Below are positions 1 through 64,000 of a stretch of 64,000 bases of DNA, piece after piece. Source of the DNA: Candidatus Acidiferrales bacterium. GTDB taxonomy: Bacteria > Bacteroidota > Ignavibacteria > Kryptoniales > JAKASW01. The notes under the pieces are model-generated. The model ran no database searches. It was not told where the DNA came from and saw only the letters and a program-made list of their open reading frames with translations. Positions within the stretch are counted from its first letter, which is position 1. Each line of letters starts with the position of its first letter. The translations under genes and the position numbers were made by a program. The stretch is from the NCBI GenBank assembly GCA_035515795.1, contig DATJAY010000035.1, positions 124,001 through 188,000 of the forward strand, written 5' to 3'.

Positions 1-21
1 GCTCCATGCCGAACTAGTCGG

Positions 22-41
22 CCACGTTTCACTTGACGTGG
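22..41 (+). promoter_or_regulatory. Inverted repeat in the leader of the parA-like gene
   Basis: Six-base arms CCACGT (22-27) and ACGTGG (36-41) flank an 8-base spacer. The right arm overlaps the first bases of the only SD-like sequence (GGAG, 40-43) before the GTG start at 55. The hairpin could hide the ribosome site or be a protein operator. The arms are short, so this is tentative. Confidence 0.25.
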
Positions 42-54
42 AGATAATATAACT

Positions 55-951
55 GTGCGAGTCATCTCCATCGCGATCCCAAAGGGGGGGGAAGGAAAAA
101 CAACAACCGCAGTCAATCTCGCCGCGAGTCTTGCAGCGGCCGAGAAGAAGACTCTTCTGATTGATGCCGATACTCTCGGCGCGAGCGGAATTTCTCTCGG
201 CTACACAGCCGACCAGGTCAAAAGCGGACTGTACGACGTTTTCAACTATACTCACTCCCTTAACCGAGTGATTTATAAAACGGAATTGACCTATCTCGAT
301 TTCATTCCTTCGAACATTTCGACTGTCCAGATGGAAGAGCGCCTCCTCCGCCTGAGTGAGAACAGGACAATAATGCGGATTGCACTGCGAGATGTGGAAA
401 AAAAATACGATTACGTGATAATAGACTGCCCCCCGACTCTCCGGGGAATTACGACCAACGCTCTATGCGCGTCCAACTCAGTCATCGTTCCAATGCGCGC
501 CAGTCATTTCTCGCTCGATGCAGTGATGAGACTGATGCGCTACATGAAGTGGATCCGGGAAGTCGCAAACCCAAAAATTTATGTCGAAGGAATTATTCTC
601 ACGATGTACGAGCCGAACACCAAGATTTCTGAAATTACGGGCAGGGAACTTCGTTCGCGTTATTCTAAGTTCCTTTTCAAGATTGTTATTCCAAAAAACT
701 CAACCCTTGCGGAAGCCGCGTTCTACGGGAGGCCGGTGCTGTTGTACAACATAAACTCGAAAGGTGCTCAAGCCTATTTCGAGCTCGCAACCGAAATAAT
801 ATCCCGTGAGCATGCCTTCAACGAGATGATGGGTGAAGCAGGCGTCTCCTCCGCGTCGGACTCATCGCAGGCCGATACCAACGGTTCATTGCCACAGGAC
901 TCTCCAGCAAAGGGAGATAGTGGAGCCTCATTTGAAGGTTCGGTGAAGTGA
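55..951 (+). CDS. ParA/Soj/MinD-family ATPase, no ParB nearby
   Basis: A 298-residue P-loop ATPase of the ParA superfamily. The deviant Walker A is at residues 10-16 (KGGEGKT, with Glu where Val is usual, and the signature first Lys kept). Walker A' DAD is near residue 38, and Walker B-like IIDCPP near residue 122. The C-terminal 35 residues are Ser/Asp-rich and look disordered. The start is GTG with GGAG 11 bases upstream. Family members form ATP-bound dimers that position DNA or protein complexes. No parB, gidB or plasmid gene is visible, so this is an orphan ParA; its cargo is unknown. Its stop overlaps the GTG start of the next gene (GTGA), implying translational coupling. Confidence 0.85.
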   Translation: MRVISIAIPKGGEGKTTTAVNLAASLAAAEKKTLLIDADTLGASGISLGYTADQVKSGLYDVFNYTHSLNRVIYKTELTYLDFIPSNISTVQMEERLLRLSENRTIMRIALRDVEKKYDYVIIDCPPTLRGITTNALCASNSVIVPMRASHFSLDAVMRLMRYMKWIREVANPKIYVEGIILTMYEPNTKISEITGRELRSRYSKFLFKIVIPKNSTLAEAAFYGRPVLLYNINSKGAQAYFELATEIISREHAFNEMMGEAGVSSASDSSQADTNGSLPQDSPAKGDSGASFEGSVK

Positions 952-2651
952 GAGTTCTGCTGAATTTTTCTCTTGCACTTTTATTTCCTCTGATTCTTTG
1001 TTTTGGTAGAGTAAATACCGGCAACTCGAAGTCGTCTTCCAACGACACTTATCTTTTCCCGACTGATGCTTCGCACAGAATAAATTCAGGCTTTGCAGAC
1101 TACCGCTCTTCCCATTTTCACGGTGGGATGGACATCTCAACGAACGGGAAAATCGGCTACCAGGTTTTCGCCGCTAAATCGGGATATGTCTATCGAGTTT
1201 CCGTTTCACCGTTCGGTTATGGAAAGATGCTCATACTGAAACATGACGACTCGACATTCACTTTGTACGGACATCTCTCCGTATTTTCGGAAAAAATCGA
1301 GGAGATGGTTGGGGCGGCGCAGCGACAGGAGCATAAATACGGTGTGGAATTAAGGTTTAAGCCCGATGAAATCCGGGTCGATCGCGGTGAGGTTGTAGCA
1401 TATACGGGGGCGACCGGCGTCGGCGGTCCGCACCTTCATTTTGAGGTTCGCGACAAAAATTTTGCGTTCATCGATCCACTGGTCTTCGGTTCGCTCGACG
1501 TTCCTGACTACAGAACTCCGAGAATCTTCAACATCGCCGTCCGCGGGTTCCTATCCGGCGAAGCCAAGGTATGCAGCATGAAAAAGTCCGGCGATTCATA
1601 TTCTGCAAAACAGATTTTTCGTATGTCGGAGCCGTTCTATTTCGTGCTCCATGGTGCTGATTCATACGGGGGAAAATTCAAGCGACCGCCCAAATATATT
1701 CGGCTGAAGATAGACGGCAATGATTTTATCTCGTTGAACCTGACTCATTTCGATGCCGATGATTATCTGGACGTCGCGTCCCTTGTCGATCTCGGTCTAT
1801 CGAGGAGACTAAAAACATATTATATCCTTTGCGTGAATCGTGCTATTCCCTTTTCGGTTTTTACACCGGACACCCCGCTGAGCGGGCTAATAGGTGAGAA
1901 CTTCCCTAACGGGACTCATTCCTACGAAATTTCCATCGAAGATGAAGACGGAAACGGCGCCTCTGCTAGCGGGAAATTTGTTCTGAATCTTCCTCGATCT
2001 TCAAACAGCTCCTCGGATGCAACCGCAGGGCTGTCGATATCTCCATTTAAAGAAAAAGTCTTCAACCTATCTCCGTCGCTGACGCTGCGATTTCCCGAAA
2101 ACAGTTTTGCAAAGGAGATCGATATTGACGCGAGACTTCTTTCTCAGAATAGTCTTGAAATAGAATCCGAAAATGAGATGCTCAGAAAGAAAGTGGAGCT
2201 GACCTGGAGGGTGAACGATCCGACATTGAGACTCTACAGACGTTTGAGGAGACGCTGGAGTTACATCGAATGCAGCAATGATGGAAGCTTCTTGAGGGCT
2301 AAGATCGGCTACAGAACGGGAGTGTTCGCTCTATTACACGACGAGATGCCTCCAATTGTCGGAAAAATTAGGTTTTCAAATAAGAATCCATTTTACAGGT
2401 CGGCCGCACCGAAGGACTTTAAAAGAGATTTTGTATATTTTAAGGTATCGGACCGATTATCCGGAGTAAATACGGACAACATTTTTCTGAAAGTGGGAGA
2501 TGAAAAGCTCTTTTGCGAGTACGACTCTAAAAAACATTCCGCAGTTTGCCAGGTCGATGCGGATAAGTTGAGAGACGAGAGGAAAGTGGAAATCATCGTC
2601 AGCGATAATGCCGGGAACGAGAGAAGAGTTGTTTCGAGAATCAGATTTTAA
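948..2651 (+). CDS. Exported M23 (LytM-type) metallopeptidase with long C-terminal beta domain
   Basis: A 567-residue protein with an N-terminal hydrophobic signal segment (about residues 3-20). It carries an M23 peptidase domain at about 35-180. The zinc-site residues are present: H58 and D62 in a HxxxD motif, H109, and H162/H164 in PHLHFE. It is therefore predicted to be active as a cell-wall endopeptidase in the periplasm. Residues 190-567 look beta-rich with Ig-like stretches and I recognise no family there. The start is GTG overlapping the parA-like stop by 4 bases; the stop overlaps the K+ channel start by one base (TAATG). Sharing an operon with a ParA ATPase suggests a spatially controlled wall enzyme, which is inference. 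Confidence 0.85.
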   Translation: MRVLLNFSLALLFPLILCFGRVNTGNSKSSSNDTYLFPTDASHRINSGFADYRSSHFHGGMDISTNGKIGYQVFAAKSGYVYRVSVSPFGYGKMLILKHDDSTFTLYGHLSVFSEKIEEMVGAAQRQEHKYGVELRFKPDEIRVDRGEVVAYTGATGVGGPHLHFEVRDKNFAFIDPLVFGSLDVPDYRTPRIFNIAVRGFLSGEAKVCSMKKSGDSYSAKQIFRMSEPFYFVLHGADSYGGKFKRPPKYIRLKIDGNDFISLNLTHFDADDYLDVASLVDLGLSRRLKTYYILCVNRAIPFSVFTPDTPLSGLIGENFPNGTHSYEISIEDEDGNGASASGKFVLNLPRSSNSSSDATAGLSISPFKEKVFNLSPSLTLRFPENSFAKEIDIDARLLSQNSLEIESENEMLRKKVELTWRVNDPTLRLYRRLRRRWSYIECSNDGSFLRAKIGYRTGVFALLHDEMPPIVGKIRFSNKNPFYRSAAPKDFKRDFVYFKVSDRLSGVNTDNIFLKVGDEKLFCEYDSKKHSAVCQVDADKLRDERKVEIIVSDNAGNERRVVSRIRF

Positions 2652-3832
2652 TGAAACGTTTTTGGAAAACTTCCCGGATGAATCTCTTCGGGAAAAGGAG
2701 CGGAATAAATTTAAACTTGATCCCGCTCGTGTGGGTACTCACAAGTCTGGTGGTGGGCGGATCAATCTTAGTGTACCTGGCGGAAGGTCAACACGGGAAT
2801 ATCCACTCTTTATGGGATGCAGTATGGTGGACAGTCGTTACCATGACAACCGTCGGTTATGGAGATGTTGTCCCCACGACGGTTCTCGGACGGGTCGTCG
2901 GGATGTTCGTCATGCTGTCCGGAATCTCCGTCATCTCTTTATTGACCGCGACCATTTCGTCGATCTTCGTAGCACAAAAAATAAGAGAGAGCCAGGGTTT
3001 GCAACAGATTAAGCTGAAGGGACATACAATAATTTGCGGCTGGAATCAGAAGCTCGACGGCCTCCTGGAGACTCTGAACAGATTTTCCTCGGAGCGTCCA
3101 GAGACGGCGGTTGCCAGACAGAAGGAGGGCGTGGTCCTAGTAAACGAAATGCCACCCGCCAGGATGGAAGACACGCTGTCGAGCTATGAGAATCTAAATC
3201 TGAAGTATGTCAGCGGCGACTACACAAAGGAACCGACACTTGCGCGCGCAAATTTGAAAGACGCGCTGTCTGTTATAATCTTACCAGATATGTCGCTGAC
3301 ATCTGAGCCTCGTGACGACAAAACGCTTCCTGCTGCACTCGCGATAAAATCTATGAAGCGTGATATAAAGGTCTACGCCCACGTAATCGACAAGGAAAAT
3401 CTCTCGCACTTGAAAAGGGCAGATGTCGACGACGTCATTATCAGTGACGAACACGTCGGCTATCTGCTTGCATCGGATATTTCTTCGCCGGGAATCGCAC
3501 AGGCAGTCCAGACGCTCTTGGATCCAGAGAAGGGTGTATCCTTCAAAAGAGTAAAGATGCCATCGGACTTCGTCGGAAAAAAATTCCAAGAGATTCATGA
3601 ATACTTCAAAAGCCAGCGAAATAGCATCGTGATTGGATTTGTATCACAGGATGAATCCGTGAAGATAACGGACATTCTTTCTTCCGATTACACGGCAATA
3701 GATTCATTTATAGAACGAAAATTTAAAGCAGCGGGTCTCGATTTTCGGGAAAAGGGCGGACTCCGTCTGAATCTGAATCCACCTCTCGATTATATTGCTC
3801 AAGAAAAAGAAGATGTGATTATAATAGGATGA
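2651..3832 (+). CDS. Two-TM potassium channel with RCK/TrkA-N-type domain
   Basis: A 393-residue inner-membrane ion channel. TM1 is about residues 22-43, the pore helix 52-66, the selectivity filter TVGYGD 67-72, and TM2 about 80-107. The cytoplasmic part from about 123 resembles a TrkA-N/RCK NAD-binding fold, although the usual glycine-rich motif is altered (IICGWNQK). A C-terminal TrkA-C-like part follows. Such channels conduct K+ and are gated by ligands on the RCK ring. The start overlaps the M23 stop by one base. The stop overlaps the next start by 4 bases (ATGA), so the channel is probably made together with the adjacent cyclic-nucleotide-binding protein. Confidence 0.9.
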   Translation: MKRFWKTSRMNLFGKRSGINLNLIPLVWVLTSLVVGGSILVYLAEGQHGNIHSLWDAVWWTVVTMTTVGYGDVVPTTVLGRVVGMFVMLSGISVISLLTATISSIFVAQKIRESQGLQQIKLKGHTIICGWNQKLDGLLETLNRFSSERPETAVARQKEGVVLVNEMPPARMEDTLSSYENLNLKYVSGDYTKEPTLARANLKDALSVIILPDMSLTSEPRDDKTLPAALAIKSMKRDIKVYAHVIDKENLSHLKRADVDDVIISDEHVGYLLASDISSPGIAQAVQTLLDPEKGVSFKRVKMPSDFVGKKFQEIHEYFKSQRNSIVIGFVSQDESVKITDILSSDYTAIDSFIERKFKAAGLDFREKGGLRLNLNPPLDYIAQEKEDVIIIG

Positions 3833-4344
3833 AACCCTCGGCCCTCGATATCGATCTCAGCCGCACGGCAATTTTCGCGGGAATCCCGGAAGAAAAAATT
3901 GCGAAGCTTGCGGCTCTCGTTAAGGTGCAAAATTTTCCGGCAGATCAACTGATCATGAAAGAAGGCGAAAGCGGAAGCTGCCTTTGTATCCTGTTGGGCG
4001 GCGAAGTTGAAGTTAGCAAATCGTTGGTCTTTCGTTCAGGCGCCGCGTCACTTGATCCTTTAGACAAATCACTGATGCGACTTACATCGAAGAATTTCCC
4101 TTTTTTCGGGGAGATGTCTCTCTTTGAGAAAAACAGTGCGCGCAACGCGACGGTGCGCACAATCTCACCGTGCAGGTTTGCCATTATCGAACTGGCAGAT
4201 CTAGTGAGACTTTCAGAAACGGATTATGAGATTGGATATAGGATTTTCTTTAATATTGCATGGGCGTTGAGCGACAGGCTCAACAAAAGCAACAACGACT
4301 TATTGAAGGTAACGACAGCACTCGGTATCGCGTTAGAGAGATGA
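3829..4344 (+). CDS. Single-domain cyclic-nucleotide-binding protein
   Basis: A 171-residue soluble protein with one cNMP-binding domain spanning about residues 12-140. The phosphate-binding cassette is visible as FFGEMSLF followed by RNATV, with the Glu and Arg used to bind the cyclic phosphate kept. There is no helix-turn-helix, so it is not a Crp-type transcription factor. The C-terminal 30 residues are helical. It overlaps the K+ channel gene by ATGA. Cyclic-nucleotide-gated channels normally carry this domain in the same chain, so here it may act as a detached regulatory subunit. That role is inference from gene order. Confidence 0.8.
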   Translation: MKPSALDIDLSRTAIFAGIPEEKIAKLAALVKVQNFPADQLIMKEGESGSCLCILLGGEVEVSKSLVFRSGAASLDPLDKSLMRLTSKNFPFFGEMSLFEKNSARNATVRTISPCRFAIIELADLVRLSETDYEIGYRIFFNIAWALSDRLNKSNNDLLKVTTALGIALER

Positions 4345-4409
4345 CCGAGCTAGACTTTATCTACCGAGGGGATCAAAACAATCTCTGAAATTACCCAGAA
4401 AATTTTCTA

Positions 4410-7064
4410 ATGGATCGAGAAATACCTAAAACATATTCGCCGTCCGAAATTGAAGACAGGTGGTACAAGAGTTGGCTCGATAAGAAATTATTCGAAGCGC
4501 ATGTAAACAAACAGAAGAAGCCTTATACCGTCGTTATTCCTCCGCCAAACATTACCGGAATTTTGACGATGGGGCATGTCCTGAATAATTCCATCCAGGA
4601 TGTTTTCGTCAGATGGAAGAGGATGAAAGGTTTCGAGGCGTGCTGGGTTCCGGGTACCGACCACGCCGGAATCGCCACACAGAACGTCGTGGAGAAAAGC
4701 CTGGCAAAAGAAGGAAAAGACAGACATTCGCTCGGCAGGGAAAAATTTATTGACCTTGTATGGAAATGGCGTGAGCAGTATGGCGGTAAAATAATCAAGC
4801 AGCTGAAAAAGCTTGGCGTCTCGTGCGATTGGTCTCGCGAGCGGTTTACGATGGATGATGGATTGTCGCAGGCAGTAGGGGAAGTCTTCGTAAGGCTGTA
4901 CCAGAAGGGTTTAATTTACCGCGGGAAATATATTGTCAACTGGTGTCCGAAAGACCACACGGCGATAAGCGACGACGAAGTTGAGTATCAGGAGAAAAAC
5001 GGCAAACTCTATTACATAAAGTATCCTTTTGAAGACGGTTCCGGTCATCTCACGGTGGCAACCACGAGACCCGAGACGATGCTCGGCGATGTTGCGGTCG
5101 CCGTGAATCCATCCGATGAACGTTTCAAGAATCTCATCGGGAAAAAACTGGTGCTTCCGCTGGTCGGAAGAAAAATGAAAATAATTGCCGATGATTATGT
5201 CGACAAGGAATTCGGAACCGGTGCGGTGAAAATTACTCCTGCTCACGATCCCAATGATTTCATGGTAGCCGGCCGACACGGTCTGGAAAAAATTGCGGTT
5301 CTCGATATTTCGGGAAAGGTAAACGAGAATGCGCCGGAGAAATACCGCGGTCTCGACAGGTTTAAGGCGCGGAAGCTCATCATCGAAGATTTAGAAGCTT
5401 TACAATTGGTAGATAAGATCACCGACTACAAATTGAGTGTCGGCGAATGCTATCGCTGCCACACGGTCATCGAGCCGTATCTTTCGGATCAGTGGTTCGT
5501 TAAGATGAAACCGCTTGCCGAGCCCGCGCTGAAAGCGGTGCGCGACGGGAAAATTCATTTCTATCCTGAACGTTGGGTAAAAACTTATGAGAACTGGCTG
5601 GAAAATATCCGTGACTGGTGCATCAGCCGGCAGCTGTGGTGGGGCCACAGGATTCCGGTGTGGTACTGCAGCAAATGCGGCGAGCAGGTCGTGAGCACGA
5701 ATGCACCTGCATCTCCATGTTCCAGGTGCGGCGGGGAGTCTTATCATCAGGACGAAGACGTCCTGGACACGTGGTTTTCTTCCTGGCTGTGGCCGTTTTC
5801 TTTGTTTGGCTGGCCTGAAGAAACACCCGACTTAAAATATTTCTACCCGACAGATACGCTTGTCACCGCGCCCGACATAATTTTCTTCTGGGTTGCAAGG
5901 ATGATCATAGCGGGAATCGAGTTTCGTGGAGACGTGCCGTTCAGGGATGTTTACTTCACGAGCGTCATCCGCGATATGCAGGGAAGAAAAATGTCCAAGT
6001 CGCTCGGCAATTCTCCTGATCCGCTCGATGTCATCAGAGATTACGGTGCCGACGCGCTGAGGTTCACGATACTTTACCTTGCCCCGCTAGGGCAGGATGT
6101 CTTGTTTGAAGGCAGCAAATGCGAGATGGGCAGAAATTTTGCGAACAAGATCTGGAACGCCGGTCGGTTCTTAATGATGAATCAGGATAAGATTGAAGTG
6201 TCGGCGGCGCCGGACAATTCGATTTTCGATTTCGCCGATAAGTGGATCGTAAGCAGGCTGCATCGGACGATACGGGATTTGAACATATCCCTGGATCATT
6301 TCCGCATCAACGACGCAGCGAAAATCATTTATGATTTCGTCTGGCATGATTACTGCGATTGGTACGTCGAGATGGTCAAGGAGAGACTCAATCAAGTATC
6401 TAATGAGATGACCCGCGCGATAATTCTTGCGAATGCAATCTCGATTTTTGAATCTGCCATCAAGTTGCTTCATCCCTTCATGCCCTTTATTACCGAGGAG
6501 CTTTACGGACTCATTAAAGAAGGACATGGCAGCGAAAGCATCACCGTTGCTGAATTCCCTGAGGCAGAAATTCGGTTTGTCAATGAGAAAATTGAAGCGG
6601 AAATGGAGCTGATCCAGGAAGTTATTAGTTCAATCAGGGCAATGAGGAAGGAGGCGAGTGTCCCGCCGAATGTTCTTGTCGATATCGTCGTGAAACCGAA
6701 AGATGAGAATATACTTAAGACATTGTCCTCGAACGAATCGCATATCAGATGTCTTGCAAAGGCCGAGTCGTTCAGCATCGGATTTGACCTGCGCAAGCCC
6801 GAGACATCGAAAAGTGCGGTCATTCGAGGAACTGAAATTTTCATTTCATTGGAGGGTTTGGTAAATGTCGATGCCGAGCGGAGCAGGCTTGAGAAAGAAA
6901 TTGACCGGGTGAAAGGAGTAATTGCCGGAATCGAGGCAAAATTGAGCAACGAGCAGTTCATAAAGCGCGCTCCCGCTCAGGTTATTGAAAAAGAGAAATT
7001 GAAAATCGAATCGATGAAAGTAACGCTTGCCAAGCTGGAGGAGAATGTATCTGCAATCCGGTAA
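4410..7064 (+). CDS. valS: Valyl-tRNA synthetase
   Basis: An 884-residue class I aminoacyl-tRNA synthetase that charges tRNA-Val. The HIGH motif appears as GHVLN (55-59) and KMSKS at 527-531. The editing (CP1) domain lies between, with TTRPET. A four-cysteine zinc ribbon (YCSKCG ... CSRCGG) sits near residues 418-445. The C-terminal coiled-coil arm typical of ValRS occupies about residues 815-884. Length and domain order are normal for bacterial ValRS. The 65-base gap before it holds only a weak SD-like stretch and no T-box-like leader that I can see. Confidence 0.97.
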   Translation: MDREIPKTYSPSEIEDRWYKSWLDKKLFEAHVNKQKKPYTVVIPPPNITGILTMGHVLNNSIQDVFVRWKRMKGFEACWVPGTDHAGIATQNVVEKSLAKEGKDRHSLGREKFIDLVWKWREQYGGKIIKQLKKLGVSCDWSRERFTMDDGLSQAVGEVFVRLYQKGLIYRGKYIVNWCPKDHTAISDDEVEYQEKNGKLYYIKYPFEDGSGHLTVATTRPETMLGDVAVAVNPSDERFKNLIGKKLVLPLVGRKMKIIADDYVDKEFGTGAVKITPAHDPNDFMVAGRHGLEKIAVLDISGKVNENAPEKYRGLDRFKARKLIIEDLEALQLVDKITDYKLSVGECYRCHTVIEPYLSDQWFVKMKPLAEPALKAVRDGKIHFYPERWVKTYENWLENIRDWCISRQLWWGHRIPVWYCSKCGEQVVSTNAPASPCSRCGGESYHQDEDVLDTWFSSWLWPFSLFGWPEETPDLKYFYPTDTLVTAPDIIFFWVARMIIAGIEFRGDVPFRDVYFTSVIRDMQGRKMSKSLGNSPDPLDVIRDYGADALRFTILYLAPLGQDVLFEGSKCEMGRNFANKIWNAGRFLMMNQDKIEVSAAPDNSIFDFADKWIVSRLHRTIRDLNISLDHFRINDAAKIIYDFVWHDYCDWYVEMVKERLNQVSNEMTRAIILANAISIFESAIKLLHPFMPFITEELYGLIKEGHGSESITVAEFPEAEIRFVNEKIEAEMELIQEVISSIRAMRKEASVPPNVLVDIVVKPKDENILKTLSSNESHIRCLAKAESFSIGFDLRKPETSKSAVIRGTEIFISLEGLVNVDAERSRLEKEIDRVKGVIAGIEAKLSNEQFIKRAPAQVIEKEKLKIESMKVTLAKLEENVSAIR

Positions 7065-7096
7065 CATATTACCGCTAAGGACGGGAGGGAGGTTCC

Positions 7097-7588
7097 ATGC
7101 CATCATTTGATATAGTGAACCGAGTAGATCTGCAGGAAGTCGATAATGCGATCAACAACACGAAGAAAGAAATCGCGACACGGTATGATTTCCGCGGCTC
7201 GCCCGCCGAAGTGAATCTCGACAAGAAAGAGAAGGTGATCCACGTTGTCGCGGAACATGAGATGAGAATGGACGCGGTGATGGATATGCTCATGACGCAC
7301 ATGATAAGGCGTAAAGTCGATACAAAAGCGCTCAAGCCCAAGGCGATCGAACCGACTTCCCAGGGACATGTCAAGCGCGAAATAAACATTCAAGAAGGTA
7401 TTGAAACGGAAATTGCGAAGAAAATTGTAAGGTTGATAAAAGATCAGAAGCTGAAGGTTCAGGCGGCTATTCAAGACGAGCAGGTGCGCGTCACCGGGAA
7501 AAAAATAGACGATCTGCAGGAAGTAATAAAAATGCTTAGAGGGCAGAACCTGGGAATACCGCTCCAATTCATAAACATGAAAGACTGA
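7097..7588 (+). CDS. yajQ: YajQ-family nucleotide-binding protein
   Basis: A 163-residue cytoplasmic protein matching the UPF0234/YajQ family in length and pattern. It starts PSFDIVNRVDLQEVDNA, as family members do, and ends with the conserved IPLQFINMKD-type tail. Some family members bind cyclic di-GMP or other nucleotides; the role here is not established. The start is supported by a GGAGG (7087-7091) just upstream. It lies 32 bases after valS and may be co-transcribed with it. A long antisense frame over this gene was judged a shadow. Confidence 0.9.
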   Translation: MPSFDIVNRVDLQEVDNAINNTKKEIATRYDFRGSPAEVNLDKKEKVIHVVAEHEMRMDAVMDMLMTHMIRRKVDTKALKPKAIEPTSQGHVKREINIQEGIETEIAKKIVRLIKDQKLKVQAAIQDEQVRVTGKKIDDLQEVIKMLRGQNLGIPLQFINMKD

Positions 7589-7722
7589 GCGCTGATCCCA
7601 ACTTCCATTTTCGAATTCGAAAGCAAGAATTCTTACTTTATCCGCGGATACGACGATAAGGTGGTACACCTCCATGCGAGTCAAGTCAACATTTAACTTT
7701 CAGAATTGAGAATTATAACAAA

Positions 7723-8277
7723 ATGTCTTCATTTAATTTTGTCCTTGTCAAAGAAATTCCGGGTCTAATTTTGATCGAGCCCTTAACTCACAGCGATGAG
7801 CGAGGGTTCTTTATGGAGACCTACCGGGCCGACGAGTTTGAGAAGGTGGGAATCAAAAAGGAGTTCATCCAGGATAATCACTCGTTGTCAATTAAAAATG
7901 TAATCCGCGGGCTGCATTTTCAGATAAAGCCTCACGCACAGTCGAAACTCGTGAGGTGTATCCGCGGAGAGATATATGATGTCGCTGTCGATCTCAGGAA
8001 AAGATCGAAGACATTCGGTAAATGGCTCGGGGTGAAACTCTCGGCTTCGAACAAAAGAATGCTTTATATACCGGCCGGCTTTGCGCACGGATTTTCGACG
8101 ATCTCCGACGAAGCGGAAGTCATCTATAAAGTCGATGAATTATACTCGAGAGAAGACGAGCGCGGAATAGTTTTCAACGACACTCATCTGGGCATCGATT
8201 GGAAAGTGGATAATCCGATCGTATCGAGCAAAGATCGGGCGCTCCCGAAGTTCGATAAGGAAGAAGAGTATTTTTGA
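7723..8277 (+). CDS. rfbC: dTDP-4-dehydrorhamnose 3,5-epimerase
   Basis: A 184-residue cupin-fold enzyme of dTDP-L-rhamnose synthesis; it epimerises C3 and C5 of dTDP-4-keto-6-deoxyglucose. The visible family signatures are SDERGFF (24-30), RGLHFQ with the catalytic His at 65, PAGFAHGF (117-124) and a Tyr near 135. The other rml/rfb genes are absent from the window. The 134-base gap before it holds no gene and the SD is weak. The stop lies three bases before the yjbQ start, so the two may be co-translated. Confidence 0.92.
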   Translation: MSSFNFVLVKEIPGLILIEPLTHSDERGFFMETYRADEFEKVGIKKEFIQDNHSLSIKNVIRGLHFQIKPHAQSKLVRCIRGEIYDVAVDLRKRSKTFGKWLGVKLSASNKRMLYIPAGFAHGFSTISDEAEVIYKVDELYSREDERGIVFNDTHLGIDWKVDNPIVSSKDRALPKFDKEEEYF

Positions 8278-8280
8278 TTT

Positions 8281-8697
8281 ATGATTTTTCAGAGCGAAAT
8301 CAAAGTACCTACTAGAATTCACGGCGAGATGCATGACCTTACGGAAGATATCCGACGGATCGTTTCGGAATCGAAAATCACAACGGGGATGGTCAATGTC
8401 TCCGTCGTCGGAAGTACTGCCGCAATAAGTACGATAGAATTTGAGCCAGGTCTAGAACACGATTTGCCGAAACTTCTTGACCGACTGATTCCTCCTAGCA
8501 GACAGTACGGACACGAACAGGCCTGGCACGACGGCAACGGGCATTCACACCTGCAGGCGGCGCTCCTCGGACCGAGCTTGACTCTCCCGATTAGTGACGG
8601 CAATCTCGTGGCGGGAACATGGCAGCAGGTTTTCCTAATCGAGCTGGATATCAAGCCTCGAGAGAGGACAATTCTCGCGACGGTTTGCGGAGAATGA
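8281..8697 (+). CDS. YjbQ-family (UPF0047) protein
   Basis: A 138-residue protein with the hallmark UPF0047 features. HDLPKLLDRLIP leads into a histidine-containing stretch (WHDGNGHSHLQAALLGPS, residues about 81-98), then GTWQQVFLIELD and a terminal RERTI-type motif. The family is annotated as secondary thiamine-phosphate synthase from complementation data, but its physiological role is unsettled. It follows rfbC after three bases. Confidence 0.88.
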   Translation: MIFQSEIKVPTRIHGEMHDLTEDIRRIVSESKITTGMVNVSVVGSTAAISTIEFEPGLEHDLPKLLDRLIPPSRQYGHEQAWHDGNGHSHLQAALLGPSLTLPISDGNLVAGTWQQVFLIELDIKPRERTILATVCGE

Positions 8698-8821
8698 ATA
8701 CAGAGAACTCGTCCTGTTCTCACAACGCATAATAATAGCCGACAAGGTTTTCAAAATCCGCATTTGAAACAAGCGATCTCGCTGTGATGAATGCGGGAAG
8801 ACTCGGCAGGCATGTTGCATC

Positions 8822-8840
8822 TTACATTCCGCTAATGTAA
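8822..8840. promoter_or_regulatory. Dyad upstream of the first DUF3857 gene
   Basis: A perfect inverted repeat, TTACATT (8822-8828) and AATGTAA (8834-8840), separated by 5 bases. It sits about 40 bases before the chosen start of the DUF3857 gene and 125 bases after yjbQ. It could be an operator or a weak hairpin. It is AT-rich, so chance is not excluded. The rest of the 8698-8877 gap shows no gene. Confidence 0.3.
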
Positions 8841-8877
8841 ATTTTCACGATTTGACAAAATCATGGAGGCTGTGGAG

Positions 8878-10743
8878 ATGCAGAATAATCCAACAGGTGT
8901 CAGTCGGGCAATTCCCAGGAACAAAGTCCTTCCCTTAATCTTGATTTCATTTCTAATCGCAGGTTGCGGCAGTCCTTTTCTCAAGATGGAAGAGATATCC
9001 AAACTGCAGTTCAGCGGGAAAAAAGAGACTTCCATCATATACTTCCGACGGATTCTCCGGTTTTCGGAAAACGGAGAGCTCCATGTAATTTCACACAAGC
9101 TGATACGGGCAGGAGAGAATATTAATTCGGTACCGGATATACTCGAAACAATTGACGCACCGATATACAAGTTGGAGAATTTTGACGGCAGAATAATTAA
9201 GCCGGACGGAACCACGATCAACCTCGGTAGCCGAGATCTAGTGACGTGGAATACGAGCAACAAGTATATTTTGACGGGGAGTACGGTGAGCGTATTTCGG
9301 ATCACGGATCCCGTTGAAAGCGGAGATGTGATCGAGGAAGTAGACGAGCATGTGAACGAATTCCCCGCTCTCGGAATCGATTTCCCGCTGGATGAGGTGG
9401 GCAAGGCGGAAAATGTAAAGTGTTCAATAGAAGTCCCCAATAACCTCGTGTTTCTTTACAGCATCGCGAACGACACGATCAAACCAAAGATCAGCGAGAC
9501 TCGTGGAGGAAGGGATTACACGTTCGAGTGGGACAGATATGTTCCCAATGAAAATGTTCCTCCATTATCGCAAAAGAATAATGCTCCTGAAATAATCGGC
9601 ACCGTTTATGATAGTTCATCAATGAAGGACGGTTTATCGTGGAAAGCGTTTGGAGATTGGTACCTGAGCCTGATTTCGGACAGAATAAAGTATGACCAGA
9701 AGGTCCTGGAGACAGCTCAAGAGATCACGAAAGGTCTGACCGATGACAGACTGAAGATGGATGCGATATTCAACTACTGCCAGAAAAATGTTCGTTACGA
9801 GCAAGTCTACATGAACAAGGGAGAAGAGTTCATCCCCCACAATTGCTCGGATATCCTCGAACGTAAATTCGGCGACTGCAAGGACTACTCGTGTCTCATC
9901 TATGCGCTGGCAAAAAGTGTCGGGATTGACCCGAACCTGGTGCTTTGTTTTCGCGGAAGAGGATATCAATTTTATCCGGATATGCCTGTGAGCCAATTCA
10001 ATCACGTGATTGTACATTTTAACGATAATGGCATTGATCGCTGGTATGATGGTACGGATGCGGAGGGTATTCCGGGAATCGTGTCGAGGGACCTGATAAA
10101 CCAAAGCGCCCTGGTTCTTGAAAAAGGGAATTCGAGGATATTGAAGATCAATGAATCCGACGAGAGTTTAGTCTCCATCAATGGGGATCTTTCAAATATT
10201 GAGGACGGATTCAAAGGCAAACTATCCGTACAGCTAAGAGATCAGTATGCGGTTGATTTTTTCTTTGCGCATTCGCAACTCAACGAGGCCAGAATGCACG
10301 AAGTGGTGATCGACTGGCTAAGGGAGACACTGAATAATTCCGCAAACATCAAAGAGGTTGCCTGGAAAACCGAGCCTGATGTCTTCGATATCGATGTAAC
10401 CCTTGAGATACCGAATTCAGTGACGAAGATAGGCACGTCAACTTATACAAGTCTGCACAGCATCCTCCCGCAACTTTTTCCGAGTGAGTTGGCGGGCATT
10501 GATACGACTGCAATTTTTTATTTCCCATACTACGATAGGGTCGGAATTCAACTCGACTTAAAAGCTACGGGCGGACCATGTGTCGATGCGGACTCGTCGA
10601 AGGGTTGCCATCAGGCCGTACACTATCAATATGAAATAAATCCCGGCCCGCTCCAAAAAGTTGATCGGTCAAAATTCATGGAGGATTTCCACCGAATATC
10701 CGATGCATTCAATAAAACGATAAGACTTAAAGCAGGGAGCTAA
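8878..10743 (+). CDS. DUF3857 lipoprotein with transglutaminase-like domain, catalytic triad intact
   Basis: A protein of about 621 residues. A signal peptide ends in the lipobox LIAGC, so it is probably a lipoprotein. A beta-rich DUF3857-type region follows, then a transglutaminase-like core with Cys in FGDCKDYS, His in FNHVIVHF and Asp in DGTDAEG. The triad is therefore present and an active thiol transferase or protease is possible. The C-terminal part is unassigned. I chose the ATG at 8878 because GGAGG (8865-8869) lies 8 bases upstream; the in-frame ATG at 8863 has no SD. Such genes are common and mostly uncharacterised in Bacteroidota-like genomes. Its partner follows after two bases. 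Confidence 0.8.
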   Translation: MQNNPTGVSRAIPRNKVLPLILISFLIAGCGSPFLKMEEISKLQFSGKKETSIIYFRRILRFSENGELHVISHKLIRAGENINSVPDILETIDAPIYKLENFDGRIIKPDGTTINLGSRDLVTWNTSNKYILTGSTVSVFRITDPVESGDVIEEVDEHVNEFPALGIDFPLDEVGKAENVKCSIEVPNNLVFLYSIANDTIKPKISETRGGRDYTFEWDRYVPNENVPPLSQKNNAPEIIGTVYDSSSMKDGLSWKAFGDWYLSLISDRIKYDQKVLETAQEITKGLTDDRLKMDAIFNYCQKNVRYEQVYMNKGEEFIPHNCSDILERKFGDCKDYSCLIYALAKSVGIDPNLVLCFRGRGYQFYPDMPVSQFNHVIVHFNDNGIDRWYDGTDAEGIPGIVSRDLINQSALVLEKGNSRILKINESDESLVSINGDLSNIEDGFKGKLSVQLRDQYAVDFFFAHSQLNEARMHEVVIDWLRETLNNSANIKEVAWKTEPDVFDIDVTLEIPNSVTKIGTSTYTSLHSILPQLFPSELAGIDTTAIFYFPYYDRVGIQLDLKATGGPCVDADSSKGCHQAVHYQYEINPGPLQKVDRSKFMEDFHRISDAFNKTIRLKAGS

Positions 10744-10745
10744 CC

Positions 10746-12719
10746 TTGAAAAAGACGTGTGTTTTGTTCCTAGTGGCTTTTTGTTTCGACTCAGCTGCCG
10801 CGCAGGATTTTGTTCGCGATTTACCTAAGCCGGAGTTCGCAAACGGCATTACTGCCCCTACCATGGATGCAGTGATTATTTTGAAGGAACACAGCATCAC
10901 GGTCAAATACCAAGACCTTTTTTATGGAGGAACGTCGGTCAATGTCCCGACCACGGACTTCCAGAAGGTGATGATCGTGAAACTGCTGGATGAAGTCGGG
11001 GTGAAACGATACGCAAACGTGGAGTTTACTTATCTGGAGAGATTGGAGCCGGAGTATCACAACGCATATTACGCTAGAGCCAGGGTGATGAAACCCGACG
11101 GCACGGTCCAAGTAATGCCGGAGGAGGACGTACAGAACATCGTGGAACTGGCCACTGCCAACAATGTTCCGTTGATAAGAAAAGTAATTTTCAAGATACC
11201 AAATGTTTCCGCGGGAGATGTTATCCAATATGAATACGGCTATTCAGATATCGCTCTCCATTCTTACGGCGGACTGTATTTCTACAATGACCAAGATTTT
11301 GCATTATTTTCGAATCTTTACATAACTCTACCTTACAAGGACAAAACAAAGGTATTCAGTTTCCCGCCAGACAAGGTCGGCGATCCTGCGATTCAGCAAC
11401 TCAGCGTATTCTACGGTTCCGGAAAGACATATTTTTGGACCATTAAGAATCTTAATGGAATACCGGAAGAACCGTACGCCTATTCTTTCGAGGCTACATC
11501 TCTCCTTACTACCTTTGTCCCCGAAAGCGATGTCCAGGATTCCCTGCACGTTTGGGATCATCTCGCAAAGAAATTTTACGACGAATACATAGACAAGGGC
11601 AAAATCAGCGATGACGAAATGGAATCACTTAGCCTTCCGAGTGATCGTTCAAATTCGGCCGTGCAGTCTAATATCGTCGATAGTCTCTATGCTCGTCTCC
11701 GCAAGTATTTTTTGTTGGAACCCTTCAACTCGCTGTATCCGCGCAGCGGTGACATTGATGACTTATTCAAATCAAGAAAGGGAGATGCTTCCGACCTTTC
11801 CTACATAATGTACAAGATTTTGAAGAGATGGGGCATCAATGGGAAATTAGTTTGGGTGCGCGACAACATAGATGGTCCCTATGAGGAGAGTGTGCCGTCA
11901 CTCCTTTGGTTTGACAGATTAGCTGTCCTCGTGTCCTTGAGCAATGAAGAAAAAGTTTATGATTTCAATCGAAGTGTGTCGTCGGATTATGAGACGCCAT
12001 GGTCTATCGAAGGTATTAAAGCGGTTGTCTTAGACGGTGACACCTGTTATCAGCAAACACTTACGGATCAGTCATCCGAGAAATCGAATATCTCATTCGA
12101 AAAACACAATATCAGCATTCTGAAAGGGGAGGTCACACTCGACTCCTTAACAATGGACTTCAATGGAAGGCCGGCAGGTGAATTAAGAAAGAAGTATTAC
12201 GAGGATGAACGAGGCGAAGCAGGAAGCAAAATACGGAGTCAATTATCCGAGAGTTACTTTTCGAAAGTCGATTCGGTCTCGGTAAACGATTTCCTTAACG
12301 AGAGAGATTTTAAAGAGACAGTCGTCGGAGTTCCGAAGAACAATATTCAAAAGATAGATTCATTTATGGTTATCAAGCTGGGCAATGTTATACTTAGCAG
12401 CTTCAGAGAAAAACTTTTTACCACTAAACGACGCAACCACATCTATTTTGCCGTTCCACTTCAGCTTAAGCTGGAATGGAACGTCAACTTTCCGCAAGGT
12501 TATCGCTTGAACGACCACTTAACCGGAGGAATCCTGGAAGGGGTGGCAAGCCTAACAGCTACGACTGAGGTTCACACAACTTCCAACGGGGTAGACATCT
12601 CTCTCACTGTAGACCTACCCGACACCCTTATGAGTGTGGACAAATACCAGCAGCTAATGTCTTTCATAGATATGATATTAAAAAAAGCTGACCGAGAGAT
12701 AGTCCTCAGGAAATCCTGA
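10746..12719 (+). CDS. DUF3857 protein with a degenerate transglutaminase-like domain
   Basis: A 657-residue exported protein with an N-terminal signal segment ending near AAAQD. It has the same architecture as the preceding gene: a DUF3857-type beta domain (about 35-250), a transglutaminase-like region and a C-terminal beta region. The catalytic motif reads KGDASDLS, with Ala in place of Cys. The His strand reads WFDRLAVLV, and the Asp site YDFNRSV. The enzyme centre therefore looks lost and the protein may be a binding or scaffold subunit for its upstream paralogue. It starts two bases after that gene's stop (start TTG, AACC upstream) and ends 11 bases before a convergent gene. Confidence 0.72.
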   Translation: MKKTCVLFLVAFCFDSAAAQDFVRDLPKPEFANGITAPTMDAVIILKEHSITVKYQDLFYGGTSVNVPTTDFQKVMIVKLLDEVGVKRYANVEFTYLERLEPEYHNAYYARARVMKPDGTVQVMPEEDVQNIVELATANNVPLIRKVIFKIPNVSAGDVIQYEYGYSDIALHSYGGLYFYNDQDFALFSNLYITLPYKDKTKVFSFPPDKVGDPAIQQLSVFYGSGKTYFWTIKNLNGIPEEPYAYSFEATSLLTTFVPESDVQDSLHVWDHLAKKFYDEYIDKGKISDDEMESLSLPSDRSNSAVQSNIVDSLYARLRKYFLLEPFNSLYPRSGDIDDLFKSRKGDASDLSYIMYKILKRWGINGKLVWVRDNIDGPYEESVPSLLWFDRLAVLVSLSNEEKVYDFNRSVSSDYETPWSIEGIKAVVLDGDTCYQQTLTDQSSEKSNISFEKHNISILKGEVTLDSLTMDFNGRPAGELRKKYYEDERGEAGSKIRSQLSESYFSKVDSVSVNDFLNERDFKETVVGVPKNNIQKIDSFMVIKLGNVILSSFREKLFTTKRRNHIYFAVPLQLKLEWNVNFPQGYRLNDHLTGGILEGVASLTATTEVHTTSNGVDISLTVDLPDTLMSVDKYQQLMSFIDMILKKADREIVLRKS

Positions 12720-12730
12720 TTGAAACGCTT

Positions 12731-13438
12731 TCAGATCAGCGGGACAAAATTTGTTTTTCCTTCAAGAGGCGATCGGCTTGGAATGCCACCTTGTTTCTCG
12801 GTCACTGCTCTCACCACCTCATCGGCGTAGACCTCTTCGGGTACCGCTCCTTTGAAGTGGTGAGTCCCGTTTACCACGACGCGCGGTACGCCCTGGACGT
12901 CGTATTTCATCGACAGCTCCGGAGACTCCTCCGCCTCAATCATGTCAGATTTTATCATGTCGCTGACGTAAGCAAAGCGGTGCCCCGTAATAACAGCACT
13001 TGGACAGTATGGGCAAGTTGGGGTCACGAACACCTGAATGTGCACAGGCTCATTGATCGTTTTCAGTTTCGCGATCGTGTCGTCGCTCAATTCATGATTA
13101 CCGGTCGAAACCATCTCCATGTCTTCAAGTATGGATGCAAACTCATACCCTGAAGGGATACCGTGGTACCTAATCCCGTAATCTTTGTCCGGAGCTGCAG
13201 TGACTGTTGCGGGAGAATTCTTGATGCCGTACTGTTCCACTTTGTCTTTGTCGGTGACGAAGCTGTAAACTTCGAGTGTAATCTTACCGGAAAGGGCTGC
13301 AAGTTCCTCGAGTATTTGCTTCGTCTCCTTGCAGTATTCATATTGAAGCGACTGAGTAAAGTTTACGATCTTCACCGGATTCACGAGATCCGCAAATCGT
13401 TTCCTGATTTCTTCTTGGGATTGTTGATTTAAAAACAT
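12731..13438 (-). CDS. PDO-like thiol oxidoreductase with two thioredoxin folds
   Basis: A 235-residue cytoplasmic protein resembling the protein disulfide oxidoreductase/glutaredoxin-like family (two fused thioredoxin folds). The C-terminal fold keeps a CPYC active site (about residues 142-145) and the cis-Pro loop GVPRVVVNG. In the N-terminal fold the usual CxxC is reduced to a single Cys (YEYCKET, Cys near 36). The protein probably reduces or oxidises disulfides through one site only. The ATG at 13438 was chosen over the upstream TTG at 13450 because GAGGAG precedes it. It is the last gene after the sigma/anti-sigma pair. Confidence 0.8.
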   Translation of the reverse strand: MFLNQQSQEEIRKRFADLVNPVKIVNFTQSLQYEYCKETKQILEELAALSGKITLEVYSFVTDKDKVEQYGIKNSPATVTAAPDKDYGIRYHGIPSGYEFASILEDMEMVSTGNHELSDDTIAKLKTINEPVHIQVFVTPTCPYCPSAVITGHRFAYVSDMIKSDMIEAEESPELSMKYDVQGVPRVVVNGTHHFKGAVPEEVYADEVVRAVTEKQGGIPSRSPLEGKTNFVPLI

Positions 13439-13498
13439 CTCACTCCTCAATGAAAGTTTCTATCGATGAGATGATTTCCGGATTAATAAGACTCTAGC

Positions 13499-13699
13499 TC
13501 ATACCGTTTTTTGTGCGGGCTTTCTCGTCGAAATTCTGAGAATGCCGTAGATCGGACAGAAATTGATGAAGACCGTGACGATCGGAATTATTCCAATCAA
13601 CCCCCACAAAGTTTCCGGTCCCCAGAAAATCAGGCTAAGCAGAAACAACCCGATGATTATTCTGATCCATTTGTCGGGTGTTCCAATATTCTTTGTCAT
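13499..13699 (-). CDS. Small DUF2892 membrane protein
   Basis: A 66-residue protein with the DUF2892 (YgaP-like) pattern: a short N-terminus TPDKWIRIIIG, two hydrophobic segments (about 13-28 and 32-50), then the Cys-Pro motif FCPIYGILRIST. Family members are small inner-membrane proteins, some next to rhodanese or thiol enzymes; the function is unknown. The ATG at 13699 follows AAAGGAG with six-base spacing, so the upstream in-frame ATG at 13720 is unlikely. It lies between the anti-sigma factor and the PDO-like gene. Confidence 0.8.
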   Translation of the reverse strand: MTKNIGTPDKWIRIIIGLFLLSLIFWGPETLWGLIGIIPIVTVFINFCPIYGILRISTRKPAQKTV

Positions 13700-13780
13700 C
13701 TTCTTCTCCTTTGTTGTCATAGGTATGATGCAGGAAGGGAGAGGAAGTTTCTGGAATTTCTGTTTACAGGACAGGCATCG

Positions 13781-14065
13781 CTAAGAGCGCCGGGGTCTCT
13801 TCGAGCGTGATTTCTTCGGAAGGGTAATCTTTATCGGTTGCTCCAATTCGAGGCGTGCCAAAACCTTTTCGCAACAAGACCCCTCATAATGGACATCATA
13901 GCTTCTGTAGAGCAAAATCGTCTTCTTGAGAGAATCATAATAAGCGGCACAATCCGGACATTTCTCAAGATGCTCACGGAGTTTTCTGCAGGTTGGAGAC
14001 TCAAGGTCGCGGTCTACCTTCTCGCACATCTCGAGCAAATATTTTTTGTGATCTGTCAACTTCAT
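13781..14065 (-). CDS. Soluble zinc-type (zf-HC2) anti-sigma factor
   Basis: A 94-residue protein with the zinc anti-sigma signature HLEKCPDC (HxxxCxxC, about residues 32-39) and an earlier Cys near 26. A Cys-Cys pair (SCCEKV) lies near 63-64 and the C-terminus is very basic. There is no transmembrane segment, as in RsrA/ChrR-type cytoplasmic anti-sigma factors and unlike membrane-bound ones. Its ATG overlaps the sigma-factor stop by 4 bases, the usual coupled arrangement. The cysteine content suggests that thiol oxidation or metal loss could release the sigma factor, which is inference. Confidence 0.82.
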   Translation of the reverse strand: MKLTDHKKYLLEMCEKVDRDLESPTCRKLREHLEKCPDCAAYYDSLKKTILLYRSYDVHYEGSCCEKVLARLELEQPIKITLPKKSRSKRPRRS

Positions 14066-14631
14066 TTCGTCAAATACGGATTGAGTTCATTTCTCAAAAA
14101 CAATCGCGCCCGGTGGAGCCGCGATTTTATTGCCGGGACCGATAATTTCAACGTGTTTCCAACTTCTTCAGTCGAGAGTCCATCAACGTCTCTCATCACA
14201 AATACGATGCGGTATTCGAGCGGAAGTTTCTGAATTGCTTTGTCTAAAATTTCCTTCAGTTCGTTGTTGAGGACAGCGTCATGCGGAGTCTCTCCCCAGT
14301 GAGGCACTTCTAGTTCGCCGGTTTCCCGAAGCAGTTCCGAATCTTCAAATGAGATCAAAGGCTCGTGAGATTTCTTTCTGTGCATCATGAGACAATTGTT
14401 CGTCACGATGCGATACAGCCACGTCGAGAACTTTGACTTTCCTGAGAACGACTTCAATCCGCGATAAGCATTTATGAATGTTTCCTGCATTGCCTCTTCT
14501 GCCTTTTCCTTATCGCGACAGATCTTGAAAGCAAAACTATAGATGGTCTTCTCGTACTTTCTGATGAGCTTACCAAAGGCAATCTTGTCGCCGGCCCTGG
14601 CGGAGTTGATCAAGTCCTTGTCTTCGTTCAT
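14062..14631 (-). CDS. ECF-type RNA polymerase sigma factor
   Basis: A sigma-70 family protein of 189 residues. Region 2 is recognisable (YEKTIYSFAFKICRD ... AEEAMQETFINAYRGL, about residues 22-60). Region 4 (KLPLEYRIVFVMRDVDGLS followed by KLSVPAIKSRLHRAR) occupies about 130-180. It directs RNA polymerase to a stress regulon whose promoters are not known. The ATG at 14631 gives the usual N-terminus; an in-frame TTG at 14652 would add seven residues. It lies 77 bases downstream of folD across a word-like spacer and overlaps the anti-sigma gene. Confidence 0.92.
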   Translation of the reverse strand: MNEDKDLINSARAGDKIAFGKLIRKYEKTIYSFAFKICRDKEKAEEAMQETFINAYRGLKSFSGKSKFSTWLYRIVTNNCLMMHRKKSHEPLISFEDSELLRETGELEVPHWGETPHDAVLNNELKEILDKAIQKLPLEYRIVFVMRDVDGLSTEEVGNTLKLSVPAIKSRLHRARLFLRNELNPYLTK

Positions 14632-14708
14632 GAAATAAGTTCCAGGATCCAAACACCGAGGTTCAAACGAATCTCAAACTTCAAGTTCCAACTTCAGAGG
14701 TCTAAAAA
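14632..14708. repeat. Word-like spacer between folD and the sigma gene
   Basis: The plus strand here repeats short variants of TTCAAACT, CTCAAACTTC, AAGTTCC and AACTTC, giving a low-complexity tract built of shuffled 6-9 base words. It is non-coding apart from a possible N-terminal extension of the sigma factor. Similar tracts occur at other junctions in the window. Confidence 0.4.
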
Positions 14709-15587
14709 TCAAATCGCTTCTTGTCGGCTTGCCGCCAAGAGCGTATTCTTCATGAGCATCGTGATCGTCATGGCTCCGACGCCTCCCGGAACGGGAGTTA
14801 TCCAACCCGCAACATCCTTGACGTTGTCGAAATCCACATCGCCGCACATTCCTGTTTCGGTGCGGTTTATTCCGACATCGAACACAGCGGCCCCAGGCTT
14901 GATGAAATCTCTCGTTATGAAATTCGCTTTCCCGACAACCGCAACGAGTATATCCGCTTTCCTGCAGACTTCCTGAAGTTTTTCGGTTTTTGAATGTGCC
15001 ATGGTAACGGTCGCGTTTTTGGAAAGGAGGAGCATCGCCGCCGGTTTGCCGCCTAAATTTGAACGGCCGACCACAACGGCGTTCTTCCCCGAAACATCGA
15101 TTCGATACTTTTCAAGCAATATCATTATTCCATAAGGCGTGCAAGGAAGCAAGAGTTTTTTATCCATTATTTCTTTCCATGACTTCGCTTCACAATATCT
15201 GCCGATGTTGTACGGATGCAGAGCATCCACATCCTTCGAAGGCTCAACCGCTTCGATGACCTTATATTCATTGATCTGCTTCGGGAGCGGCATTTGTACC
15301 AGTATGCCGTGGATCTTGTCATCGTGGTTGAACTCATTGATCTTCGCAAGCACTTTTTCCTGAGTGGTGTCATCAGGCATTTTTTCCGTCACCGAATAAT
15401 ATCCAAGCGATTCGCACGCTTTGGCCTTGTTCTTCACGTAAACCTGTGACGCAGGATTGTCGCCGACAAGTATGAAAGCCAGCCCCGGGGTTATGCCGCA
15501 ATCTTCCTTGAACTTATTCGCCTGAGCTTTTACTTCTTCTCTGATTTCCTGCGATACGGTTTTGCCGTCGATTATTTTTGCGTTCAT
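14709..15587 (-). CDS. folD: FolD: methylenetetrahydrofolate dehydrogenase/cyclohydrolase
   Basis: A 292-residue bifunctional enzyme interconverting 5,10-methylene-THF and 10-formyl-THF. The family signatures are the Tyr50/Lys54 catalytic pair in ASQVYVKNKAKACE, VDALHPYNIGR, the NADP-binding VVVGRSNLGGKPAAMLL and PVPGGVGAMT near residue 260. In that last motif Ala replaces the usual Pro. The ATG overlaps the ymdB stop (ATGA), so the two are coupled. Length is normal for FolD. Confidence 0.96.
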   Translation of the reverse strand: MNAKIIDGKTVSQEIREEVKAQANKFKEDCGITPGLAFILVGDNPASQVYVKNKAKACESLGYYSVTEKMPDDTTQEKVLAKINEFNHDDKIHGILVQMPLPKQINEYKVIEAVEPSKDVDALHPYNIGRYCEAKSWKEIMDKKLLLPCTPYGIMILLEKYRIDVSGKNAVVVGRSNLGGKPAAMLLLSKNATVTMAHSKTEKLQEVCRKADILVAVVGKANFITRDFIKPGAAVFDVGINRTETGMCGDVDFDNVKDVAGWITPVPGGVGAMTITMLMKNTLLAASRQEAI

Positions 15588-16456
15588 GATTTTTCGTTGA
15601 ATGGCGGATAAAAGATTCTCTCTATACTTACTCCTTTGCCGGTCGATTTGTCGATGGAGAAGACGACGGCGGCGAGTCTGGCATCGGCGTCTGCGGCTTC
15701 ATATTTTGCCGGCGTGACGTAAAGAAATCTTTTCATCGCACTTTCTCTCTTCATCCCTATGATCGAATCGTAAGGCCCGGTCATTCCGACGTCGGTGATG
15801 TATGCGGTGCCGCCCGGCAGGATCCTCTCGTCCGCGGTCTGTATATGCGAATGAGTTCCGACAACCGCACTGACTTTTCCGTCAAGGTACCATCCCATAG
15901 CGATTTTTTCTGCGGTGGCTTCCGCATGCATATCGACGATCACAAAGTTTGTTTCGGCTTTGATCTTCTCAATGACCCAGTCCGCCGTACGGAACGGGTC
16001 GTCGATCGGGTACATGAAAACTCTTCCCTGCAAATTGATTACGCCGATTTTCCCTTTTTCTCCGAGATTATATATCGTGTAACCGGACCCATACGAACCT
16101 TTCGGAAAATTCATAGGACGCAACAGGTTTTTTTCCTGCATCATGTATTCGTGGATCTGAAATTTGTCCCAGATGTGGTTTCCGCTGGTAATTACGTGAA
16201 TCCCGGCACCGAAAAATTTCTGAGCGATCTTATCCGTTATTCCTTTTCCGTCAGCCGCGTTCTCGCCGTTTGCGATGACGAAATCTATTTTGTGTTTATC
16301 GATGAAACTTCTGATGAAATTCGTGACCATCCCGATCCCGGGATTGCCGACGATGTCTCCTATGAAAAGAACGTTAAGTGTATCCAGAGCTTTTCCTTTT
16401 TCAAAAAATATAACTTTAAACGGCGAAAGATAGAAGAGACGGATGAAATTCAGCAA
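15584..16456 (-). CDS. YmdB-family metallophosphoesterase
   Basis: The core reads NVLFIGDIVGNPG, then NGENAADGKG, TSGNHIWDK, DMHAEATAEK and GTHSHIQTAD. These are the metal-binding Asp, Asn and His motifs of the TIGR00282/YmdB phosphodiesterase family, which hydrolyses 2',3'- or 3',5'-cyclic nucleotides. The start is uncertain. The open frame runs from a TTG at 16456, but its first 27 residues do not look like the family. The natural N-terminus falls around LDTLNVLF (near 16375), where no ATG/GTG/TTG exists; a CTG preceded by AAAAGGAAAAG is one candidate. The gene is coupled to folD. Confidence 0.88.
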   Translation of the reverse strand: MLNFIRLFYLSPFKVIFFEKGKALDTLNVLFIGDIVGNPGIGMVTNFIRSFIDKHKIDFVIANGENAADGKGITDKIAQKFFGAGIHVITSGNHIWDKFQIHEYMMQEKNLLRPMNFPKGSYGSGYTIYNLGEKGKIGVINLQGRVFMYPIDDPFRTADWVIEKIKAETNFVIVDMHAEATAEKIAMGWYLDGKVSAVVGTHSHIQTADERILPGGTAYITDVGMTGPYDSIIGMKRESAMKRFLYVTPAKYEAADADARLAAVVFSIDKSTGKGVSIERIFYPPFNEKS

Positions 16457-16516
16457 GAATCGGGTTTTTCAGTCGGCAGTTGCGGGTTAACTTCATCTCA
16501 AAGCACGGAGGAAAAG

Positions 16517-17347
16517 ATGACCGACTACGAGCGAATAGCGAAAGCAATTTCATACATAAACGAACACTTCCGGGAACAGCCGGACCTTGATCATCTTGCC
16601 GATGTGGTACATTTGAGCAAGTATCATTTCCATCGGCTATTTAAAAAATGGGCGGGAGTGAGTCCGAAGAAATTCCTGGAGTACATCAGTGTCGAGCATG
16701 CAAAGAGTCTGCTGAGACAAAGTGCTTCTCTTGCCGAGACGAGTTATCAATTGGGCCTCTCGGGCACAGGGCGCCTCCATGACCTGTTCATTAACATCGA
16801 AAGGATGACTCCCGGTGAATTTAAGAACAAAGGGGAAAATCTTGTCATTAACTATGAGTTTTACGACGCTCCTTTCGGAAAAATTATTATGGCTTCGACG
16901 CCCACAGGACTTTGTCACATCGGGTTTGCAAATAATGAACAACGATCAGTGAGAATGTTACGCGAGAAGTACACAAATGCTTCCCTGATCCGCGGGAGAG
17001 TTCCGTTCCATCAAAACGCATTGAAAATTTTTCAAGACGACTGGAAAAGCATCTCTAAGATCAAGCTTCACCTGAAAGCGACTCCATTTCAACTGAAGGT
17101 GTGGGAGGCATTGCTGAAAATTCCGTTCGGCGAGATAAGAACATATTCCCAAGTTGCGGACGAGATCGGCCGCCCAACGGCATCGAGAGCAGTCGGTGCA
17201 GCAATCGGAAGTAATCCGGTTGCGTATCTAATTCCTTGTCACCGGGTAATCAAATCGACCGGAGTAATCGGCGACTATCATTGGGGAAACGCACGCAAAG
17301 CGGCAATCGTCGGCTGGGAAGCTGCGAAAACCTACGGGGAGAACTAG
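16517..17347 (+). CDS. AraC-type HTH fused to O6-methylguanine-DNA methyltransferase
   Basis: A 276-residue protein. An AraC helix-turn-helix domain (about residues 8-102, with HLSKYHFHRLFKKWAGVSP) precedes a methylated-DNA-cysteine methyltransferase domain (about 110-270). The latter has FQLKVWEALLKIPFGE, SRAVGAAIGSNP and the active site PCHRV with Cys241. The arrangement matches the C-terminal two-thirds of Ada; the phosphotriester-sensing Cys4 domain is missing. It repairs alkylated guanine by self-methylation and may regulate genes. The start at 16517 follows GGAGGAAAAG. A longer open frame from 15845 only runs through antisense ymdB. The gene is divergent from ymdB across 60 bases. Confidence 0.92.
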   Translation: MTDYERIAKAISYINEHFREQPDLDHLADVVHLSKYHFHRLFKKWAGVSPKKFLEYISVEHAKSLLRQSASLAETSYQLGLSGTGRLHDLFINIERMTPGEFKNKGENLVINYEFYDAPFGKIIMASTPTGLCHIGFANNEQRSVRMLREKYTNASLIRGRVPFHQNALKIFQDDWKSISKIKLHLKATPFQLKVWEALLKIPFGEIRTYSQVADEIGRPTASRAVGAAIGSNPVAYLIPCHRVIKSTGVIGDYHWGNARKAAIVGWEAAKTYGEN

Positions 17348-17359
17348 CTGAACAGGTTT

Positions 17360-17405
17360 CCGGTTTCTCAGAGAGATCTGCGGTTGAAAACCGGCAGTTC
17401 TTTTC
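17360..17405 (+). terminator. Possible terminator after the ada-like gene
   Basis: A CCGGTTT/AAACCGG stem (17360-17366 and 17388-17394) with a 21-base loop is followed by a T-rich run (TTCTTTTCTT). It lies 13 bases after the stop codon and before the SemiSWEET start. The long loop makes it weak. Confidence 0.4.
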
Positions 17406-17426
17406 TTATTCTTATTAGAAAAACAA

Positions 17427-17675
17427 TTGACTGAAATCATCGGATTCCTTGCAGCGATTTTGACGACCATTGCGTTCGTTCCGCAGTTTCTAAAAGTCTG
17501 GAGAACACGGTCGACACGAGATATCAGCTTGAGGATGTACCTTATGTTGTGTACAGGTGTTTTCTTATGGCTCCTCTATGGTATACAACTGGGTTCTCTT
17601 CCGATTATTCTCGCGAACAGCGTGACACTTGTGCTCACGCTTGCTATACTATCCTTGAAAGTCAGGCACCGTTAG
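17427..17675 (+). CDS. SemiSWEET-type sugar transporter
   Basis: An 82-residue protein with three hydrophobic helices and the PQ-loop signature FVPQFLKVWRTRSTRDIS in the first helix and loop, followed by WLLYG and an Asn in the third helix (LANSV). This matches bacterial SemiSWEETs, which dimerise to carry sugars across the inner membrane. The start is TTG at 17427 with a poor SD. It is convergent with the GH3 glycosidase, nine bases away. A sugar importer next to a secreted glycosidase is suggestive, though the two are not co-transcribed. Confidence 0.85.
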   Translation: MTEIIGFLAAILTTIAFVPQFLKVWRTRSTRDISLRMYLMLCTGVFLWLLYGIQLGSLPIILANSVTLVLTLAILSLKVRHR

Positions 17676-17684
17676 CGACACGGA

Positions 17685-20132
17685 TCATTTCAAAAGCACG
17701 ATCTTCCTGGATTGCGAGTGACCGCCGGCGGTCATCTTCAGGAAATAGACGCCGGTCGGAAATTTGGCCGCATTGAACACCAGCGAATGAGCCCCGGCAT
17801 TCTGACGAGCATCAACGAGAGTTGCCGCTTCTCTACCCAGCACATCGTAGACTTTCAAGGTGACACGGCCGCCTGCTGAAAGCCGATAGCCGATCGTGGT
17901 CGACGGATTGAACGGATTGGGATAATTCTGATCGAGCTGGTCTGTCGTCGGAATCGAGTACTTGCCTTCACTGATTGCTGAAACGACGCTTGACCAATTG
18001 TAAACGTCGAACGAATTGAACGGCTGGAGTGTACCACCATCCGCCGATTCGAGCGTTCCGGAATTGTACGATATTGCGGCTGTGTCATTTTGTGAATAAT
18101 ATGTTTTGTCCAATGCTACGATGATCGTCGTGCTGTCGCCGTTCTTTAAAGACAACGAAATCGCCGCATCGATGACTTTCCCGTTCCGCACGAGACCAAA
18201 CGCCGATTGGTCCGACGAGGGATCCTTCATTCGTTTGTTGAACGTCAACTCAAGGGAGTTCCCTCCGCTTGTGACGATGGCAGACTGTGCGACGGGAGGC
18301 GAACCGACCGGAGAATCCGCATATGACGTGATTCCAAATCCGTAGGGGTACAAAGGATTGTAAACACTGTCACCGTAGTTGATCGGGATCTGTGCCATAT
18401 TCTTCGGCCAGGTATGCGACAAAACACCTTTCGGTTGAAATTCGCCGAAGAGCATGTCCGAAACTCCTTCTCCTTCGGTTCCTGGAAGCCACGCGGCGAA
18501 TATCACATCCGAATAATGCAAAATCTTCTCGAGTATCATAGGCCTTCCGGAAACAAGTACCACAATGACAGGCGCACCGTAACTTTTCATCCTCTTTACC
18601 AAGTCGACATCGCTTTGTGGAATGCCGAGATCCGATTCATACCCCAAATATTCAGCATAAGGAGTCTCACCGATTACCACGACGGAATAATCGGCAATGG
18701 TGTCTGCGAAAATTCCCGTCGGCGAATATTCTACCTCGGCGTCCGGAGCAGCGTCTCTCATTCCCTGCAGGATCGTCGTGCCGATCGTTGATGCGCCGCT
18801 GAGTCCCTGCCATGTGATCGTCCAGCCGCCGCATTGATTCCCGAGATCGTCTGCATTCGAACCGGCTACAAGAATTCTCGTGTTTGCTCTCCGCAGCGGG
18901 AGAATTCCATCTTTCTTTTTCAAGAGCACAATCGATTCTCTTACGCACCGGCGCGCAATAGAACGATGGGCAGCACTTCCCACTAAAGGCATGAGAGACC
19001 TGTCTGTGAAAGGCCTTTCGAATAGACCGAGCCTGAATTTGATCGTCAAAATTCTTCGGACGGCGTCGTTAACCCGCGGCGTATCTATTTTCCCTTCGCT
19101 TAGAAGATTCCTCATCGCAGTGCGGAAAGAGTCATACTGGAAAGGAATCATGACCATGTCTATTCCAGCATTGATCGACTCATTAACGCATTCCTGGTAA
19201 TTGCTCGCCAGCTGGTCGATAGCTGCCCAATCCGAAACGACAAACCCGCTGAATCCCAATTCATTTTTCAGAACGTCCGTGATCCAGTACCTGCTCCCGC
19301 TCATTTTCTGTCCGTTGATGCTGCTGAACGAGACCATTATGCTTCCAACTCCGGAGTCAATTGCAGAAACATACCCGGGCAAAAATAATTTTCTTATGGT
19401 TGCGGTGTCGCCTTGAGTATTTCCCTGGTCTATCCCGCCGGTTGTTCCACCATCTCCAAGGTAATGTTTCGTGCACGCGAGGATACTCGTAGGTTCTGAC
19501 AAAGAGTCTCCCTGGAAACCGCGAACGGCTGATGACCCGAGAAGCTGTGCAAGTTCGGGAGTTTCTCCAAATCCCTCATAAGTGCGTCCCCATCTTTCGT
19601 CGCGGGGAACAGCGATGCAGGGACCGAACGTCCAATCGATGCCCGTCGCGGCGACTTCTTCCGCTGTGGCGCGCTCCTCTTCCTTGACCAATTCCGGGTC
19701 GCGCGTGCATCCCATGCCGATATTGTGGGGAAAAATAGTTGCCCCGTAAACGTTGTTGTCACCATGCACGGCGTCGATTCCGTAGATAATGGGAATCTTC
19801 AACCGACCTCTCAGCGCATAAGTTTGCAGGGTATCATACACGTTTGCCCAGTTCAACAGTCGATTTCCCGAAGCCGGATCGGAGCCGCCACCGCTCAGGA
19901 CGGAGCCGATACAGTACGAATTAAGACTCGAAGGATTGTATTGAGCTATACTAAGATCGATCTGCATCATCTGGCCGATCTTCTCATCCATTGTCATCCT
20001 TCCCATCAGGTCCTCGACCCTTTGCATTACCGGCAGATTCGCATCCTGGTACGGCAGAGTCTGAGCGGCAAATTTTGTCGCAGAAGACAAAAGAAAATAG
20101 ATAACAACCAGAGTTGTTGCTCTATTCATCAT
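17685..20132 (-). CDS. Secreted GH3 beta-glycosidase with T9SS sorting tag
   Basis: An 815-residue exoenzyme with a signal peptide of about 23 residues. The GH3 N-domain spans about 35-375, with nucleophile Asp301 in FVVSDW and KHYLGDGG near 222-228. The GH3 C-domain spans about 395-600. A bacterial Ig-like domain follows (about 610-712). The C-terminal type IX sorting domain (about 733-815) starts with NYPNPFNPST and ends SRKIVLLK. It should hydrolyse beta-linked glucosides outside the cell after export through the T9SS. The closest recognisable relatives are BglX/ExoP-like glucan glucohydrolases; the exact substrate cannot be read from sequence. It is convergent with the SemiSWEET. Confidence 0.93.
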   Translation of the reverse strand: MMNRATTLVVIYFLLSSATKFAAQTLPYQDANLPVMQRVEDLMGRMTMDEKIGQMMQIDLSIAQYNPSSLNSYCIGSVLSGGGSDPASGNRLLNWANVYDTLQTYALRGRLKIPIIYGIDAVHGDNNVYGATIFPHNIGMGCTRDPELVKEEERATAEEVAATGIDWTFGPCIAVPRDERWGRTYEGFGETPELAQLLGSSAVRGFQGDSLSEPTSILACTKHYLGDGGTTGGIDQGNTQGDTATIRKLFLPGYVSAIDSGVGSIMVSFSSINGQKMSGSRYWITDVLKNELGFSGFVVSDWAAIDQLASNYQECVNESINAGIDMVMIPFQYDSFRTAMRNLLSEGKIDTPRVNDAVRRILTIKFRLGLFERPFTDRSLMPLVGSAAHRSIARRCVRESIVLLKKKDGILPLRRANTRILVAGSNADDLGNQCGGWTITWQGLSGASTIGTTILQGMRDAAPDAEVEYSPTGIFADTIADYSVVVIGETPYAEYLGYESDLGIPQSDVDLVKRMKSYGAPVIVVLVSGRPMILEKILHYSDVIFAAWLPGTEGEGVSDMLFGEFQPKGVLSHTWPKNMAQIPINYGDSVYNPLYPYGFGITSYADSPVGSPPVAQSAIVTSGGNSLELTFNKRMKDPSSDQSAFGLVRNGKVIDAAISLSLKNGDSTTIIVALDKTYYSQNDTAAISYNSGTLESADGGTLQPFNSFDVYNWSSVVSAISEGKYSIPTTDQLDQNYPNPFNPSTTIGYRLSAGGRVTLKVYDVLGREAATLVDARQNAGAHSLVFNAAKFPTGVYFLKMTAGGHSQSRKIVLLK

Positions 20133-20157
20133 ACAATTTTTCTGAACGTCTAATTAT

Positions 20158-20319
20158 TTATTTTATAAGCCCGCTGAGCGTTGAGCCGATGTAGTATGGC
20201 CAGATTAATATCGCTAAAACTCCGTTCCAAAATGCAAGCTTCAAAAAACCAAGCGTGAACAGCCAACCGATAATCCAGATAATCCCGAAACCCGAATTGT
20301 TGATCTTAATTTTTTCCAC
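20158..20319 (-). CDS. 53-residue hydrophobic membrane protein
   Basis: A small gene starting GTG at 20319 behind a strong SD (GGAGGATAAATC) and stopping at 20158. The protein begins MEKIKINNSGFG, followed by two hydrophobic helices (about residues 11-32 and 33-48) containing FWNGVLAILIWPYY. It is Trp/Tyr-rich at the membrane edges. I do not recognise the family. It lies 25 bases upstream of the GH3 gene on the same strand, so the two may share a transcript. The SD and clean frame make it likely to be real. Confidence 0.6.
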   Translation of the reverse strand: MEKIKINNSGFGIIWIIGWLFTLGFLKLAFWNGVLAILIWPYYIGSTLSGLIK

Positions 20320-20376
20320 GATTTATCCTCCGTTAATTGAATGCAACTGTGAACGCTACTAAGTTACCCTTCCGAT

Positions 20377-20405
20377 TTGTGAAGTGCAACGGCACCTCTT
20401 ATATT
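20377..20405 (+). promoter_or_regulatory. Putative promoter of the MuiA-like gene
   Basis: A -35-like TTGTGA (20377-20382) and a -10 TATATT (20400-20405) are separated by 17 bases, about 40 bases before the ATG at 20445. The -10 fits the TAnnTT pattern of Bacteroidota-type promoters. Confidence 0.4.
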
Positions 20406-20444
20406 GAGGTTAACAAACCAACAAAAAATTCAGGAGAGGCTACA

Positions 20445-22445
20445 ATGAACGCTAAGAAAGTTCTGTCGTTTGGAATTGTTATCCTGATTGCATCCTTCAT
20501 CTTTTCCAGTGCATCCCGTGCCAGCCAGGATGTTAAATCAAAAGTTTCTGCGGTAACGGTTTACGCAGACCGGGCACTGATCATCAGAACTGCAGAGGTG
20601 AATCTTTCGCCGGGTATGAATACGGTGGAATTCGCGGGATTGCCGGTCATATTAGCTGACCAATCACTTCGCGTTTCAGGTGAATCCGAGTCCAACGTGA
20701 AGGTACTTGACGTTCAGATTAAAATGGTTTTCAAAGACACAATTTCAAATGAACATGTGCGTGAGTTATATGATCAGCTATCGTCATTACAGAATGAGGA
20801 ACAGATCCTGGAGAAGAGAATGGATGTTTTGGATGCGGAAATGTCCTTCTTAGACTCGCTTCGCATCTATTATGCCAGGAGTGCACAAGTCGGGGCGGTA
20901 AAATCTTCGTATGAAGATTGGGCAAAGATGGTGAGCTTTCTTGAAAAAAATATGGACGCCATAAATGAAAAAATTATCAACACAGGTGCAAGGCTCCGAG
21001 AAGTCAAAGATCAGATCTTGACCATACAAACTGAAGCTCAACAAATGCAAAACTTTCCAAAAAAAACGGAGAAACGCGTCGTTGTGACGCTATCATCGAA
21101 CAAATCCGACAGCGCTAACCTGCAGGTTTCCTATGTAATTGGTGCTGCAAGCTGGGCGCCGTTATATGACTTACACGCCACCTCCGGCGACAAAGTCATG
21201 GAGCTAACTTATTCCGGCGTCGTCCGACAAGCAACTGGTGAGGATTGGAAAAATGTCATGGTCACGTTATCAACTGCTCAGCCGGTGGCTAATGGAGCAC
21301 CTCCAGTTTTAGTACCATGGCAAGCCGGCCAACATCAGATGATTTCCCAGATCCCGACTATCAATTTGCAGAAGGACGTTGGAGAAAATAATCAACAGTC
21401 TATGGCGTCTTTGTCTCTCGGGATAGTTCAGGAACCCGGGCCGGGAAACACCATAAGAGGTCGAATCATCGATAGAGTAACCGACGAAGCGTTGCCGGGA
21501 GCAAATGTTGTTGTTGTGGGCACAAATTACGGAGCAGCGACCAATCTTGATGGATATTATTCGATTGCTAATGTTCCTAACGGTAACTATCAATTGAGGG
21601 TTTTGTTGGTCGGCTACCAAGCTATGACATCAGCGACATTCGGAGTCAATTCGTCGTCAACAAGGAGAGGCGATTTCTTGCTGGGACCCCTTTCAATTCA
21701 AGGGAAAGAAGTGGTCGTAACCGCTGAGAGACAATCACAGAGGACGAATATATTCCAGCAACTAGCATCAAACGGTACTGTGTCCTCACCTTCATCCAAT
21801 GCCGTCACTTATTATGCCGCCGAGGTTCACGAGCGTACCGCGTCCTCTACATTTGTCATTCCCGCCCCGACAGACATTCCGAGCGATAATAATCCACACA
21901 AGGTGACTATCGCTATCGCGGACCTCCCTGTTGACCTTTCTTACATGTGTGTTCCACTTGCATCTCCCGGGGCTTATCTAACTGGAAGGACAAAAGACTC
22001 AACTGACTATCCCTTTATTTCTGGCCCCGCAAATGTCTTCCTCGACAACTCGTTTGTTGCAACCACTTCGATAGGCACCGTCTTTCCTGGAGAAGAATTT
22101 CAAACTTATCTCGGAACTGATGAGGCGATAAAAGTAGGTAGAAAATTACTGAAAGAGTTCACAGAATCAACGGGACTACTTTCAAAGAAGACTAAGACAA
22201 CTTACGATTATTTAATCACTGTCGAGAACGATAAGAAGGTGCCGGTGGATATCGACGTGAAGGACCAGATTCCCGTGTCCAGCGACGAAAAAATTGTGGT
22301 TGAATTGTTAGCTCCGGCACCAACCGAAGCGAAACCGGACGAACAGGGAATTATCGACTGGCATTTGAAACTGAGCCCGCAAGAGAAGAAAGAACTTCAC
22401 TTGAAATTCAGCATCGAATATCCCGGCGATGCAATTGTGAGGTAA
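20445..22445 (+). CDS. MuiA-type DUF4139/DUF4140 protein with carboxypeptidase-regulatory-like insert
   Basis: A 666-residue exported protein with a signal peptide of about 27 residues. A DUF4140-like N-terminal domain (about 30-130) and a coiled coil (about 100-200) precede a DUF4139-like beta domain. This is interrupted at about 332-425 by a carboxypeptidase-regulatory-like fold (GRIIDRVTDEALPGANVVV ... GYYSIANVPNGNYQL). The domain order matches 'mucoidy inhibitor MuiA family' proteins; their molecular role is unknown. The ATG at 20445 follows AGGAGAG and begins a clear signal peptide; the frame opens upstream at 20337 but that extension has no SD. It is convergent with the ompA-like gene. 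Confidence 0.82.
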   Translation: MNAKKVLSFGIVILIASFIFSSASRASQDVKSKVSAVTVYADRALIIRTAEVNLSPGMNTVEFAGLPVILADQSLRVSGESESNVKVLDVQIKMVFKDTISNEHVRELYDQLSSLQNEEQILEKRMDVLDAEMSFLDSLRIYYARSAQVGAVKSSYEDWAKMVSFLEKNMDAINEKIINTGARLREVKDQILTIQTEAQQMQNFPKKTEKRVVVTLSSNKSDSANLQVSYVIGAASWAPLYDLHATSGDKVMELTYSGVVRQATGEDWKNVMVTLSTAQPVANGAPPVLVPWQAGQHQMISQIPTINLQKDVGENNQQSMASLSLGIVQEPGPGNTIRGRIIDRVTDEALPGANVVVVGTNYGAATNLDGYYSIANVPNGNYQLRVLLVGYQAMTSATFGVNSSSTRRGDFLLGPLSIQGKEVVVTAERQSQRTNIFQQLASNGTVSSPSSNAVTYYAAEVHERTASSTFVIPAPTDIPSDNNPHKVTIAIADLPVDLSYMCVPLASPGAYLTGRTKDSTDYPFISGPANVFLDNSFVATTSIGTVFPGEEFQTYLGTDEAIKVGRKLLKEFTESTGLLSKKTKTTYDYLITVENDKKVPVDIDVKDQIPVSSDEKIVVELLAPAPTEAKPDEQGIIDWHLKLSPQEKKELHLKFSIEYPGDAIVR

Positions 22446-22496
22446 TTCTATCCCAATGAAACCTTGCGACGGCAGCAATGGTTTTGAAGCTTCGAC

Positions 22497-22528
22497 CTCT
22501 GCCCCGAAGAAATCTATTCGGGACAGAG
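22497..22528. terminator. Hairpin between convergent muiA-like and ompA-like genes
   Basis: A 12-base stem with one mismatch (CTCTGCCCCGAA at 22497-22508 against TTCGGGACAGAG at 22517-22528) and an 8-base loop. It sits just past both stop codons, where a bidirectional terminator is expected. Neither side has a long T run, hence moderate confidence. Confidence 0.45.
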
Positions 22529-22537
22529 CTGAATTCT

Positions 22538-23365
22538 CTACTGCTGTACCAGCTCCACTCTTCGATTCTTTGCCTTTCCCTCATCGGTTGCATTCGAAGC
22601 CACCGGGCAATATGGCCCTACTCCAGAAGATTTCAGCCGCGACCCATCTATTCCACGACCGATGAGCGCCTTCACCACGGCATCCGCACGGTTTGCGGAC
22701 AGCTTCAGGTTCGATTCCAGTGTTCCCACGTTATCCGTATGTCCAACCACATACAGCGCAAGGCTGGGGTTCTGTTTAAGAAGTTTCGTAATTTCGTCGA
22801 GCGCCGGACCGGACTCCGGCTTAACATCAAATTTACCGGTATCAAAATAAATCCCGTACACCGCGGCTTTACCCGTGGAGGCTATGCTTTCGCTGAGTGC
22901 CGCAGCGTCCGCAGTCACTTCCTGTTCCATCTCCTTTGATTCAACAATGATCAGCTGGTAGTTTATGCCATCATTAAAAGCCTGGACCGACACGTATGTC
23001 ACAGTGCCGTCCTTCTCAATCTTAGCATTGAGTACCCTTTCATCGTGATACAATATCTTTCCGCCTAATTTCTTCACTGCATTTTCATAATTCCGCTCGA
23101 TTTGAACCATGCTGACCTGCCTGGCTCCCGTTTTGATATGGTAACTTAGATTGGTGAGCTTCCCTTCCCAGCGACCGGCATCGCCTTCAATGTAATCGGA
23201 TTGGTAGCTGTCAAAGTCTTTCTGAGAGTAGTCCGACATATAGAACCCCGGCATTCTTGAGAGAAGCGGGTGATCCTGACCGCCTTCGACATCCTTCTCC
23301 TCTTGCGCCCAGGTGAATGAAACAGTCACTAAGACTATGAAAAGTGCCGACAAAACATTACGCAT
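22538..23365 (-). CDS. OmpA-family peptidoglycan-binding envelope protein
   Basis: A 275-residue protein with a signal peptide (cleavage near FTWAQ). The N-terminal region of about 150 residues is unassigned. The C-terminal OmpA domain (about 165-275) is marked by IYFDTGKFDVKPES, VVGHTDNVGTLESNLKLSANRADAV and a terminal NRRVELV. OmpA domains bind diaminopimelate in peptidoglycan. No beta-barrel is evident, so it is a periplasmic or lipid-independent envelope anchor. The ATG at 23365 follows AGGAGG; an in-frame TTG at 23398 was rejected. Two metabolic genes lie upstream on the same strand. Confidence 0.88.
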   Translation of the reverse strand: MRNVLSALFIVLVTVSFTWAQEEKDVEGGQDHPLLSRMPGFYMSDYSQKDFDSYQSDYIEGDAGRWEGKLTNLSYHIKTGARQVSMVQIERNYENAVKKLGGKILYHDERVLNAKIEKDGTVTYVSVQAFNDGINYQLIIVESKEMEQEVTADAAALSESIASTGKAAVYGIYFDTGKFDVKPESGPALDEITKLLKQNPSLALYVVGHTDNVGTLESNLKLSANRADAVVKALIGRGIDGSRLKSSGVGPYCPVASNATDEGKAKNRRVELVQQ

Positions 23366-23428
23366 AATAAGTCCTCCTATGTTTGATATAATCTTCAATT
23401 CGTTGTGTCCATCCTGTATGCCAGCTTA

Positions 23429-24340
23429 TCATCTGTACAAATCTCCGTTGAGATATTTTAATCCTGAATCGCAGATGATCGTAACGATCCTTTTCCCTGG
23501 CCCGATGATTCTTCCTCTTTGAATTGCAGCCCAAACATTCGCTCCGGATGTTCTTCCTCCAAATATTCCTTCGGTACGCGCGAGTTTTCTCGCGGTGTCG
23601 TAGGCATCTTCATCCGACACGGCCATTATCTCGTCAGCCAGGTCCATCCTGCATATAGATGGCACGAATCCGGCTCCGATACCTTCGAGCTTATGAGTCC
23701 CCGACGTGTCGCCTCCGGAAAGAGAGCGAACATTCAACGGCTCGATCGGGATGCATCGAATATTCGGCACCTCATTTTTGAACACCTCCGAGTTTCCGGA
23801 AAAACACCCGCCGGTGCCGACTCCCATTATGAATTCATCAATGTCATTTCCAAGAACATCTAAGATCTCTCGTGCCATGTTATGATAGGCGTTGCGGTTG
23901 TCGACATTGTTGAACTGGTCGGTCCAAAAAGTGTTGGAGTTTCTGCTTAACTCTCTCGCTCTCTCGACGAGAGAGTCAATAAGTTTTGCCGTTATCAAGC
24001 CGTTTTCACTCGGAATTATCTCCAGTTCGGCTCCGAATGCCCGCATCGTCTGAAGTTTTTCTTCCGCGAAGGCGTCCGACGAGACGAAGTATGCTTTGTA
24101 GCCCTTGTTCGCACAGACCATTGCCAAAGAACTTCCTGTACTTCCGCCGGTATATTCAACGACTGTTCCCCCGGATTTGAGATCACCTCTTCGTTCAGCT
24201 CCTTCGATCATCGAGAGCGCCATCCTGTCTTTCATACTTCCGGTGGGATTTGCTCCCTCATACTTCACATATACATCGGCACAATTCAGTCCGGGGAGTC
24301 GCTCCAATTTTATTAACGGCGTCTTTCCTATTGCTCTCAT
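23429..24340 (-). CDS. PLP-dependent cysteine synthase-like enzyme
   Basis: A 303-residue fold-type II PLP enzyme. The PLP lysine is Lys37 in NPTGSMKDR, the loop TGGSTGSS replaces the canonical SGNTG substrate loop, and the phosphate-binding GVGTGGCFSG lies near 177-186. It belongs to the cysteine synthase/cystathionine beta-synthase superfamily. The altered loop means the reaction (O-acetylserine sulfhydrylase, desulfhydrase or other beta-replacement) cannot be assigned. It lies 35 bases downstream of an amino-acid racemase, suggesting a linked amino-acid pathway. Confidence 0.85.
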   Translation of the reverse strand: MRAIGKTPLIKLERLPGLNCADVYVKYEGANPTGSMKDRMALSMIEGAERRGDLKSGGTVVEYTGGSTGSSLAMVCANKGYKAYFVSSDAFAEEKLQTMRAFGAELEIIPSENGLITAKLIDSLVERARELSRNSNTFWTDQFNNVDNRNAYHNMAREILDVLGNDIDEFIMGVGTGGCFSGNSEVFKNEVPNIRCIPIEPLNVRSLSGGDTSGTHKLEGIGAGFVPSICRMDLADEIMAVSDEDAYDTARKLARTEGIFGGRTSGANVWAAIQRGRIIGPGKRIVTIICDSGLKYLNGDLYR

Positions 24341-24375
24341 TTCTTATCTCTCAATATTCGGACGGCTTGAGCGCA

Positions 24376-25065
24376 TCATGCCAACGCAAACTCGACGGCG
24401 GCCATCGCATGAATCTCTGTCGTATCGAACACAGGAATCCTGCAATCGGACTGTTTGATGAGAAGCGGAATCTCCGTGCAGCCAAGTATGATTCCTCCTG
24501 CGCCCTTCTGCACAAGCTCGTCAATTATCTCAAGGTACTTTTTCTTCGTCTCGTCCTTCAATACAGCTTTCCCCAACTCTGCCATTATGGTTCTGTGAAT
24601 GTATTCGCGTTCATTTTCTTCCGGAACGAGCGCCGTGATGCCGAACTTAGCAAGCCTATCTTTATAGAACGGATGCTCCATGGTGAGCTTCGTGCCCAGA
24701 AGCCCGACGGTTTGTATATTCTGCTTCGCCACCGCTTTTGCCGTCACTTCAGCTATATGAAGGAGCGGGATTCGAATATTTTTTTGTATCAGGTCTGCGG
24801 CAACATGAGAAGTGTTCGCGCAAAGGAGGAGGCACTCTGCGCCGGCATTTTCCAGCAACTTGGCGACTGATATCAGAAATTTTGGAAAATCTCCCATCTC
24901 AGAAGGATTGCTCGGCGGTTTGAACTCACCCTGGTTCACAGAATAGAGAAGTAACTTCGCAGAATTAAGTCCGCCCAGCCGCTCATTGATTTGCTGATTT
25001 ATGATCTTGTAGTATTCGACCGTCGAGACCCAGCTCGTGCCGCCAATTAATCCTAATGTTTTCAC
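24376..25065 (-). CDS. Aspartate/glutamate racemase family protein
   Basis: A 229-residue PLP-independent racemase. It begins MKTLGLIGGTSWVST, as aspartate racemases do, and has the two catalytic cysteines in LLLCANTSH (about residue 82) and ILGCTEIPLL (about 197). It should interconvert D- and L-acidic amino acids using the Cys pair. The start is GTG at 25065 behind GTGAGGAT. It is the first gene of the run into the cysteine-synthase-like gene. Confidence 0.88.
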   Translation of the reverse strand: MKTLGLIGGTSWVSTVEYYKIINQQINERLGGLNSAKLLLYSVNQGEFKPPSNPSEMGDFPKFLISVAKLLENAGAECLLLCANTSHVAADLIQKNIRIPLLHIAEVTAKAVAKQNIQTVGLLGTKLTMEHPFYKDRLAKFGITALVPEENEREYIHRTIMAELGKAVLKDETKKKYLEIIDELVQKGAGGIILGCTEIPLLIKQSDCRIPVFDTTEIHAMAAVEFALA

Positions 25066-25498
25066 TTTATCCTCACGTCAGATTTGAATATCGAATTGCC
25101 TGATCACTTTCCGTTCAGGAATTTACGTCGAGTCCTTCAGCAACAACATCAAGTTATTCCACGGACTCATGAGATACAACTTTGCCAATTCCATGACGTC
25201 TCACCTTGAAACTCACACCTGAGGCTGATAGTTTGATGCAACGGTTTTGGTAACATAAATGTCGTGATACCGTAGAATTCACTGTCGTTTTTAACTCAGA
25301 GCTGTCGACGCTGGTATAATCTGAAAATTCGATTGAGTTTGAAGTCAGGTAATTGAAACTCATAAAATTCTTCCGACTCGTTTTGTGTGTATGCCAGCCT
25401 CCCTTCGCATAAAAGCTGAAGATTGAAATCAGTGGAACACTAAACGATATTTCCAAAAATCTATTTACTGTGCCTTGTATCAACAGACTGAATCACAC

Positions 25499-25527
25499 TT
25501 GACAATAATGGCTCTAAATATTACATT
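25499..25527 (+). promoter_or_regulatory. Promoter of the TetR/RND efflux operon
   Basis: A perfect -35 TTGACA (25499-25504), a 17-base spacer, and -10 TACATT (25522-25527). The -10 fits the TAnnTT pattern of this lineage. A palindrome follows directly. Confidence 0.65.
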
Positions 25528-25543
25528 ATGACTTGCAAGTCAT
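25528..25543. promoter_or_regulatory. 16-base perfect palindrome, probable TetR operator
   Basis: ATGACTTG/CAAGTCAT is a perfect 16-base palindrome covering the expected transcription start, immediately after the -10 and before the SD (AGGAG, 25554-25558) of the TetR gene. Its position is that of an autorepressor site; binding by the adjacent regulator is inferred. Confidence 0.65.
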
Positions 25544-25564
25544 TTTTTGACTCAGGAGTCTGTT

Positions 25565-26236
25565 TTGCAGAATAATCATCAAAAGATTTCCAAAAAGGAT
25601 CGTAACGTCCCCTCGCGAAAAGAGCGCGAGAAGCAAACGCGTCAGCACGAGATCTTGAGTTCCGCCAAAAAACTCTTTCTCGAAAAAGGGTACCACCGCA
25701 CGACGCTCGAGGAAATAGCACAACATGCGGAATTCGGCAAAGGAACTATTTATAATTACTTCAGCAGCAAAGAAGAGCTTTTTTTTGGCATACTCAATTC
25801 TCTGGCCGAGGAAGCTCATAAGATCGCCGAATCATCGATCAACATTTCGGGAAATGTTCACGACAAATTCACTTCCTATGCAATGGGACTTATCTCTTAT
25901 GCAGAAGTAAACTCCGACATCTTTCAGTTGATCATTCAAGAAATGCACAATCTGAATTCCTCCGAAAATGATGCAAAACTAAGAGGCCTCAGAAAGCGTT
26001 ACACAAACGTCATACGCCTCCTCGCAGAACTGATCACAGATGAGATTAAAAAGAAAAACGTCAGAAAATTGGATCCGCTTAAATTAGCAAAGCTCTTTGA
26101 CAGCATGGTCCAATTCTTCTGCGTCAACCATTTCGGGCCGCATAAGATCGATAAGGTGGATAACATCGACGATGAAGTCGCTCTGATGGTTTCCGTTTTT
26201 TTCAATGGAATTTCAGAACCGAAGGCGAAAGGGTAG
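25565..26236 (+). CDS. TetR-family regulator of the RND efflux cassette
   Basis: A regulator of about 223 residues. The TetR HTH domain is clear (ILSSAKKLFLEKGYHRTTLEEIA ... GKGTIYNYFSSKEELFF), followed by an all-helical ligand-binding domain. The TTG at 25565 is six bases after AGGAG and is preferred over the TTG at 25547. The gene is four bases ahead of the TolC gene and has a palindrome over its promoter. This fits autogenous repression of the whole pump operon with release by a pump substrate. Confidence 0.9.
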   Translation: MQNNHQKISKKDRNVPSRKEREKQTRQHEILSSAKKLFLEKGYHRTTLEEIAQHAEFGKGTIYNYFSSKEELFFGILNSLAEEAHKIAESSINISGNVHDKFTSYAMGLISYAEVNSDIFQLIIQEMHNLNSSENDAKLRGLRKRYTNVIRLLAELITDEIKKKNVRKLDPLKLAKLFDSMVQFFCVNHFGPHKIDKVDNIDDEVALMVSVFFNGISEPKAKG

Positions 26237-26240
26237 TTTG

Positions 26241-27605
26241 ATGGAAATAAAGAACATGAGACGAATAATATTCGGGGCACTGGCTCAAGTATGGATTGCA
26301 ATAGGTCTTTGCTCCATCGCTTATGCACAAGCACAGGAAAAATTTGTTCTCACGCTCGACAAGGCCATCTCCATCGCGCTCGAACAAAACAGGGATATTT
26401 TGATCGCCGATCAGGATCGTGAAAGGGCCGGCGCCCAGATAGCCGAGGCGAGATCGGGTGCGTTTCCTCAGGTTTCTCTTTCAGCACAGTACATCCGAAA
26501 CATAAAAATACCGGTATTGTTCCTGCCACCTGGACCGCTCTTTGGAAATACTACTGAGCTAGCGTTCCCTGTCGGATCAAACAATTCTTATCAAGGAGGC
26601 TTGACGCTGACTCAGGCGATCTACAGTCATCAGATAAACGTAGCGCTTGATATCGCAAACACTTACAAGGACCTTTCCGATGCCGGTTACGAATCTACAA
26701 GACAGAGTGTGATCCTCCAGGTGAAGAAAGCATTCTATGGCGTCCTGCTGATGCAGAAGCTGGTCGATGCAAATCGCCAGGGACTCGACATGGTGAAGGC
26801 AAATTATGAAAACATCCAGTCGCTTTACAAACATGGTCAGGCCGCAGAGTTCGATTTGCTCAGAGCGGAAGTGCAGGTCGCGAACACCGAGCCGACCGTC
26901 ATCTCGGTCGAGAACAATCTTGTCCTGGCCGCCAACGGTTTGAAGAGCCTTCTTTCGATCCCGCTCGACAGCGATGTGGTGATCAAAGGAGACTTTATGT
27001 TCACTGAAGTCCCGGAAACGGAACTCGATCAAGGCGCGCGCGATGCCATGACGCTGAATCCGTCGCTGCAGCAGCTCGCTTTTCAGGAGACAATGCTCGA
27101 CCAGAATATCAGCGTGGAGCAATCCGGCTATTTTCCTTCGGTTTTTGCCTTCGGATCGTACCAATGGGAGACCCAGGATAATACTTTTCAATTCAACAAT
27201 TATCTCTGGGCGAAAATAATGAACGTCGGGGTAACGCTGTCATGGAACATCTTCGACGGCATGAGGACCCCTGCACGCGTCGAACAAGCGAAAGTAGATT
27301 TGAGAAAAGTGCAGTTCACCAGGTTGAAAGCCGAGGAAGGCATCACCATCCAAATCCAGTCTGCGCGATTGAAAATGAACGAGGCGAAACAGCGCATCCA
27401 GGGACAGGAGAAGAATATCGAACAGGCAAAGAAGGCCGTGAGCATCGCCGAGACAAGATTTAAAAACGGGGTCGGAACGCAGCTGGAATTGCTCGACACG
27501 CAGGTTGCGATGACATTGGCACAAACAAACTATGCGCAAGCGATTTACGATTACCTGGTCGCCAAAGCAGAATGGGAATTTGCCATCGGACAAGGATCGA
27601 AATGA
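26241..27605 (+). CDS. TolC-family outer-membrane efflux channel
   Basis: A 454-residue outer-membrane protein with a signal peptide ending near SIAYAQA. Two TolC/OEP repeats follow (about residues 35-230 and 240-450), with the typical starts LDKAISIALEQNRDI and LRAEVQVA, and a closing RFKNGVGTQLELLDTQ motif. It forms the trimeric exit duct for the RND pump encoded downstream. The ATG at 26241 lies four bases after the TetR stop. The next gene starts at the end of this one. Confidence 0.93.
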   Translation: MEIKNMRRIIFGALAQVWIAIGLCSIAYAQAQEKFVLTLDKAISIALEQNRDILIADQDRERAGAQIAEARSGAFPQVSLSAQYIRNIKIPVLFLPPGPLFGNTTELAFPVGSNNSYQGGLTLTQAIYSHQINVALDIANTYKDLSDAGYESTRQSVILQVKKAFYGVLLMQKLVDANRQGLDMVKANYENIQSLYKHGQAAEFDLLRAEVQVANTEPTVISVENNLVLAANGLKSLLSIPLDSDVVIKGDFMFTEVPETELDQGARDAMTLNPSLQQLAFQETMLDQNISVEQSGYFPSVFAFGSYQWETQDNTFQFNNYLWAKIMNVGVTLSWNIFDGMRTPARVEQAKVDLRKVQFTRLKAEEGITIQIQSARLKMNEAKQRIQGQEKNIEQAKKAVSIAETRFKNGVGTQLELLDTQVAMTLAQTNYAQAIYDYLVAKAEWEFAIGQGSK

Positions 27606-27637
27606 GAAACATCGGAAGGATATACAGGAGGTTTAAC

Positions 27638-28693
27638 TTGACAAGAAGAGTTTATTCCGTAAGAATATTTTTTTTAAGCATGGCGCTTGCCGGATTAATC
27701 TTGAATGGCTGCGGGAAACCGCAGGGTGAACAGAGGTCGCAAAGCAACAGCTTCACTTCCACGACGCCCGTTGAAGTGGCAACCGTTCAGCGACAGACTC
27801 TGTCGGTGACGAAGCAATTTTCGGGGACTTTGGAAGGCGAAGAGCAAGCCAACATCGTCGCTAAGATTTCCGAAAGGATCATTGCCATAAACGTTCACGT
27901 CAGCGACGCAGTGAGCTCCGGGCAGGTTCTTGTCGAGCTTGATAAGAGCGGAGCAACTTCTCAGTTCTATCAGGCGCAGGCCGGTTTCAACAACGCGCAG
28001 AAGACCTACGACCGCATGAAAGCGCTCTACCAGGAGGGAGCGATTTCTCAGCAGTCTCTCGATGGTGCAGAGACTGCATACGAAGTTGCCAAGGCAAACT
28101 TCGACGCTGCGAAGAGTGCCGTCGAACTAACTACTCCGATACCCGGCGTCGTCACTGCGGTCAACGTGAATGTCGGCGATCTGACAGCGCCGGGCAGCGT
28201 GTTGATCACTGTTGCAAAGATCGGGCGAATGAAAGTCGACTTTGACGTAAACGAGGTTGACCTTGGAAATTTACCTGTCGGCCATAGAGTTGAGGTTTAT
28301 TCGGAGGCGCGTCCTGGTGTAAAGATCAGCGGGGAGATCATACAGCTGTCGAAATCTGCGGACGTTCGCTCGCGCACTTTCCAGATGAAGGCGCTTTTCA
28401 TTAATACTTCGGATAATTGGTTCAGGCCTGGAATGTTTTGCAGGGTAAATGTTCCGATCAGCTCCAACTCGAGAAGCATAGTTGTCCCCGTCACTGCAAT
28501 CGTAAGCGACGGCATTACGAACCGGGTTTTCCTCGTGCGGGATGGACGTTCTTTTCAGCAAAATGTCCAGCTCGGTGTTACCGATGGAAAGAACACCGAA
28601 ATTCTGGCAGGGCTCTCTGAGGGTGATGTGGTCGTTACGACCGGCGCCACAAATGCCCGCGACAGCGGTTACGTAAGCATAGCAAACAAGTAA
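27638..28693 (+). CDS. RND efflux periplasmic adaptor (HlyD/AcrA-type), lipoprotein
   Basis: A 351-residue membrane-fusion protein. A lipoprotein signal with lipobox ILNGC is followed by the biotinyl-lipoyl-like domain (AKISERIIAINVHVSDAV) and an alpha-hairpin (about 110-150). The lipoyl half (TPIPGVVTAVNVNVGDL) and beta-barrel domains come last. It bridges the RND pump and TolC. The TTG at 27638 is chosen because AGGAGG lies six bases upstream and it gives a compact signal peptide. An ATG at 27602 overlapping the TolC stop is an alternative. Confidence 0.92.
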   Translation: MTRRVYSVRIFFLSMALAGLILNGCGKPQGEQRSQSNSFTSTTPVEVATVQRQTLSVTKQFSGTLEGEEQANIVAKISERIIAINVHVSDAVSSGQVLVELDKSGATSQFYQAQAGFNNAQKTYDRMKALYQEGAISQQSLDGAETAYEVAKANFDAAKSAVELTTPIPGVVTAVNVNVGDLTAPGSVLITVAKIGRMKVDFDVNEVDLGNLPVGHRVEVYSEARPGVKISGEIIQLSKSADVRSRTFQMKALFINTSDNWFRPGMFCRVNVPISSNSRSIVVPVTAIVSDGITNRVFLVRDGRSFQQNVQLGVTDGKNTEILAGLSEGDVVVTTGATNARDSGYVSIANK

Positions 28694-28775
28694 GGTTGAT
28701 CGCAATCGGGACAGGAAAATTACGATTCCCATTTTGATCCTGGAGATTTCTGCGGTTAAAAACAAATAGGTAATT

Positions 28776-31700
28776 ATGAAACTTGCCGATACATCTATAG
28801 AACGACCCGTATTTGCCACGATGATGATACTCGCCCTCATCGTGCTTGGATTGTTTTCATTCATCAAACTGAACATAGACCAGTTCCCCGACATCGATTT
28901 CCCTTATGTGACAGTGACGAGCGTTCTTCCCGGAGCGGGCCCGGAGCAGATGGAATCGGATGTAACAAAGAAAATAGAAGACGCCGTCAACACAATAGGC
29001 GGCATTGACCACATCACCTCTATCTCGCGCGAAGGCGTCTCCTTTGTCATCGTACAATTCAAGCTAGAAGTCGAAGGGAAACAGGCGGCACAGGATGTTC
29101 GGGAAAAAATTGCGGCGATCCGCGCAGACCTGCCGACCGATCTCGAAGACCCGGTCATTCAGCGCATCGATCCAGCAAGCACACCGATGTTCACTCTGAC
29201 GGTCTCGGGAGCCAGGTCACAAAAAGAAATTACGACTTTCACGAAGAACATCATCAAAAAGCGTCTTGAGAATGTTCCGGGAGTAGGACGCGTTGACCTT
29301 GTCGGAGGAGCCGAAAGAGAAATTCAAACCGAGGCCGATGCGTCGAAGCTTCGTGCCTATAATCTGTCGATCCAGGATGTCATCCAGGCAGTCGCCTCGT
29401 CCAACATGGAAGTACCTGCCGGTAATTTGACACAGGGACCGCGCCAGCTTCTTCTCAGAACAATGGGCAAGTACACAAGTGTCGACGACTTCAACAAGGT
29501 CATCGTTTCCACACCAAATGGAAAAGCCGTGCACCTGTCGGATGTGGCTGAGGTCATTGACGGCGTAAAAGAGCAAACCAGCTTGACGCGGGTGAATGGA
29601 AAGATAGCAGTTGGTTTAAGCATCATAAGACAATCCGGAAGCAACACCGTCCGCGTGGCGGAAGCCATACAGAAGCAACTTGCCAGCCTGCAAAAGGAGA
29701 TCCCGCCCGACATACAAATCACCGTGGCGCGCGACAACAGTACGTTCATCGTCGAGGAAGTAAACGATGTGTTGTTCGATATTCTTTACGGTGGCCTGCT
29801 TGCGGTTATTGTCGTGTACCTCTTCCTGGCAAATTTCCGTTCGACAATCATAAGCGCCATCGCACTTCCGACCTCCATCATCGCGAGTTTCATCATCATG
29901 TATGCGCTCAACTTTACGCTGAACATGGTTTCGCTGCTCGCCCTCTCGCTTGCGGTGGGGCTTCTCATAGACGACGCAATAGTCGTCATCGAGAATATAT
30001 TCCGCCACATGCAGCACGGTGAAACTCCTATTGAGGCTGCAAAAGCCGCGACGTCCGAAATCGGACTCGCAGTCATGGCCACGACATTCACGATCGTGGC
30101 AGTGTTCATCCCGATCGCGTTCACACCGGGACTGGTCGGACGTTTCTTCTATCAATTTGGAATCACCGTTTCCGTTGCGGTCCTGGTCTCGCTGTTCGTT
30201 GCGTTCACGCTGACACCGATGCTTTCTTCACGATGGCTCAGCGAAGCGGATGAGAGACTGACAAAAGAAGGTTCGATAATTCGAAAAGGCCTCTTCTACT
30301 TCAACCACTTTTTCCAGATTCTCAGTGAAAAATACAGGAAGGCAATTAGATGGTGCCTCAGCCATCGTAAGACGGTGGTGTGCGGTTCATTGGCGGTTTT
30401 CATTTTGAGTTTCTTTGTCATGGGTTTCCTCGGCACGTCATTCTTTCCGGAAACTGATGAGAGTGAATTCAACATCACTATTCACTCAGCTCCCGGCAGT
30501 TCTCTCCAGCAGACAAGCGACATATGTGAAAAGGTTGAAGGCGTTCTGCGGCAGCAGCCCGAAGTAATAAACATGCTTACGACGATCGGTGCCGGCAACG
30601 ACCCGGTAACCAGCGGAAACATTCTCGTGAAGCTGGTCAAGAAGAATCAACGCAGGCGAGGAATTGCCAGGATAATGAATGATCTTAGGAGCGAACTGAG
30701 CACAATCCCAGGCGCAAACCTATCACTCGGTGCTCAAAGTGGTCCCGGCGGAAACCAGAAGCCCGTCATCATGAGCGTCCGCGGAGATGATATGACAACA
30801 TTGAATGCCGTGGCTAACCGCGTAGAGAACATCGTCAGGTCGACCCACGGAGCTGTCGACATAGAAAACAGCCTAGAGACAACCAAGCCTGAAATTCGAA
30901 TCCGCATCGACCGCGAAAAGGCATCCGACCTCGGCGTTAATGTGGCACAAATCGCAACGACGGCACGGGCACTCGTCGATGGATACGTGGCGACGAAGTA
31001 TCAGGAGGGTGATGAGCAATTCGATGTACGTGTTCAGCTTCGAAAGGAAGACCGGACTTCCTTTGAAAATGTCAACAACCTGACAGTAAAGAGCAACAAG
31101 AATATGGGAAATGGAGAGAACTTGCTCGTTCCCGTGAGTTATGTTGCAGACATACGGCAAAGTTCCGGTCCATCACAAATCAACCGATTCGACCGCCAGC
31201 GCGAAATTCGTATCGACGCAAATATGTCAGGTCGTTTGCTTGGAGAAGTTCTTGGAGACATTCAGAAACGAACCAGCCGTCTCGACATGCCTCCCGGATA
31301 TAACGTCGGAGTCGTCGGGCAGGGACAAATGCAAGCTGAATCTTTCGCGAACATCTTCCTTGTGCTCGCTCTTTCAATCGTGTTCGTCTACATCGTTCTT
31401 GCAGCGCAGTTTGAAAGCTTCATTTATCCCTTCGCGATCATGCTCGCACTTCCGATGTCACTCATCGGCGCAACTCTTGGACTTCTCGTCTTCGGAAGCT
31501 CGGTATCGATGATGTCGCTTATCGGTGTCATCATGCTGATGGGACTGGTAACAAAGAATGGAATCCTGCTTGTCGATTACACCAACGTTCTGCGCGATCG
31601 CGGACAGGAAAGAACCGAGGCACTGGTCAACGCAGGCGCGACAAGGCTTCGGCCGATTCTCATGACAACATTTGCCATGATCTTCGGAATGGTACCTGTA

Positions 31701-31880
31701 GCGTTTGCCGTTAGTGAAGGAAGCGAGTTCCGGGCGCCGATGGGACAGGCAGTCATCGGCGGATTAATCACATCGACGTTGCTGACGCTGTTCGTTGTAC
31801 CAGTTGTTTATTCAATCCTCGACGACGTTGGAAAGAAGAAATTGTTTGGATTCGTGGGCAGGTTTCGCAAAAAGAATTAA
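28776..31880 (+). CDS. RND multidrug efflux pump (AcrB/HAE1-like)
   Basis: A 1034-residue inner-membrane proton antiporter. The architecture is complete: TM1 near 13-29, a large periplasmic loop with the porter domains, TM2-6 (about 335-480) with the proton-relay Asp pair in GLLIDDAIVVIENI, TM7 near 540, a second periplasmic loop, and TM8-12 (about 860-1020). It exports drugs or lipophilic compounds through the TolC and adaptor encoded just upstream. It is the largest gene of the cassette and is followed by the PG0541-like protein. Confidence 0.95.
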   Translation: MKLADTSIERPVFATMMILALIVLGLFSFIKLNIDQFPDIDFPYVTVTSVLPGAGPEQMESDVTKKIEDAVNTIGGIDHITSISREGVSFVIVQFKLEVEGKQAAQDVREKIAAIRADLPTDLEDPVIQRIDPASTPMFTLTVSGARSQKEITTFTKNIIKKRLENVPGVGRVDLVGGAEREIQTEADASKLRAYNLSIQDVIQAVASSNMEVPAGNLTQGPRQLLLRTMGKYTSVDDFNKVIVSTPNGKAVHLSDVAEVIDGVKEQTSLTRVNGKIAVGLSIIRQSGSNTVRVAEAIQKQLASLQKEIPPDIQITVARDNSTFIVEEVNDVLFDILYGGLLAVIVVYLFLANFRSTIISAIALPTSIIASFIIMYALNFTLNMVSLLALSLAVGLLIDDAIVVIENIFRHMQHGETPIEAAKAATSEIGLAVMATTFTIVAVFIPIAFTPGLVGRFFYQFGITVSVAVLVSLFVAFTLTPMLSSRWLSEADERLTKEGSIIRKGLFYFNHFFQILSEKYRKAIRWCLSHRKTVVCGSLAVFILSFFVMGFLGTSFFPETDESEFNITIHSAPGSSLQQTSDICEKVEGVLRQQPEVINMLTTIGAGNDPVTSGNILVKLVKKNQRRRGIARIMNDLRSELSTIPGANLSLGAQSGPGGNQKPVIMSVRGDDMTTLNAVANRVENIVRSTHGAVDIENSLETTKPEIRIRIDREKASDLGVNVAQIATTARALVDGYVATKYQEGDEQFDVRVQLRKEDRTSFENVNNLTVKSNKNMGNGENLLVPVSYVADIRQSSGPSQINRFDRQREIRIDANMSGRLLGEVLGDIQKRTSRLDMPPGYNVGVVGQGQMQAESFANIFLVLALSIVFVYIVLAAQFESFIYPFAIMLALPMSLIGATLGLLVFGSSVSMMSLIGVIMLMGLVTKNGILLVDYTNVLRDRGQERTEALVNAGATRLRPILMTTFAMIFGMVPVAFAVSEGSEFRAPMGQAVIGGLITSTLLTLFVVPVVYSILDDVGKKKLFGFVGRFRKKN

Positions 31881-31946
31881 TGAAAACAAAATTAAGTCTG
31901 TGCCTTTGCACTCACGGCGATCATATCTCTTAGCAACGGAGGTACC

Positions 31947-32246
31947 ATGAAAATTGCATTTTTAGTCTGCAATGAAGTTGTTTCACCACGAGTAATGAAA
32001 TTGCTCGAAACCGCGGGAATCGATTACTACACGCGCTGGGAACATGTAAAAGGGAAGGGTCATGGCACAGATCCGCACCTCGATACACGCAGTTATCCCG
32101 GGACAAACGCAGTGTTCATGATTGCTTTTGAAGAGGAAGCCTCGCTCGAAAAGCTCGTTCACGAAATCAATGGAGCAAACAAAGAAATACCACGACCGGA
32201 CGATCACATAAGATTGTTCCAGGTGCCGTTGGAAAGAATCGTATAG
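31947..32246 (+). CDS. PG0541-like transporter-associated protein
   Basis: A 99-residue soluble protein starting MKIAFLVCNEVV, with KGHGTDPHLDTRSYPGTNA near residues 38-56. Size and pattern match the small PG0541-type proteins found next to RND pumps in Bacteroidota, which look like a PII/CutA-type ferredoxin fold. The role is unknown; a sensor or regulator of the pump is possible. GGAGGT precedes the ATG. It ends the efflux operon four bases before a convergent gene. Confidence 0.72.
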   Translation: MKIAFLVCNEVVSPRVMKLLETAGIDYYTRWEHVKGKGHGTDPHLDTRSYPGTNAVFMIAFEEEASLEKLVHEINGANKEIPRPDDHIRLFQVPLERIV

Positions 32247-32250
32247 CTGC

Positions 32251-32775
32251 CTACCACCCCATTCTTTTCTTCAGAGAAGTTATATGTGCCACATGGTGTT
32301 TGCCGTGCCATGCGTACATCTGAAGTGTCTTGTCAAGAATGCTCACTCCGCTTTCAGGATGGACAAATTTTCGATTGAAGTCTTCCGGTTTCATGGAGCG
32401 GAGAAGCAGTACCCATCTTTGATGCAGGCTCTCTAAAAGGTTAAGAGACATCTCAATATCAGCCGTCCTTGCGTCCGGCAGTTCGGCCCATAATTGCTGT
32501 TCGTACGGTTTTATCATAGGCTCGTTTTCAGTCAATGCAAGCCTGAACCTGATATACGCGTTCATGTGGCTGTCCGGAACATGATGAACCACCTGCCTAA
32601 CAGTCCATCCTCCCGGACGATACGGTGTATCGAGCTGCATCTTTGTAAGTCCGCTCACCGCCGCTCGAAGAGCCGCCGGGACCGCGGCGATATCGTCGAC
32701 AAGCTGACGTCGTTTCACTTCGGTTAATTCCTGCTCTGGTATGAACTTGCCTATCGGATAACTTAGGTCTTCCAT
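32251..32775 (-). CDS. DinB/YfiT-fold putative metal-dependent enzyme
   Basis: A 174-residue four-helix DinB-superfamily protein of the YfiT/BstA type. It starts LSYPIGKF, as YfiT proteins do. The three metal-binding histidines are in RQVVHHVPDSH (about 65-72) and HGKHHVAHI (about 156-164). Relatives are thiol (bacillithiol or related) S-transferases or hydrolases; the substrate here is unknown. It is the last gene of the uvrC-sco-pcuAC run, 25 bases after PCu(A)C. Confidence 0.85.
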   Translation of the reverse strand: MEDLSYPIGKFIPEQELTEVKRRQLVDDIAAVPAALRAAVSGLTKMQLDTPYRPGGWTVRQVVHHVPDSHMNAYIRFRLALTENEPMIKPYEQQLWAELPDARTADIEMSLNLLESLHQRWVLLLRSMKPEDFNRKFVHPESGVSILDKTLQMYAWHGKHHVAHITSLKKRMGW

Positions 32776-32800
32776 TTAACCTTCCTTTTTGATTTGATAT

Positions 32801-33256
32801 CTATTCTTTTACTACTGCATCGACTTCCACAGTTCCGTTTTGTTTGAAAAAAAGTTTAAATCTCAATTTCATTCCGATTTTCAGATTTTCCTTTACGCTC
32901 ATAAGCATAATGTGGTATCCACCGGGTTCAAACTCGATGCTGGAGTCTGCCGGCACGACGACAAATTCTACCCGCCTCATTCCTACCAACCCGTTTTCCC
33001 TGTATGACTCATGAAGTTGTGCCATCTCCGCGAAGTCTGCTTTGACGTCGTACAACGTATCCGGAATATCCGATGAGTTTGAAATTCTGAAATATCCCGC
33101 ACTTGTCATTCCTTTGGCGACCGGCCGGACGTAGGCGTCTTCAACTTTGACAGCGGAGGCGGGATGCTGAAAGCCGGAGGCCGCGAGCCACAGCAACCCG
33201 AAAATCAACAAGGGAATTGTTCTTCGTGTTCTCTGTATCCTGCTTCGTGTATCCAT
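32801..33256 (-). CDS. PCu(A)C-type periplasmic copper chaperone
   Basis: A 151-residue exported protein with a signal segment at about 14-35. The copper-binding motif is present in variant form: His and Met in LHESYRENGLVGM, then H-I-M in GGYHIMLM 21 residues later. The family consensus has Met after the first His; here it is Glu. The family carries Cu(I) to the CuA site of cytochrome oxidase, often with SCO1, and the SCO1 gene is three bases upstream. No oxidase gene is in the window. Confidence 0.88.
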   Translation of the reverse strand: MDTRSRIQRTRRTIPLLIFGLLWLAASGFQHPASAVKVEDAYVRPVAKGMTSAGYFRISNSSDIPDTLYDVKADFAEMAQLHESYRENGLVGMRRVEFVVVPADSSIEFEPGGYHIMLMSVKENLKIGMKLRFKLFFKQNGTVEVDAVVKE

Positions 33257-33259
33257 TTT

Positions 33260-33871
33260 CTACTCCAGTGATTTTATGTCCTTTACAATTTGTCCGAAGT
33301 CAAGCTGACTTCCGCCGTATGTTCCGCGTACTCTTCCCTCCTGATCAATTAATACGCACTTGTCCGTGTGCGTGATGTAGTAAACGAGTCCCACACCTCC
33401 TGTATATGATGAGTCACCGGGGAAATACCTGATGTCCATCGAGTATAAAACCGAATCCGTGTTTGCTTTGGGCCCGCTCAAGAAATCCCAGTCCTTGGGA
33501 TTTATTCCGCGAATTTTCGCGTATTCTTTTAGAACTTGCGGTGTATCTCTATTTGGATCAAATGTCAACGTAACAAACCGAACGTTCCTTAGTCCGGCTG
33601 CCGAGAGTGTATCCTGAAGATGCTGCATGTTGTTTGTGGTTAACGGACAGATGTCGGGGCAGTGTGTGTAGATAAAGGACATAACTACAATTCTTCCACT
33701 GTACTTCGACGGGAAAGAAACATGTACGCTGTCTTGATTCAGAAACGAGCAGCTCATTCCGCTGAGATCATAAATTACTGGAAGTCTGCTGCAGCCGAAA
33801 AAGAAGCAGCCAACGAGAAGCAAGATGGAAAAGGACAAACGGTAAAATGAAGAAAAAAGATTTCGCTTCAC
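33260..33871 (-). CDS. SCO1/SenC copper chaperone, membrane-anchored
   Basis: A 203-residue thioredoxin-fold protein. The copper site is CPDIC (Cys71 and Cys75) in YTHCPDICPLTTN, with a distal His in YYITHTDKC. The N-terminus is a hydrophobic lipoprotein-like segment with candidate Cys at 22 or 27. It delivers Cu to cytochrome oxidase subunit II or acts as a thiol reductase. Its ATG overlaps the uvrC stop by 4 bases, and PCu(A)C follows after three. Confidence 0.9.
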   Translation of the reverse strand: MKRNLFSSFYRLSFSILLLVGCFFFGCSRLPVIYDLSGMSCSFLNQDSVHVSFPSKYSGRIVVMSFIYTHCPDICPLTTNNMQHLQDTLSAAGLRNVRFVTLTFDPNRDTPQVLKEYAKIRGINPKDWDFLSGPKANTDSVLYSMDIRYFPGDSSYTGGVGLVYYITHTDKCVLIDQEGRVRGTYGGSQLDFGQIVKDIKSLE

Positions 33872-35739
33872 TTCTTGACATCTTCTCCTTTCAACCTGAA
33901 ATATGATTGTATGCTCTCTGCTGCTTTCATGCCGACAACTTTTGCAATATCTTCGAGGGAGGCGTCCTGAACTCCTTTCACGGAGCCGAATTGACGCAGC
34001 AATTTCGTCGCTCTCGTCTCTCCGATTCCTTCGATACCGGTAAGTTGAGTCGAGATAACCCTCTTTTCACGCAGCGACCTGTGAAAAGTTATGGCGAACC
34101 TGTGCGCTTCATCGCGGATATGCTGAAGGAGTTTCAGTGCAGAAGATGTCCGTGGAAGCAAGATGGATTCGCTCTCGCCGGGGACGAACACCTCTTCAAG
34201 TCGCTTTGCGAGGCCGATTATCGGCTGATTCTCAAGACCGATCTGCCGCAAGATTTCAACCGCCGATGAGAGTTGTCCTTTTCCTCCGTCGACGACGACG
34301 AGATCGGGAGACTGTCCGCCTTCGTTCATGACGCGCGTGTATCTTCTTTCAATTACCTCTTCCATACTCGCAAAATCGTCGGGACCGACTACGGTTCTGA
34401 TCTTAAATTTTCTGTAATCACTCTTTCGCGGTTTCCCATCGACGAATACTACCATGGATGCCACCGGGTCGCTTCCTTGTATATTCGAGTTGTCGAAACA
34501 TTCGATCCGTCTCGGCGGTGCCGGAAGATGCAGGTCTCTCTGCAGAGCCTGAAGGGTGTGCGGGACAGTCTCCTTCCCTTTTTCTTTCTGGATTTTCAAT
34601 TCGTCAAGCATGAACTTCGCATTTGCACGACACATCTTGATGAGTTTCAAATCCTCGCCGTCCGCCGGAACCACAATCTTTACGTCACTGCCGCGCTTCG
34701 ATCTGGCGATGTCTTCGATGAACTCCACTTCGACCGGCTCGGCTGAGAGGTAAATCTCAGGCGGGATATAATCGGCGTTGACATAATATCTCTCGATCAA
34801 AGTCTGTATCATTTCCGATTCGGAGCGCTCGGCAACATTTGAAAGATAGAAGTGCTGTTTTCCGATAAGCTTTCCATCACGCACTTTGAAGATCACACCG
34901 CATCCATCGTCCCCTTCACTCACCGCAGCAATAATGTCTCGCTCGATCAGCTCAAGCGAAACGATTTTCTGCTTTTCCGAATAGACTTTTATTGCGTCGA
35001 TTTTCTTCTTTGCCAGCCCGGCTTTCTCAAATTCAAGTCTTTCGGAATGTATCGACATCTCATCGGTGAGCTGGCGGACGAGGTCACGCGTCTTCCCTCG
35101 AAGGAGTTTCTCCACCTGAGAAATCATCCCGTTGTATTCTTGCAGCGACACCAGTCCCTCGCAAGGACCGCCGCACTTGCCTATATGATAGTCGAGGCAT
35201 ATTTTCCACTTTTTGTTCGAGATGTTCTCGACGGTGAGAGGAAGCCTGCAGCTTCTGATCTGAAAAATGTCGCGGACGGATTTCAGCGCATAGCGCATCG
35301 TCTTAACGTCGGTGTATGGTCCGTAATAACGTGATCCATCCTGCTTGATTTTTCTGGTGACGTAAACTCTCGGGAACGGTTCGTTCGTCACGATGATGTA
35401 CGGATAGCTCTTGTCATCTCTGAGGTCGATGTTGTAGCGAGGCTTGATCTTTTTTATGAGTGTATTCTCAAGTATCAGAGCCTCCATTTCTGTGTCTGTC
35501 ACGATCACTTCGAGGTCGGCAATTTTCGAAACCATCACCTTCGTCTTCGGGTCGTGATCATGGCCCTTCTGGAAATAAGAACGAACGCGGTTCCTCAGGA
35601 TCTTCGCTTTCCCGACGTATATGATTTTACCTTCGGCGTTCTTGAACTGGTACACGCCTGGAAACCTCGGCAGATTGTTGAGCTTTTCCTTCAACTGGAA
35701 TCCGACATCCTGGATTTCTATATCATTATAAATGGCCAT
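33868..35739 (-). CDS. uvrC: UvrC excinuclease subunit
   Basis: A 623-residue nucleotide-excision repair nuclease. It has the GIY-YIG domain (PGVYQFKNAEGKIIYVGKA, about 25-100) for the 3' incision and a Cys-containing linker. The UVR motif (about 205-240) binds UvrB. The RNase H-like endonuclease domain has RRIECFDNSNIQG near 385-400 and VVDGGKGQLS. A tandem HhH (GIEGIGETRATKLL) lies at the C-terminus. Length is normal. It begins a four-gene minus-strand run whose next members are copper chaperones. Confidence 0.97.
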   Translation of the reverse strand: MAIYNDIEIQDVGFQLKEKLNNLPRFPGVYQFKNAEGKIIYVGKAKILRNRVRSYFQKGHDHDPKTKVMVSKIADLEVIVTDTEMEALILENTLIKKIKPRYNIDLRDDKSYPYIIVTNEPFPRVYVTRKIKQDGSRYYGPYTDVKTMRYALKSVRDIFQIRSCRLPLTVENISNKKWKICLDYHIGKCGGPCEGLVSLQEYNGMISQVEKLLRGKTRDLVRQLTDEMSIHSERLEFEKAGLAKKKIDAIKVYSEKQKIVSLELIERDIIAAVSEGDDGCGVIFKVRDGKLIGKQHFYLSNVAERSESEMIQTLIERYYVNADYIPPEIYLSAEPVEVEFIEDIARSKRGSDVKIVVPADGEDLKLIKMCRANAKFMLDELKIQKEKGKETVPHTLQALQRDLHLPAPPRRIECFDNSNIQGSDPVASMVVFVDGKPRKSDYRKFKIRTVVGPDDFASMEEVIERRYTRVMNEGGQSPDLVVVDGGKGQLSSAVEILRQIGLENQPIIGLAKRLEEVFVPGESESILLPRTSSALKLLQHIRDEAHRFAITFHRSLREKRVISTQLTGIEGIGETRATKLLRQFGSVKGVQDASLEDIAKVVGMKAAESIQSYFRLKGEDVKK

Positions 35740-35824
35740 TAGCTGCTAACGATCGAGCACCGGGGAAAACATTTTTTAATTCTTTCCGCGCAACTCTTAA
35801 ACATTACCTTTCCTGTCCGTCGAC

Positions 35825-36232
35825 CTATTTCTTCTTCTCGCTCAATTCCACGAGGACTCCGCCTGTCGTCCTCGGATGTATAAACGCAATCAGATGTCCA
35901 TCCGCTCCCAAACGAGGCTGTTCGTCGATGAGTTGAAATCCTGCCGCCTTCAGACGAGAGAGCTCCGACCTGATATCCTTGACCTCAAAGCAGATGTGGT
36001 GAATTCCCTCCCCGCGCTTTTGTATAAATTTGGAGATCGTGGATGATGGATCGGTAGGACCGGCGAGCTCGATCTTTGATTCGCCTATCGGAATCATTCC
36101 CACGCGCACTTTTTGGTCGGGTACCTCCTCGATCAATTGAACTTCGTTCCCCACAAGGGTTTCGAACGCTTTTTTTGCCACTTCCAAATTTTCAACGGCA
36201 ATGGCAATGTGGCTGATTTTAAGAAAACTCAT
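35825..36232 (-). CDS. mce: Methylmalonyl-CoA epimerase
   Basis: A 135-residue vicinal-oxygen-chelate (glyoxalase-fold) protein. Two VOC repeats contain the metal ligands: His8 in HIAIAVENL, Glu in IELAGP, His in GIHHICFEV and Glu in VLVELSE. This is the methylmalonyl-CoA epimerase pattern, converting (S)- and (R)-methylmalonyl-CoA in propionate metabolism. The mutase genes are not in the window. The ATG at 36232 follows GGAGGTAATC; an in-frame start at 36364 was rejected. Confidence 0.9.
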   Translation of the reverse strand: MSFLKISHIAIAVENLEVAKKAFETLVGNEVQLIEEVPDQKVRVGMIPIGESKIELAGPTDPSSTISKFIQKRGEGIHHICFEVKDIRSELSRLKAAGFQLIDEQPRLGADGHLIAFIHPRTTGGVLVELSEKKK

Positions 36233-36376
36233 GATTACCTCCAGAAAAGTTTTTTCATTGAATATGCCGGAGCGTTCCGAACCGGCTCGCGACAGTGTAA
36301 GAAAGATATTTTTTCGTGAAAAAGTTCCGATATAAAAAGTAATATTCGGAGGCCTCGCTATCAAGAAGGATCAAAT

Positions 36377-36997
36377 ATGCCGGTGAACGTTTTTGACTGG
36401 TTTCTCGTACCCTACCTGTCGCAGGACCAAAAGGCCGGACTCGTCGCCTCCGGCGATCCCGTACGATACGGGACAATTTTCCTGTCATTGGAAAAAATAA
36501 ATACTGATAATATCCCCGGCTCCATTGCCGAGTGCGGAGTCTACAAAGGAGTCCTGAGTAAATTCCTCCACAAGGTATTTCCCGAGCGACAACTTTTTCT
36601 TTTCGACACTTTCCGGGGATTCGACACTCGCGATCCCAGCGCAGCGTCAGATGACAGATTTAAAGATACGTCTGTTGAGAGCGTTTTGGATTACATTGGG
36701 GACACCACCAATATCGTGGTTCGAAAAGGCTATTTCCCTGAAACTGCAACCGGATTGGAAAACGAAAAATTTTCATTCGTGATGGTTGACTTCGACAAAT
36801 ATGAGCCGACCCTTGCTGCATTAGATTTCTTTTATCCGCGCACCCACAAAGGCGGGTTCATCTTTGTTCACGATTACAATAGTCCGGAATCGGATTGGGG
36901 ATGTTCAAAAGCTCTCAATCTGTTCTTGTCGGATAAGCCCGAAAAGCCTGTATCGATCCCCGACTCCTGGGGAACCGCCCTCTTCAGAAAAATCTGA
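36377..36997 (+). CDS. TylF/MycF-type O-methyltransferase
   Basis: A 206-residue SAM-dependent methyltransferase. The SAM loop is IAECGVYKGVLSKFL (about 50-64), the acidic strand FLFDTFRGFDTRD near 73-85, and the metal/acid motif FVMVDFDKYEPT and FVHDYNSP follow. TylF family members methylate sugar hydroxyls in natural products, but many stand-alone copies act on surface sugars or are unassigned. AAGGA precedes the ATG. It is divergent from the epimerase and has no biosynthetic neighbours. Confidence 0.82.
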   Translation: MPVNVFDWFLVPYLSQDQKAGLVASGDPVRYGTIFLSLEKINTDNIPGSIAECGVYKGVLSKFLHKVFPERQLFLFDTFRGFDTRDPSAASDDRFKDTSVESVLDYIGDTTNIVVRKGYFPETATGLENEKFSFVMVDFDKYEPTLAALDFFYPRTHKGGFIFVHDYNSPESDWGCSKALNLFLSDKPEKPVSIPDSWGTALFRKI

Positions 36998-37133
36998 CGC
37001 CAATCTTATCTCCTTTTGCTTAGGCAGACGGTAGTAACAGTATCCACAGTTTCAAAATTTCTCGGTACCACTTTGCATAAGTGGAATCTTCACCTGTCAT
37101 GGGCTTGTTGAAAAGAGAAAGAGGACAACAACA

Positions 37134-37859
37134 ATGACCACCATAACCGAAATTGCTCCGGATGTTTTTCGTGTCTCGACGTTTCTGTCCGACGGAAACA
37201 TACAGATGAATCAATTTCTTGTCAGAGACGAAGAACCGCTTCTATGGCACACGGGACAAAAATATTTATTCGCGGAAGTGCGGGAAGGCATAAGCAAGCT
37301 GATCGACCCGACGAAGCTTCGTTGGATCGGGTTCAGCCATTTCGAGCCTGACGAATGCGGCTCGCTGAACAATTGGTTTGAAATCGCTCCTTCGTCCAAT
37401 GCATTCTGCAGTCTTGTCGGCGCAAATGTGAACATGAGAGACTTTGCATCTCACCCTGTGCGCGGCATGACACACAACGAAGCGCTGCCAACGGGAAAAT
37501 ACAAATTCCGTTTTCAATCTACTCCGCACCTCCCTCATGGCTGGGATGCCGGACTGCTGTTTGAAGAAACAAACAGGACGTTGTTTTGTTCCGACCTGTT
37601 CCACCAGTTCGGAAATCCTGCTGCTCTAACCGGATCCGACATTGTAGGAGAGGCAAAGAAGCATCTCCTCAATATTGAATCGGGACCATTCGCGAATTAT
37701 ATCCCTTATACGGTAAATACCGAACGACAATTAAATTCTCTTGCCGATCTAGAACCGGCGACACTCGCCATCATGCATGGGTCAAGTTTTGCGGGGAATT
37801 GCGAAGAGAGTCTGCACCAGTATTCAATGACGATTAAGGAAATACTGGGAAGAAAATAA
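37134..37859 (+). CDS. Stand-alone diiron metallo-beta-lactamase (ODP-like) protein
   Basis: A 241-residue metallo-beta-lactamase-fold protein related to the diiron domain of flavodiiron proteins. All six expected ligands are visible: His69, Glu71 and Asp73 in SHFEPDECG, His132 or His135 in PHLPHGWD, Asp154 in CSDLF, and His215 in MHGSS. The flavodoxin domain is absent. Comparable stand-alone domains (ODP) bind O2 or NO as sensors. Whether it reduces or senses O2 needs testing. It is followed by a SpoIIE-type phosphatase gene 159 bases later. Confidence 0.82.
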   Translation: MTTITEIAPDVFRVSTFLSDGNIQMNQFLVRDEEPLLWHTGQKYLFAEVREGISKLIDPTKLRWIGFSHFEPDECGSLNNWFEIAPSSNAFCSLVGANVNMRDFASHPVRGMTHNEALPTGKYKFRFQSTPHLPHGWDAGLLFEETNRTLFCSDLFHQFGNPAALTGSDIVGEAKKHLLNIESGPFANYIPYTVNTERQLNSLADLEPATLAIMHGSSFAGNCEESLHQYSMTIKEILGRK

Positions 37860-38018
37860 TTTTTAGAATCCGGGGGCGCTCAAATAAAGAGGTTTTCGGT
37901 ATGCTGAATGTATTGGATAAACTCCGCTAAAAGAAGTAACTTTCATCGGATCACGATGGAGTGCTGAAACAACTCGCCTTATAAATCGTTGTCTTTCATA
38001 AACACAAACCATGACAAA

Positions 38019-39128
38019 ATGACCGACAAAAACAAACGGACCGATAGGGATCACGTTCTCAGGAAGACGATCGTAAGCGATTTCACGGAAGGCAACATAC
38101 TTGAATCCTTGCGCCGCGATTTCAAAGAACTCTACAGTTTCTATATCGACGGCGAGACTCAGGAGAGGCTCAAATCCGAAACGCGGTTCAAACGGTTTGT
38201 CCATGCATCGTGGTACCTGTTAAAAAATCTGATCCTCAAACTCACTCCCGCGAGAAGATTCCTCCTTCTGTTAAGTATCGCCTTCTTTTTGTTCAATGAC
38301 GCGAGTATTTCAGATAAAAATTTTCACATCTCTATTCACAATAATATCATCAGTTACTTTCTTCTCCTTTTGGTCTTGATGCTTGAATTGAAAGACAAGC
38401 TTCTTGCCCACGATGAACTACGAATCGGCCGGACCGTCCAGAAGGCGCTGCTTCCCGAGGAGAACCCTACTCTCTCAGGATGGTCGATCTGGCTTTTCAC
38501 GAGACCTGCTAACGATGTCGGCGGTGATCTCGTGGATTACGTAAATCTTGACGGCAATCGTCTCGGACTTGCACTCGGCGACGTAGCAGGAAAAGGACTG
38601 GGTGCCGCTCTCCTTATGTCAAAGCTTCAATCGACGCTGCGCGCGATTGCGCCAGACTATGAATCTCTGTCCGAACTCGGAGAAAGAATAAATACAATAT
38701 TCTGCCGCGACAGCCTGCCGAACAAGTTTGCAACGCTGGTTTACATCGAGCTCGCAGAAAATTCCGGTAGCGTGCGCCTGCTGAATGCCGGCCACTTGCC
38801 GCCGCTCGTGCTGCGCGGGAGCAACCTGGAAGAACTCTCTCGCGGTGCACCCGCTCTCGGATTGCTCAAGACCTCAAAATTCGAAGAGCAGAAAATCGAA
38901 ATGAACCCGGGCGATTTGCTGGTTGCTTACTCGGACGGTGTCACGGAAGCCCGCAATGAGAGGGATGAGTTCTTCGGAGATCAGCGATTGAGATCGATAA
39001 TCGGTAAGTCTGCCGGAATTTCCCCTGACAGAGTCGGCGAGAGAATCCTGGAAAACGTGGAACGCTTTGTTGGAGAGGCGCCGCGCAGTGACGATCTATC
39101 GATGGTGATAATAAAAAGGTGGAGCTGA
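38019..39128 (+). CDS. Membrane-bound SpoIIE/RsbU-type PP2C phosphatase
   Basis: A 369-residue protein. The N-terminal cytoplasmic part (about 1-75) is unassigned. Two hydrophobic segments (about 80-97 and 110-126) give a membrane hairpin. A helical linker (AHDELRIGRTVQKALLPEENP) leads into a PP2C domain with DVGGDLVDY, LALGDVAGKGLGAALLMS, LLNAGHLPPL and LVAYSDGVTEARN. These Mn-binding Asp motifs indicate a Ser/Thr phosphatase that usually acts on an anti-anti-sigma protein. No STAS or anti-sigma kinase gene is nearby. The ATG at 38019 is preferred to the TTG at 37989, though the SD is poor. Confidence 0.88.
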   Translation: MTDKNKRTDRDHVLRKTIVSDFTEGNILESLRRDFKELYSFYIDGETQERLKSETRFKRFVHASWYLLKNLILKLTPARRFLLLLSIAFFLFNDASISDKNFHISIHNNIISYFLLLLVLMLELKDKLLAHDELRIGRTVQKALLPEENPTLSGWSIWLFTRPANDVGGDLVDYVNLDGNRLGLALGDVAGKGLGAALLMSKLQSTLRAIAPDYESLSELGERINTIFCRDSLPNKFATLVYIELAENSGSVRLLNAGHLPPLVLRGSNLEELSRGAPALGLLKTSKFEEQKIEMNPGDLLVAYSDGVTEARNERDEFFGDQRLRSIIGKSAGISPDRVGERILENVERFVGEAPRSDDLSMVIIKRWS

Positions 39129-39174
39129 AAACAAAAACTGAAATTGCCTCCTCTAGCCTTACGCGGTCCTTAAG

Positions 39175-39945
39175 CTAGATCATCCCTATCTCGTTTTGTT
39201 GGATCCATCCTTCTTTGCCGTCCTGCAGTCTTATTTTGACCCAGCTTTCAACTCGATCCAATTCTCTCACTTTCAATCCTTCATGGATCACGAATGCGTC
39301 ATTGCTCGTGGAATCCGGCGCCAGCTTCACCACGGTGGTCGGTTCAAGCACGACGGCATTCTTAACCGTGAGCGCTCTGTTCGCCGAGACAATCCAGAGT
39401 GCCGCAGTAATTATCAGAAACAACGCCGATATCAAACCGGAATAGACGGAATATTTCTGGAGGTTCAAACCCCTCGCAAAAAAATACAGACCGATGGAAA
39501 CCAGAAGAAGGAGGTAAAAAAGATAAACCGCAAAAGTCCAGCCTGATTCCGGGAACAAGGCAAGAATACTTTCCCACCATTGAAACAAAAAGAACTTCGG
39601 CAATGTGTCGATCTTATCCACCGTTTTAGTATTTGCAATTGCAAGATTATGCAGTACATCGTCATCGCCGGGTGAAATCTCCAGGGCTTTCTCGTAAAAC
39701 AAAATCGCGTAGCCTATTTTTCCCTCACGGTAATAAGAGTTGCCGAGGTTGTAATATAACGAAGTACCGACATAGCCCATGTTGATGACATTCTGATATG
39801 CTTCGACCGCTTGTTCATATTGCTTGTTCTGGTAGAACTGATTTCCCTGCTTCATCAAATCGTCCGCCTCCGAGGCAAAAACGAAATCAGAAATCAGGAA
39901 AAGAAGAAATGCGGTCGCCGAAAGAAATTTTATTTTATCAAACAT
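39175..39945 (-). CDS. batE: BatE-like TPR/SH3 membrane protein
   Basis: A 256-residue protein with a signal peptide ending near VFAS. TPR repeats (about 25-105) with NLGNSYYREGKIGYAILFYEKALEI-type pattern follow, then two membrane helices (about 138-158 and 168-185). A C-terminal bacterial SH3 domain (about 195-255) ends ESWVKIRLQDGKEGWI. The order matches BatE of Bacteroidota aerotolerance operons. It is the last gene of the bat operon and overlaps batD by 8 bases. Confidence 0.88.
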   Translation of the reverse strand: MFDKIKFLSATAFLLFLISDFVFASEADDLMKQGNQFYQNKQYEQAVEAYQNVINMGYVGTSLYYNLGNSYYREGKIGYAILFYEKALEISPGDDDVLHNLAIANTKTVDKIDTLPKFFLFQWWESILALFPESGWTFAVYLFYLLLLVSIGLYFFARGLNLQKYSVYSGLISALFLIITAALWIVSANRALTVKNAVVLEPTTVVKLAPDSTSNDAFVIHEGLKVRELDRVESWVKIRLQDGKEGWIQQNEIGMI

Positions 39946-41767
39946 GTTTCCTCACGGACATAAATTTTTCTATCCCGATTATGACCCGGGTCAATTCATT
40001 GTACATGTCGTTCATCGCGGCTTTGCCATCGCCTCCGGGAGCGAACCTGGCGAACTCACATTTTTCTATGCAGTCTTTCAGATTGACAATTAGCTGGGCG
40101 TCGATGTTTCTTCTCTGAAGCTCGCCGACCGCCCTCTCCAGCGAGATTTCAGATTTGGGAATATGGAGCTTGTCTTCGAGATAGCCGAAAAGAGCTTGCG
40201 AGATCTCGGCGTAGAATCCGGCTTGATTGTTGGATTCCATCAATACACTCGCAGTCTTGAAACGCTTGCGCGCAATCTTCTCCGCGCGGCGATAACGAAC
40301 AAGCTGGACATTTCCCGAAAGTCTATCTTGCTTCCTCTTCCAGGTTACCAGTCCGCCAAGTACAAAAAGAGGTACAACCGTGGCAGTCCAAAAGCCGAAT
40401 CCGAATAATTGAATTTCGCTCGCCTTTCTCAAATCATCGTCGGAAGTTTTAATATATCTGATGTCCTGACCTAAAAGTTTTATTTCCTCCTTTGTATATC
40501 CGGCTATTTCTGTGCTATTCGTACCGGATCCTTCCTCTACATTGATCGAGTAAGCCGGAGTTGAAAGAGTGACATAAGATCTTTTTGCCGGACTGAAATA
40601 AGAAAACTGAATCGGGGAGATCTTCTTCAAACCGGCAACCCGCGGAACTATCAGGTATTCAAAACTTTTCGAGCCGGAGACCGTTCCCGTTCTGTCAATT
40701 TGCTCGGACGTTTTGGGCTCATATTTATCAAATCCTGGAGGCAGCTCGACTTCGGGCATGTTTAAGAGCTGAATGTTTCCCTGTCCGCTTAAATTGATTT
40801 TCAGAGTGAGCGGTTCGTTCGTTTTCACATCTGTCGGATTGATCTGAGAAGAAAGCGAATAGTCGCCAACCGCTCCGTTAAATGACCTGGGGATGTTCTC
40901 CGATGGGAGAGCGATCACGTGCAGCTTCACCGTGTTGGACCTCGCGGTGTAATTAACCGTCTGGACGCTATTGAAAAAGGGGTCATTGAAAAACTGGTCG
41001 AAGATGTCTCCGCCGCCTCTTTGTTTCGATTGAACCTGAACCGGGACATCCAAAACAAGCGGCGTGACAGAAAGTTCGCCGAGCTGATTTGGAAACAGGG
41101 CAACTTTCTTCAGGAGACCGACTCTATACTGTTTCCCGTCGTACATTTGCGTTGCGAACGAAATCGTGTTTGGTACATTTATCTCTTCGACCCAGAATCC
41201 TTCGTAAGAGGGAAGTTTCGACACCTGCAACTGCGAGGCGATGCTTAATCGCGTAAACAACTTATATGTCACCGTCACTTGCTCACCCATGTAGACCTTT
41301 TGTTTATCTACGGTAGCGAGAATGAAAAGGTTGTCTCCAATATCTCTTGTCGCATTGTTTCCCGTTGAGCTTGCAGACTGCTTGGCTTGTCCCCTTATGA
41401 CGGTAACTTCAAGCAGCTGGGTAGTGAAGGTCTTTCCACCGTAGTTTATCTCAGCGGGTCCGATCGTGAATTTGCCCGTGTTTCTTGCCCGCAGGTAGTA
41501 TGAATATGTTGCGGAAGCCGAGACGGCGCCGTTTATGATCGACATGCTCGTCGATTGGTTCGGGCCGGAGAGAACCATGAAGCCGTTGAAGTCCGGAGGG
41601 TTGAAACTCTTAATTCCATTTACGTCCTTCCCGGAAAACGTAAACGATACCTGGAACTGGTTGTCCACACCGACGGTCGAGTTGTCGACCGATGCGGTAA
41701 AGGTCTGAGCTGATACCACAGACGATACAAAAGACAACGCCGCTAATATTTTTACTATTGACTTCAT
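39938..41767 (-). CDS. batD: BatD oxygen-tolerance protein
   Basis: A 609-residue periplasmic protein. A signal peptide (cleavage after VSAQ) precedes a large beta-rich BatD domain. A membrane segment lies near 455-475 (FWTATVVPLFVLGGLVTW) and a cytoplasmic helical tail of about 130 residues follows. Family members are required for aerotolerance with BatA/B/C/E, but their biochemistry is not known. It overlaps batE by 8 bases and lies 70 bases downstream of batC across a word-like fold-back spacer. Confidence 0.9.
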   Translation of the reverse strand: MKSIVKILAALSFVSSVVSAQTFTASVDNSTVGVDNQFQVSFTFSGKDVNGIKSFNPPDFNGFMVLSGPNQSTSMSIINGAVSASATYSYYLRARNTGKFTIGPAEINYGGKTFTTQLLEVTVIRGQAKQSASSTGNNATRDIGDNLFILATVDKQKVYMGEQVTVTYKLFTRLSIASQLQVSKLPSYEGFWVEEINVPNTISFATQMYDGKQYRVGLLKKVALFPNQLGELSVTPLVLDVPVQVQSKQRGGGDIFDQFFNDPFFNSVQTVNYTARSNTVKLHVIALPSENIPRSFNGAVGDYSLSSQINPTDVKTNEPLTLKINLSGQGNIQLLNMPEVELPPGFDKYEPKTSEQIDRTGTVSGSKSFEYLIVPRVAGLKKISPIQFSYFSPAKRSYVTLSTPAYSINVEEGSGTNSTEIAGYTKEEIKLLGQDIRYIKTSDDDLRKASEIQLFGFGFWTATVVPLFVLGGLVTWKRKQDRLSGNVQLVRYRRAEKIARKRFKTASVLMESNNQAGFYAEISQALFGYLEDKLHIPKSEISLERAVGELQRRNIDAQLIVNLKDCIEKCEFARFAPGGDGKAAMNDMYNELTRVIIGIEKFMSVRKHV

Positions 41768-41837
41768 AATGCGTCAGGAGCTCAGAAGCAGGAGGCGAGA
41801 AAGCAAAACCGCTCGCTTCCGGCGTCCTGTTTTTCAT
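41768..41837. repeat. Word-like fold-back spacer between batC and batD
   Basis: The 70-base junction is built of AGGAG, CAGAAG, CAGGAGG and GAGAAAGC words. Parts fold back: GCGAG/CTCGC in the middle and CAGGA/TCCTG outside. No gene is seen. Confidence 0.35.
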
Positions 41838-42542
41838 TCACCAGTCTTTGTCCGTCTTGACCGGCTGTCCTTTCATTTTCCTTAGCTGTTTCTGGAGATT
41901 TTTCTCGTCATTGTTTAATGCATTGAAAATCGACTCTGCCTGATCTTTCGAGATCTTTGGCGGTGGCTGCTGCGCCTGCTGATTTTGTTGTTGATTTTTC
42001 CTGTCGTTCTTGTTCTGTTGATCCTGATTGTTCTTGTTCTGTTCTTTGTTCTGATCGTTTTTATTCTGATCCTGGTTATTCTTGTTGTTTTTGTTCTGTT
42101 GGTTTTGATTTTTCAGTAAATCGAGTGCATAGGAAAGATTGTATTTAGTAGGTTCATCGTTCGGATTCAGCTTTAGTGATTCAATGTAGGCACCGACGCT
42201 CTCCTTGATCTTTTGATCTTTCAGGAGCGCATTGCCCATATTGTGGTAGACTCTTGCCTTTAAATCGTTCGTGCCCGCTTTTGACAGCGCAGCGCCGTAT
42301 GATTTCATCGCCTCGTCGTATTTTCCTTCCTTGTAGTATGAATCACCGAGGTCGAAGTTCGCCTGAAAATTCTCCGGAGATTTTTCCAAACCCTTTTTAA
42401 ACTCAACTTCGGAATCGATGTATTTGCCGCCATGATACAGATCGACTCCCTTGTTCACTGAAGACCGCGTGCTCTGGGCAAACAAGTCTCCGTAAATAAG
42501 CATGATTGCCAGAACCAGAAAATATTTCATCGATTCATTCAC
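41838..42542 (-). CDS. batC: BatC-like TPR protein with Asn/Gln-rich segment
   Basis: A 234-residue exported or membrane-anchored protein with a signal segment at about 6-22. TPR repeats (about 28-142) contain FDLGDSYYKEGKYDEAMKSY and NMGNALLKDQKIKES. Residues 145-192 are almost entirely Asn, Gln, Lys and Asp (KNNQDQNKND-like units), and the C-terminus is charged. BatC family TPR proteins are scaffold candidates in the aerotolerance machinery. The start is GTG at 42542 with GGAG ten bases upstream; an ATG at 42530 is possible. The gene is seven bases after batB. Confidence 0.85.
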   Translation of the reverse strand: MNESMKYFLVLAIMLIYGDLFAQSTRSSVNKGVDLYHGGKYIDSEVEFKKGLEKSPENFQANFDLGDSYYKEGKYDEAMKSYGAALSKAGTNDLKARVYHNMGNALLKDQKIKESVGAYIESLKLNPNDEPTKYNLSYALDLLKNQNQQNKNNKNNQDQNKNDQNKEQNKNNQDQQNKNDRKNQQQNQQAQQPPPKISKDQAESIFNALNNDEKNLQKQLRKMKGQPVKTDKDW

Positions 42543-42549
42543 TTTTTCA

Positions 42550-43590
42550 TTACTCCAGCCCCAGTTTCTTACTCAAGACACCAAAAATACGAGATTTTCT
42601 TTCCACCATGAAAAACTCCATCAGTAATAAAATAAGCGCCGGCGATAAAAAATAATAAAACCTGTCCTCGTAGTCAGTAATTTTTTTCTCTCCGAACTCC
42701 GTCTTTTTTATCTTCGACAAATTTTGATAGATGAGATCGAGCTCATCTCTGTCATTGGCGCCCCTCAAATATTGTCCGCCGGTGCCGTCGGCAATATCTT
42801 TCAATGCAGCCTCGTCCAACTTCGTCAGAACTATATTTCCATTGATGTCCGCCTTGAAACCGGTTTGCTGGCCTTGACCGTTGTAAACCGGAATCGGGAC
42901 GCCGTTAGGAGATCCAAGTCCTATCGTATAAATAGTAATATTTTCTCTCTTTGCCTCGTCGATGGCATCCTGAAGATTCCCTTCATGATCTTCGCCGTCC
43001 GTAAAGATGACAGCAACTCTTTCGGTTTTAGACGAATGGTCAAACGATTTAGTTGCCAAATTTATTGCGGCAGCGATTGCCGTTCCCTGATCGGGCACCG
43101 TGTTGACGTCGGCAGCGGAAAGAAACAAATTTGCCGCGGAATAGTCGGAGGTCAGCGGAAACTGAATGAACGGCTCCCCCGCAAAAACGATCAGACCGAT
43201 CCTGTCACCTTCAAGCTTTTGTATGAGATTCGAAATCTCCAGCTTCGCTTTTTCCAATCTGCTCGGCTTGATGTCCTGCGCCTGCATGCTCAGCGAAACG
43301 TCGAGGAGAATATAAATGTCGATACCGGTCTCTTTAACATTTTCGATCTTGGTTCCGACTTGCGGGTCGGCAGCAGCGAGGATCAAGAACGCAATTGCGA
43401 GAATGATCAAGCCGAACCGGGTGATTTCTTTGACTTTGCTGAAGACCGGAAGAAGGATCGGCTGCAGTTTTTTGTCCGCGAATTTGTCCAGCAGCCTGTA
43501 TTTGTTCCGCGTCAAGTACCAAAAGGCAAAAATAATAAGCGGCAGCGAGTATAGTCCGTATAAATATTCTGGGTTTGCGAATCGAAACAT
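42550..43590 (-). CDS. batB: BatB von Willebrand factor A protein
   Basis: A 346-residue membrane protein with N-terminal hydrophobic segments (about 10-25 and 57-75). A VWA domain (about 88-290) has the MIDAS motif DVSLSM, and a C-terminal membrane segment lies near 315-333. MIDAS metal sites bind protein ligands. It is one of the two adjacent VWA proteins of the bat operon. A word-like 84-base spacer separates it from batA. Confidence 0.92.
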   Translation of the reverse strand: MFRFANPEYLYGLYSLPLIIFAFWYLTRNKYRLLDKFADKKLQPILLPVFSKVKEITRFGLIILAIAFLILAAADPQVGTKIENVKETGIDIYILLDVSLSMQAQDIKPSRLEKAKLEISNLIQKLEGDRIGLIVFAGEPFIQFPLTSDYSAANLFLSAADVNTVPDQGTAIAAAINLATKSFDHSSKTERVAVIFTDGEDHEGNLQDAIDEAKRENITIYTIGLGSPNGVPIPVYNGQGQQTGFKADINGNIVLTKLDEAALKDIADGTGGQYLRGANDRDELDLIYQNLSKIKKTEFGEKKITDYEDRFYYFLSPALILLLMEFFMVERKSRIFGVLSKKLGLE

Positions 43591-43674
43591 AGACTCAAGT
43601 CAAAAATAAAAAGCCAAACGTCGAAATGAAAAGGGCCCGCAAATGGTGTCGCTTTAGATTTTGAGTTTGACGTA
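43591..43674. repeat. Word-like spacer between batA and batB
   Basis: The plus strand reads ACTCAAGTCAAAAATAAAAAG, then GCCAAACGTC near the left end; the right end carries related words on the opposite strand (ATTTTGAGTTTGACG). The two ends therefore resemble inverted, diverged copies of one word set. No gene is seen. Confidence 0.35.
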
Positions 43675-44670
43675 TCATGGAATTGTTTTCAGAACCGTAT
43701 TCGACAGACCGAGTTCAAGCAAAAGTAAAATCAGTCCGGCATTCAGCCAGCCCGAAAAAAGTTCGGCGGCATTTCGGTAAGACGTGACTTCTATTCTCGA
43801 CTTTTCAAGCTGGTCGATCTTTTCATAAATTTCCTCCAGTGCTCTGTTGTTCGATGCGACGAAAGCCTGCCCGCCGGTAATGTCCGCAATATTTTTCAAA
43901 AGATTCTCGTCAATCGGGAACGCGATCATTTGGTAGCGAACTCCATAGGGGGTCTGGATCGGATAGGGAGCCTCGGCACCGGTCCCGATGCAGACGGTGT
44001 AAACACGAATTCCATAAGTCTTCGCAATTTCGGCCGCGGTCAGCGGGTCTATTTCACCCGCATTGTTTGCGCCGTCCGTCAAGAGTATGATCACTTTGCT
44101 TTTTGCTTTACCGTCTTTCAACCTCCCCACAGCATCGGCCAATCCATTCCCGATTGCCGTGCCGTCCTGGATCATTCCCGGTTCAATTTTCTGAAGGAGA
44201 TTTTCGAGTACCCGATGGTCGATCGTTATAGGACACTGGGTAAACGCGTCGCGAGAAAAGACGACCAAGCCGATCCTGTCGTTAGGCCGACCGTCGATAA
44301 ATTTTTCAGCAACGGCTTTAGCGGCTTCGACACGGTTGGGTTTGAAATCCTCCGAGATCATGCTTCCCGAGATGTCAAGCGCAATGACGATATCGATTCC
44401 CTCGGTCATTACGTTCCGGCCTGATGAAAAACTTTGCGGCCTTGCAAGCGCAATAATCAAGAGCGCTACCGCCACCGACCTCAGGACTATCGGTGCGTGA
44501 CGAAATTTTTCCTTCCACGAAGACGGAACTCGATTAAACACCCTCAATGAGGAATAAGTCACCGAGGGCTGTTTCGCGCTGCCGACTTTCCAATACCAAA
44601 GTATCATCGCGGGAATGATGGCGAGGAGAAGAAGAAGCCACGGATACGCAAACGTCACATCACCCAGCAT
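43675..44670 (-). CDS. batA: BatA von Willebrand factor A protein
   Basis: A 331-residue membrane protein: N-terminal TM helix at 9-26, a second at about 60-77, then a VWA domain (about 90-300). The intact MIDAS is DISGSM, with Thr and Asp motifs (LLTDGANNAGEID). A C-terminal TM helix follows near 308-325. It overlaps the upstream DUF4381-like gene by 11 bases. Family evidence links BatA to aerotolerance and stress resistance in Bacteroidota and spirochaetes. Confidence 0.93.
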   Translation of the reverse strand: MLGDVTFAYPWLLLLLAIIPAMILWYWKVGSAKQPSVTYSSLRVFNRVPSSWKEKFRHAPIVLRSVAVALLIIALARPQSFSSGRNVMTEGIDIVIALDISGSMISEDFKPNRVEAAKAVAEKFIDGRPNDRIGLVVFSRDAFTQCPITIDHRVLENLLQKIEPGMIQDGTAIGNGLADAVGRLKDGKAKSKVIILLTDGANNAGEIDPLTAAEIAKTYGIRVYTVCIGTGAEAPYPIQTPYGVRYQMIAFPIDENLLKNIADITGGQAFVASNNRALEEIYEKIDQLEKSRIEVTSYRNAAELFSGWLNAGLILLLLELGLSNTVLKTIP

Positions 44671-45727
44671 CGGTCAAACGGATCCCTTCGGTTTCTTGCT
44701 TTGGGTCGACCGGACTATCTTGTCCGGCCTGCGCCACCGGAATGGTCTTGTTCACAATTTCATTTGCCTGCTTCATCATTTCTTCGTTTATAGAATTGAG
44801 CGGGGTGAACTTCGCAAATTTTACCAGATCCGCGTTGGAAAGGAAATCATAGGTCGTACTGAGTATGGGTCCCGTCTCCCGATTCCGGCCAAGTACTTCA
44901 ATTGTCTCGGAAGTCGGAAGCTCCATCGCAGGCATGTTGAATCTCTCCTCAAAATATCTCCTTATGATCTCCGTGATTTCGGAATGATATTCCATGATCT
45001 TGCCCTTCTGCCAGAGCTGCCGTTTTTCTAACTCACGCAATGCATTCAGAGCAACGACATGGGACGGAAGCCTTTCGATTTCCTTCTCAAGCGGTGATTT
45101 CGTCTTCCGCATTCGATGCACGAGATATGAATACAGAAAGATTCCGACAAAGAACAGGGCAGCGAGAACCCAGAACAAGACCAGTTTCCAATTGAGGAGA
45201 ATTTTTATCGGGGGGTTAACATCCTTTATCTCACCCTGAGGATTGACTTTCAGAGTCTGAATCGTGAAGCTGACGGGATTTGTGTAGGCAAAATGTGTCG
45301 TTGAATCACTGGAGGTTTGATACGGCACAGCAATCGATGGAATGAGCACTCCGGTTGAATCGTACCCGGAGAGAACGTATTTGAAAGCCACGTTTACTAT
45401 TCCATTTTCTTCCTCTTCGTCCGGTTTTTCTTTTTCTATCAGCGTGACACTTTTCAAACTGTCGGGGACAAATGACGGCGGATAGATTTTGAAATCTTTG
45501 CCGCAACTAACGACAATCGTGTAATTGATGTAATCGCCGACAAGGTATTGTGTCTTGTCGGTCGAAGCTTTCGCAGTTATCTCCTGAGAAAGGGACGTAC
45601 TTGCGCCGAATAGCGGCATGAAACAAGAAGCAAGAAGCAAGCGGAAAAGAACTTCCGATTTAACCTGGACCCGGGTGCCGTACATTTCGTTTCTGAATTT
45701 TGACCTCCGGCCTCTGCTTCCTACCAT
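44660..45727 (-). CDS. DUF4381-like membrane protein of the bat operon
   Basis: A 355-residue protein. A signal segment (about 29-48) precedes a periplasmic beta domain (about 48-180). One TM helix lies at about 190-210, and a cytoplasmic region (LEKEIERLPSHVVALNALRELEKR) resembles DUF4381. It usually sits between DUF58 and batA, as here; the function is unknown. The ATG at 45727 overlaps DUF58 by 7 bases. A second ATG at 45685 would drop an odd 14-residue leader encoded by a word-like AGGAGG/AGAAG tract, so the true start is uncertain. Confidence 0.78.
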   Translation of the reverse strand: MVGSRGRRSKFRNEMYGTRVQVKSEVLFRLLLASCFMPLFGASTSLSQEITAKASTDKTQYLVGDYINYTIVVSCGKDFKIYPPSFVPDSLKSVTLIEKEKPDEEEENGIVNVAFKYVLSGYDSTGVLIPSIAVPYQTSSDSTTHFAYTNPVSFTIQTLKVNPQGEIKDVNPPIKILLNWKLVLFWVLAALFFVGIFLYSYLVHRMRKTKSPLEKEIERLPSHVVALNALRELEKRQLWQKGKIMEYHSEITEIIRRYFEERFNMPAMELPTSETIEVLGRNRETGPILSTTYDFLSNADLVKFAKFTPLNSINEEMMKQANEIVNKTIPVAQAGQDSPVDPKQETEGIRLTDAG

Positions 45728-46611
45728 CTTCTCTCTCTCATTTTAAAAAATTGGACGAGAGGCTTTATGTAATTTTGTCCCGTTTCGATTTCGATGCTGT
45801 CGAGACGGCTCGATAGAAATAATGATTGCAGATTTTCTCTGTCCCTTTCTCTCATTTTCCTGAATAAAAATCTGGTTCGCCTGTCTCCGGTATCGACCCA
45901 TCTTTCATTACCGGTCTCCGCGTCGGTGAATTTCACCAGTCCCATATCCGGAATCTCGTCTTCTCTCCTGTCGATCAAGACCATTCCGATGAGGTCGTGC
46001 TTCTTTCCTACGATCCTCAAAATCTTTTCGTAATCGGAATCCATGAAATCCGAAAGGAGAAACACGATACTTCGTCTCTTTATCGCGTTGTTCATGTACT
46101 CCAACGCAGCTTTGAGATTCGTCGATTTTCCTTCCGGTTCGAATGACAAGACTTCCCGGATAATCCTGAGGACGTGCTTATCGCCCTTCCTCGGAGGAAC
46201 GAACTTTTCGATCTTGTCGGTGAATAAAATCAGTCCAACCTTGTCGTTATTCTTCAGTGCGGAGAATGCCAGGATCGCGCTGATCTCTGCCGCTATTTGC
46301 TGTTTCGTTTTGTCCACCGAGCCGAAGATCAGCGACCCGCTCAAGTCCACCATAAGAATAACAGTGAGCTCGCGCTCCTCTTCGAATATTTTTACAAATG
46401 GGCGGCCAAATCTTGCAGTGACATTCCAGTCAATGTTCCTGATATCGTCGCCGAACTGGTATTCCCTTACCTCCGAAAATTCCATTCCTCTCCCCTTGAA
46501 AACCGAATGGTATTCACCGGAGAAAACTTGATTGACCAGGCCCTTGGTTCGGATTTCTATTTGCCTGACTTGCTTTAAAAGCTCTTTGGTAAGCACTGAA
46601 GTTAATTCCAA
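45721..46611 (-). CDS. DUF58 (VWA-like) protein
   Basis: A 296-residue cytoplasmic protein of the DUF58 family. It has the MRGREFSE-type motif (FKGRGMEFSEVREYQFGDD), DIRNIDWNVTARFGRP and a VWA-like fold with MVDLSGSL. It is partnered with MoxR AAA+ ATPases throughout bacteria. The start is uncertain: the frame begins TTG at 46611 with no SD, directly after a 17-base-pair hairpin. A GTG at 46596 with GGA ten bases before it is an alternative. The stop overlaps the next start. Confidence 0.9.
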   Translation of the reverse strand: MELTSVLTKELLKQVRQIEIRTKGLVNQVFSGEYHSVFKGRGMEFSEVREYQFGDDIRNIDWNVTARFGRPFVKIFEEERELTVILMVDLSGSLIFGSVDKTKQQIAAEISAILAFSALKNNDKVGLILFTDKIEKFVPPRKGDKHVLRIIREVLSFEPEGKSTNLKAALEYMNNAIKRRSIVFLLSDFMDSDYEKILRIVGKKHDLIGMVLIDRREDEIPDMGLVKFTDAETGNERWVDTGDRRTRFLFRKMRERDRENLQSLFLSSRLDSIEIETGQNYIKPLVQFFKMRERRW

Positions 46612-46649
46612 ATTCTAAATTTTGAATTCTCAAATTCAAAATTTAGAAT
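46612..46649. repeat. 17-base-pair perfect AT-rich hairpin between moxR and DUF58
   Basis: Arms 46612-46628 and 46633-46649 are perfect reverse complements (ATTCTAAATTTTGAATT and its complement) around a 4-base loop. It fills almost the entire 43-base junction between the moxR stop and the DUF58 start. It is far more AT-rich than its surroundings and has no long T tract. It may be an mRNA processing or attenuation hairpin, or an intergenic repeat. Confidence 0.85.
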
Positions 46650-46654
46650 CATCT

Positions 46655-47638
46655 TTACGGAACTTCCACTTTGTTCAAAATTTCTCTGATTACATCTTCA
46701 GCGGTCAACTCTTCCGCTTCGGCTTCGTAACTCACGGCGATGCGGTGGCGAAGAACATCGAAGCAAATCGCGCGCACGTCTTCAGGGATAACGTACCCTC
46801 TTCTTCTTATGAATGCCATCGCTTTCGCACCCAATGCCAAATTGATCGACGCTCTCGGCGATGCGCCGTAACTGACGAGGTCGGCCAGCTTGTCCAGGTG
46901 AAAATCTTTGGGGAAGCGCGTTGCCTGGACTATATCAAGAATGTACTTTTCCACCTTTTCGTCGATATAGACTTCGCGGACAAGTTCTCTCGCCTTGAGA
47001 ATATCCTTCGGTGTGACAACCTGCTGCACCGCGCCGTTGACCATATTGACATTCTGCCGCATGATCTTCAGTTCTTCGTCTCGGGTGGGATAAGTTATTT
47101 TTACTTTCAACATGAATCTATCGACCTGAGCCTCCGGCAGCGGATATGTTCCTTCCTGCTCGATAGGATTCTGGGTCGCCAACACGAGAAAGGGTTCATC
47201 GAGCTTAAACGTTTGCTCCCCGATGGTAACCTGCCTCTCCTGCATCGCCTCCAGAAGTGCGCTTTGCACTTTTGCGGGGGCCCGATTTATTTCATCAGCG
47301 AGAATGAAGTTGGAGAAAATCGGTCCCTTGCGAATCAGAAAATTCCCGTCCTTCTGATTATAAATCTGAGTGCCGATGAGATCTGCGGGGAGTAAATCCG
47401 GTGTGAATTGTATTCGCTGAAACTTCGCCTTCGTCGCCGCTGAAAGAGTCTTTATCGCCAGGGTCTTAGCCAGCCCGGGAACGCCTTCCAACAAAACGTG
47501 ACCGTTGCTCAAAAGGCCGATGACCAATCTTTCCGCCATCGCTTTTTGTCCGACTATGATTTTGCCGATTTCGTTCATCAACAAATCTACGAAAGCGCTT
47601 TCTAGTTTGATTTTCTCGTTAAGAGCAGTAATGTCCAA
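46655..47638 (-). CDS. moxR: MoxR-family AAA+ ATPase
   Basis: A 327-residue AAA+ ATPase. Walker A GVPGLAKT lies near residues 53-60, Walker B FILADEINRAP near 110-120, sensor 1 ATQNP (about 152-156), and the C-terminal lid domain has GASPRASI. MoxR ATPases act as chaperones activating VWA partners, and DUF58, BatA and BatB follow. The start is TTG at 47638, seven bases after GAGG. It opens the eight-gene bat operon. Confidence 0.93.
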   Translation of the reverse strand: MDITALNEKIKLESAFVDLLMNEIGKIIVGQKAMAERLVIGLLSNGHVLLEGVPGLAKTLAIKTLSAATKAKFQRIQFTPDLLPADLIGTQIYNQKDGNFLIRKGPIFSNFILADEINRAPAKVQSALLEAMQERQVTIGEQTFKLDEPFLVLATQNPIEQEGTYPLPEAQVDRFMLKVKITYPTRDEELKIMRQNVNMVNGAVQQVVTPKDILKARELVREVYIDEKVEKYILDIVQATRFPKDFHLDKLADLVSYGASPRASINLALGAKAMAFIRRRGYVIPEDVRAICFDVLRHRIAVSYEAEAEELTAEDVIREILNKVEVP

Positions 47639-47974
47639 TTTAAAGCCTCATTAGTGGTTATTGATTCAGATTCAAAAGCGGGGTCGAAAGTTTAATTCAA
47701 TGTATTGCTCGGTCAATCGAAAACGTTCGAATCTACTCTCTTTGTGTCATCTCATACTACCAACAAGATATAAAACCTGAATGAATTTGTCATGGACAAT
47801 TTCCATCCCGTGATCCTGCTGTGATTTTACTAACGTTGTCCAGTCCACGTTTATGGAACAAATATGATTTTCCCCCGGTGAAACCGCAATTAAATAAAAA
47901 TGAAAAAAAATTCATTAGACCCGTGTGCAATTCCCACGGAGCGGTTAATGGATTCAATGAGACGAGGCGGGAAC

Positions 47975-48003
47975 TTGACTCTTGGCCGCTGATGTTATAT
48001 CTT
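47975..48003 (+). promoter_or_regulatory. Promoter of the TetR/Emr efflux operon
   Basis: A -35 TTGACT (47975-47980) and -10 TATCTT (47998-48003) with a 17-base spacer. The -10 fits TAnnTT, and an inverted repeat begins at its last base. Confidence 0.5.
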
Positions 48004-48029
48004 TCGACTAGATTACTTAAACAGTCGAA
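48003..48029. promoter_or_regulatory. Inverted repeat, candidate operator of the second TetR
   Basis: Seven-base arms TTCGACT (48003-48009) and AGTCGAA (48023-48029) with a 13-base spacer. They lie between the -10 and the SD (AAGGA) of the TetR gene. The geometry matches the first efflux cassette. Confidence 0.5.
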
Positions 48030-48050
48030 CAGTTTTAAGGACGAATAAAA

Positions 48051-48662
48051 ATGCCAGAACAGCTATCGAGCGAAAAACAAGCGGTTATACTCGACGCAGC
48101 CAGAAAAAGGTTCGCATATTACGGATTTTCAAAGGTTACGATGGATGAGATCGCCGCCGATGTCGGCATGGGAAAAGCATCGCTTTACTACTACTTCCCC
48201 ACAAAAGAGAAACTTTTCGAAGAAGTTGTCAAACAGGAGAAGAACCAGTTTTTCAACGACATCAATCTGATGATCGAGAAGAAAGTCTCCTCGAGCGATA
48301 TGCTTCGCCGCTATGCCGCAAGGCGAATTGAGCATTTCCGGAACCTGGCTAACCTGCGCGCCCTGATCACGCAGCAGAATGGAGAAATGAGGGCGTGCTC
48401 GATTGAACTCTTCAAGGAGTTTCAAATGCAGGAGGTCAAGGTTCTACAGGAAATTCTCCAGCTCGGAAAGAAGAACGGTGAATTGGGAACCCCGAACCCT
48501 CAGCAATCTGCCGAAGCGATCATGCAAATGCTCTACGGGCCGCGAAGCTGGTACCTTCATAAGCTTCAACGCGACCCAGACGACGAGACTTATCGTCTCA
48601 TCGAGCAGGCGACGAAAGAAATAGTCGAAATCATTCTTAACGGAATCAGAAAAAGAAAATAA
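48051..48662 (+). CDS. TetR-family regulator of the Emr efflux cassette
   Basis: A 203-residue regulator: TetR HTH (AARKRFAYYGFSKVTMDEIA ... GMGKASLYYYFPTKEKLFEE) at about 8-60, then a helical ligand domain ending in a basic tail. It lies 13 bases before the EmrA gene. It likely represses its own operon by way of the inverted repeat upstream. Confidence 0.9.
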   Translation: MPEQLSSEKQAVILDAARKRFAYYGFSKVTMDEIAADVGMGKASLYYYFPTKEKLFEEVVKQEKNQFFNDINLMIEKKVSSSDMLRRYAARRIEHFRNLANLRALITQQNGEMRACSIELFKEFQMQEVKVLQEILQLGKKNGELGTPNPQQSAEAIMQMLYGPRSWYLHKLQRDPDDETYRLIEQATKEIVEIILNGIRKRK

Positions 48663-48675
48663 AAGGTCTACATAT

Positions 48676-49710
48676 ATGGAAGCAGAAGAAAAAAATTACA
48701 AAGGCGTCAACCAACCTCGCCAAGGGGGAATCCCCTCGGGACAACCTCCTCAAAATTACAGAGCACCGGAGAATGGCGGAGACGAAGACATCGAGGATGT
48801 TCCTCTGTTCAAAAGAAAGAAAGTCATAATTCCGATCCTCGTGGTCCTGACGATAGTTGCTGTCGCCGGGTTGTATTTGTACATGAATATGCAGGACTAT
48901 GTTTCTACCGACGATGCATATGTCGATGCAAACAATGTCGCGATCAGCTCGAAGATGCTCGGCAGGATTACATATCTTGGAACGGACGAGGGAGATACAG
49001 TACAAGCAGGCCAGGTTCTCGTGAGGCTTGACGAGAGCGATCTGCGCGCCCAGGAGGTATCCGCGAAAGCCGGACTTGAGCTTGCTCAACAGAGCCTGCC
49101 GCTTGATCAAGTCAGCATCAATCGTGCGCAGGACGATTTCGATCGCGCCGAAGTTCAATATAAGAGCGGGATCGTGACGAAGGAGCAATACGATCACGCG
49201 CAGAAAGCCCTGGAAGCGACCCGTGCCCAGTACAACATAGATCTCACTAAGATCACGACGGCAAAAGCACAGATTGGAGTTATACAATCGCAGCTCGCAA
49301 ATACCGTGATAGCCGCTCCTATGGATGGCGTGGTCGCAAAGAGATGGGTTCTCAGCGGAGACGTCATCCAGCCGGGCCAACCGATATTTACGATGTATGA
49401 TCTGAAAAACATTTGGGTGACGGCAAATCTTGAGGAAACAAAACTGGGTCACATCCATTTGAATGATCCCGTTGAAATCGATGTCGATACTTATCCCGGC
49501 GTCAAATTTTATGGCAAAGTTTTCGAAATTGGGACTTATACGGCATCTGAGTTTTCTCTTATTCCACCGAACAACGCATCCGGAAATTTCACGAAAGTCA
49601 CCCAGCGCGTCCCAATAAAAATTTCAATTGAAGATGCTCCGGCGCAAGACGGCTCCAAACCGATATTAAGACCTGGAATGTCGGTAGAGGTTTCGGTGAA
49701 AATAAAATAG
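48676..49710 (+). CDS. EmrA-type membrane fusion protein
   Basis: A 344-residue HlyD-family adaptor. The cytoplasmic N-terminus (about 1-49) is Pro/Gly/Gln-rich. A single TM (about 50-71) anchors it, followed by DYVSTDDAYVDANNVAISSK, the hallmark of EmrA. Lipoyl halves flank a coiled-coil hairpin (about 115-190), and a beta-barrel domain follows. It links an EmrB-type pump to TolC. The start follows AAAAGG at 15 bases or a weak AAAGG. Two pump genes follow. Confidence 0.92.
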   Translation: MEAEEKNYKGVNQPRQGGIPSGQPPQNYRAPENGGDEDIEDVPLFKRKKVIIPILVVLTIVAVAGLYLYMNMQDYVSTDDAYVDANNVAISSKMLGRITYLGTDEGDTVQAGQVLVRLDESDLRAQEVSAKAGLELAQQSLPLDQVSINRAQDDFDRAEVQYKSGIVTKEQYDHAQKALEATRAQYNIDLTKITTAKAQIGVIQSQLANTVIAAPMDGVVAKRWVLSGDVIQPGQPIFTMYDLKNIWVTANLEETKLGHIHLNDPVEIDVDTYPGVKFYGKVFEIGTYTASEFSLIPPNNASGNFTKVTQRVPIKISIEDAPAQDGSKPILRPGMSVEVSVKIK

Positions 49711-49770
49711 TTACACTTTCCGCCTCGTGTTCCTCGGGTTGGTGTAAACTCATAAAAGCGAAGAAATACA

Positions 49771-51387
49771 ATGACACTCGCACTCAGCGATTCATCGCAG
49801 ATCGGTCAGACGTCAGTGCTCCATCATACCCACAGCTTTTACAAGTGGCTGGTGTTGTCAAACGTAATGATCGGGACTTTCATGGCTGTCCTCGACGCGT
49901 CCATAGTAAACGTCGGCCTTCCAACGCTCATGGCTGCATTCGGAGTGACAGTCGACAAGATCGAATGGGTCGCGACCGCATACCTGCTCGTTCTGGCGGT
50001 CATGCTCCCGACGTCCGGATGGGTGGCTGACCATTTCGGATATAAGCGGACATATCTTCTCGCGTTAACCCTTTTTACGACGGGCTCATTATTATGCGGA
50101 ATAGCGTGGAATGAGAACGCCCTCATAATGTTCCGCATTATTCAGGGTGCAGGGGCGGGCTTTTTGATGCCGGTGGGCATGGCAATCGTGACCCGCGAGT
50201 TTCCACCGGAAAGACGCGGAATAGCTCTCGGATTCTGGGGAATTGCCGCCGCGGCCTCGGTCTCATTCGGTCCTCTCATCGGCGGGTACCTGATCGACAA
50301 TTTTTCATGGCACGAGATTTTTTACGTGAATGTTCCCGTCGGGATGGTTGGAGTTTTTGCGACCATGGTCATCCAGCGGGAATATAAAACCGAACACACC
50401 CGGAGCTTTGATTTCCTGGGATTCGTATCCATGGCGGTTTTCCTGACCTTTCTTTTACTCGCATTGGCAGACGGAAATGCATCATGGAACACCGGAGGAT
50501 GGACATCGACCTTCATCCTGACATGTTTCGTTTTATCGGGAATCGGCCTCTTGGTTTTTTTGCTCGTTGAATTCACCATAAAGCATCCGCTTATAGAATT
50601 GAGGCTTCTAAAAGACTTTAATTTTGGGATTACAAACATAATTCTGTTTATTTTCGGACTTGGAATGTTCGGAAGCACGTTCCTCATGCCGCTTTATCTC
50701 CAGAATTCCTTGAACTACACTCCATTTCAAGCGGGTCTCGTGTTTCTACCAGTCGGGATACTTCAGGGAATGATGGCTCCGGTGGCGGGCTTTCTCTCCG
50801 ATAGGGTCGACGCAAGAATCCCTGCAACAATCGGGATCATTCTTCTCGGCATAAGTCTGTATCTGAATTATTTCCTCTCTCTCTTTTCAATGCATGCGCA
50901 AATTATGCTCCCTCTGTACTTGAGAGGATTTGCGATGGGAATGATGTTCACTCCGCTCAGCACGTTGGCGCTCACAAACGTTCCGAAACATAAAATGGCA
51001 CAGGCATCCGGCCTGTTTAATGTCATTCGTCAGGTTGGTGGAAGCTTCGGAGTGGCAATTTTCGGGGCTTTGCTCACCCGCAGGGTTATTTTTCACAGCG
51101 CGTCGTACGCCAATTCTGTATGCGAATATTCTCCGGCTTTCAAGAATACCATGTACAATCTTGAACATTTCTCGCAGCACGTCGTTGGGGGTTCAATGTA
51201 TCAATGTGACGTTCGCGGCAAGGCTTTAATTGTCAACCACATAATGCAGCAGGCTTTTGTATCGGCAGTTAATGACGATTTTCTCGTTGCTGGCGGTATC
51301 ACGATAGCCTGTCTCGTGCCGATATTTTTTCTCCGCCGAAAGAGACACTCAAATCGAGGCGGAGAGAAGATTGTGCCGGCCGATTAA
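49771..51387 (+). CDS. EmrB-type MFS drug transporter (first copy)
   Basis: A 538-residue DHA2-family transporter with 14 predicted helices. Motif A is ADHFGYKRTY in loop 2-3, motif C-like GFWGIAAAASVSFGPLIGGYL, and motif D1 MAVLDASIVNVGLPTLM in TM1. It exports drugs by proton antiport with EmrA. It is a close paralogue of the next gene, with long identical stretches. Near residues 450-475 its periplasmic loop contains two cysteines (SVCEYS ... YQCDV) that the second copy lacks. Confidence 0.93.
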   Translation: MTLALSDSSQIGQTSVLHHTHSFYKWLVLSNVMIGTFMAVLDASIVNVGLPTLMAAFGVTVDKIEWVATAYLLVLAVMLPTSGWVADHFGYKRTYLLALTLFTTGSLLCGIAWNENALIMFRIIQGAGAGFLMPVGMAIVTREFPPERRGIALGFWGIAAAASVSFGPLIGGYLIDNFSWHEIFYVNVPVGMVGVFATMVIQREYKTEHTRSFDFLGFVSMAVFLTFLLLALADGNASWNTGGWTSTFILTCFVLSGIGLLVFLLVEFTIKHPLIELRLLKDFNFGITNIILFIFGLGMFGSTFLMPLYLQNSLNYTPFQAGLVFLPVGILQGMMAPVAGFLSDRVDARIPATIGIILLGISLYLNYFLSLFSMHAQIMLPLYLRGFAMGMMFTPLSTLALTNVPKHKMAQASGLFNVIRQVGGSFGVAIFGALLTRRVIFHSASYANSVCEYSPAFKNTMYNLEHFSQHVVGGSMYQCDVRGKALIVNHIMQQAFVSAVNDDFLVAGGITIACLVPIFFLRRKRHSNRGGEKIVPAD

Positions 51388-51425
51388 ACATTGATGAACC
51401 TGAAGAACCAACATGAGATGCTAGT

Positions 51426-53069
51426 ATGAACAAGAATAAGAAAATTGCAAATAGAAATGTCTCGTCCCTTTCCGCAGGACTTGGTATTCCTCATCACGAA
51501 CATCCATCATATAAGTGGTGGGTCCTCTTCAACGTGATGATGGGAACCTTCATGGTCGTTCTCGATTCCACGATCGTCGACGTATCGCTCGCCAAAATAA
51601 TGGCGACGTTCGGTGTCGGGATCGACACGGTGAAATGGGTTGCCACGGCGTACCTCCTCGTGTTTGCCGTTGTCCTTCCGACCTCGGGATGGATCGCAGA
51701 CCATTTCGGATACAAGCGGACCTATACCCTAGGACTTGCCCTGTTTACTTTAGGCTCACTTCTATGCTCCATATCATGGAACGAGATGGCACTCATCCTC
51801 TTCCGGGTGGTTCAAGGCGCGGGAGGAGGATTTCTCATGCCTGTAGGAATGGCGATTGTTACAAGAGAATTTCCGCCTGAAAAACGCGGACTCGCTTTGG
51901 GATTTTGGGGGATTGCGGCCGCGGCTTCCGTTTCGCTCGGTCCGACTCTCGGCGGTTACTTGATAGATAATTTCGCATGGCATTCGATTTTTGATATCAA
52001 TGTACCGGTCGGCATCGTTGGAATTTTCGCGACCATGGTTATACAACGCGAATACAAAACGGAGACGACTCGCTCGTTCGACTTTGTTGGATTTCTTTCG
52101 GTTACGGCCTTTCTCACGGCGCTTCTGATAGCTTTGTCCGACGGCAATGCAGATTGGAACACGGGCGGCTGGACTTCGCCGTTTATTCTTTCATGCTTTG
52201 CAATCTCTCTTATAGGGCTCGTTGTCTTCTTAGCGGTCGAAACTAACATTCGTCATCCGCTTATCGACCTTTCACTATTGAAGAACTTTAATTTCGGAAT
52301 GGCAAATCTTGTTCTATTTATTTTTGGAATGGGAATGTTCGGCAGCACATTTCTGCTTCCGCTCTATTTGCAGAACGGGCTCGGTTACACGGCTTTTCAG
52401 GCAGGCTCGCTGTTTCTGCCGATAGGATTGATAATGGCGGTCTGTGGACCCGTTGCCGGAAGACTTTCTGACAAGATGAATCCGAAGATCCTTTCTTTAT
52501 TCGGCATCATTATGCTGGCGCTCAGTCTCTTTGTCAATCAGTACCTCTCACTTTTTTCCGAAAGATCGTCCATCATGGTGTCACTTTATCTGCGGGGAAT
52601 CGGACTGGGATTTATCTTCTCTCCGATGAGCACACTGGCGCTTTCAGAAATTTCCCGCGAGAGGATGGCGCAGGCTTCCGGGCTCTTCAACGTGCTGCGG
52701 CAGATCGGCGGCAGCTTTGGTGTCGCAATAATGGGAACACTCCTGACGATGCGAACGGATTTTCACATGACCATCTACGGAGAATCGGTCGCTAAATCTT
52801 CCCCGATGACGCAAAATATTTTATTGGGCCTAAGGCAATTCGCTCAGCAGTCTGTCGGTGGGACATCATCACTCGACGCGATGAGGGCGCAGGCGCTCGT
52901 CGGCTCCAATCTGTCCCTGCAGGCTTTCATCTCGGCGGTAGATGACGATTTCCTTATCGCCGCAATGATCACGATTCTCTGCGTAATACCTATTTTATTT
53001 CTGCGAAATAGAAAAAAAGGCGCCATGGAACATGGGGTGCCTGCTGCGAAAGTTGTGGCGATGGATTAA
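51426..53069 (+). CDS. EmrB-type MFS drug transporter (second copy)
   Basis: A 547-residue DHA2 transporter with the same 14-helix plan as its upstream neighbour, which starts 1.66 kb earlier. It shares ADHFGYKRTY, FLMPVGMAIVTREFPPE and the WNTGGWTS loop. The variable parts are the N-terminus, the loop before the last helix and the C-terminal tail. It is likely a tandem duplicate that shares the single EmrA and TolC; the two may differ in substrate or form a heteromer. Confidence 0.93.
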   Translation: MNKNKKIANRNVSSLSAGLGIPHHEHPSYKWWVLFNVMMGTFMVVLDSTIVDVSLAKIMATFGVGIDTVKWVATAYLLVFAVVLPTSGWIADHFGYKRTYTLGLALFTLGSLLCSISWNEMALILFRVVQGAGGGFLMPVGMAIVTREFPPEKRGLALGFWGIAAAASVSLGPTLGGYLIDNFAWHSIFDINVPVGIVGIFATMVIQREYKTETTRSFDFVGFLSVTAFLTALLIALSDGNADWNTGGWTSPFILSCFAISLIGLVVFLAVETNIRHPLIDLSLLKNFNFGMANLVLFIFGMGMFGSTFLLPLYLQNGLGYTAFQAGSLFLPIGLIMAVCGPVAGRLSDKMNPKILSLFGIIMLALSLFVNQYLSLFSERSSIMVSLYLRGIGLGFIFSPMSTLALSEISRERMAQASGLFNVLRQIGGSFGVAIMGTLLTMRTDFHMTIYGESVAKSSPMTQNILLGLRQFAQQSVGGTSSLDAMRAQALVGSNLSLQAFISAVDDDFLIAAMITILCVIPILFLRNRKKGAMEHGVPAAKVVAMD

Positions 53070-53134
53070 GTGAGCAATAAGTTGACAGACATGAGTTATG
53101 AACCAGGAAATTATTTACTAATGGTGAGAACATA

Positions 53135-54457
53135 ATGAAATCTCTTTTTATAATAACTTTATCAATCGTTTCGTTTACAATCCCGGTATCGGGATTCTCT
53201 CAGACTACACCCACTGACTCGCTGACACTCAACGAGTCGATCCAAAAGGCAATTCAGACGAATCCTGACATCTTGCAGGCGGCGCATTCGATTGATGTCT
53301 TCCAGTCTGGAGTGGAAGTTAACAAAAGCAGCTACTATCCAAACGCAAATGCGGACTTGACCTATGCACGCCTGGGTCCCGCATCGTCGGTCGTATTTCC
53401 GATCCCGGGAATTCCCCCTCAGAATTTTCAGCTTTACCCGTTAAACGCGTGGGACGAACATCTCGTTGCCGAGGGGATAATCTATGATTTTAATAAGCGA
53501 AGCAGATCGGTTGACCTCGCGGCAAGCCAGGTAAACACGGCGCAAGACCGCCTCGAACTTGCAAAGAGCGGACTTTCGTATCGTACCATCCAAACTTTTT
53601 ATGCAATACTCTTCCTTGAGAAAAGCATTCGAGTCCAGGATGAAGAAATAAAAAATCTAAATGACCATCTCCTCATGACCCAAAAAAAGGTTCAAGCCGG
53701 AACGGCAACTGACTTCGACGCTCTGACGACCCAGGTTCGTGTTGCCGCTGCACAAAATGAGAAGATCAATCTTCAAAATAATCTGGAGAATACTAAGGTT
53801 GTGTTCCGACGCCTTCTCGGACTCGCCCCCGATTCACCGGTCAATCTCTCGGGTGAGTTTGCAGAAGAACCTGTGCCGCTCAATACAGATTCACTCGTTT
53901 CGCAAGCTCTGAGCGGCCGGATCGAGATGAAAGTCGCGGACGATCAACTGAACAGTGCGCAAATGCAATACAAGGTCGCCTCCGCAACGAATAATCCGAC
54001 GCTGGGTGCCTCGTTGATGTGGGGACTGAAGAATGGTCTATTTCCCGACCAGACGGCTCTGCGCGGTAATTTCGTCGCGGGCATCCAATTGGCGGTCCCA
54101 TTGTTCGACGGATTTCGCGAGAGAAATTTGGAAGAAGAAGCAAATGCCAGTATTCGTGTCTACGAAGACAACAGGAGCGGCGTCGCAGAGCAAGTGAAGT
54201 CGGACGTACAAAAAGGAATATCAGATGTACAGTCGAGTTTAGATAGACTTAGAATGACTGATATAACGGTCGAACAGGCAAAAAGCGCAGTCGAGCAGGC
54301 GCGAATACGCTACGACGCCGGCACAATTACAAACCTGGATTTACTTGACGCGGAAACTTCCCTTTCACAGGCAGAGCTTATGCAGATCCAGGCGCTGTAT
54401 CGGTTTGTCGTGAGCAGGTATGAACTCGACCAGGCAATCGGGCAGAAGGTATGGTAA
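53135..54457 (+). CDS. TolC-family outer-membrane channel of the Emr cassette
   Basis: A 440-residue outer-membrane protein with a signal peptide ending near GFSQ. Two OEP repeats begin LTLNESIQKAIQTNPDIL; the second contains RIEMKVADDQLNSAQ, and the closing motif is RYDAGTITNLDLLDAE. It completes the EmrA-EmrB-TolC tripartite pump. It is distinct from the TolC of the RND cassette. Confidence 0.92.
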   Translation: MKSLFIITLSIVSFTIPVSGFSQTTPTDSLTLNESIQKAIQTNPDILQAAHSIDVFQSGVEVNKSSYYPNANADLTYARLGPASSVVFPIPGIPPQNFQLYPLNAWDEHLVAEGIIYDFNKRSRSVDLAASQVNTAQDRLELAKSGLSYRTIQTFYAILFLEKSIRVQDEEIKNLNDHLLMTQKKVQAGTATDFDALTTQVRVAAAQNEKINLQNNLENTKVVFRRLLGLAPDSPVNLSGEFAEEPVPLNTDSLVSQALSGRIEMKVADDQLNSAQMQYKVASATNNPTLGASLMWGLKNGLFPDQTALRGNFVAGIQLAVPLFDGFRERNLEEEANASIRVYEDNRSGVAEQVKSDVQKGISDVQSSLDRLRMTDITVEQAKSAVEQARIRYDAGTITNLDLLDAETSLSQAELMQIQALYRFVVSRYELDQAIGQKVW

Positions 54458-54515
54458 CCCTGCCCGAAAACTCTGCGAAGTTCTTGAACCTTCGTGAGGT
54501 TAATGGAGATATAAG

Positions 54516-55637
54516 TTGAAAATCCTCCAATCGTGCGGCTCCCGATCGTGGGGAGGACTTGAAATGCAGGCACTCCTCATCACACGCGAATTACAGAAAC
54601 GCGGACACGAGGTCAGCCTTCTCTGCGTTCCGAGAACGACACTCTTGAAGGAAGCATACGCCGCCGGCGTCCCGTCGGTCGGTCTTCTCGGAAAAGACAA
54701 CCAGGCCGTCAGCACAATCAAGGACCTGAGCCGGCTTCTCAAAGGTTACAGCTACGACATCGTACATACGCACCTCTCGCACGACTTATGGTGGCTCGTT
54801 CCGGCAATGAAACTCTCCTCTTCGCACGCAAAACTTTTTCTGACGAAGCACGTCGCCAGTGGCGTGAAGAAAACCGATCCGTTGCATCGATTCCTCTACG
54901 GAAGACTACAGGGAACATTTGCAATCTCAAACTACATAAAAGGAAGCGTCGTGAACACGTGTCCGGTTCCTGAGAACAAAGTTCACATTGTTCCGCCGGG
55001 AATTTCACTCGACGAATTCAATCCGAGCCTGTACAACAAGAATGCTGTGCGGGAGGATCTTGGAATTCCGGACAATGCAATTCTGGTAGGGATGACGGGG
55101 CGAATGTCACCCGGGAAAGGCCAAGAGGAGTTTCTAAGAGCTGCAAAGAAAATTGTGACTGAATCGGAATTGAATTTCCGTTTCCTCGTCGTCGGTGGAG
55201 CAAGTTACGGGGAAGGAGATTACGAACTGCATGTAAGAACCCTCGTGAACGAGCTTGCTCTCGATTCGTTTGTGCAGCTGCCGGGATTTCGAAAAGACAT
55301 TCCGCGCATTATGTCGGCGCTGGATATTTTTGCGTTTCCTTCGCACGAGGAGTCATTCGGCCTGACTCTAACGGAAGCGATGGCGATGAAACTGCCTATC
55401 GTGGCAAGCGGAAATGCAGGAGTGCTGGACATCGTGGTCGATAATGAAACAGGCATTCTCGTTCCGCCAAAAGATCATCAGGCCCTTGCCGCCGGCATCT
55501 TGAAACTAGCACGTGACTCATCGATGAGGAAAGAATTTGGAGAAGCCGGAAGAAAACGAGTCGAAAGGGCCTTCAGCATTCAAGCTGTCGTCGAAAGGCT
55601 CGAAGAATTTTACTTTACTGAACATTTTAAAGATTAG
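54516..55637 (+). CDS. GT4-type glycosyltransferase
   Basis: A 373-residue GT-B enzyme. The N-terminal acceptor domain starts CGSRSWGGLEMQA, with a glycine-rich loop. The C-terminal donor domain has VGMTGRMSPGKGQEEFL, the EX7E motif in HEESFGLTLTEAM and the GILVPPKD tail. It transfers a sugar from a nucleotide donor to a lipid or glycan acceptor. The start is TTG at 54516, ten bases after GGAGAT. It lies between a pump operon and an ABC pair, so its acceptor is not suggested by context. Confidence 0.9.
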   Translation: MKILQSCGSRSWGGLEMQALLITRELQKRGHEVSLLCVPRTTLLKEAYAAGVPSVGLLGKDNQAVSTIKDLSRLLKGYSYDIVHTHLSHDLWWLVPAMKLSSSHAKLFLTKHVASGVKKTDPLHRFLYGRLQGTFAISNYIKGSVVNTCPVPENKVHIVPPGISLDEFNPSLYNKNAVREDLGIPDNAILVGMTGRMSPGKGQEEFLRAAKKIVTESELNFRFLVVGGASYGEGDYELHVRTLVNELALDSFVQLPGFRKDIPRIMSALDIFAFPSHEESFGLTLTEAMAMKLPIVASGNAGVLDIVVDNETGILVPPKDHQALAAGILKLARDSSMRKEFGEAGRKRVERAFSIQAVVERLEEFYFTEHFKD

Positions 55638-55660
55638 GAATCATTGCGAGTCCAAATATC

Positions 55661-56524
55661 ATGGCAGAATCTAAATTGGAAAACTCAACTGTAGCACAGA
55701 ATAGAAAAGACGGAAAGAACAGCATCATACTTGAAGCAAGAAATCTCACTCGGCGATTTGGTGATTTTGTCGCTGTTAACTCCATATCCTTTTCAGTCGG
55801 GTCCGGTGAAGTATTCGGAATTGTCGGGCCGAACGGCGCCGGAAAGACGACGACGATCAAAATGTTGACTACGCTTTTGCCCCCTACATCCGGCAACGCG
55901 ACAGTCGGCGGTTTCGATATTGTCCATCACGCGTCAAGCGTCAGACGTATCATCGGTTATGTTCCGCAGCTTCTGTCTGCGGATGGAACTCTAACCGGTT
56001 ATGAAAATCTTCTCGTTTTCGCAAAGCTGTACGATCTTCCGTCAAAGGAAAGAGAGAAGCGAATAAGTGACTCTCTCCATTTCATGGGCCTTGCAGATTC
56101 GGCGGATAAGCTTGTAAGAAGTTACTCCGGCGGAATGATAAGAAGGCTTGAGATTGCGCAGGCAGTTCTCCACCGGCCGCATGTTCTTTACCTCGACGAG
56201 CCGACTGTCGGTCTTGACCCGGTCGCACGGGACAACGTCTGGAAATATGTCGGCGCGCTCGCCAAAGCCGGGACAACCATAATCATGACGACACACTATA
56301 TGGAGGAGGCGGACGCGATGTGTGATGAAGTTGCCGTCATGAATCACGGAATAATTGCGGCGGTCGGGTCGCCAAGCGAATTGAAAGCTTCGGTTGGGAG
56401 CAATGGCACCACACTTGATGAAGTATTTGAGTTTTATGTTGGAAGCACACTTGAAAACAGTGAAACGGGAGAAAATCTAAAAGATGTTAGAAGGACAAGA
56501 CGTACTGCGCGTAGACTTGGGTAA
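55661..56524 (+). CDS. ABC exporter ATPase
   Basis: A 287-residue ABC ATPase: Walker A GPNGAGKTT (about 60-68), signature YSGGMIRRLE (about 151-160), and Walker B HVLYLDEPTVGLD. The H-loop lies in MTTHYME. It resembles DrrA/NatA-type type-2 exporters. The last residues are very basic (RRTRRTARRLG) and read through the start of the permease gene, which overlaps by 41 bases. Confidence 0.93.
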   Translation: MAESKLENSTVAQNRKDGKNSIILEARNLTRRFGDFVAVNSISFSVGSGEVFGIVGPNGAGKTTTIKMLTTLLPPTSGNATVGGFDIVHHASSVRRIIGYVPQLLSADGTLTGYENLLVFAKLYDLPSKEREKRISDSLHFMGLADSADKLVRSYSGGMIRRLEIAQAVLHRPHVLYLDEPTVGLDPVARDNVWKYVGALAKAGTTIIMTTHYMEEADAMCDEVAVMNHGIIAAVGSPSELKASVGSNGTTLDEVFEFYVGSTLENSETGENLKDVRRTRRTARRLG

Positions 56525-57332
56525 CGAGATCATCGTTCCAAGGATCGGCGCGATAAGTTGGATCAAAAACTTCATAAATAAAACCCTGGTGATCACTGAG
56601 CTTGAGGTGAGAAAGCTGCGTCACGATCCGACGGAGCTTCTTACGCGTGCAGCTCAACCGGCTTTGTGGATGCTTGTGTTCGGCGAAGTTTTCAGCCGTG
56701 TAAAAGCAATACCGACCGGAAACTTGAGCTACTTAGACTTCATGGCTCCAGGCATACTGGCACAGAGCGTTCTGTTTGTCGCCATCTTCTACGGCATTGC
56801 AATAATCTGGGAACGCGACCTCGGAATCATTCATAAATTCCTCGCAAGTCCGACTCCGCGGTCTGCGCTCGTTCTCGGGAAAGCTCTTTCAGCCGGGGTA
56901 CGTGCGCTTTCGCAGGCAATAATCATTTATCTACTTGCCATGCTGCTGCGGGTGAAACTATCGTGGGAACCTCTCTCGCTTCTCGGGATAGGTCTTGCAG
57001 TAATTTTAGGGGCGGCACTTTTTTCGACTTTTTCGTTGATAGTCGCGTGCATCGTTAAGACGCGCGAGCGCTTCATGGGAATCGGGCAGATACTAACAAT
57101 GCCATTGTTCTTCGCAAGCAACGCTATATATCCGATCTCAATCATGCCCGATTGGCTCAAGGTTGTGGCACAGATCAATCCGCTTACTTACGAGGTGGAC
57201 GCACTGCGCGGTATGATGCTCGTCGGTGGAACAAGCGTGCACGGAATATTCATCGACTTTGTTGCATTGATCGTATCGACAATTATACTCGTCATAATCG
57301 GAGCAAAACTTTATCCGACAGTGGCGAGGTAA
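56484..57332 (+). CDS. ABC-2 type permease
   Basis: A 282-residue inner-membrane protein with six hydrophobic segments from about residue 60 onward. The ABC-2 signature is PLFFASNAIYPISIMPDWL followed by INPLTYEVDALRGMM (about 205-245). With the upstream ATPase it forms a DrrAB/NatAB-like exporter of unknown substrate. The ATG at 56484 overlaps the ATPase by 41 bases. A TTG at 56517 would give a shorter overlap, so the start is uncertain. Confidence 0.9.
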   Translation: MLEGQDVLRVDLGNEIIVPRIGAISWIKNFINKTLVITELEVRKLRHDPTELLTRAAQPALWMLVFGEVFSRVKAIPTGNLSYLDFMAPGILAQSVLFVAIFYGIAIIWERDLGIIHKFLASPTPRSALVLGKALSAGVRALSQAIIIYLLAMLLRVKLSWEPLSLLGIGLAVILGAALFSTFSLIVACIVKTRERFMGIGQILTMPLFFASNAIYPISIMPDWLKVVAQINPLTYEVDALRGMMLVGGTSVHGIFIDFVALIVSTIILVIIGAKLYPTVAR

Positions 57333-57415
57333 AAACGATGGATGCCAGGACTCGGAAACGGGTAATCCGGCATCTTGGATCTTATTTCTGATTTTTATTT
57401 TTAGAGGAGGAGGAA

Positions 57416-58126
57416 ATGTCGGATAGAAGAAATTTCATCGAGCTAAAAGTACATGACGGTACTACCATGGCCGCTTACGTAGCGAACCCCAAAGGGACAG
57501 CCAAGCACCCGGGCATTATGGTCTTTCAAGAAGCATTTGGAGTGAACCCGTATATCCGCGATGTCGCGGACAGATTTGCGAAACAGGGATTTACGGCAAT
57601 TGCGCCTGAACTTTTCCATCGCACTGGTCCCGGCTTCGAGGGAAGTTACACGGATTTTTCCGGGACACAGCCGCATGTCTCGAAGCTGACAAACGTAAAT
57701 CTGGAGGCAGACATCAAAGCTGCGTATGACTGGCTGACGAACGACTCGAAAACGCAATCTGAAAATATATGTTCGGTCGGTTTTTGCATGGGTGGAAGAG
57801 TTTCGTTTCTCGCAGATTCGCTGGTGCCGCTAAAAGCCGCCGTATCATTTTACGGCGGCGGGATCGCGCAGGGCTTACTCGATCGAGCGAAAAATCTTCA
57901 TGGGCCGATTCTCATGTTCTGGGGCGGACTTGACAAGCATATTCTTCCCGAGCATACTCGCGCCATTGAAGATGCTCTTCGCGCCGCCGGAAAAGAATTC
58001 GCCAATGTCACTTTCTCTTACGCAGACCATGGATTTTTTTGCGACCAGCGCGCTGCATACAGTGAGAAAGCCGCAATGCAAGCTTGGCCGATGACGCTGG
58101 AATTCTTGAAGTATCATATCAAGTGA
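57416..58126 (+). CDS. Dienelactone hydrolase family protein
   Basis: A 236-residue alpha/beta hydrolase with the triad Cys124 in GFCMGG, Asp173 in GGLDKHI and His205 in YADHGFF. This is the dienelactone hydrolase pattern (Cys nucleophile). It cleaves lactone or ester bonds; with no ring-cleavage genes nearby, the physiological substrate is open. GAGGAGGAGG precedes the ATG. Confidence 0.93.
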   Translation: MSDRRNFIELKVHDGTTMAAYVANPKGTAKHPGIMVFQEAFGVNPYIRDVADRFAKQGFTAIAPELFHRTGPGFEGSYTDFSGTQPHVSKLTNVNLEADIKAAYDWLTNDSKTQSENICSVGFCMGGRVSFLADSLVPLKAAVSFYGGGIAQGLLDRAKNLHGPILMFWGGLDKHILPEHTRAIEDALRAAGKEFANVTFSYADHGFFCDQRAAYSEKAAMQAWPMTLEFLKYHIK

Positions 58127-58162
58127 GAAAATGAAATCCAAGAACGAGAGGAGCTAAAAGAA

Positions 58163-58675
58163 ATGCAAGAGACAGCACAGGAATATCGGCAACGACTTTT
58201 CAGTTACACAGAAGAAAAGGACCCGATTCAACTCCAAGCGGGCGCCGCAAAAAAGATTGAACACCTTCTGAAAGGTGTGCCGGCAACAAAACTTCGGAAG
58301 CGACCAGCACCCGGTAAGTGGTCGGTCGCTGAGATTGTAGCGCACCTGGCCGATACCGAAATAGTCGCAGGTTACCGCATTCGCATGATCCTTGGTGCGC
58401 CGGGCGGACCTATCCCAGCATTTAATCAGGACGACTGGGCCGCCGCGCTGCACTACGAAAAACGTGATGTACGAAAGTCACTCGATCAGTTTAGATCCGT
58501 TCGTGAGGCGAACCTTGCTCAATTGAAATTGCTTTCGCCGGAACAACGGAAACTCTCCGGCATACATTCCGAGCGCGGGGAAGAGTCTGTCGAGACCATC
58601 GTCAGAATGTCTGCGGGACACGACATCAACCATATCCGGCAAATTGAACGAATTTTGAAACCTAAGAACCTCTGA
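58163..58675 (+). CDS. DinB-superfamily protein
   Basis: A 170-residue four-helix protein. The metal-site histidines are visible in EIVAHLADTE (about 60-70) and SAGHDINHIRQIERI (about 150-162), and WSVAEIVAHL is the family start motif. It is probably a metal-dependent thiol transferase or hydrolase, unspecified. It is distinct in sequence from the DinB-fold protein at 32251. GAGGAG precedes the ATG. Confidence 0.85.
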   Translation: MQETAQEYRQRLFSYTEEKDPIQLQAGAAKKIEHLLKGVPATKLRKRPAPGKWSVAEIVAHLADTEIVAGYRIRMILGAPGGPIPAFNQDDWAAALHYEKRDVRKSLDQFRSVREANLAQLKLLSPEQRKLSGIHSERGEESVETIVRMSAGHDINHIRQIERILKPKNL

Positions 58676-58738
58676 CGGTTTGGCGTTTATGGCAAACCAC
58701 AAACTTCTTACATCTATTTCTTGCGAGCAGGACAAACA

Positions 58739-59806
58739 ATGAGCAAACTATTATCACCGATCAAGATTAGAAATTTGGAATTAAGAAACACAATTGTGGT
58801 TTCACCGATGTGCCAGTACTCCGCAAGAAATGGAATCCCGAACGATTGGCACCTAGTTCATCTTGGCGGCAGGGCCGTCGGTGGAAGCGGGCTCGTCATC
58901 ACGGAAGCGACCGCAGTTTCACCCGAAGGACGAATCTCTCCGGCAGATACCGGCATCTGGTCAGATGAGCATGTCAAAGCGTTCAGGAGGATCACCGATT
59001 TCATAAGATCATATGGGGCAGCGGTCGGAATTCAGCTCGCTCATGCCGGCAGGAAAGCCTCAACGAAGATTCCGTGGGAAGGCGAAGGAGAAGTTTCATT
59101 GAGCAGCGGGGGCTGGCAGACGATTGCTCCGAGCGCGGCAAAATTCTCGGATAACTACCCGATGCCAAAAGAGATGTCGCATGCCGATATCAAGATGGTC
59201 GTGGATCAGTTTGCAGACGCCGCAAAAAGAAGTCTTGCTGCCGGTTTCCAGGTCGCGGAGATTCATTCAGCGCACGGTTATTTACTGCACCAATTTCTTT
59301 CGCCGTTATCAAACCATCGAAAGGACGAATATGGCGGAAGTCTGAAAGATCGGATGAGATTTCCGCTTGAGGTGGCAGAGGCAGTCAGAGAAACGTGGCC
59401 GCCGGAATTGCCGGTGTTTGTGCGAATATCGGCCACCGATTGGATCGAGGGCGGATGGGATCTAGAGCAGTCAATTGAACTGGCAAAGGAATTTAAAAAA
59501 ATCGGAATCGATCTTGTCGATTGCTCAAGCGGCGGAATCGCTCCCGGAGCAAAGATTCCAATCTCGCCGGGTTATCAGGTTGAATTTGCAGAAGAGATAA
59601 AAAAACAGGCAGGAATGATGACCGGGGCAATCGGATTGATCACGGATGCATGCCAGGCTGAAAATATTCTTGTCTCCGGAAAAGCGGATGTCATCATTAT
59701 GGCACGCGAATTCTTACGCGATCCATATTTTCCGCTCCACGCTGCAAAAATTTTGGGCGACGACCCGCAATACCCGGCACAATACTTAAGAGCAAAACCG
59801 AAATAG
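58739..59806 (+). CDS. YqjM-type old yellow enzyme (NADH:flavin oxidoreductase)
   Basis: A 355-residue FMN-dependent TIM-barrel enzyme. It opens with LLSPIKIRNLELRNTIVVSPMCQYSA, carrying the YqjM-type flavin-tuning Cys. Substrate-binding His residues lie in EIHSAHGYLLHQFLSPLSN and the arginine DEYGGSLKDRMRF follows. It reduces alpha,beta-unsaturated carbonyls, consistent with a detoxifying role. The ATG at 58739 follows AGGA; the frame extends to a TTG at 58721. Confidence 0.93.
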   Translation: MSKLLSPIKIRNLELRNTIVVSPMCQYSARNGIPNDWHLVHLGGRAVGGSGLVITEATAVSPEGRISPADTGIWSDEHVKAFRRITDFIRSYGAAVGIQLAHAGRKASTKIPWEGEGEVSLSSGGWQTIAPSAAKFSDNYPMPKEMSHADIKMVVDQFADAAKRSLAAGFQVAEIHSAHGYLLHQFLSPLSNHRKDEYGGSLKDRMRFPLEVAEAVRETWPPELPVFVRISATDWIEGGWDLEQSIELAKEFKKIGIDLVDCSSGGIAPGAKIPISPGYQVEFAEEIKKQAGMMTGAIGLITDACQAENILVSGKADVIIMAREFLRDPYFPLHAAKILGDDPQYPAQYLRAKPK

Positions 59807-59835
59807 GAACCGGATGCAAGAGGTCAGAAGTCAGA

Positions 59836-59880
59836 GAATCTTGATTCTCGCCTCCGAATTCCAGTTTCTAATCAAGATTC
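59836..59880. repeat. 11-base inverted repeat in a word-like spacer
   Basis: Arms GAATCTTGATT (59836-59846) and AATCAAGATTC (59870-59880) with a 23-base loop. The flanks repeat AGGTCAGAAGTCAGAG-like words. It lies between the old yellow enzyme and aldo/keto reductase genes and has no T tract. Confidence 0.55.
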
Positions 59881-59969
59881 AAGAAGTAAAACCTTGGTAA
59901 GCTTTCCACGAATTCAGTAGACCAATGAATTTCTAAAAATATTCGGATAATATTTAAATAGAGGAGACA

Positions 59970-60959
<990 letters not shown>

Positions 60960-60995
60960 CGTAAGAAGCATGATGTAAGAGGCAAGAACCTGGAC

Positions 60996-61028
60996 GAAGT
61001 TAGTTTTCCGATTTCTGACTTCTTTTTT
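60996..61028 (+). terminator. Terminator-like hairpin after the first aldo/keto reductase
   Basis: GAAGTTAG (60996-61003) pairs with CTGACTTC (61015-61022), with one G-T wobble, followed by TTTTTT. It lies 37 bases after the stop codon. An outer arm GTAAGAA (60961-60967) also matches TTCTTAC (61027-61033). Confidence 0.5.
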
Positions 61029-61065
61029 CTTACCTCCTGCACAGGCTTCAGATGGAGTTGATATC

Positions 61066-62052
<987 letters not shown>

Positions 62053-62085
62053 TTTCCGAGAAATTTAATTCATAGAGAAAACAAG

Positions 62086-62121
62086 AAAGTCCCGTTCCGA
62101 TTGGATTCGAAACGGGACTTT
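62086..62121. terminator. Bidirectional terminator between convergent genes
   Basis: An 11-base-pair perfect stem AAAGTCCCGTT (62086-62096) and AACGGGACTTT (62111-62121) with a 14-base loop. It is followed by TTGTTT on the plus strand and a T-rich stretch on the minus strand. It separates the aldo/keto reductase from the leftward gene at 62147. Confidence 0.85.
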
Positions 62122-62146
62122 TTGTTTCTAATTAAGGCGTCAACTG

Positions 62147-63433
62147 CTATGCACGAGGATTCGGTTCACCAGCTTGTGGCTTCTTTCGACCTCGAATGAC
62201 AATCACAATTATCACGATGAGAATTATGATAAATATTCCAGCATACAAAAACATGTGTGAAGGTTTCACCGCTGACTGCCACGACGCAAATTTCGTCTGC
62301 AATTGGTTCTCTTGATCTTTCGTGATGACGCCGCCATCGACAAGAGTTGGAAGCCACTGTGAGTTTATGCTTGGGTTCCAAACATCATCGGCAAAATGGT
62401 TTAGATTCTTGGCTTTCTCCTCGTTCGAAGACTTTGAGTCGTTGATTTGATCGTCGAAATACTTACTCAAATTCGCGACGAATTCATCGGCACTATGAAA
62501 CGGCTGGACGGGAATTTGCTTGCTGGAGAATTCCCCGTTCAGATCTGTCCAAAGAGTAGAGTCTGTCTTTCTCCCCCATTGCGCGATCACCGTATCGATA
62601 GCGGCAATCTGCTTTGCCCGATCCTTCGAGCTGACGTAAACGTTGGCAAGCTTCGGGCCGAGTCCGTTCCAGTACGAACTGAACTGCCGCTGTTCCTTGA
62701 CCATCCCGGCAAGATCCTTGCCGCTCAACTGTGTTGTCTCGAGAAATTTCAAATTCGCCTTCGCAGCTTCCATGATATTTGAAACGACATTGTGTCGCTC
62801 CATTTTCCCAACCAGTATTTTTTTCTCTTGATCGGGAAGCCCCTGGATATTTTTATCATACTGCATGAACATGCTGTCGACCATTGCAAAAATCGCTTCA
62901 TCGCGCGCTCTTATGCTTTGACGGAGCGATGTGACAAGGTGGTTGAGAGAATCAATTGTTGTCGCGTTCTTTTCCAACGCTTTGGACATAACGTCAATAG
63001 ACGCCAGCAACCTATCGTTTATGGTATCCATACTATCAACCGCCCTAGATAAGGAGCGAACCTGCTCCTCTAATTCGGTAATGCGTGCAACCGAGGATTC
63101 GATGATCCCGAGTTTATCCTGATTGAGACGCAGCTCAACCCGGGCTTCGCTTACTACATCGTCGTACTTGTCGGGATAAAGAGACTTATTTAATAGGGCA
63201 GTATCTGCAGCAAATTCTTTTTCAAGCTCGTCAATATTCGCGCTCACCTCCGCGCATTCTTGAACCGTCTTGACCTCCTTTATCGCTTCCCTGATGGCTT
63301 TGTATTTTTCCTGGAACGATTGTACAATGGCGTAGTCGGACTGCTCCTGTGCCATGGCGACAACGGAAAACGTCATGAAGGTTCCGATGACGCCGACCAT
63401 CGTGGTACATAAACTTCGAGTAAGGTGATTCAT
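62147..63433 (-). CDS. Exported coiled-coil protein with C-terminal membrane anchor
   Basis: A 428-residue protein of no family I recognise. A signal peptide (about 8-28, ending VVAMAQ) is followed by a long helical, heptad-rich region (about 35-330). This includes ITELEEQVRSLSRAVDSM and IDSLNHLVTSLRQSI. Near the C-terminus is one strong TM helix (about 396-416) and a short basic tail RGRKKPQAGEPNPRA. It should sit in the inner membrane with the bulk in the periplasm. Its start overlaps the stop of the lipoprotein gene by four bases, so the two are made together. Confidence 0.8.
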   Translation of the reverse strand: MNHLTRSLCTTMVGVIGTFMTFSVVAMAQEQSDYAIVQSFQEKYKAIREAIKEVKTVQECAEVSANIDELEKEFAADTALLNKSLYPDKYDDVVSEARVELRLNQDKLGIIESSVARITELEEQVRSLSRAVDSMDTINDRLLASIDVMSKALEKNATTIDSLNHLVTSLRQSIRARDEAIFAMVDSMFMQYDKNIQGLPDQEKKILVGKMERHNVVSNIMEAAKANLKFLETTQLSGKDLAGMVKEQRQFSSYWNGLGPKLANVYVSSKDRAKQIAAIDTVIAQWGRKTDSTLWTDLNGEFSSKQIPVQPFHSADEFVANLSKYFDDQINDSKSSNEEKAKNLNHFADDVWNPSINSQWLPTLVDGGVITKDQENQLQTKFASWQSAVKPSHMFLYAGIFIIILIVIIVIVIRGRKKPQAGEPNPRA

Positions 63434-63882
63434 TTCTTTGCCTCCTCTTGAATTCCATCTTTTGTCAGCATGATTGGCCTGTCTTTGCCGCTGAGCAGCT
63501 CGATATACGGCGCTCTCTGATTAAACGCGGGAGATGAAAGTCCATCCTTGGAAACCGCGATTGCTTTCTCAAGCGACAGGCTGCCGTCGTTCTGCGAAAA
63601 CACATAGACATTTTTGAAGTGTGCCGCCGTGATGAAATAGAAGCCGCGCTCGTCCCGTATGAGCCGGATAGTATGATTGGCAACATCCGACGAATCTTTC
63701 GTCTCCTCATAAAACAACGGTTTGACGTTAAAAGATATACTGTACCGATCTTCCTGAACCATCCCGCGGGAGTTCACCTTCAATTCGCTCTCAATCGGCC
63801 AGGAGAAATCTGCCGGTTTAAGCGCCAGAGGTGAACAACCAGCAGCCAGAAATATAAGAAAGAATAAACCTACTGATTTCAT
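63430..63882 (-). CDS. Lipoprotein of unknown family
   Basis: A 150-residue protein with a lipoprotein signal: the lipobox LAAGC lies near residue 16. The mature part is mostly beta and has no recognisable domain. It contains IRLIRDERGFYFITAAHFKNVYVFS. AAGGAGCGAGC precedes the ATG. The stop overlaps the start of the coiled-coil protein (ATGA), suggesting a two-subunit envelope complex. Confidence 0.8.
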   Translation of the reverse strand: MKSVGLFFLIFLAAGCSPLALKPADFSWPIESELKVNSRGMVQEDRYSISFNVKPLFYEETKDSSDVANHTIRLIRDERGFYFITAAHFKNVYVFSQNDGSLSLEKAIAVSKDGLSSPAFNQRAPYIELLSGKDRPIMLTKDGIQEEAKK

Positions 63883-63939
63883 GCTCGCTCCTTTTTGTCG
63901 TGGAAAACAATAAATAAAATTGAAAACCGAAGTATTTAG

Positions 63940-63968
63940 AATGTAGAAAAGGCATGTTTGTAATGCAA
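63940..63968 (-). promoter_or_regulatory. Putative promoter of the lipoprotein/coiled-coil pair
   Basis: On the minus strand, -35-like TTGCAT (63963-63968) and -10 TACATT (63940-63945) with a 17-base spacer, about 60 bases before the ATG. The -10 is identical to that of the first TetR promoter. Confidence 0.35.
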
Positions 63969-64000
63969 GCGAATCACGGAATTAAAATTATCAGGTTGAC

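Follow-up and report, generated by a model that had tools for sequence, protein, structure and literature searches.

A K+ channel gene and a stand-alone cNBD gene form a strictly linked pair in several lineages of one phylum

K+ channels gated through RCK domains and those gated by cyclic nucleotides are usually treated as distinct designs. MlotiK1 and SthK represent the second design: their cNBD lies within the channel polypeptide, which has six TM helices and no RCK. The first is represented by MthK, which has a two-TM, single-RCK architecture and a Ca2+ site. In the K+ uptake systems KtrAB and TrkAH, the cytosolic RCK ring is detached and binds ATP or ADP (e.g. PMC11078986, PMC4714889). In the open-access literature searched, we found no description of a channel whose cNBD is a split or stand-alone subunit, nor of a bacterial RCK combined with a cNBD.

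The locus that we analyzed resembles each of these systems in part. As in MthK, its channel (Kch) combines the same pore and filter with a Rossmann-type RCK-N and a putative RCK-C in a two-TM, single-RCK design. With MlotiK1 and SthK it shares a K+ pore and a cNBD that carries the canonical cassette, Glu and Arg both being present, but here the cNBD is a separate protein encoded beside a two-TM RCK channel. As in KtrAB and TrkAH, a separate gene would supply the K+ pathway with a soluble, nucleotide-binding regulator; here, however, it is the cNBD that is detached, and the RCK remains part of the channel.

The window, by which we mean the whole 64,000-nt stretch of DNA analyzed, opens with four ORFs on the + strand: a ParA (55-951; Pfam AAA_31/ParA-like), an M23 peptidase (948-2651; Peptidase_M23), Kch (2651-3832; Ion_trans_2, Slo-like_RCK and TrkA_N) and the cNBD protein (3829-4344; cNMP_binding). 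A preliminary description had reported four genes with overlaps of 4, 1 and 4 bases, and this is what we find (948-951 for ParA/M23, 2651 for M23/Kch and 3829-3832 for Kch/cNBD). The operon begins at least one gene earlier, with an FAA-hydrolase (FAH) gene that lies outside the window (L002 15399-16052) and ends 2 bases before ParA. On the other side, valS (4410-7064, +) starts 65 bases downstream of the cNBD gene and is the conserved downstream anchor of the locus. Both of these genes, and the RCK domain of the channel, were overlooked in the preliminary description. Scans for promoters and terminators near the operon gave signal no better than chance, and an Rfam scan of the window returned zero family matches. 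An imperfect tandem repeat with periods of 15-45 is found at 41999-42110 of the window.

Kch had been described as a two-TM K+ channel with the TVGYGD filter. The pore and filter are present (TM1 at about residues 23-45, pore helix 54-66, filter 67-72, TM2 78-114), but the protein is more than a pore: TM2 is followed by an RCK/TrkA_N domain at residues 122-264 (Pfam Slo-like_RCK, E 1.4e-10; TrkA_N, E 7.2e-9). We assign RCK-N to about residues 122-264 and, tentatively, RCK-C to about 298-393; Pfam TrkA_C had zero match in Kch. The AF2 model of Kch has a mean pLDDT of 80, and the fold search returned MthK as the top match and Slo1 next, with most of the length of Kch aligned. The fold alignment to MthK spans ~373 columns at an overall TM-score of 0.51, the RCK-C part of the model being weaker. 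In sequence comparison, too, MthK matched best across the pore and the RCK, the alignment covering Kch residues 37-305.

Compared to MthK, the Ca2+ site is largely gone. The MthK ligands D184, E210 and E212 align with Kch D213, H244 and I246, and two of the three are non-acidic throughout the Kch family, with an acidic residue at the H244 and I246 positions in 0/35 sequences. MthK also makes free RCK subunits from an internal start at M107. Kch has Q115 at that position, and Met is absent there from 35/35 Kch sequences; four relatives in the genus carry a Met three residues before it, in a check that covered ATG starts. The Kch family further differs from MthK in having an obligate neighboring cNBD gene and an RCK-C helix of its own. 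This helix (349-360 in the model) belongs to a segment of about residues 339-362 (3665..3736, +; ...LSSDYTAIDSFIERKFKAAG) in which D351, F353, I354, K357 and G362 are invariant within the 35-sequence set of the pair family. In the two non-family channels that score just under the family gap, the alignment to Kch stops at residue 265. One channel gene, in genome G670 (L208 5927-7090), has a disrupted filter that reads GDYAG; the genome is of low quality and 71% complete, and the disruption is probably a sequencing or assembly frameshift.

The cNBD protein has 171 aa, arranged as a CRP-like beta-roll and a long C helix (133-170). As the preliminary description held, it has no HTH: both Pfam and the AF2 model (pLDDT 73) indicate that the polypeptide ends at the C helix, and it contains no DNA-binding or other output domain. 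The C-terminal HTH of CRP/FNR transcription factors is what sets those proteins apart from it. In a fold search with the model, cAMP-receptor proteins were the top matches and the MlotiK1 cNBD was also among the matches. The stand-alone cNBD proteins in PDB entries 3mdp and 3gyd have a similar single-cNBD fold; 3mdp is clearly shorter (a 142-residue chain, 132 modelled), and, unlike the window protein, neither has a channel partner recorded in the comparison results.

By alignment, the phosphate-binding cassette of the cNBD protein is FFGEMSLFEKNSARNATV (residues 94-109, including E95 and R105; 4108..4155, +). Its G94, E95, R105 and A107 are invariant in 35/35 cNBD sequences; the set covers five families, and its members are 35-70% identical to the window protein. 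The C-terminal tail (about residues 150-171, RLNKSNNDLLKVTTALGIALER; 4276..4341, +) is conserved in the cNBD family of the pair as well, with D157, K160, T163 and A164 invariant across the 35 sequences. Among the listed sub-threshold cNBD matches, the ends all lie at or before residue 165 and mostly by 147-161, so that the tail is hardly covered. The cNBD tail and Kch residues 339-362 are the portions of the two proteins least shared with non-family proteins, and this pattern of sequence conservation makes both of them candidate docking surfaces.

We followed the two genes through two genome samples, one of 395 genomes from the phylum and one of 391 from the class. These are draft genomes, many of them probably metagenome bins, where an apparent absence can be an assembly gap. 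In the phylum sample, the Kch family and the cNBD family occur in the identical 14/395 genomes, and each is set off by a wide score gap (at least 376 bits vs 112 for the next match for Kch, at least 170 vs 77 for the cNBD protein). The naive odds of such a 14-genome coincidence are about 5e-26, a figure inflated by shared ancestry. In the class sample, 31 genomes have Kch; the cNBD gene is adjacent in 30 of them and a contig end cuts the remaining one. Both genes are also present in one genome from outside the class (G342), where each lies close to the end of a contig. In every one of the 35 assembled pairs the genes are neighbors on the same strand, with spacings of -29 to +36 bases and the 4-base ATGA overlap in 19. 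The two remain separate ORFs in every pair, and no natural fusion was seen among the fetched loci. A contig-database search with the channel returned one record matching a relative, one weak match and nothing else.

The pair is conserved well beyond close relatives, and its surroundings vary. It adjoins or is near valS in nearly all cases in families f1, f2 and f17. In f27 it follows macro- and NUDIX-domain genes (L193, L194, L195, L192), and a gene for a Kup K+ transporter lies a few kilobases away in 3/4 genomes; in f30 it precedes a gene that we named by eye as dihydroorotase-like. Because the pair has been kept together in differing surroundings, its linkage does not stem from one frozen operon. 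Kch is the sole invariant neighbor of the cNBD gene across these five families. The surroundings in f27 could be part of a wider K+/nucleotide cluster.

Losses, too, involve both genes. Genome G016 holds only fragments of each, between an ABC-permease-like gene and ValS (L133 about 5830-6220), and these remnants in place indicate that both decayed together. Four genomes of the same genus as the window (G002, G005, G006 and G011) lack ParA, Kch and the cNBD gene and have FAH-M23-ValS intact. In flanking-gene trees, G002 and G006 form one clade and G005 and G011 a separate one, a placement that uses genes from the same neighborhood. Taken with the decay in G016, these separate pair-less clades mean that joint loss seems to have occurred at least three times; loss of Kch alone or of the cNBD gene alone was not seen in the genomes compared. 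The mirror-tree analysis added no extra signal, because all of the genes follow vertical descent: the partial correlation of Kch and cNBD given ValS was 0.20 (18 genomes), and in 12 genomes the Kch-cNBD value (0.54) equalled that of the Kch-FAH control (0.54).

There is good support for a single function served by Kch and the cNBD protein together, and since their genes are inherited and lost jointly they probably make up one channel under cyclic-nucleotide control. Our main reading, to which we give a probability of roughly 0.6, is that they are two subunits of one cyclic-nucleotide-controlled RCK K+ channel system. We infer that the two proteins are in physical contact, that cAMP or cGMP is the ligand, and that its binding gates the channel. 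The cNBD protein, which like CRP probably dimerizes by way of the long C helix, would dock as a dimer on the cytoplasmic RCK ring of Kch, where binding of cAMP or cGMP would alter pore opening. Such control could replace or supplement the MthK-type Ca2+ control that is largely missing in the Kch family, and K+ flux would then let the cyclic nucleotide set turgor or membrane potential. ParA and M23 would have jobs apart from the channel.

It is tempting to go further and see here an undescribed class of channel, in which a soluble cNBD dimer completes or caps an RCK ring without most of the Ca2+ site and without an MthK-like internal start, and a cyclic mononucleotide thereby opens or closes the channel in trans; we hold this tentatively, at somewhat less than even odds. 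If true, an RCK channel with a detached cNBD acting in trans would unite the two designs. Stand-alone cNBD proteins, which are common and mostly unassigned, would gain a testable role, and gating studies would gain a soluble, titratable sensor subunit.

Co-occurrence and co-loss indicate shared function, not contact, and the two proteins could be a functional pair without contact gating: the cNBD protein may sense the nucleotide and, within one shared K+-homeostasis response, act on a different partner or affect how the channel is assembled or how stable it is. The lack of a fusion among the fetched loci and the Kup gene near the pair in f27 are consistent with this. However, the cNBD protein has no second domain, and Kch is its only constant neighbor in five families; we regard this alternative as unlikely, though worth keeping in mind. 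It appears more doubtful that the cNBD protein is a structural beta-subunit that binds no nucleotide, with some other ligand gating at the RCK. There is precedent for ligand-free cNBD folds in the KCNH channels of eukaryotes, whose cNBD-homology domains bind no cyclic nucleotide. Yet E95 and R105, which occupy the positions where CRP-type sites contact the ribose and the phosphate, do not vary across the 35 sequences.

We see very little chance that the pair persists merely through sitting in a conserved operon. Its position by or near valS in nearly all f1, f2 and f17 cases would fit such hitch-hiking, but the surroundings in f27 and f30 are quite different and the deletions take both genes while leaving the operon. 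The full model of the preliminary description, in which M23 wall cleavage positioned by ParA is tied to a K+ channel switch, is hardly credible: the window and about eight same-genus relatives do have all four genes side by side, and two lineages of the genus lack ParA as well as the pair, but every element is found elsewhere without the others, and M23 appears, from a signal read by eye, to be exported and so to occupy a different compartment from ParA, the RCK and the cNBD. What stands of that model is the split cyclic-nucleotide-gated channel, for which co-occurrence, adjacency, joint decay and the invariant cassette all argue; the tie to placed wall cleavage does not, the gene order being limited to the genus.

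This limited distribution is part of a wider pattern, in which the locus reads FAH-(ParA)-(M23)-(Kch-cNBD)-ValS and the parts in brackets are gained or lost separately among relatives. FAH-M23-ValS or FAH-M23 recurs across the class; FAH-M23-ValS is the class-wide backbone, and ParA and the Kch-cNBD pair are separate insertions. Four families have ParA without the pair. In f4 and f13 its neighbors are FAH on one side and M23 or ValS on the other, in f14 it is flanked by FAH and ValS, and in f7 it stands directly upstream of ValS. Conversely, no ParA accompanies the pair in f2, f17, f27 and f30, and no M23 in f2, f27, f30 and some f17 genomes, while M23 without ParA or the pair is the state of most class members examined. 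The four-gene order was seen in G000 and about eight relatives, all in the genus, and nowhere else; this includes caveats for G001, whose locus is on two contigs, and G008, where a contig end cuts the locus before ParA. We rejected a functional unit of all four genes, given that the parts occur independently in the gene-order data. The conserved unit is the Kch-cNBD gene pair, which corrects the four-gene picture.

ParA and M23 are operon neighbors only, separate from the channel pair. The ParA is an orphan, as had been proposed, and differs from ParABS partition systems in having no ParB alongside; the ParA-ParB pair of this genome is on another contig (L209 5672-7536). Its Walker A motif is KGGEGKTTT, with E where V is usual. 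In relatives, this second ParA is found either at the FAH-ValS locus or apart from it. The M23 active site is intact, in agreement with the preliminary description, the translation containing both zinc motifs, HxxxD (HGGMD) and HxH (HLH), and an N-terminal export signal can be recognized by eye. M23 is part of the class-wide backbone, without specificity to the channel.

Pair-bearing genomes are predicted to have a source of cAMP or cGMP. Of those tested, 29/30 encode class III cyclases (PF00211), the exception being 78% complete, and so do 9/11 pair-less genomes; because these cyclases are common in pair-less relatives too, their presence hardly discriminates. Within the genus, a 450-aa class III cyclase occurs in 8/9 pair-bearing and 0/4 pair-less genomes, a link that counts for little, given that these genomes are relatives of one another. 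On the same contig as the operon, about 130 kb downstream, lies a class III nucleotidyl cyclase gene (L210 6164-7369); cyclases similar to it are found in none of the four pair-less members of the genus and in most of the pair-bearing ones.

Follow-up and report, generated by a model that had tools for sequence, protein, structure and literature searches.

S23 proteins (PF05635) are four-helix proteins that go by the name of "23S rRNA intervening sequence protein", and short, dispersed, ORF-less palindromes between genes are familiar as MITEs and REP/REPIN sequences; REP/BIME sequences are mobilised by TnpA_REP. The function of the S23 protein, or IVP, is given as unknown in the accessible parts of the literature. 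Heptanucleotide repeats are known there from Coxiella, Beggiatoaceae, Xanthomonas and Nostoc, and no origin has been agreed for them. The nearest described system is the intervening sequence (IVS) in the 23S rRNA of Coxiella burnetii, 428 nt long with an S23p ORF and a 28-bp terminal stem, in which GACAGAT heptamers lie just upstream of the ORF and RNase III cuts at the first repeat; it has been termed selfish, and a transposition remnant is among the hypotheses given for it (PMC4990558). TAACTGA heptamers are dispersed between genes in Beggiatoaceae, cyanobacteria and Bacteroidetes, many of them directly before start codons (PMC4679880), and GGGAATC/GGGGATT heptamers of Xanthomonas and Nostoc include 70 and 75 convergent (inverted) pairs in two Xanthomonas genomes (PMC4692102). 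The terms four helix, intervening sequence and S23 are absent from the accessible text of both papers, as is 23S rRNA from that of PMC4679880. Here we describe a perfect hairpin between a moxR gene and a DUF58 gene, which is probably an ORF-less relic of a dispersed element consisting of inverted AATTNNN arrays, the gene-bearing relatives of which carry S23.

The window, by which we mean the whole 64,000-nt stretch of DNA that was analysed, was scanned for inverted repeats with arms of at least 12 nt and a spacing of up to 30 nt. Among the 11 inverted repeats listed, the moxR–DUF58 hairpin is the sole fully complementary pair, with 17 of 17 bp paired. Its parts and its neighbours are as follows.

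46655–47638, minus strand: upstream gene of the junction, which we take from its sequence to be moxR (AAA ATPase); an ORF ending in KVEVP-stop as in relatives
46633–46649, minus strand: 5' arm of the hairpin as read on the mRNA strand, from the inverted repeat and the fold
46629–46632, minus strand: loop of 4 nt, from the inverted repeat and the fold
46612–46628, minus strand: 3' arm of the hairpin, the inverted heptads, from the inverted repeat and the fold
46604–46649, unstranded: whole degenerate heptad array with the unit AATTNNN, period 7 in Tandem Repeats Finder, four AATT cores in phase without mismatch
45721–46596, minus strand: downstream gene for a DUF58 protein, start conserved in relatives

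The original prediction of a perfect 17-bp hairpin is confirmed. Its RNA fold is -15.6 kcal/mol, compared with a mean of -3.1 for 200 shuffles (z = -7.4), none of which is as stable. Equally, the stem is AT-rich and lacks an adjoining T tract, as had been noticed. The reading as an intrinsic terminator is rejected because this T tract is missing: no T run follows the stem, which is AT-rich and not G+C-rich. An Rfam scan of 44000–49000, covering both known RNA families and a location in rRNA, gave no match at the gathering score. The hairpin had also been said to abut the DUF58 start, which does not agree with the comparison of relatives. The moxR stop codon occupies 46657–46655 and the stem starts 5 nt further on. 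The conserved DUF58 beginning, (M/V/L)(L/Q)TK(E/D)LLKQ in 11 orthologues of the genus, falls here on the GTG at 46596–46594, which in view of this alignment is most likely the start codon. Hence, the stem and the likely start codon are not adjacent but stand 15 nt apart. The TTG at 46611 is unsupported as the start of the DUF58 ORF, given that the conserved part in the orthologues begins at the GTG. By eye, an ATG frame of 16 codons on the minus strand (46652–46602) crosses the hairpin and stops just short of the DUF58 start, probably by chance. Elsewhere, the window has a second strong hairpin at 62086–62121 (AAAGTCCCGTTCCGA), with 15-nt arms that are 93% complementary and 6 nt apart, and an imperfect tandem repeat of about 45 nt at 42019–42110.

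The hairpin is part of a degenerate array, for which Tandem Repeats Finder reports period 7 across 46604–46643: the four AATT cores recur every 7 nt, separated by triplets that vary, and the latter half repeats the former in inverted orientation. That it might be an intergenic repeat had been one of the options raised, with a genome search for further copies as the check, and this option proved right. In its own genome (G000) the pattern AATTNNN x4 with up to two mismatches has 53 match positions, overlapping positions within one array being counted separately, compared with 2 for the reversed pattern. A 644-kb sample of this genome, made up of the window and 29 stretches picked by position and with about 90% of its DNA in called ORFs, matches AATT at period 7 in 10 positions between genes and 2 within coding sequence; each of the 15 other palindromic cores has 0–1 at this period, AATT at 7 other periods has 0–3, and the largest other value in the table of cores and periods, TCGA at period 12 with 11 positions, is all coding. 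Exact AATTNNN x4 is present in 12 of the 13 genus genomes (0 to 48 positions) and in 24 of the 41 genomes searched. The reversed pattern has no match in any of the 13, and outside the genus three genomes have 27, 4 and 2 matches to it. For stretches of G010 and G012 that were selected for arrays, 25 of 26 AATT arrays lie outside any called ORF, and in 18 of 26 an inverted half is present that outscores 60 shuffles. Two places in G012 (G012:C124:103360-103745 and G012:C24:23086-23417) hold heptad arrays nested in larger tandem repeats (about 118 and 150 nt).

Many S23 genes have inverted arrays of 7- or 8-nt units on their two sides. The genus yields 91 PF05635 matches, spread over 12 of its 13 genomes, and 90 of the 118 phylum genomes sampled have a match; the genome of the window and 14 control genomes have none. 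Of the genus matches, 71 were used (the other 20 comprise 6 in frames of more than 400 aa and 14 that are mostly fragments or low-scoring), and 70 of these loci have enough flank. Each locus was scored by aligning its 300 nt of upstream sequence locally with the reverse-complemented downstream flank. The mean over the 70 genus loci is 29.4, compared with 18.8 after permutation of partners (sd 0.52, maximum 21.2 of 5000), and 46 of them score above 23, which is the 95th percentile for 203 genes other than S23 in the window's genome. For the best-scoring 30 phylum loci the mean is 28.9, compared with 19.3 when permuted (sd 0.74). A score of at least 24 is reached by 46 of 70 genus and 19 of 30 phylum S23 loci versus 18 of 135 neighbouring genes at the same loci, with 24 genus and 11 phylum loci remaining below 24. 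Among the genus and phylum arms at or above 24, the best period is 7 for 94, 8 for 31 and another for 5, and shuffled arms spread across 5–11.

Plasmid loci were scored as well. A first set, 18 of 25 records whose S23 resembles the AATT clade, drawn from Cyanobacteriota, Spirochaetota, Bacillota, Chloroflexota and Bacteroidota, reaches 24 at 18 of 18 loci (mean 52.7, compared with 23.4 after permutation, sd 2.7), and period 7 fits best among 5–11 in each of the 36 arms. A second set from another query (6 of 28 records) reaches 24 at 6 of 6 loci, with scores of 29–62, four at period 7 and two at period 8, which brings inverted arrays to 24 of 24 S23 loci over both sets.

With regard to placement, S23 is in sense to both neighbours at 52 of 70 genus and 22 of 30 phylum loci. 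The flanking gene pairs are co-directional at 76 of 89 S23 loci versus 420 of 539 gene pairs in the window's genome (p 0.07), and the idea of a stem bridging stop and start was dropped; ordinary operon gaps are short, so we claim no special targeting. Twenty of the 30 phylum loci were scanned for a location of S23 within rRNA and gave no Rfam match. Three loci (G003_C101, G010_C81_10491 and G012_C124_105212) have heptads of both orientations on one side of the gene, and S23 may therefore sit there between two hairpin modules, not two single arms. At the junction upstream of an ABC-transporter ATPase (HlyD-ABC), 8 of 12 genomes have different S23 elements or ORF-less arrays (L311–L318, in G005, G006, G011, G004, G003, G012, G009 and G002). 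The junction was set aside as an empty site: G007, G008 and G010 have no array and a longer N-terminus there and the G000 match is in another context, so there is no clean boundary.

Several plasmid S23 genes lie in or next to defence operons (L327, L329, L331, L338, L340, L342, L343, L344 and L347), with the orders cas6/S23/cas4, cas10/S23/cmr3, drmD/S23/MmeI, hsdS/S23/hsdR and DUF1156/S23/Swt1; in two cyanobacterial plasmids S23 is found antisense between cas2 and cas1, and elsewhere beside cas1. Surveys list IVP near CRISPR (PMC3936711; figure legend of PMC10910872), in the parts of these articles that are accessible, and the placement of S23 in defence operons may explain that listing.

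The unit of an array tends to go with the type of S23 that it flanks. In an S23 protein tree, which has few columns and many open forks and which together with the pair tests below covers 66 of the 70 loci, clades mostly share unit and period; the units were read by eye and the clade names were coined for this analysis.

KEN-type S23 (the AATT clade of the genus): AATTNNN, 4 of 4 genes with AATT arms
Neighbours of KEN-type S23: TCAATGA
KDF-type S23: TCAGCNN
THKDL-type S23: an octad
KLEVW-type S23: GGAATNNT, an octad
PKKLDD-type S23: a 10-mer

Some members of the tree have no clear arms, for example G012_C124_99836 and G001_C1. S23 proteins that are at least 50% identical share arm sequence at unrelated sites: a cross-arm score of at least 24 is found for 37 of 47 such pairs, at sites with unrelated outer flanks, and 10 of the 47 do not share. 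The corresponding figures are 11 of 79 pairs at 40–50% identity, 28 of 280 at 30–40% and 98 of 1616 below 30%. The 47 close pairs come from 47 loci, which fall into 8 protein clusters, and in 8 of 8 clusters at least half of the pairs share arms; their mean cross-arm score is 31.5, compared with 19.8 when loci are relabelled (sd 0.54, maximum 22.6 of 5000). The rank correlation across all pairs is weak, at only 0.069 (1000 permutations: sd 0.023, maximum 0.070), because sharing sets in abruptly at about 50% identity. Between phyla the match of unit and S23 is mixed. S23s of Pseudanabaena and Calothrix, 58 and 56% identical to a KDF-type S23, have TTAGCNN arms, three from Nostoc/Dolichospermum at 50, 48 and 45% identity to the AATT type have AATTCGN, but AAAAGTA is the unit of the two plasmid S23s closest to the AATT clade, at 52 and 51% identity.

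At the moxR–DUF58 junction itself, 11 genus genomes have an orthologue of this DUF58, with only distant matches in G004 and G005. By eye, AATTNNN arrays are clear in six (G000, G001, G008, G010, G011 and G012, the G008 junction being read through L120), with halves about 60 nt apart in G011; G003 and G009 have remnants, and G002, G006 and G007 have TCAGC-like heptads. The DUF58 tree, with 10 labelled rows that do not include G008, does not resolve the unit switches at the junction. Over 41 contigs (L117–L157) the two genes are separated by -1 to 460 nt, and several junctions, for example L130, L131, L132, L148 and L150, show by eye inverted arrays built of other units. The longest gap, 460 nt in L147, holds an octad array, an ORF matching PF05635 (1.1e-31) and an inverted array. 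Array-free junctions with gaps of -1 to 9 nt exist and are too divergent for a clean empty site to be aligned or a target-site duplication to be read. The sequence is not conserved at this junction, and some relatives have other arrays at the same place.

Set beside the S23-bearing IVS, the hairpin has complementary ends forming a stem (17 of 17 bp) and heptameric repeats at that stem (period 7, AATTNNN). Its 38 nt contain no ORF and its genome has no S23 match, S23 lying beside AATTNNN in relatives; it is placed between moxR and DUF58 and not within an rRNA gene, with no Rfam match in 44000–49000. We therefore class it as an ORF-less relative of the S23-bearing element and not as an IVS. Going by the accessible description, the Coxiella IVS resembles the elements studied here in being small, with complementary ends forming a stem, an S23 ORF inside and heptameric repeats; it differs in lying in rRNA helix 45, whereas the present copies lie between protein genes, often with unit arrays on both sides and often without an ORF. 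The Coxiella repeats are direct repeats of one IVS, and the accessible text draws no link between units and S23 subfamilies (PMC4990558). The TAACTGA repeats are like the AATTNNN arrays as dispersed intergenic heptamers, but in the accessible account they are mostly direct repeats of one exact heptamer (PMC4679880); the GGGAATC/GGGGATT arrays are likewise intergenic heptamers, but are treated there as G-quadruplex repeats (PMC4692102). As a short, dispersed, ORF-less, intergenic palindrome the hairpin also recalls MITE and REP sequences, and the dispersed copies with inverted ends that mark a MITE are found, both in the dispersal through its own genome and genus and in the inverted halves of 18 of the 26 G010/G012 arrays. 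It is unlike them in having S23 as its associated gene and arms made up of a short, degenerate repeated unit.

The copy in the window can be tied to one particular relative. The 25-mer at 46604–46628 of the plus strand, allowing up to one mismatch, occurs in the 13 genomes only here and at G003:C101:2353-2377, where it is letter-identical over 25 nt and precedes, on the upstream side, an S23 gene of the KEN type. Exact AATT positions number 41, 48, 17 and 7 in the genomes that have such an S23 and 22, 14, 9, 6, 3, 1, 1, 1 and 0 in the nine others (one-sided rank test, p = 0.018, chosen post hoc). Since its own genome has arrays and no S23 match, the hairpin reads as an orphan, and the S23 link of the window copy runs only through relatives. 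Also against the element reading, the fold is unremarkable at some array-bearing junctions (G003 z +0.4, G011 -1.9, G002 -2.0). We suggest that the arrays and S23 move together as one unit and that S23 recognises its own unit. Short copies such as the window hairpin would arise through interior loss and would persist where S23 is absent. By analogy with Coxiella, the stem in mRNA may act like an rRNA intervening sequence and be a possible RNase III target, and the space after the moxR stop and before the DUF58 start would tolerate it. The simplest reading of the window copy is a tolerated relic.

The original prediction also offered local functions, namely blocking or permitting DUF58 translation or stabilising processed moxR mRNA. 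On a rival reading of this kind, a locally selected RNA element would tune how much MoxR is made relative to DUF58, whether through processing, a more stable moxR mRNA or hindered initiation of DUF58. The hairpin is indeed very stable for its composition, and relatives have different hairpins at the same place: among 32 moxR–DUF58 junctions 40 nt or longer, 14 are equalled in stability by no more than 1 of 100 shuffles, or 13 of 31 with G010 and L121 merged as one locus (the set includes L133 and L155 with a misread moxR end and does not include G001). However, 17 further junctions were below 40 nt, L147 was skipped for its length, and several junctions have no room for a hairpin. Neither sequence nor stability is kept within the genus, and similar arrays are found at many other junctions, so that we regard a selected local element as unlikely. 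A regulatory role could also be exerted in trans, with the arrays as binding sites for S23 or a host protein and the copies at junctions forming a regulon and not mobile debris. The arm sequence common to close S23s at unrelated sites is in line with this, as are the match of S23 to the solved protein 2rld (7e-24; weakly also to 2gsc, which is XCC0516, 0.04) and its orientation: between co-directional neighbours, 74 of 76 S23 genes read in sense, versus 109 of 127 small genes of the window's genome, which is the fairer baseline than 50% (p about 0.005). Against it, the window's genome keeps arrays without an S23 match, the junctions that carry arrays vary between species, and S23 is antisense between cas2 and cas1 in the two cyanobacterial plasmids; we consider a regulon somewhat doubtful as an explanation.

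A purely mutational origin, with slippage producing heptad arrays, quasi-palindrome correction perfecting them and no link to any gene, would be expected to give just such degenerate tandem units with near-perfect arms. It is disfavoured because close S23s share their arms at unrelated sites, which it leaves unexplained together with the excess of AATT at period 7 in G000, and we hold it to be very improbable. The relic of a dispersed S23-associated element remains the reading that we prefer for the hairpin. A wider proposal, which we offer tentatively as possible, is that of a code: each S23 subfamily would read its own 7- or 8-nt unit, the pair would spread to operon junctions as the mRNA counterpart of rRNA intervening sequences, and leftover ORF-less arrays would account for many unexplained bacterial heptanucleotide repeats, including this hairpin.

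Separate publications already cover heptamer repeats, S23 intervening sequences and ORF-less insertions. A link between PF05635 and intergenic inverted unit arrays was not found in the open-access literature searched, the nearest paper being that on the Coxiella IVS (PMC4990558). New relative to that literature are intergenic S23 genes with inverted unit arrays and units common to related S23s. If S23 subfamilies match their own flanking unit, the function of S23 and the origin of the heptamers become one testable question, namely whether S23 binds its own unit array as a means of element movement or processing. If true, this would also give a simple reason for the presence of S23 in CRISPR and other defence operons, which may be mere insertion at gene junctions.
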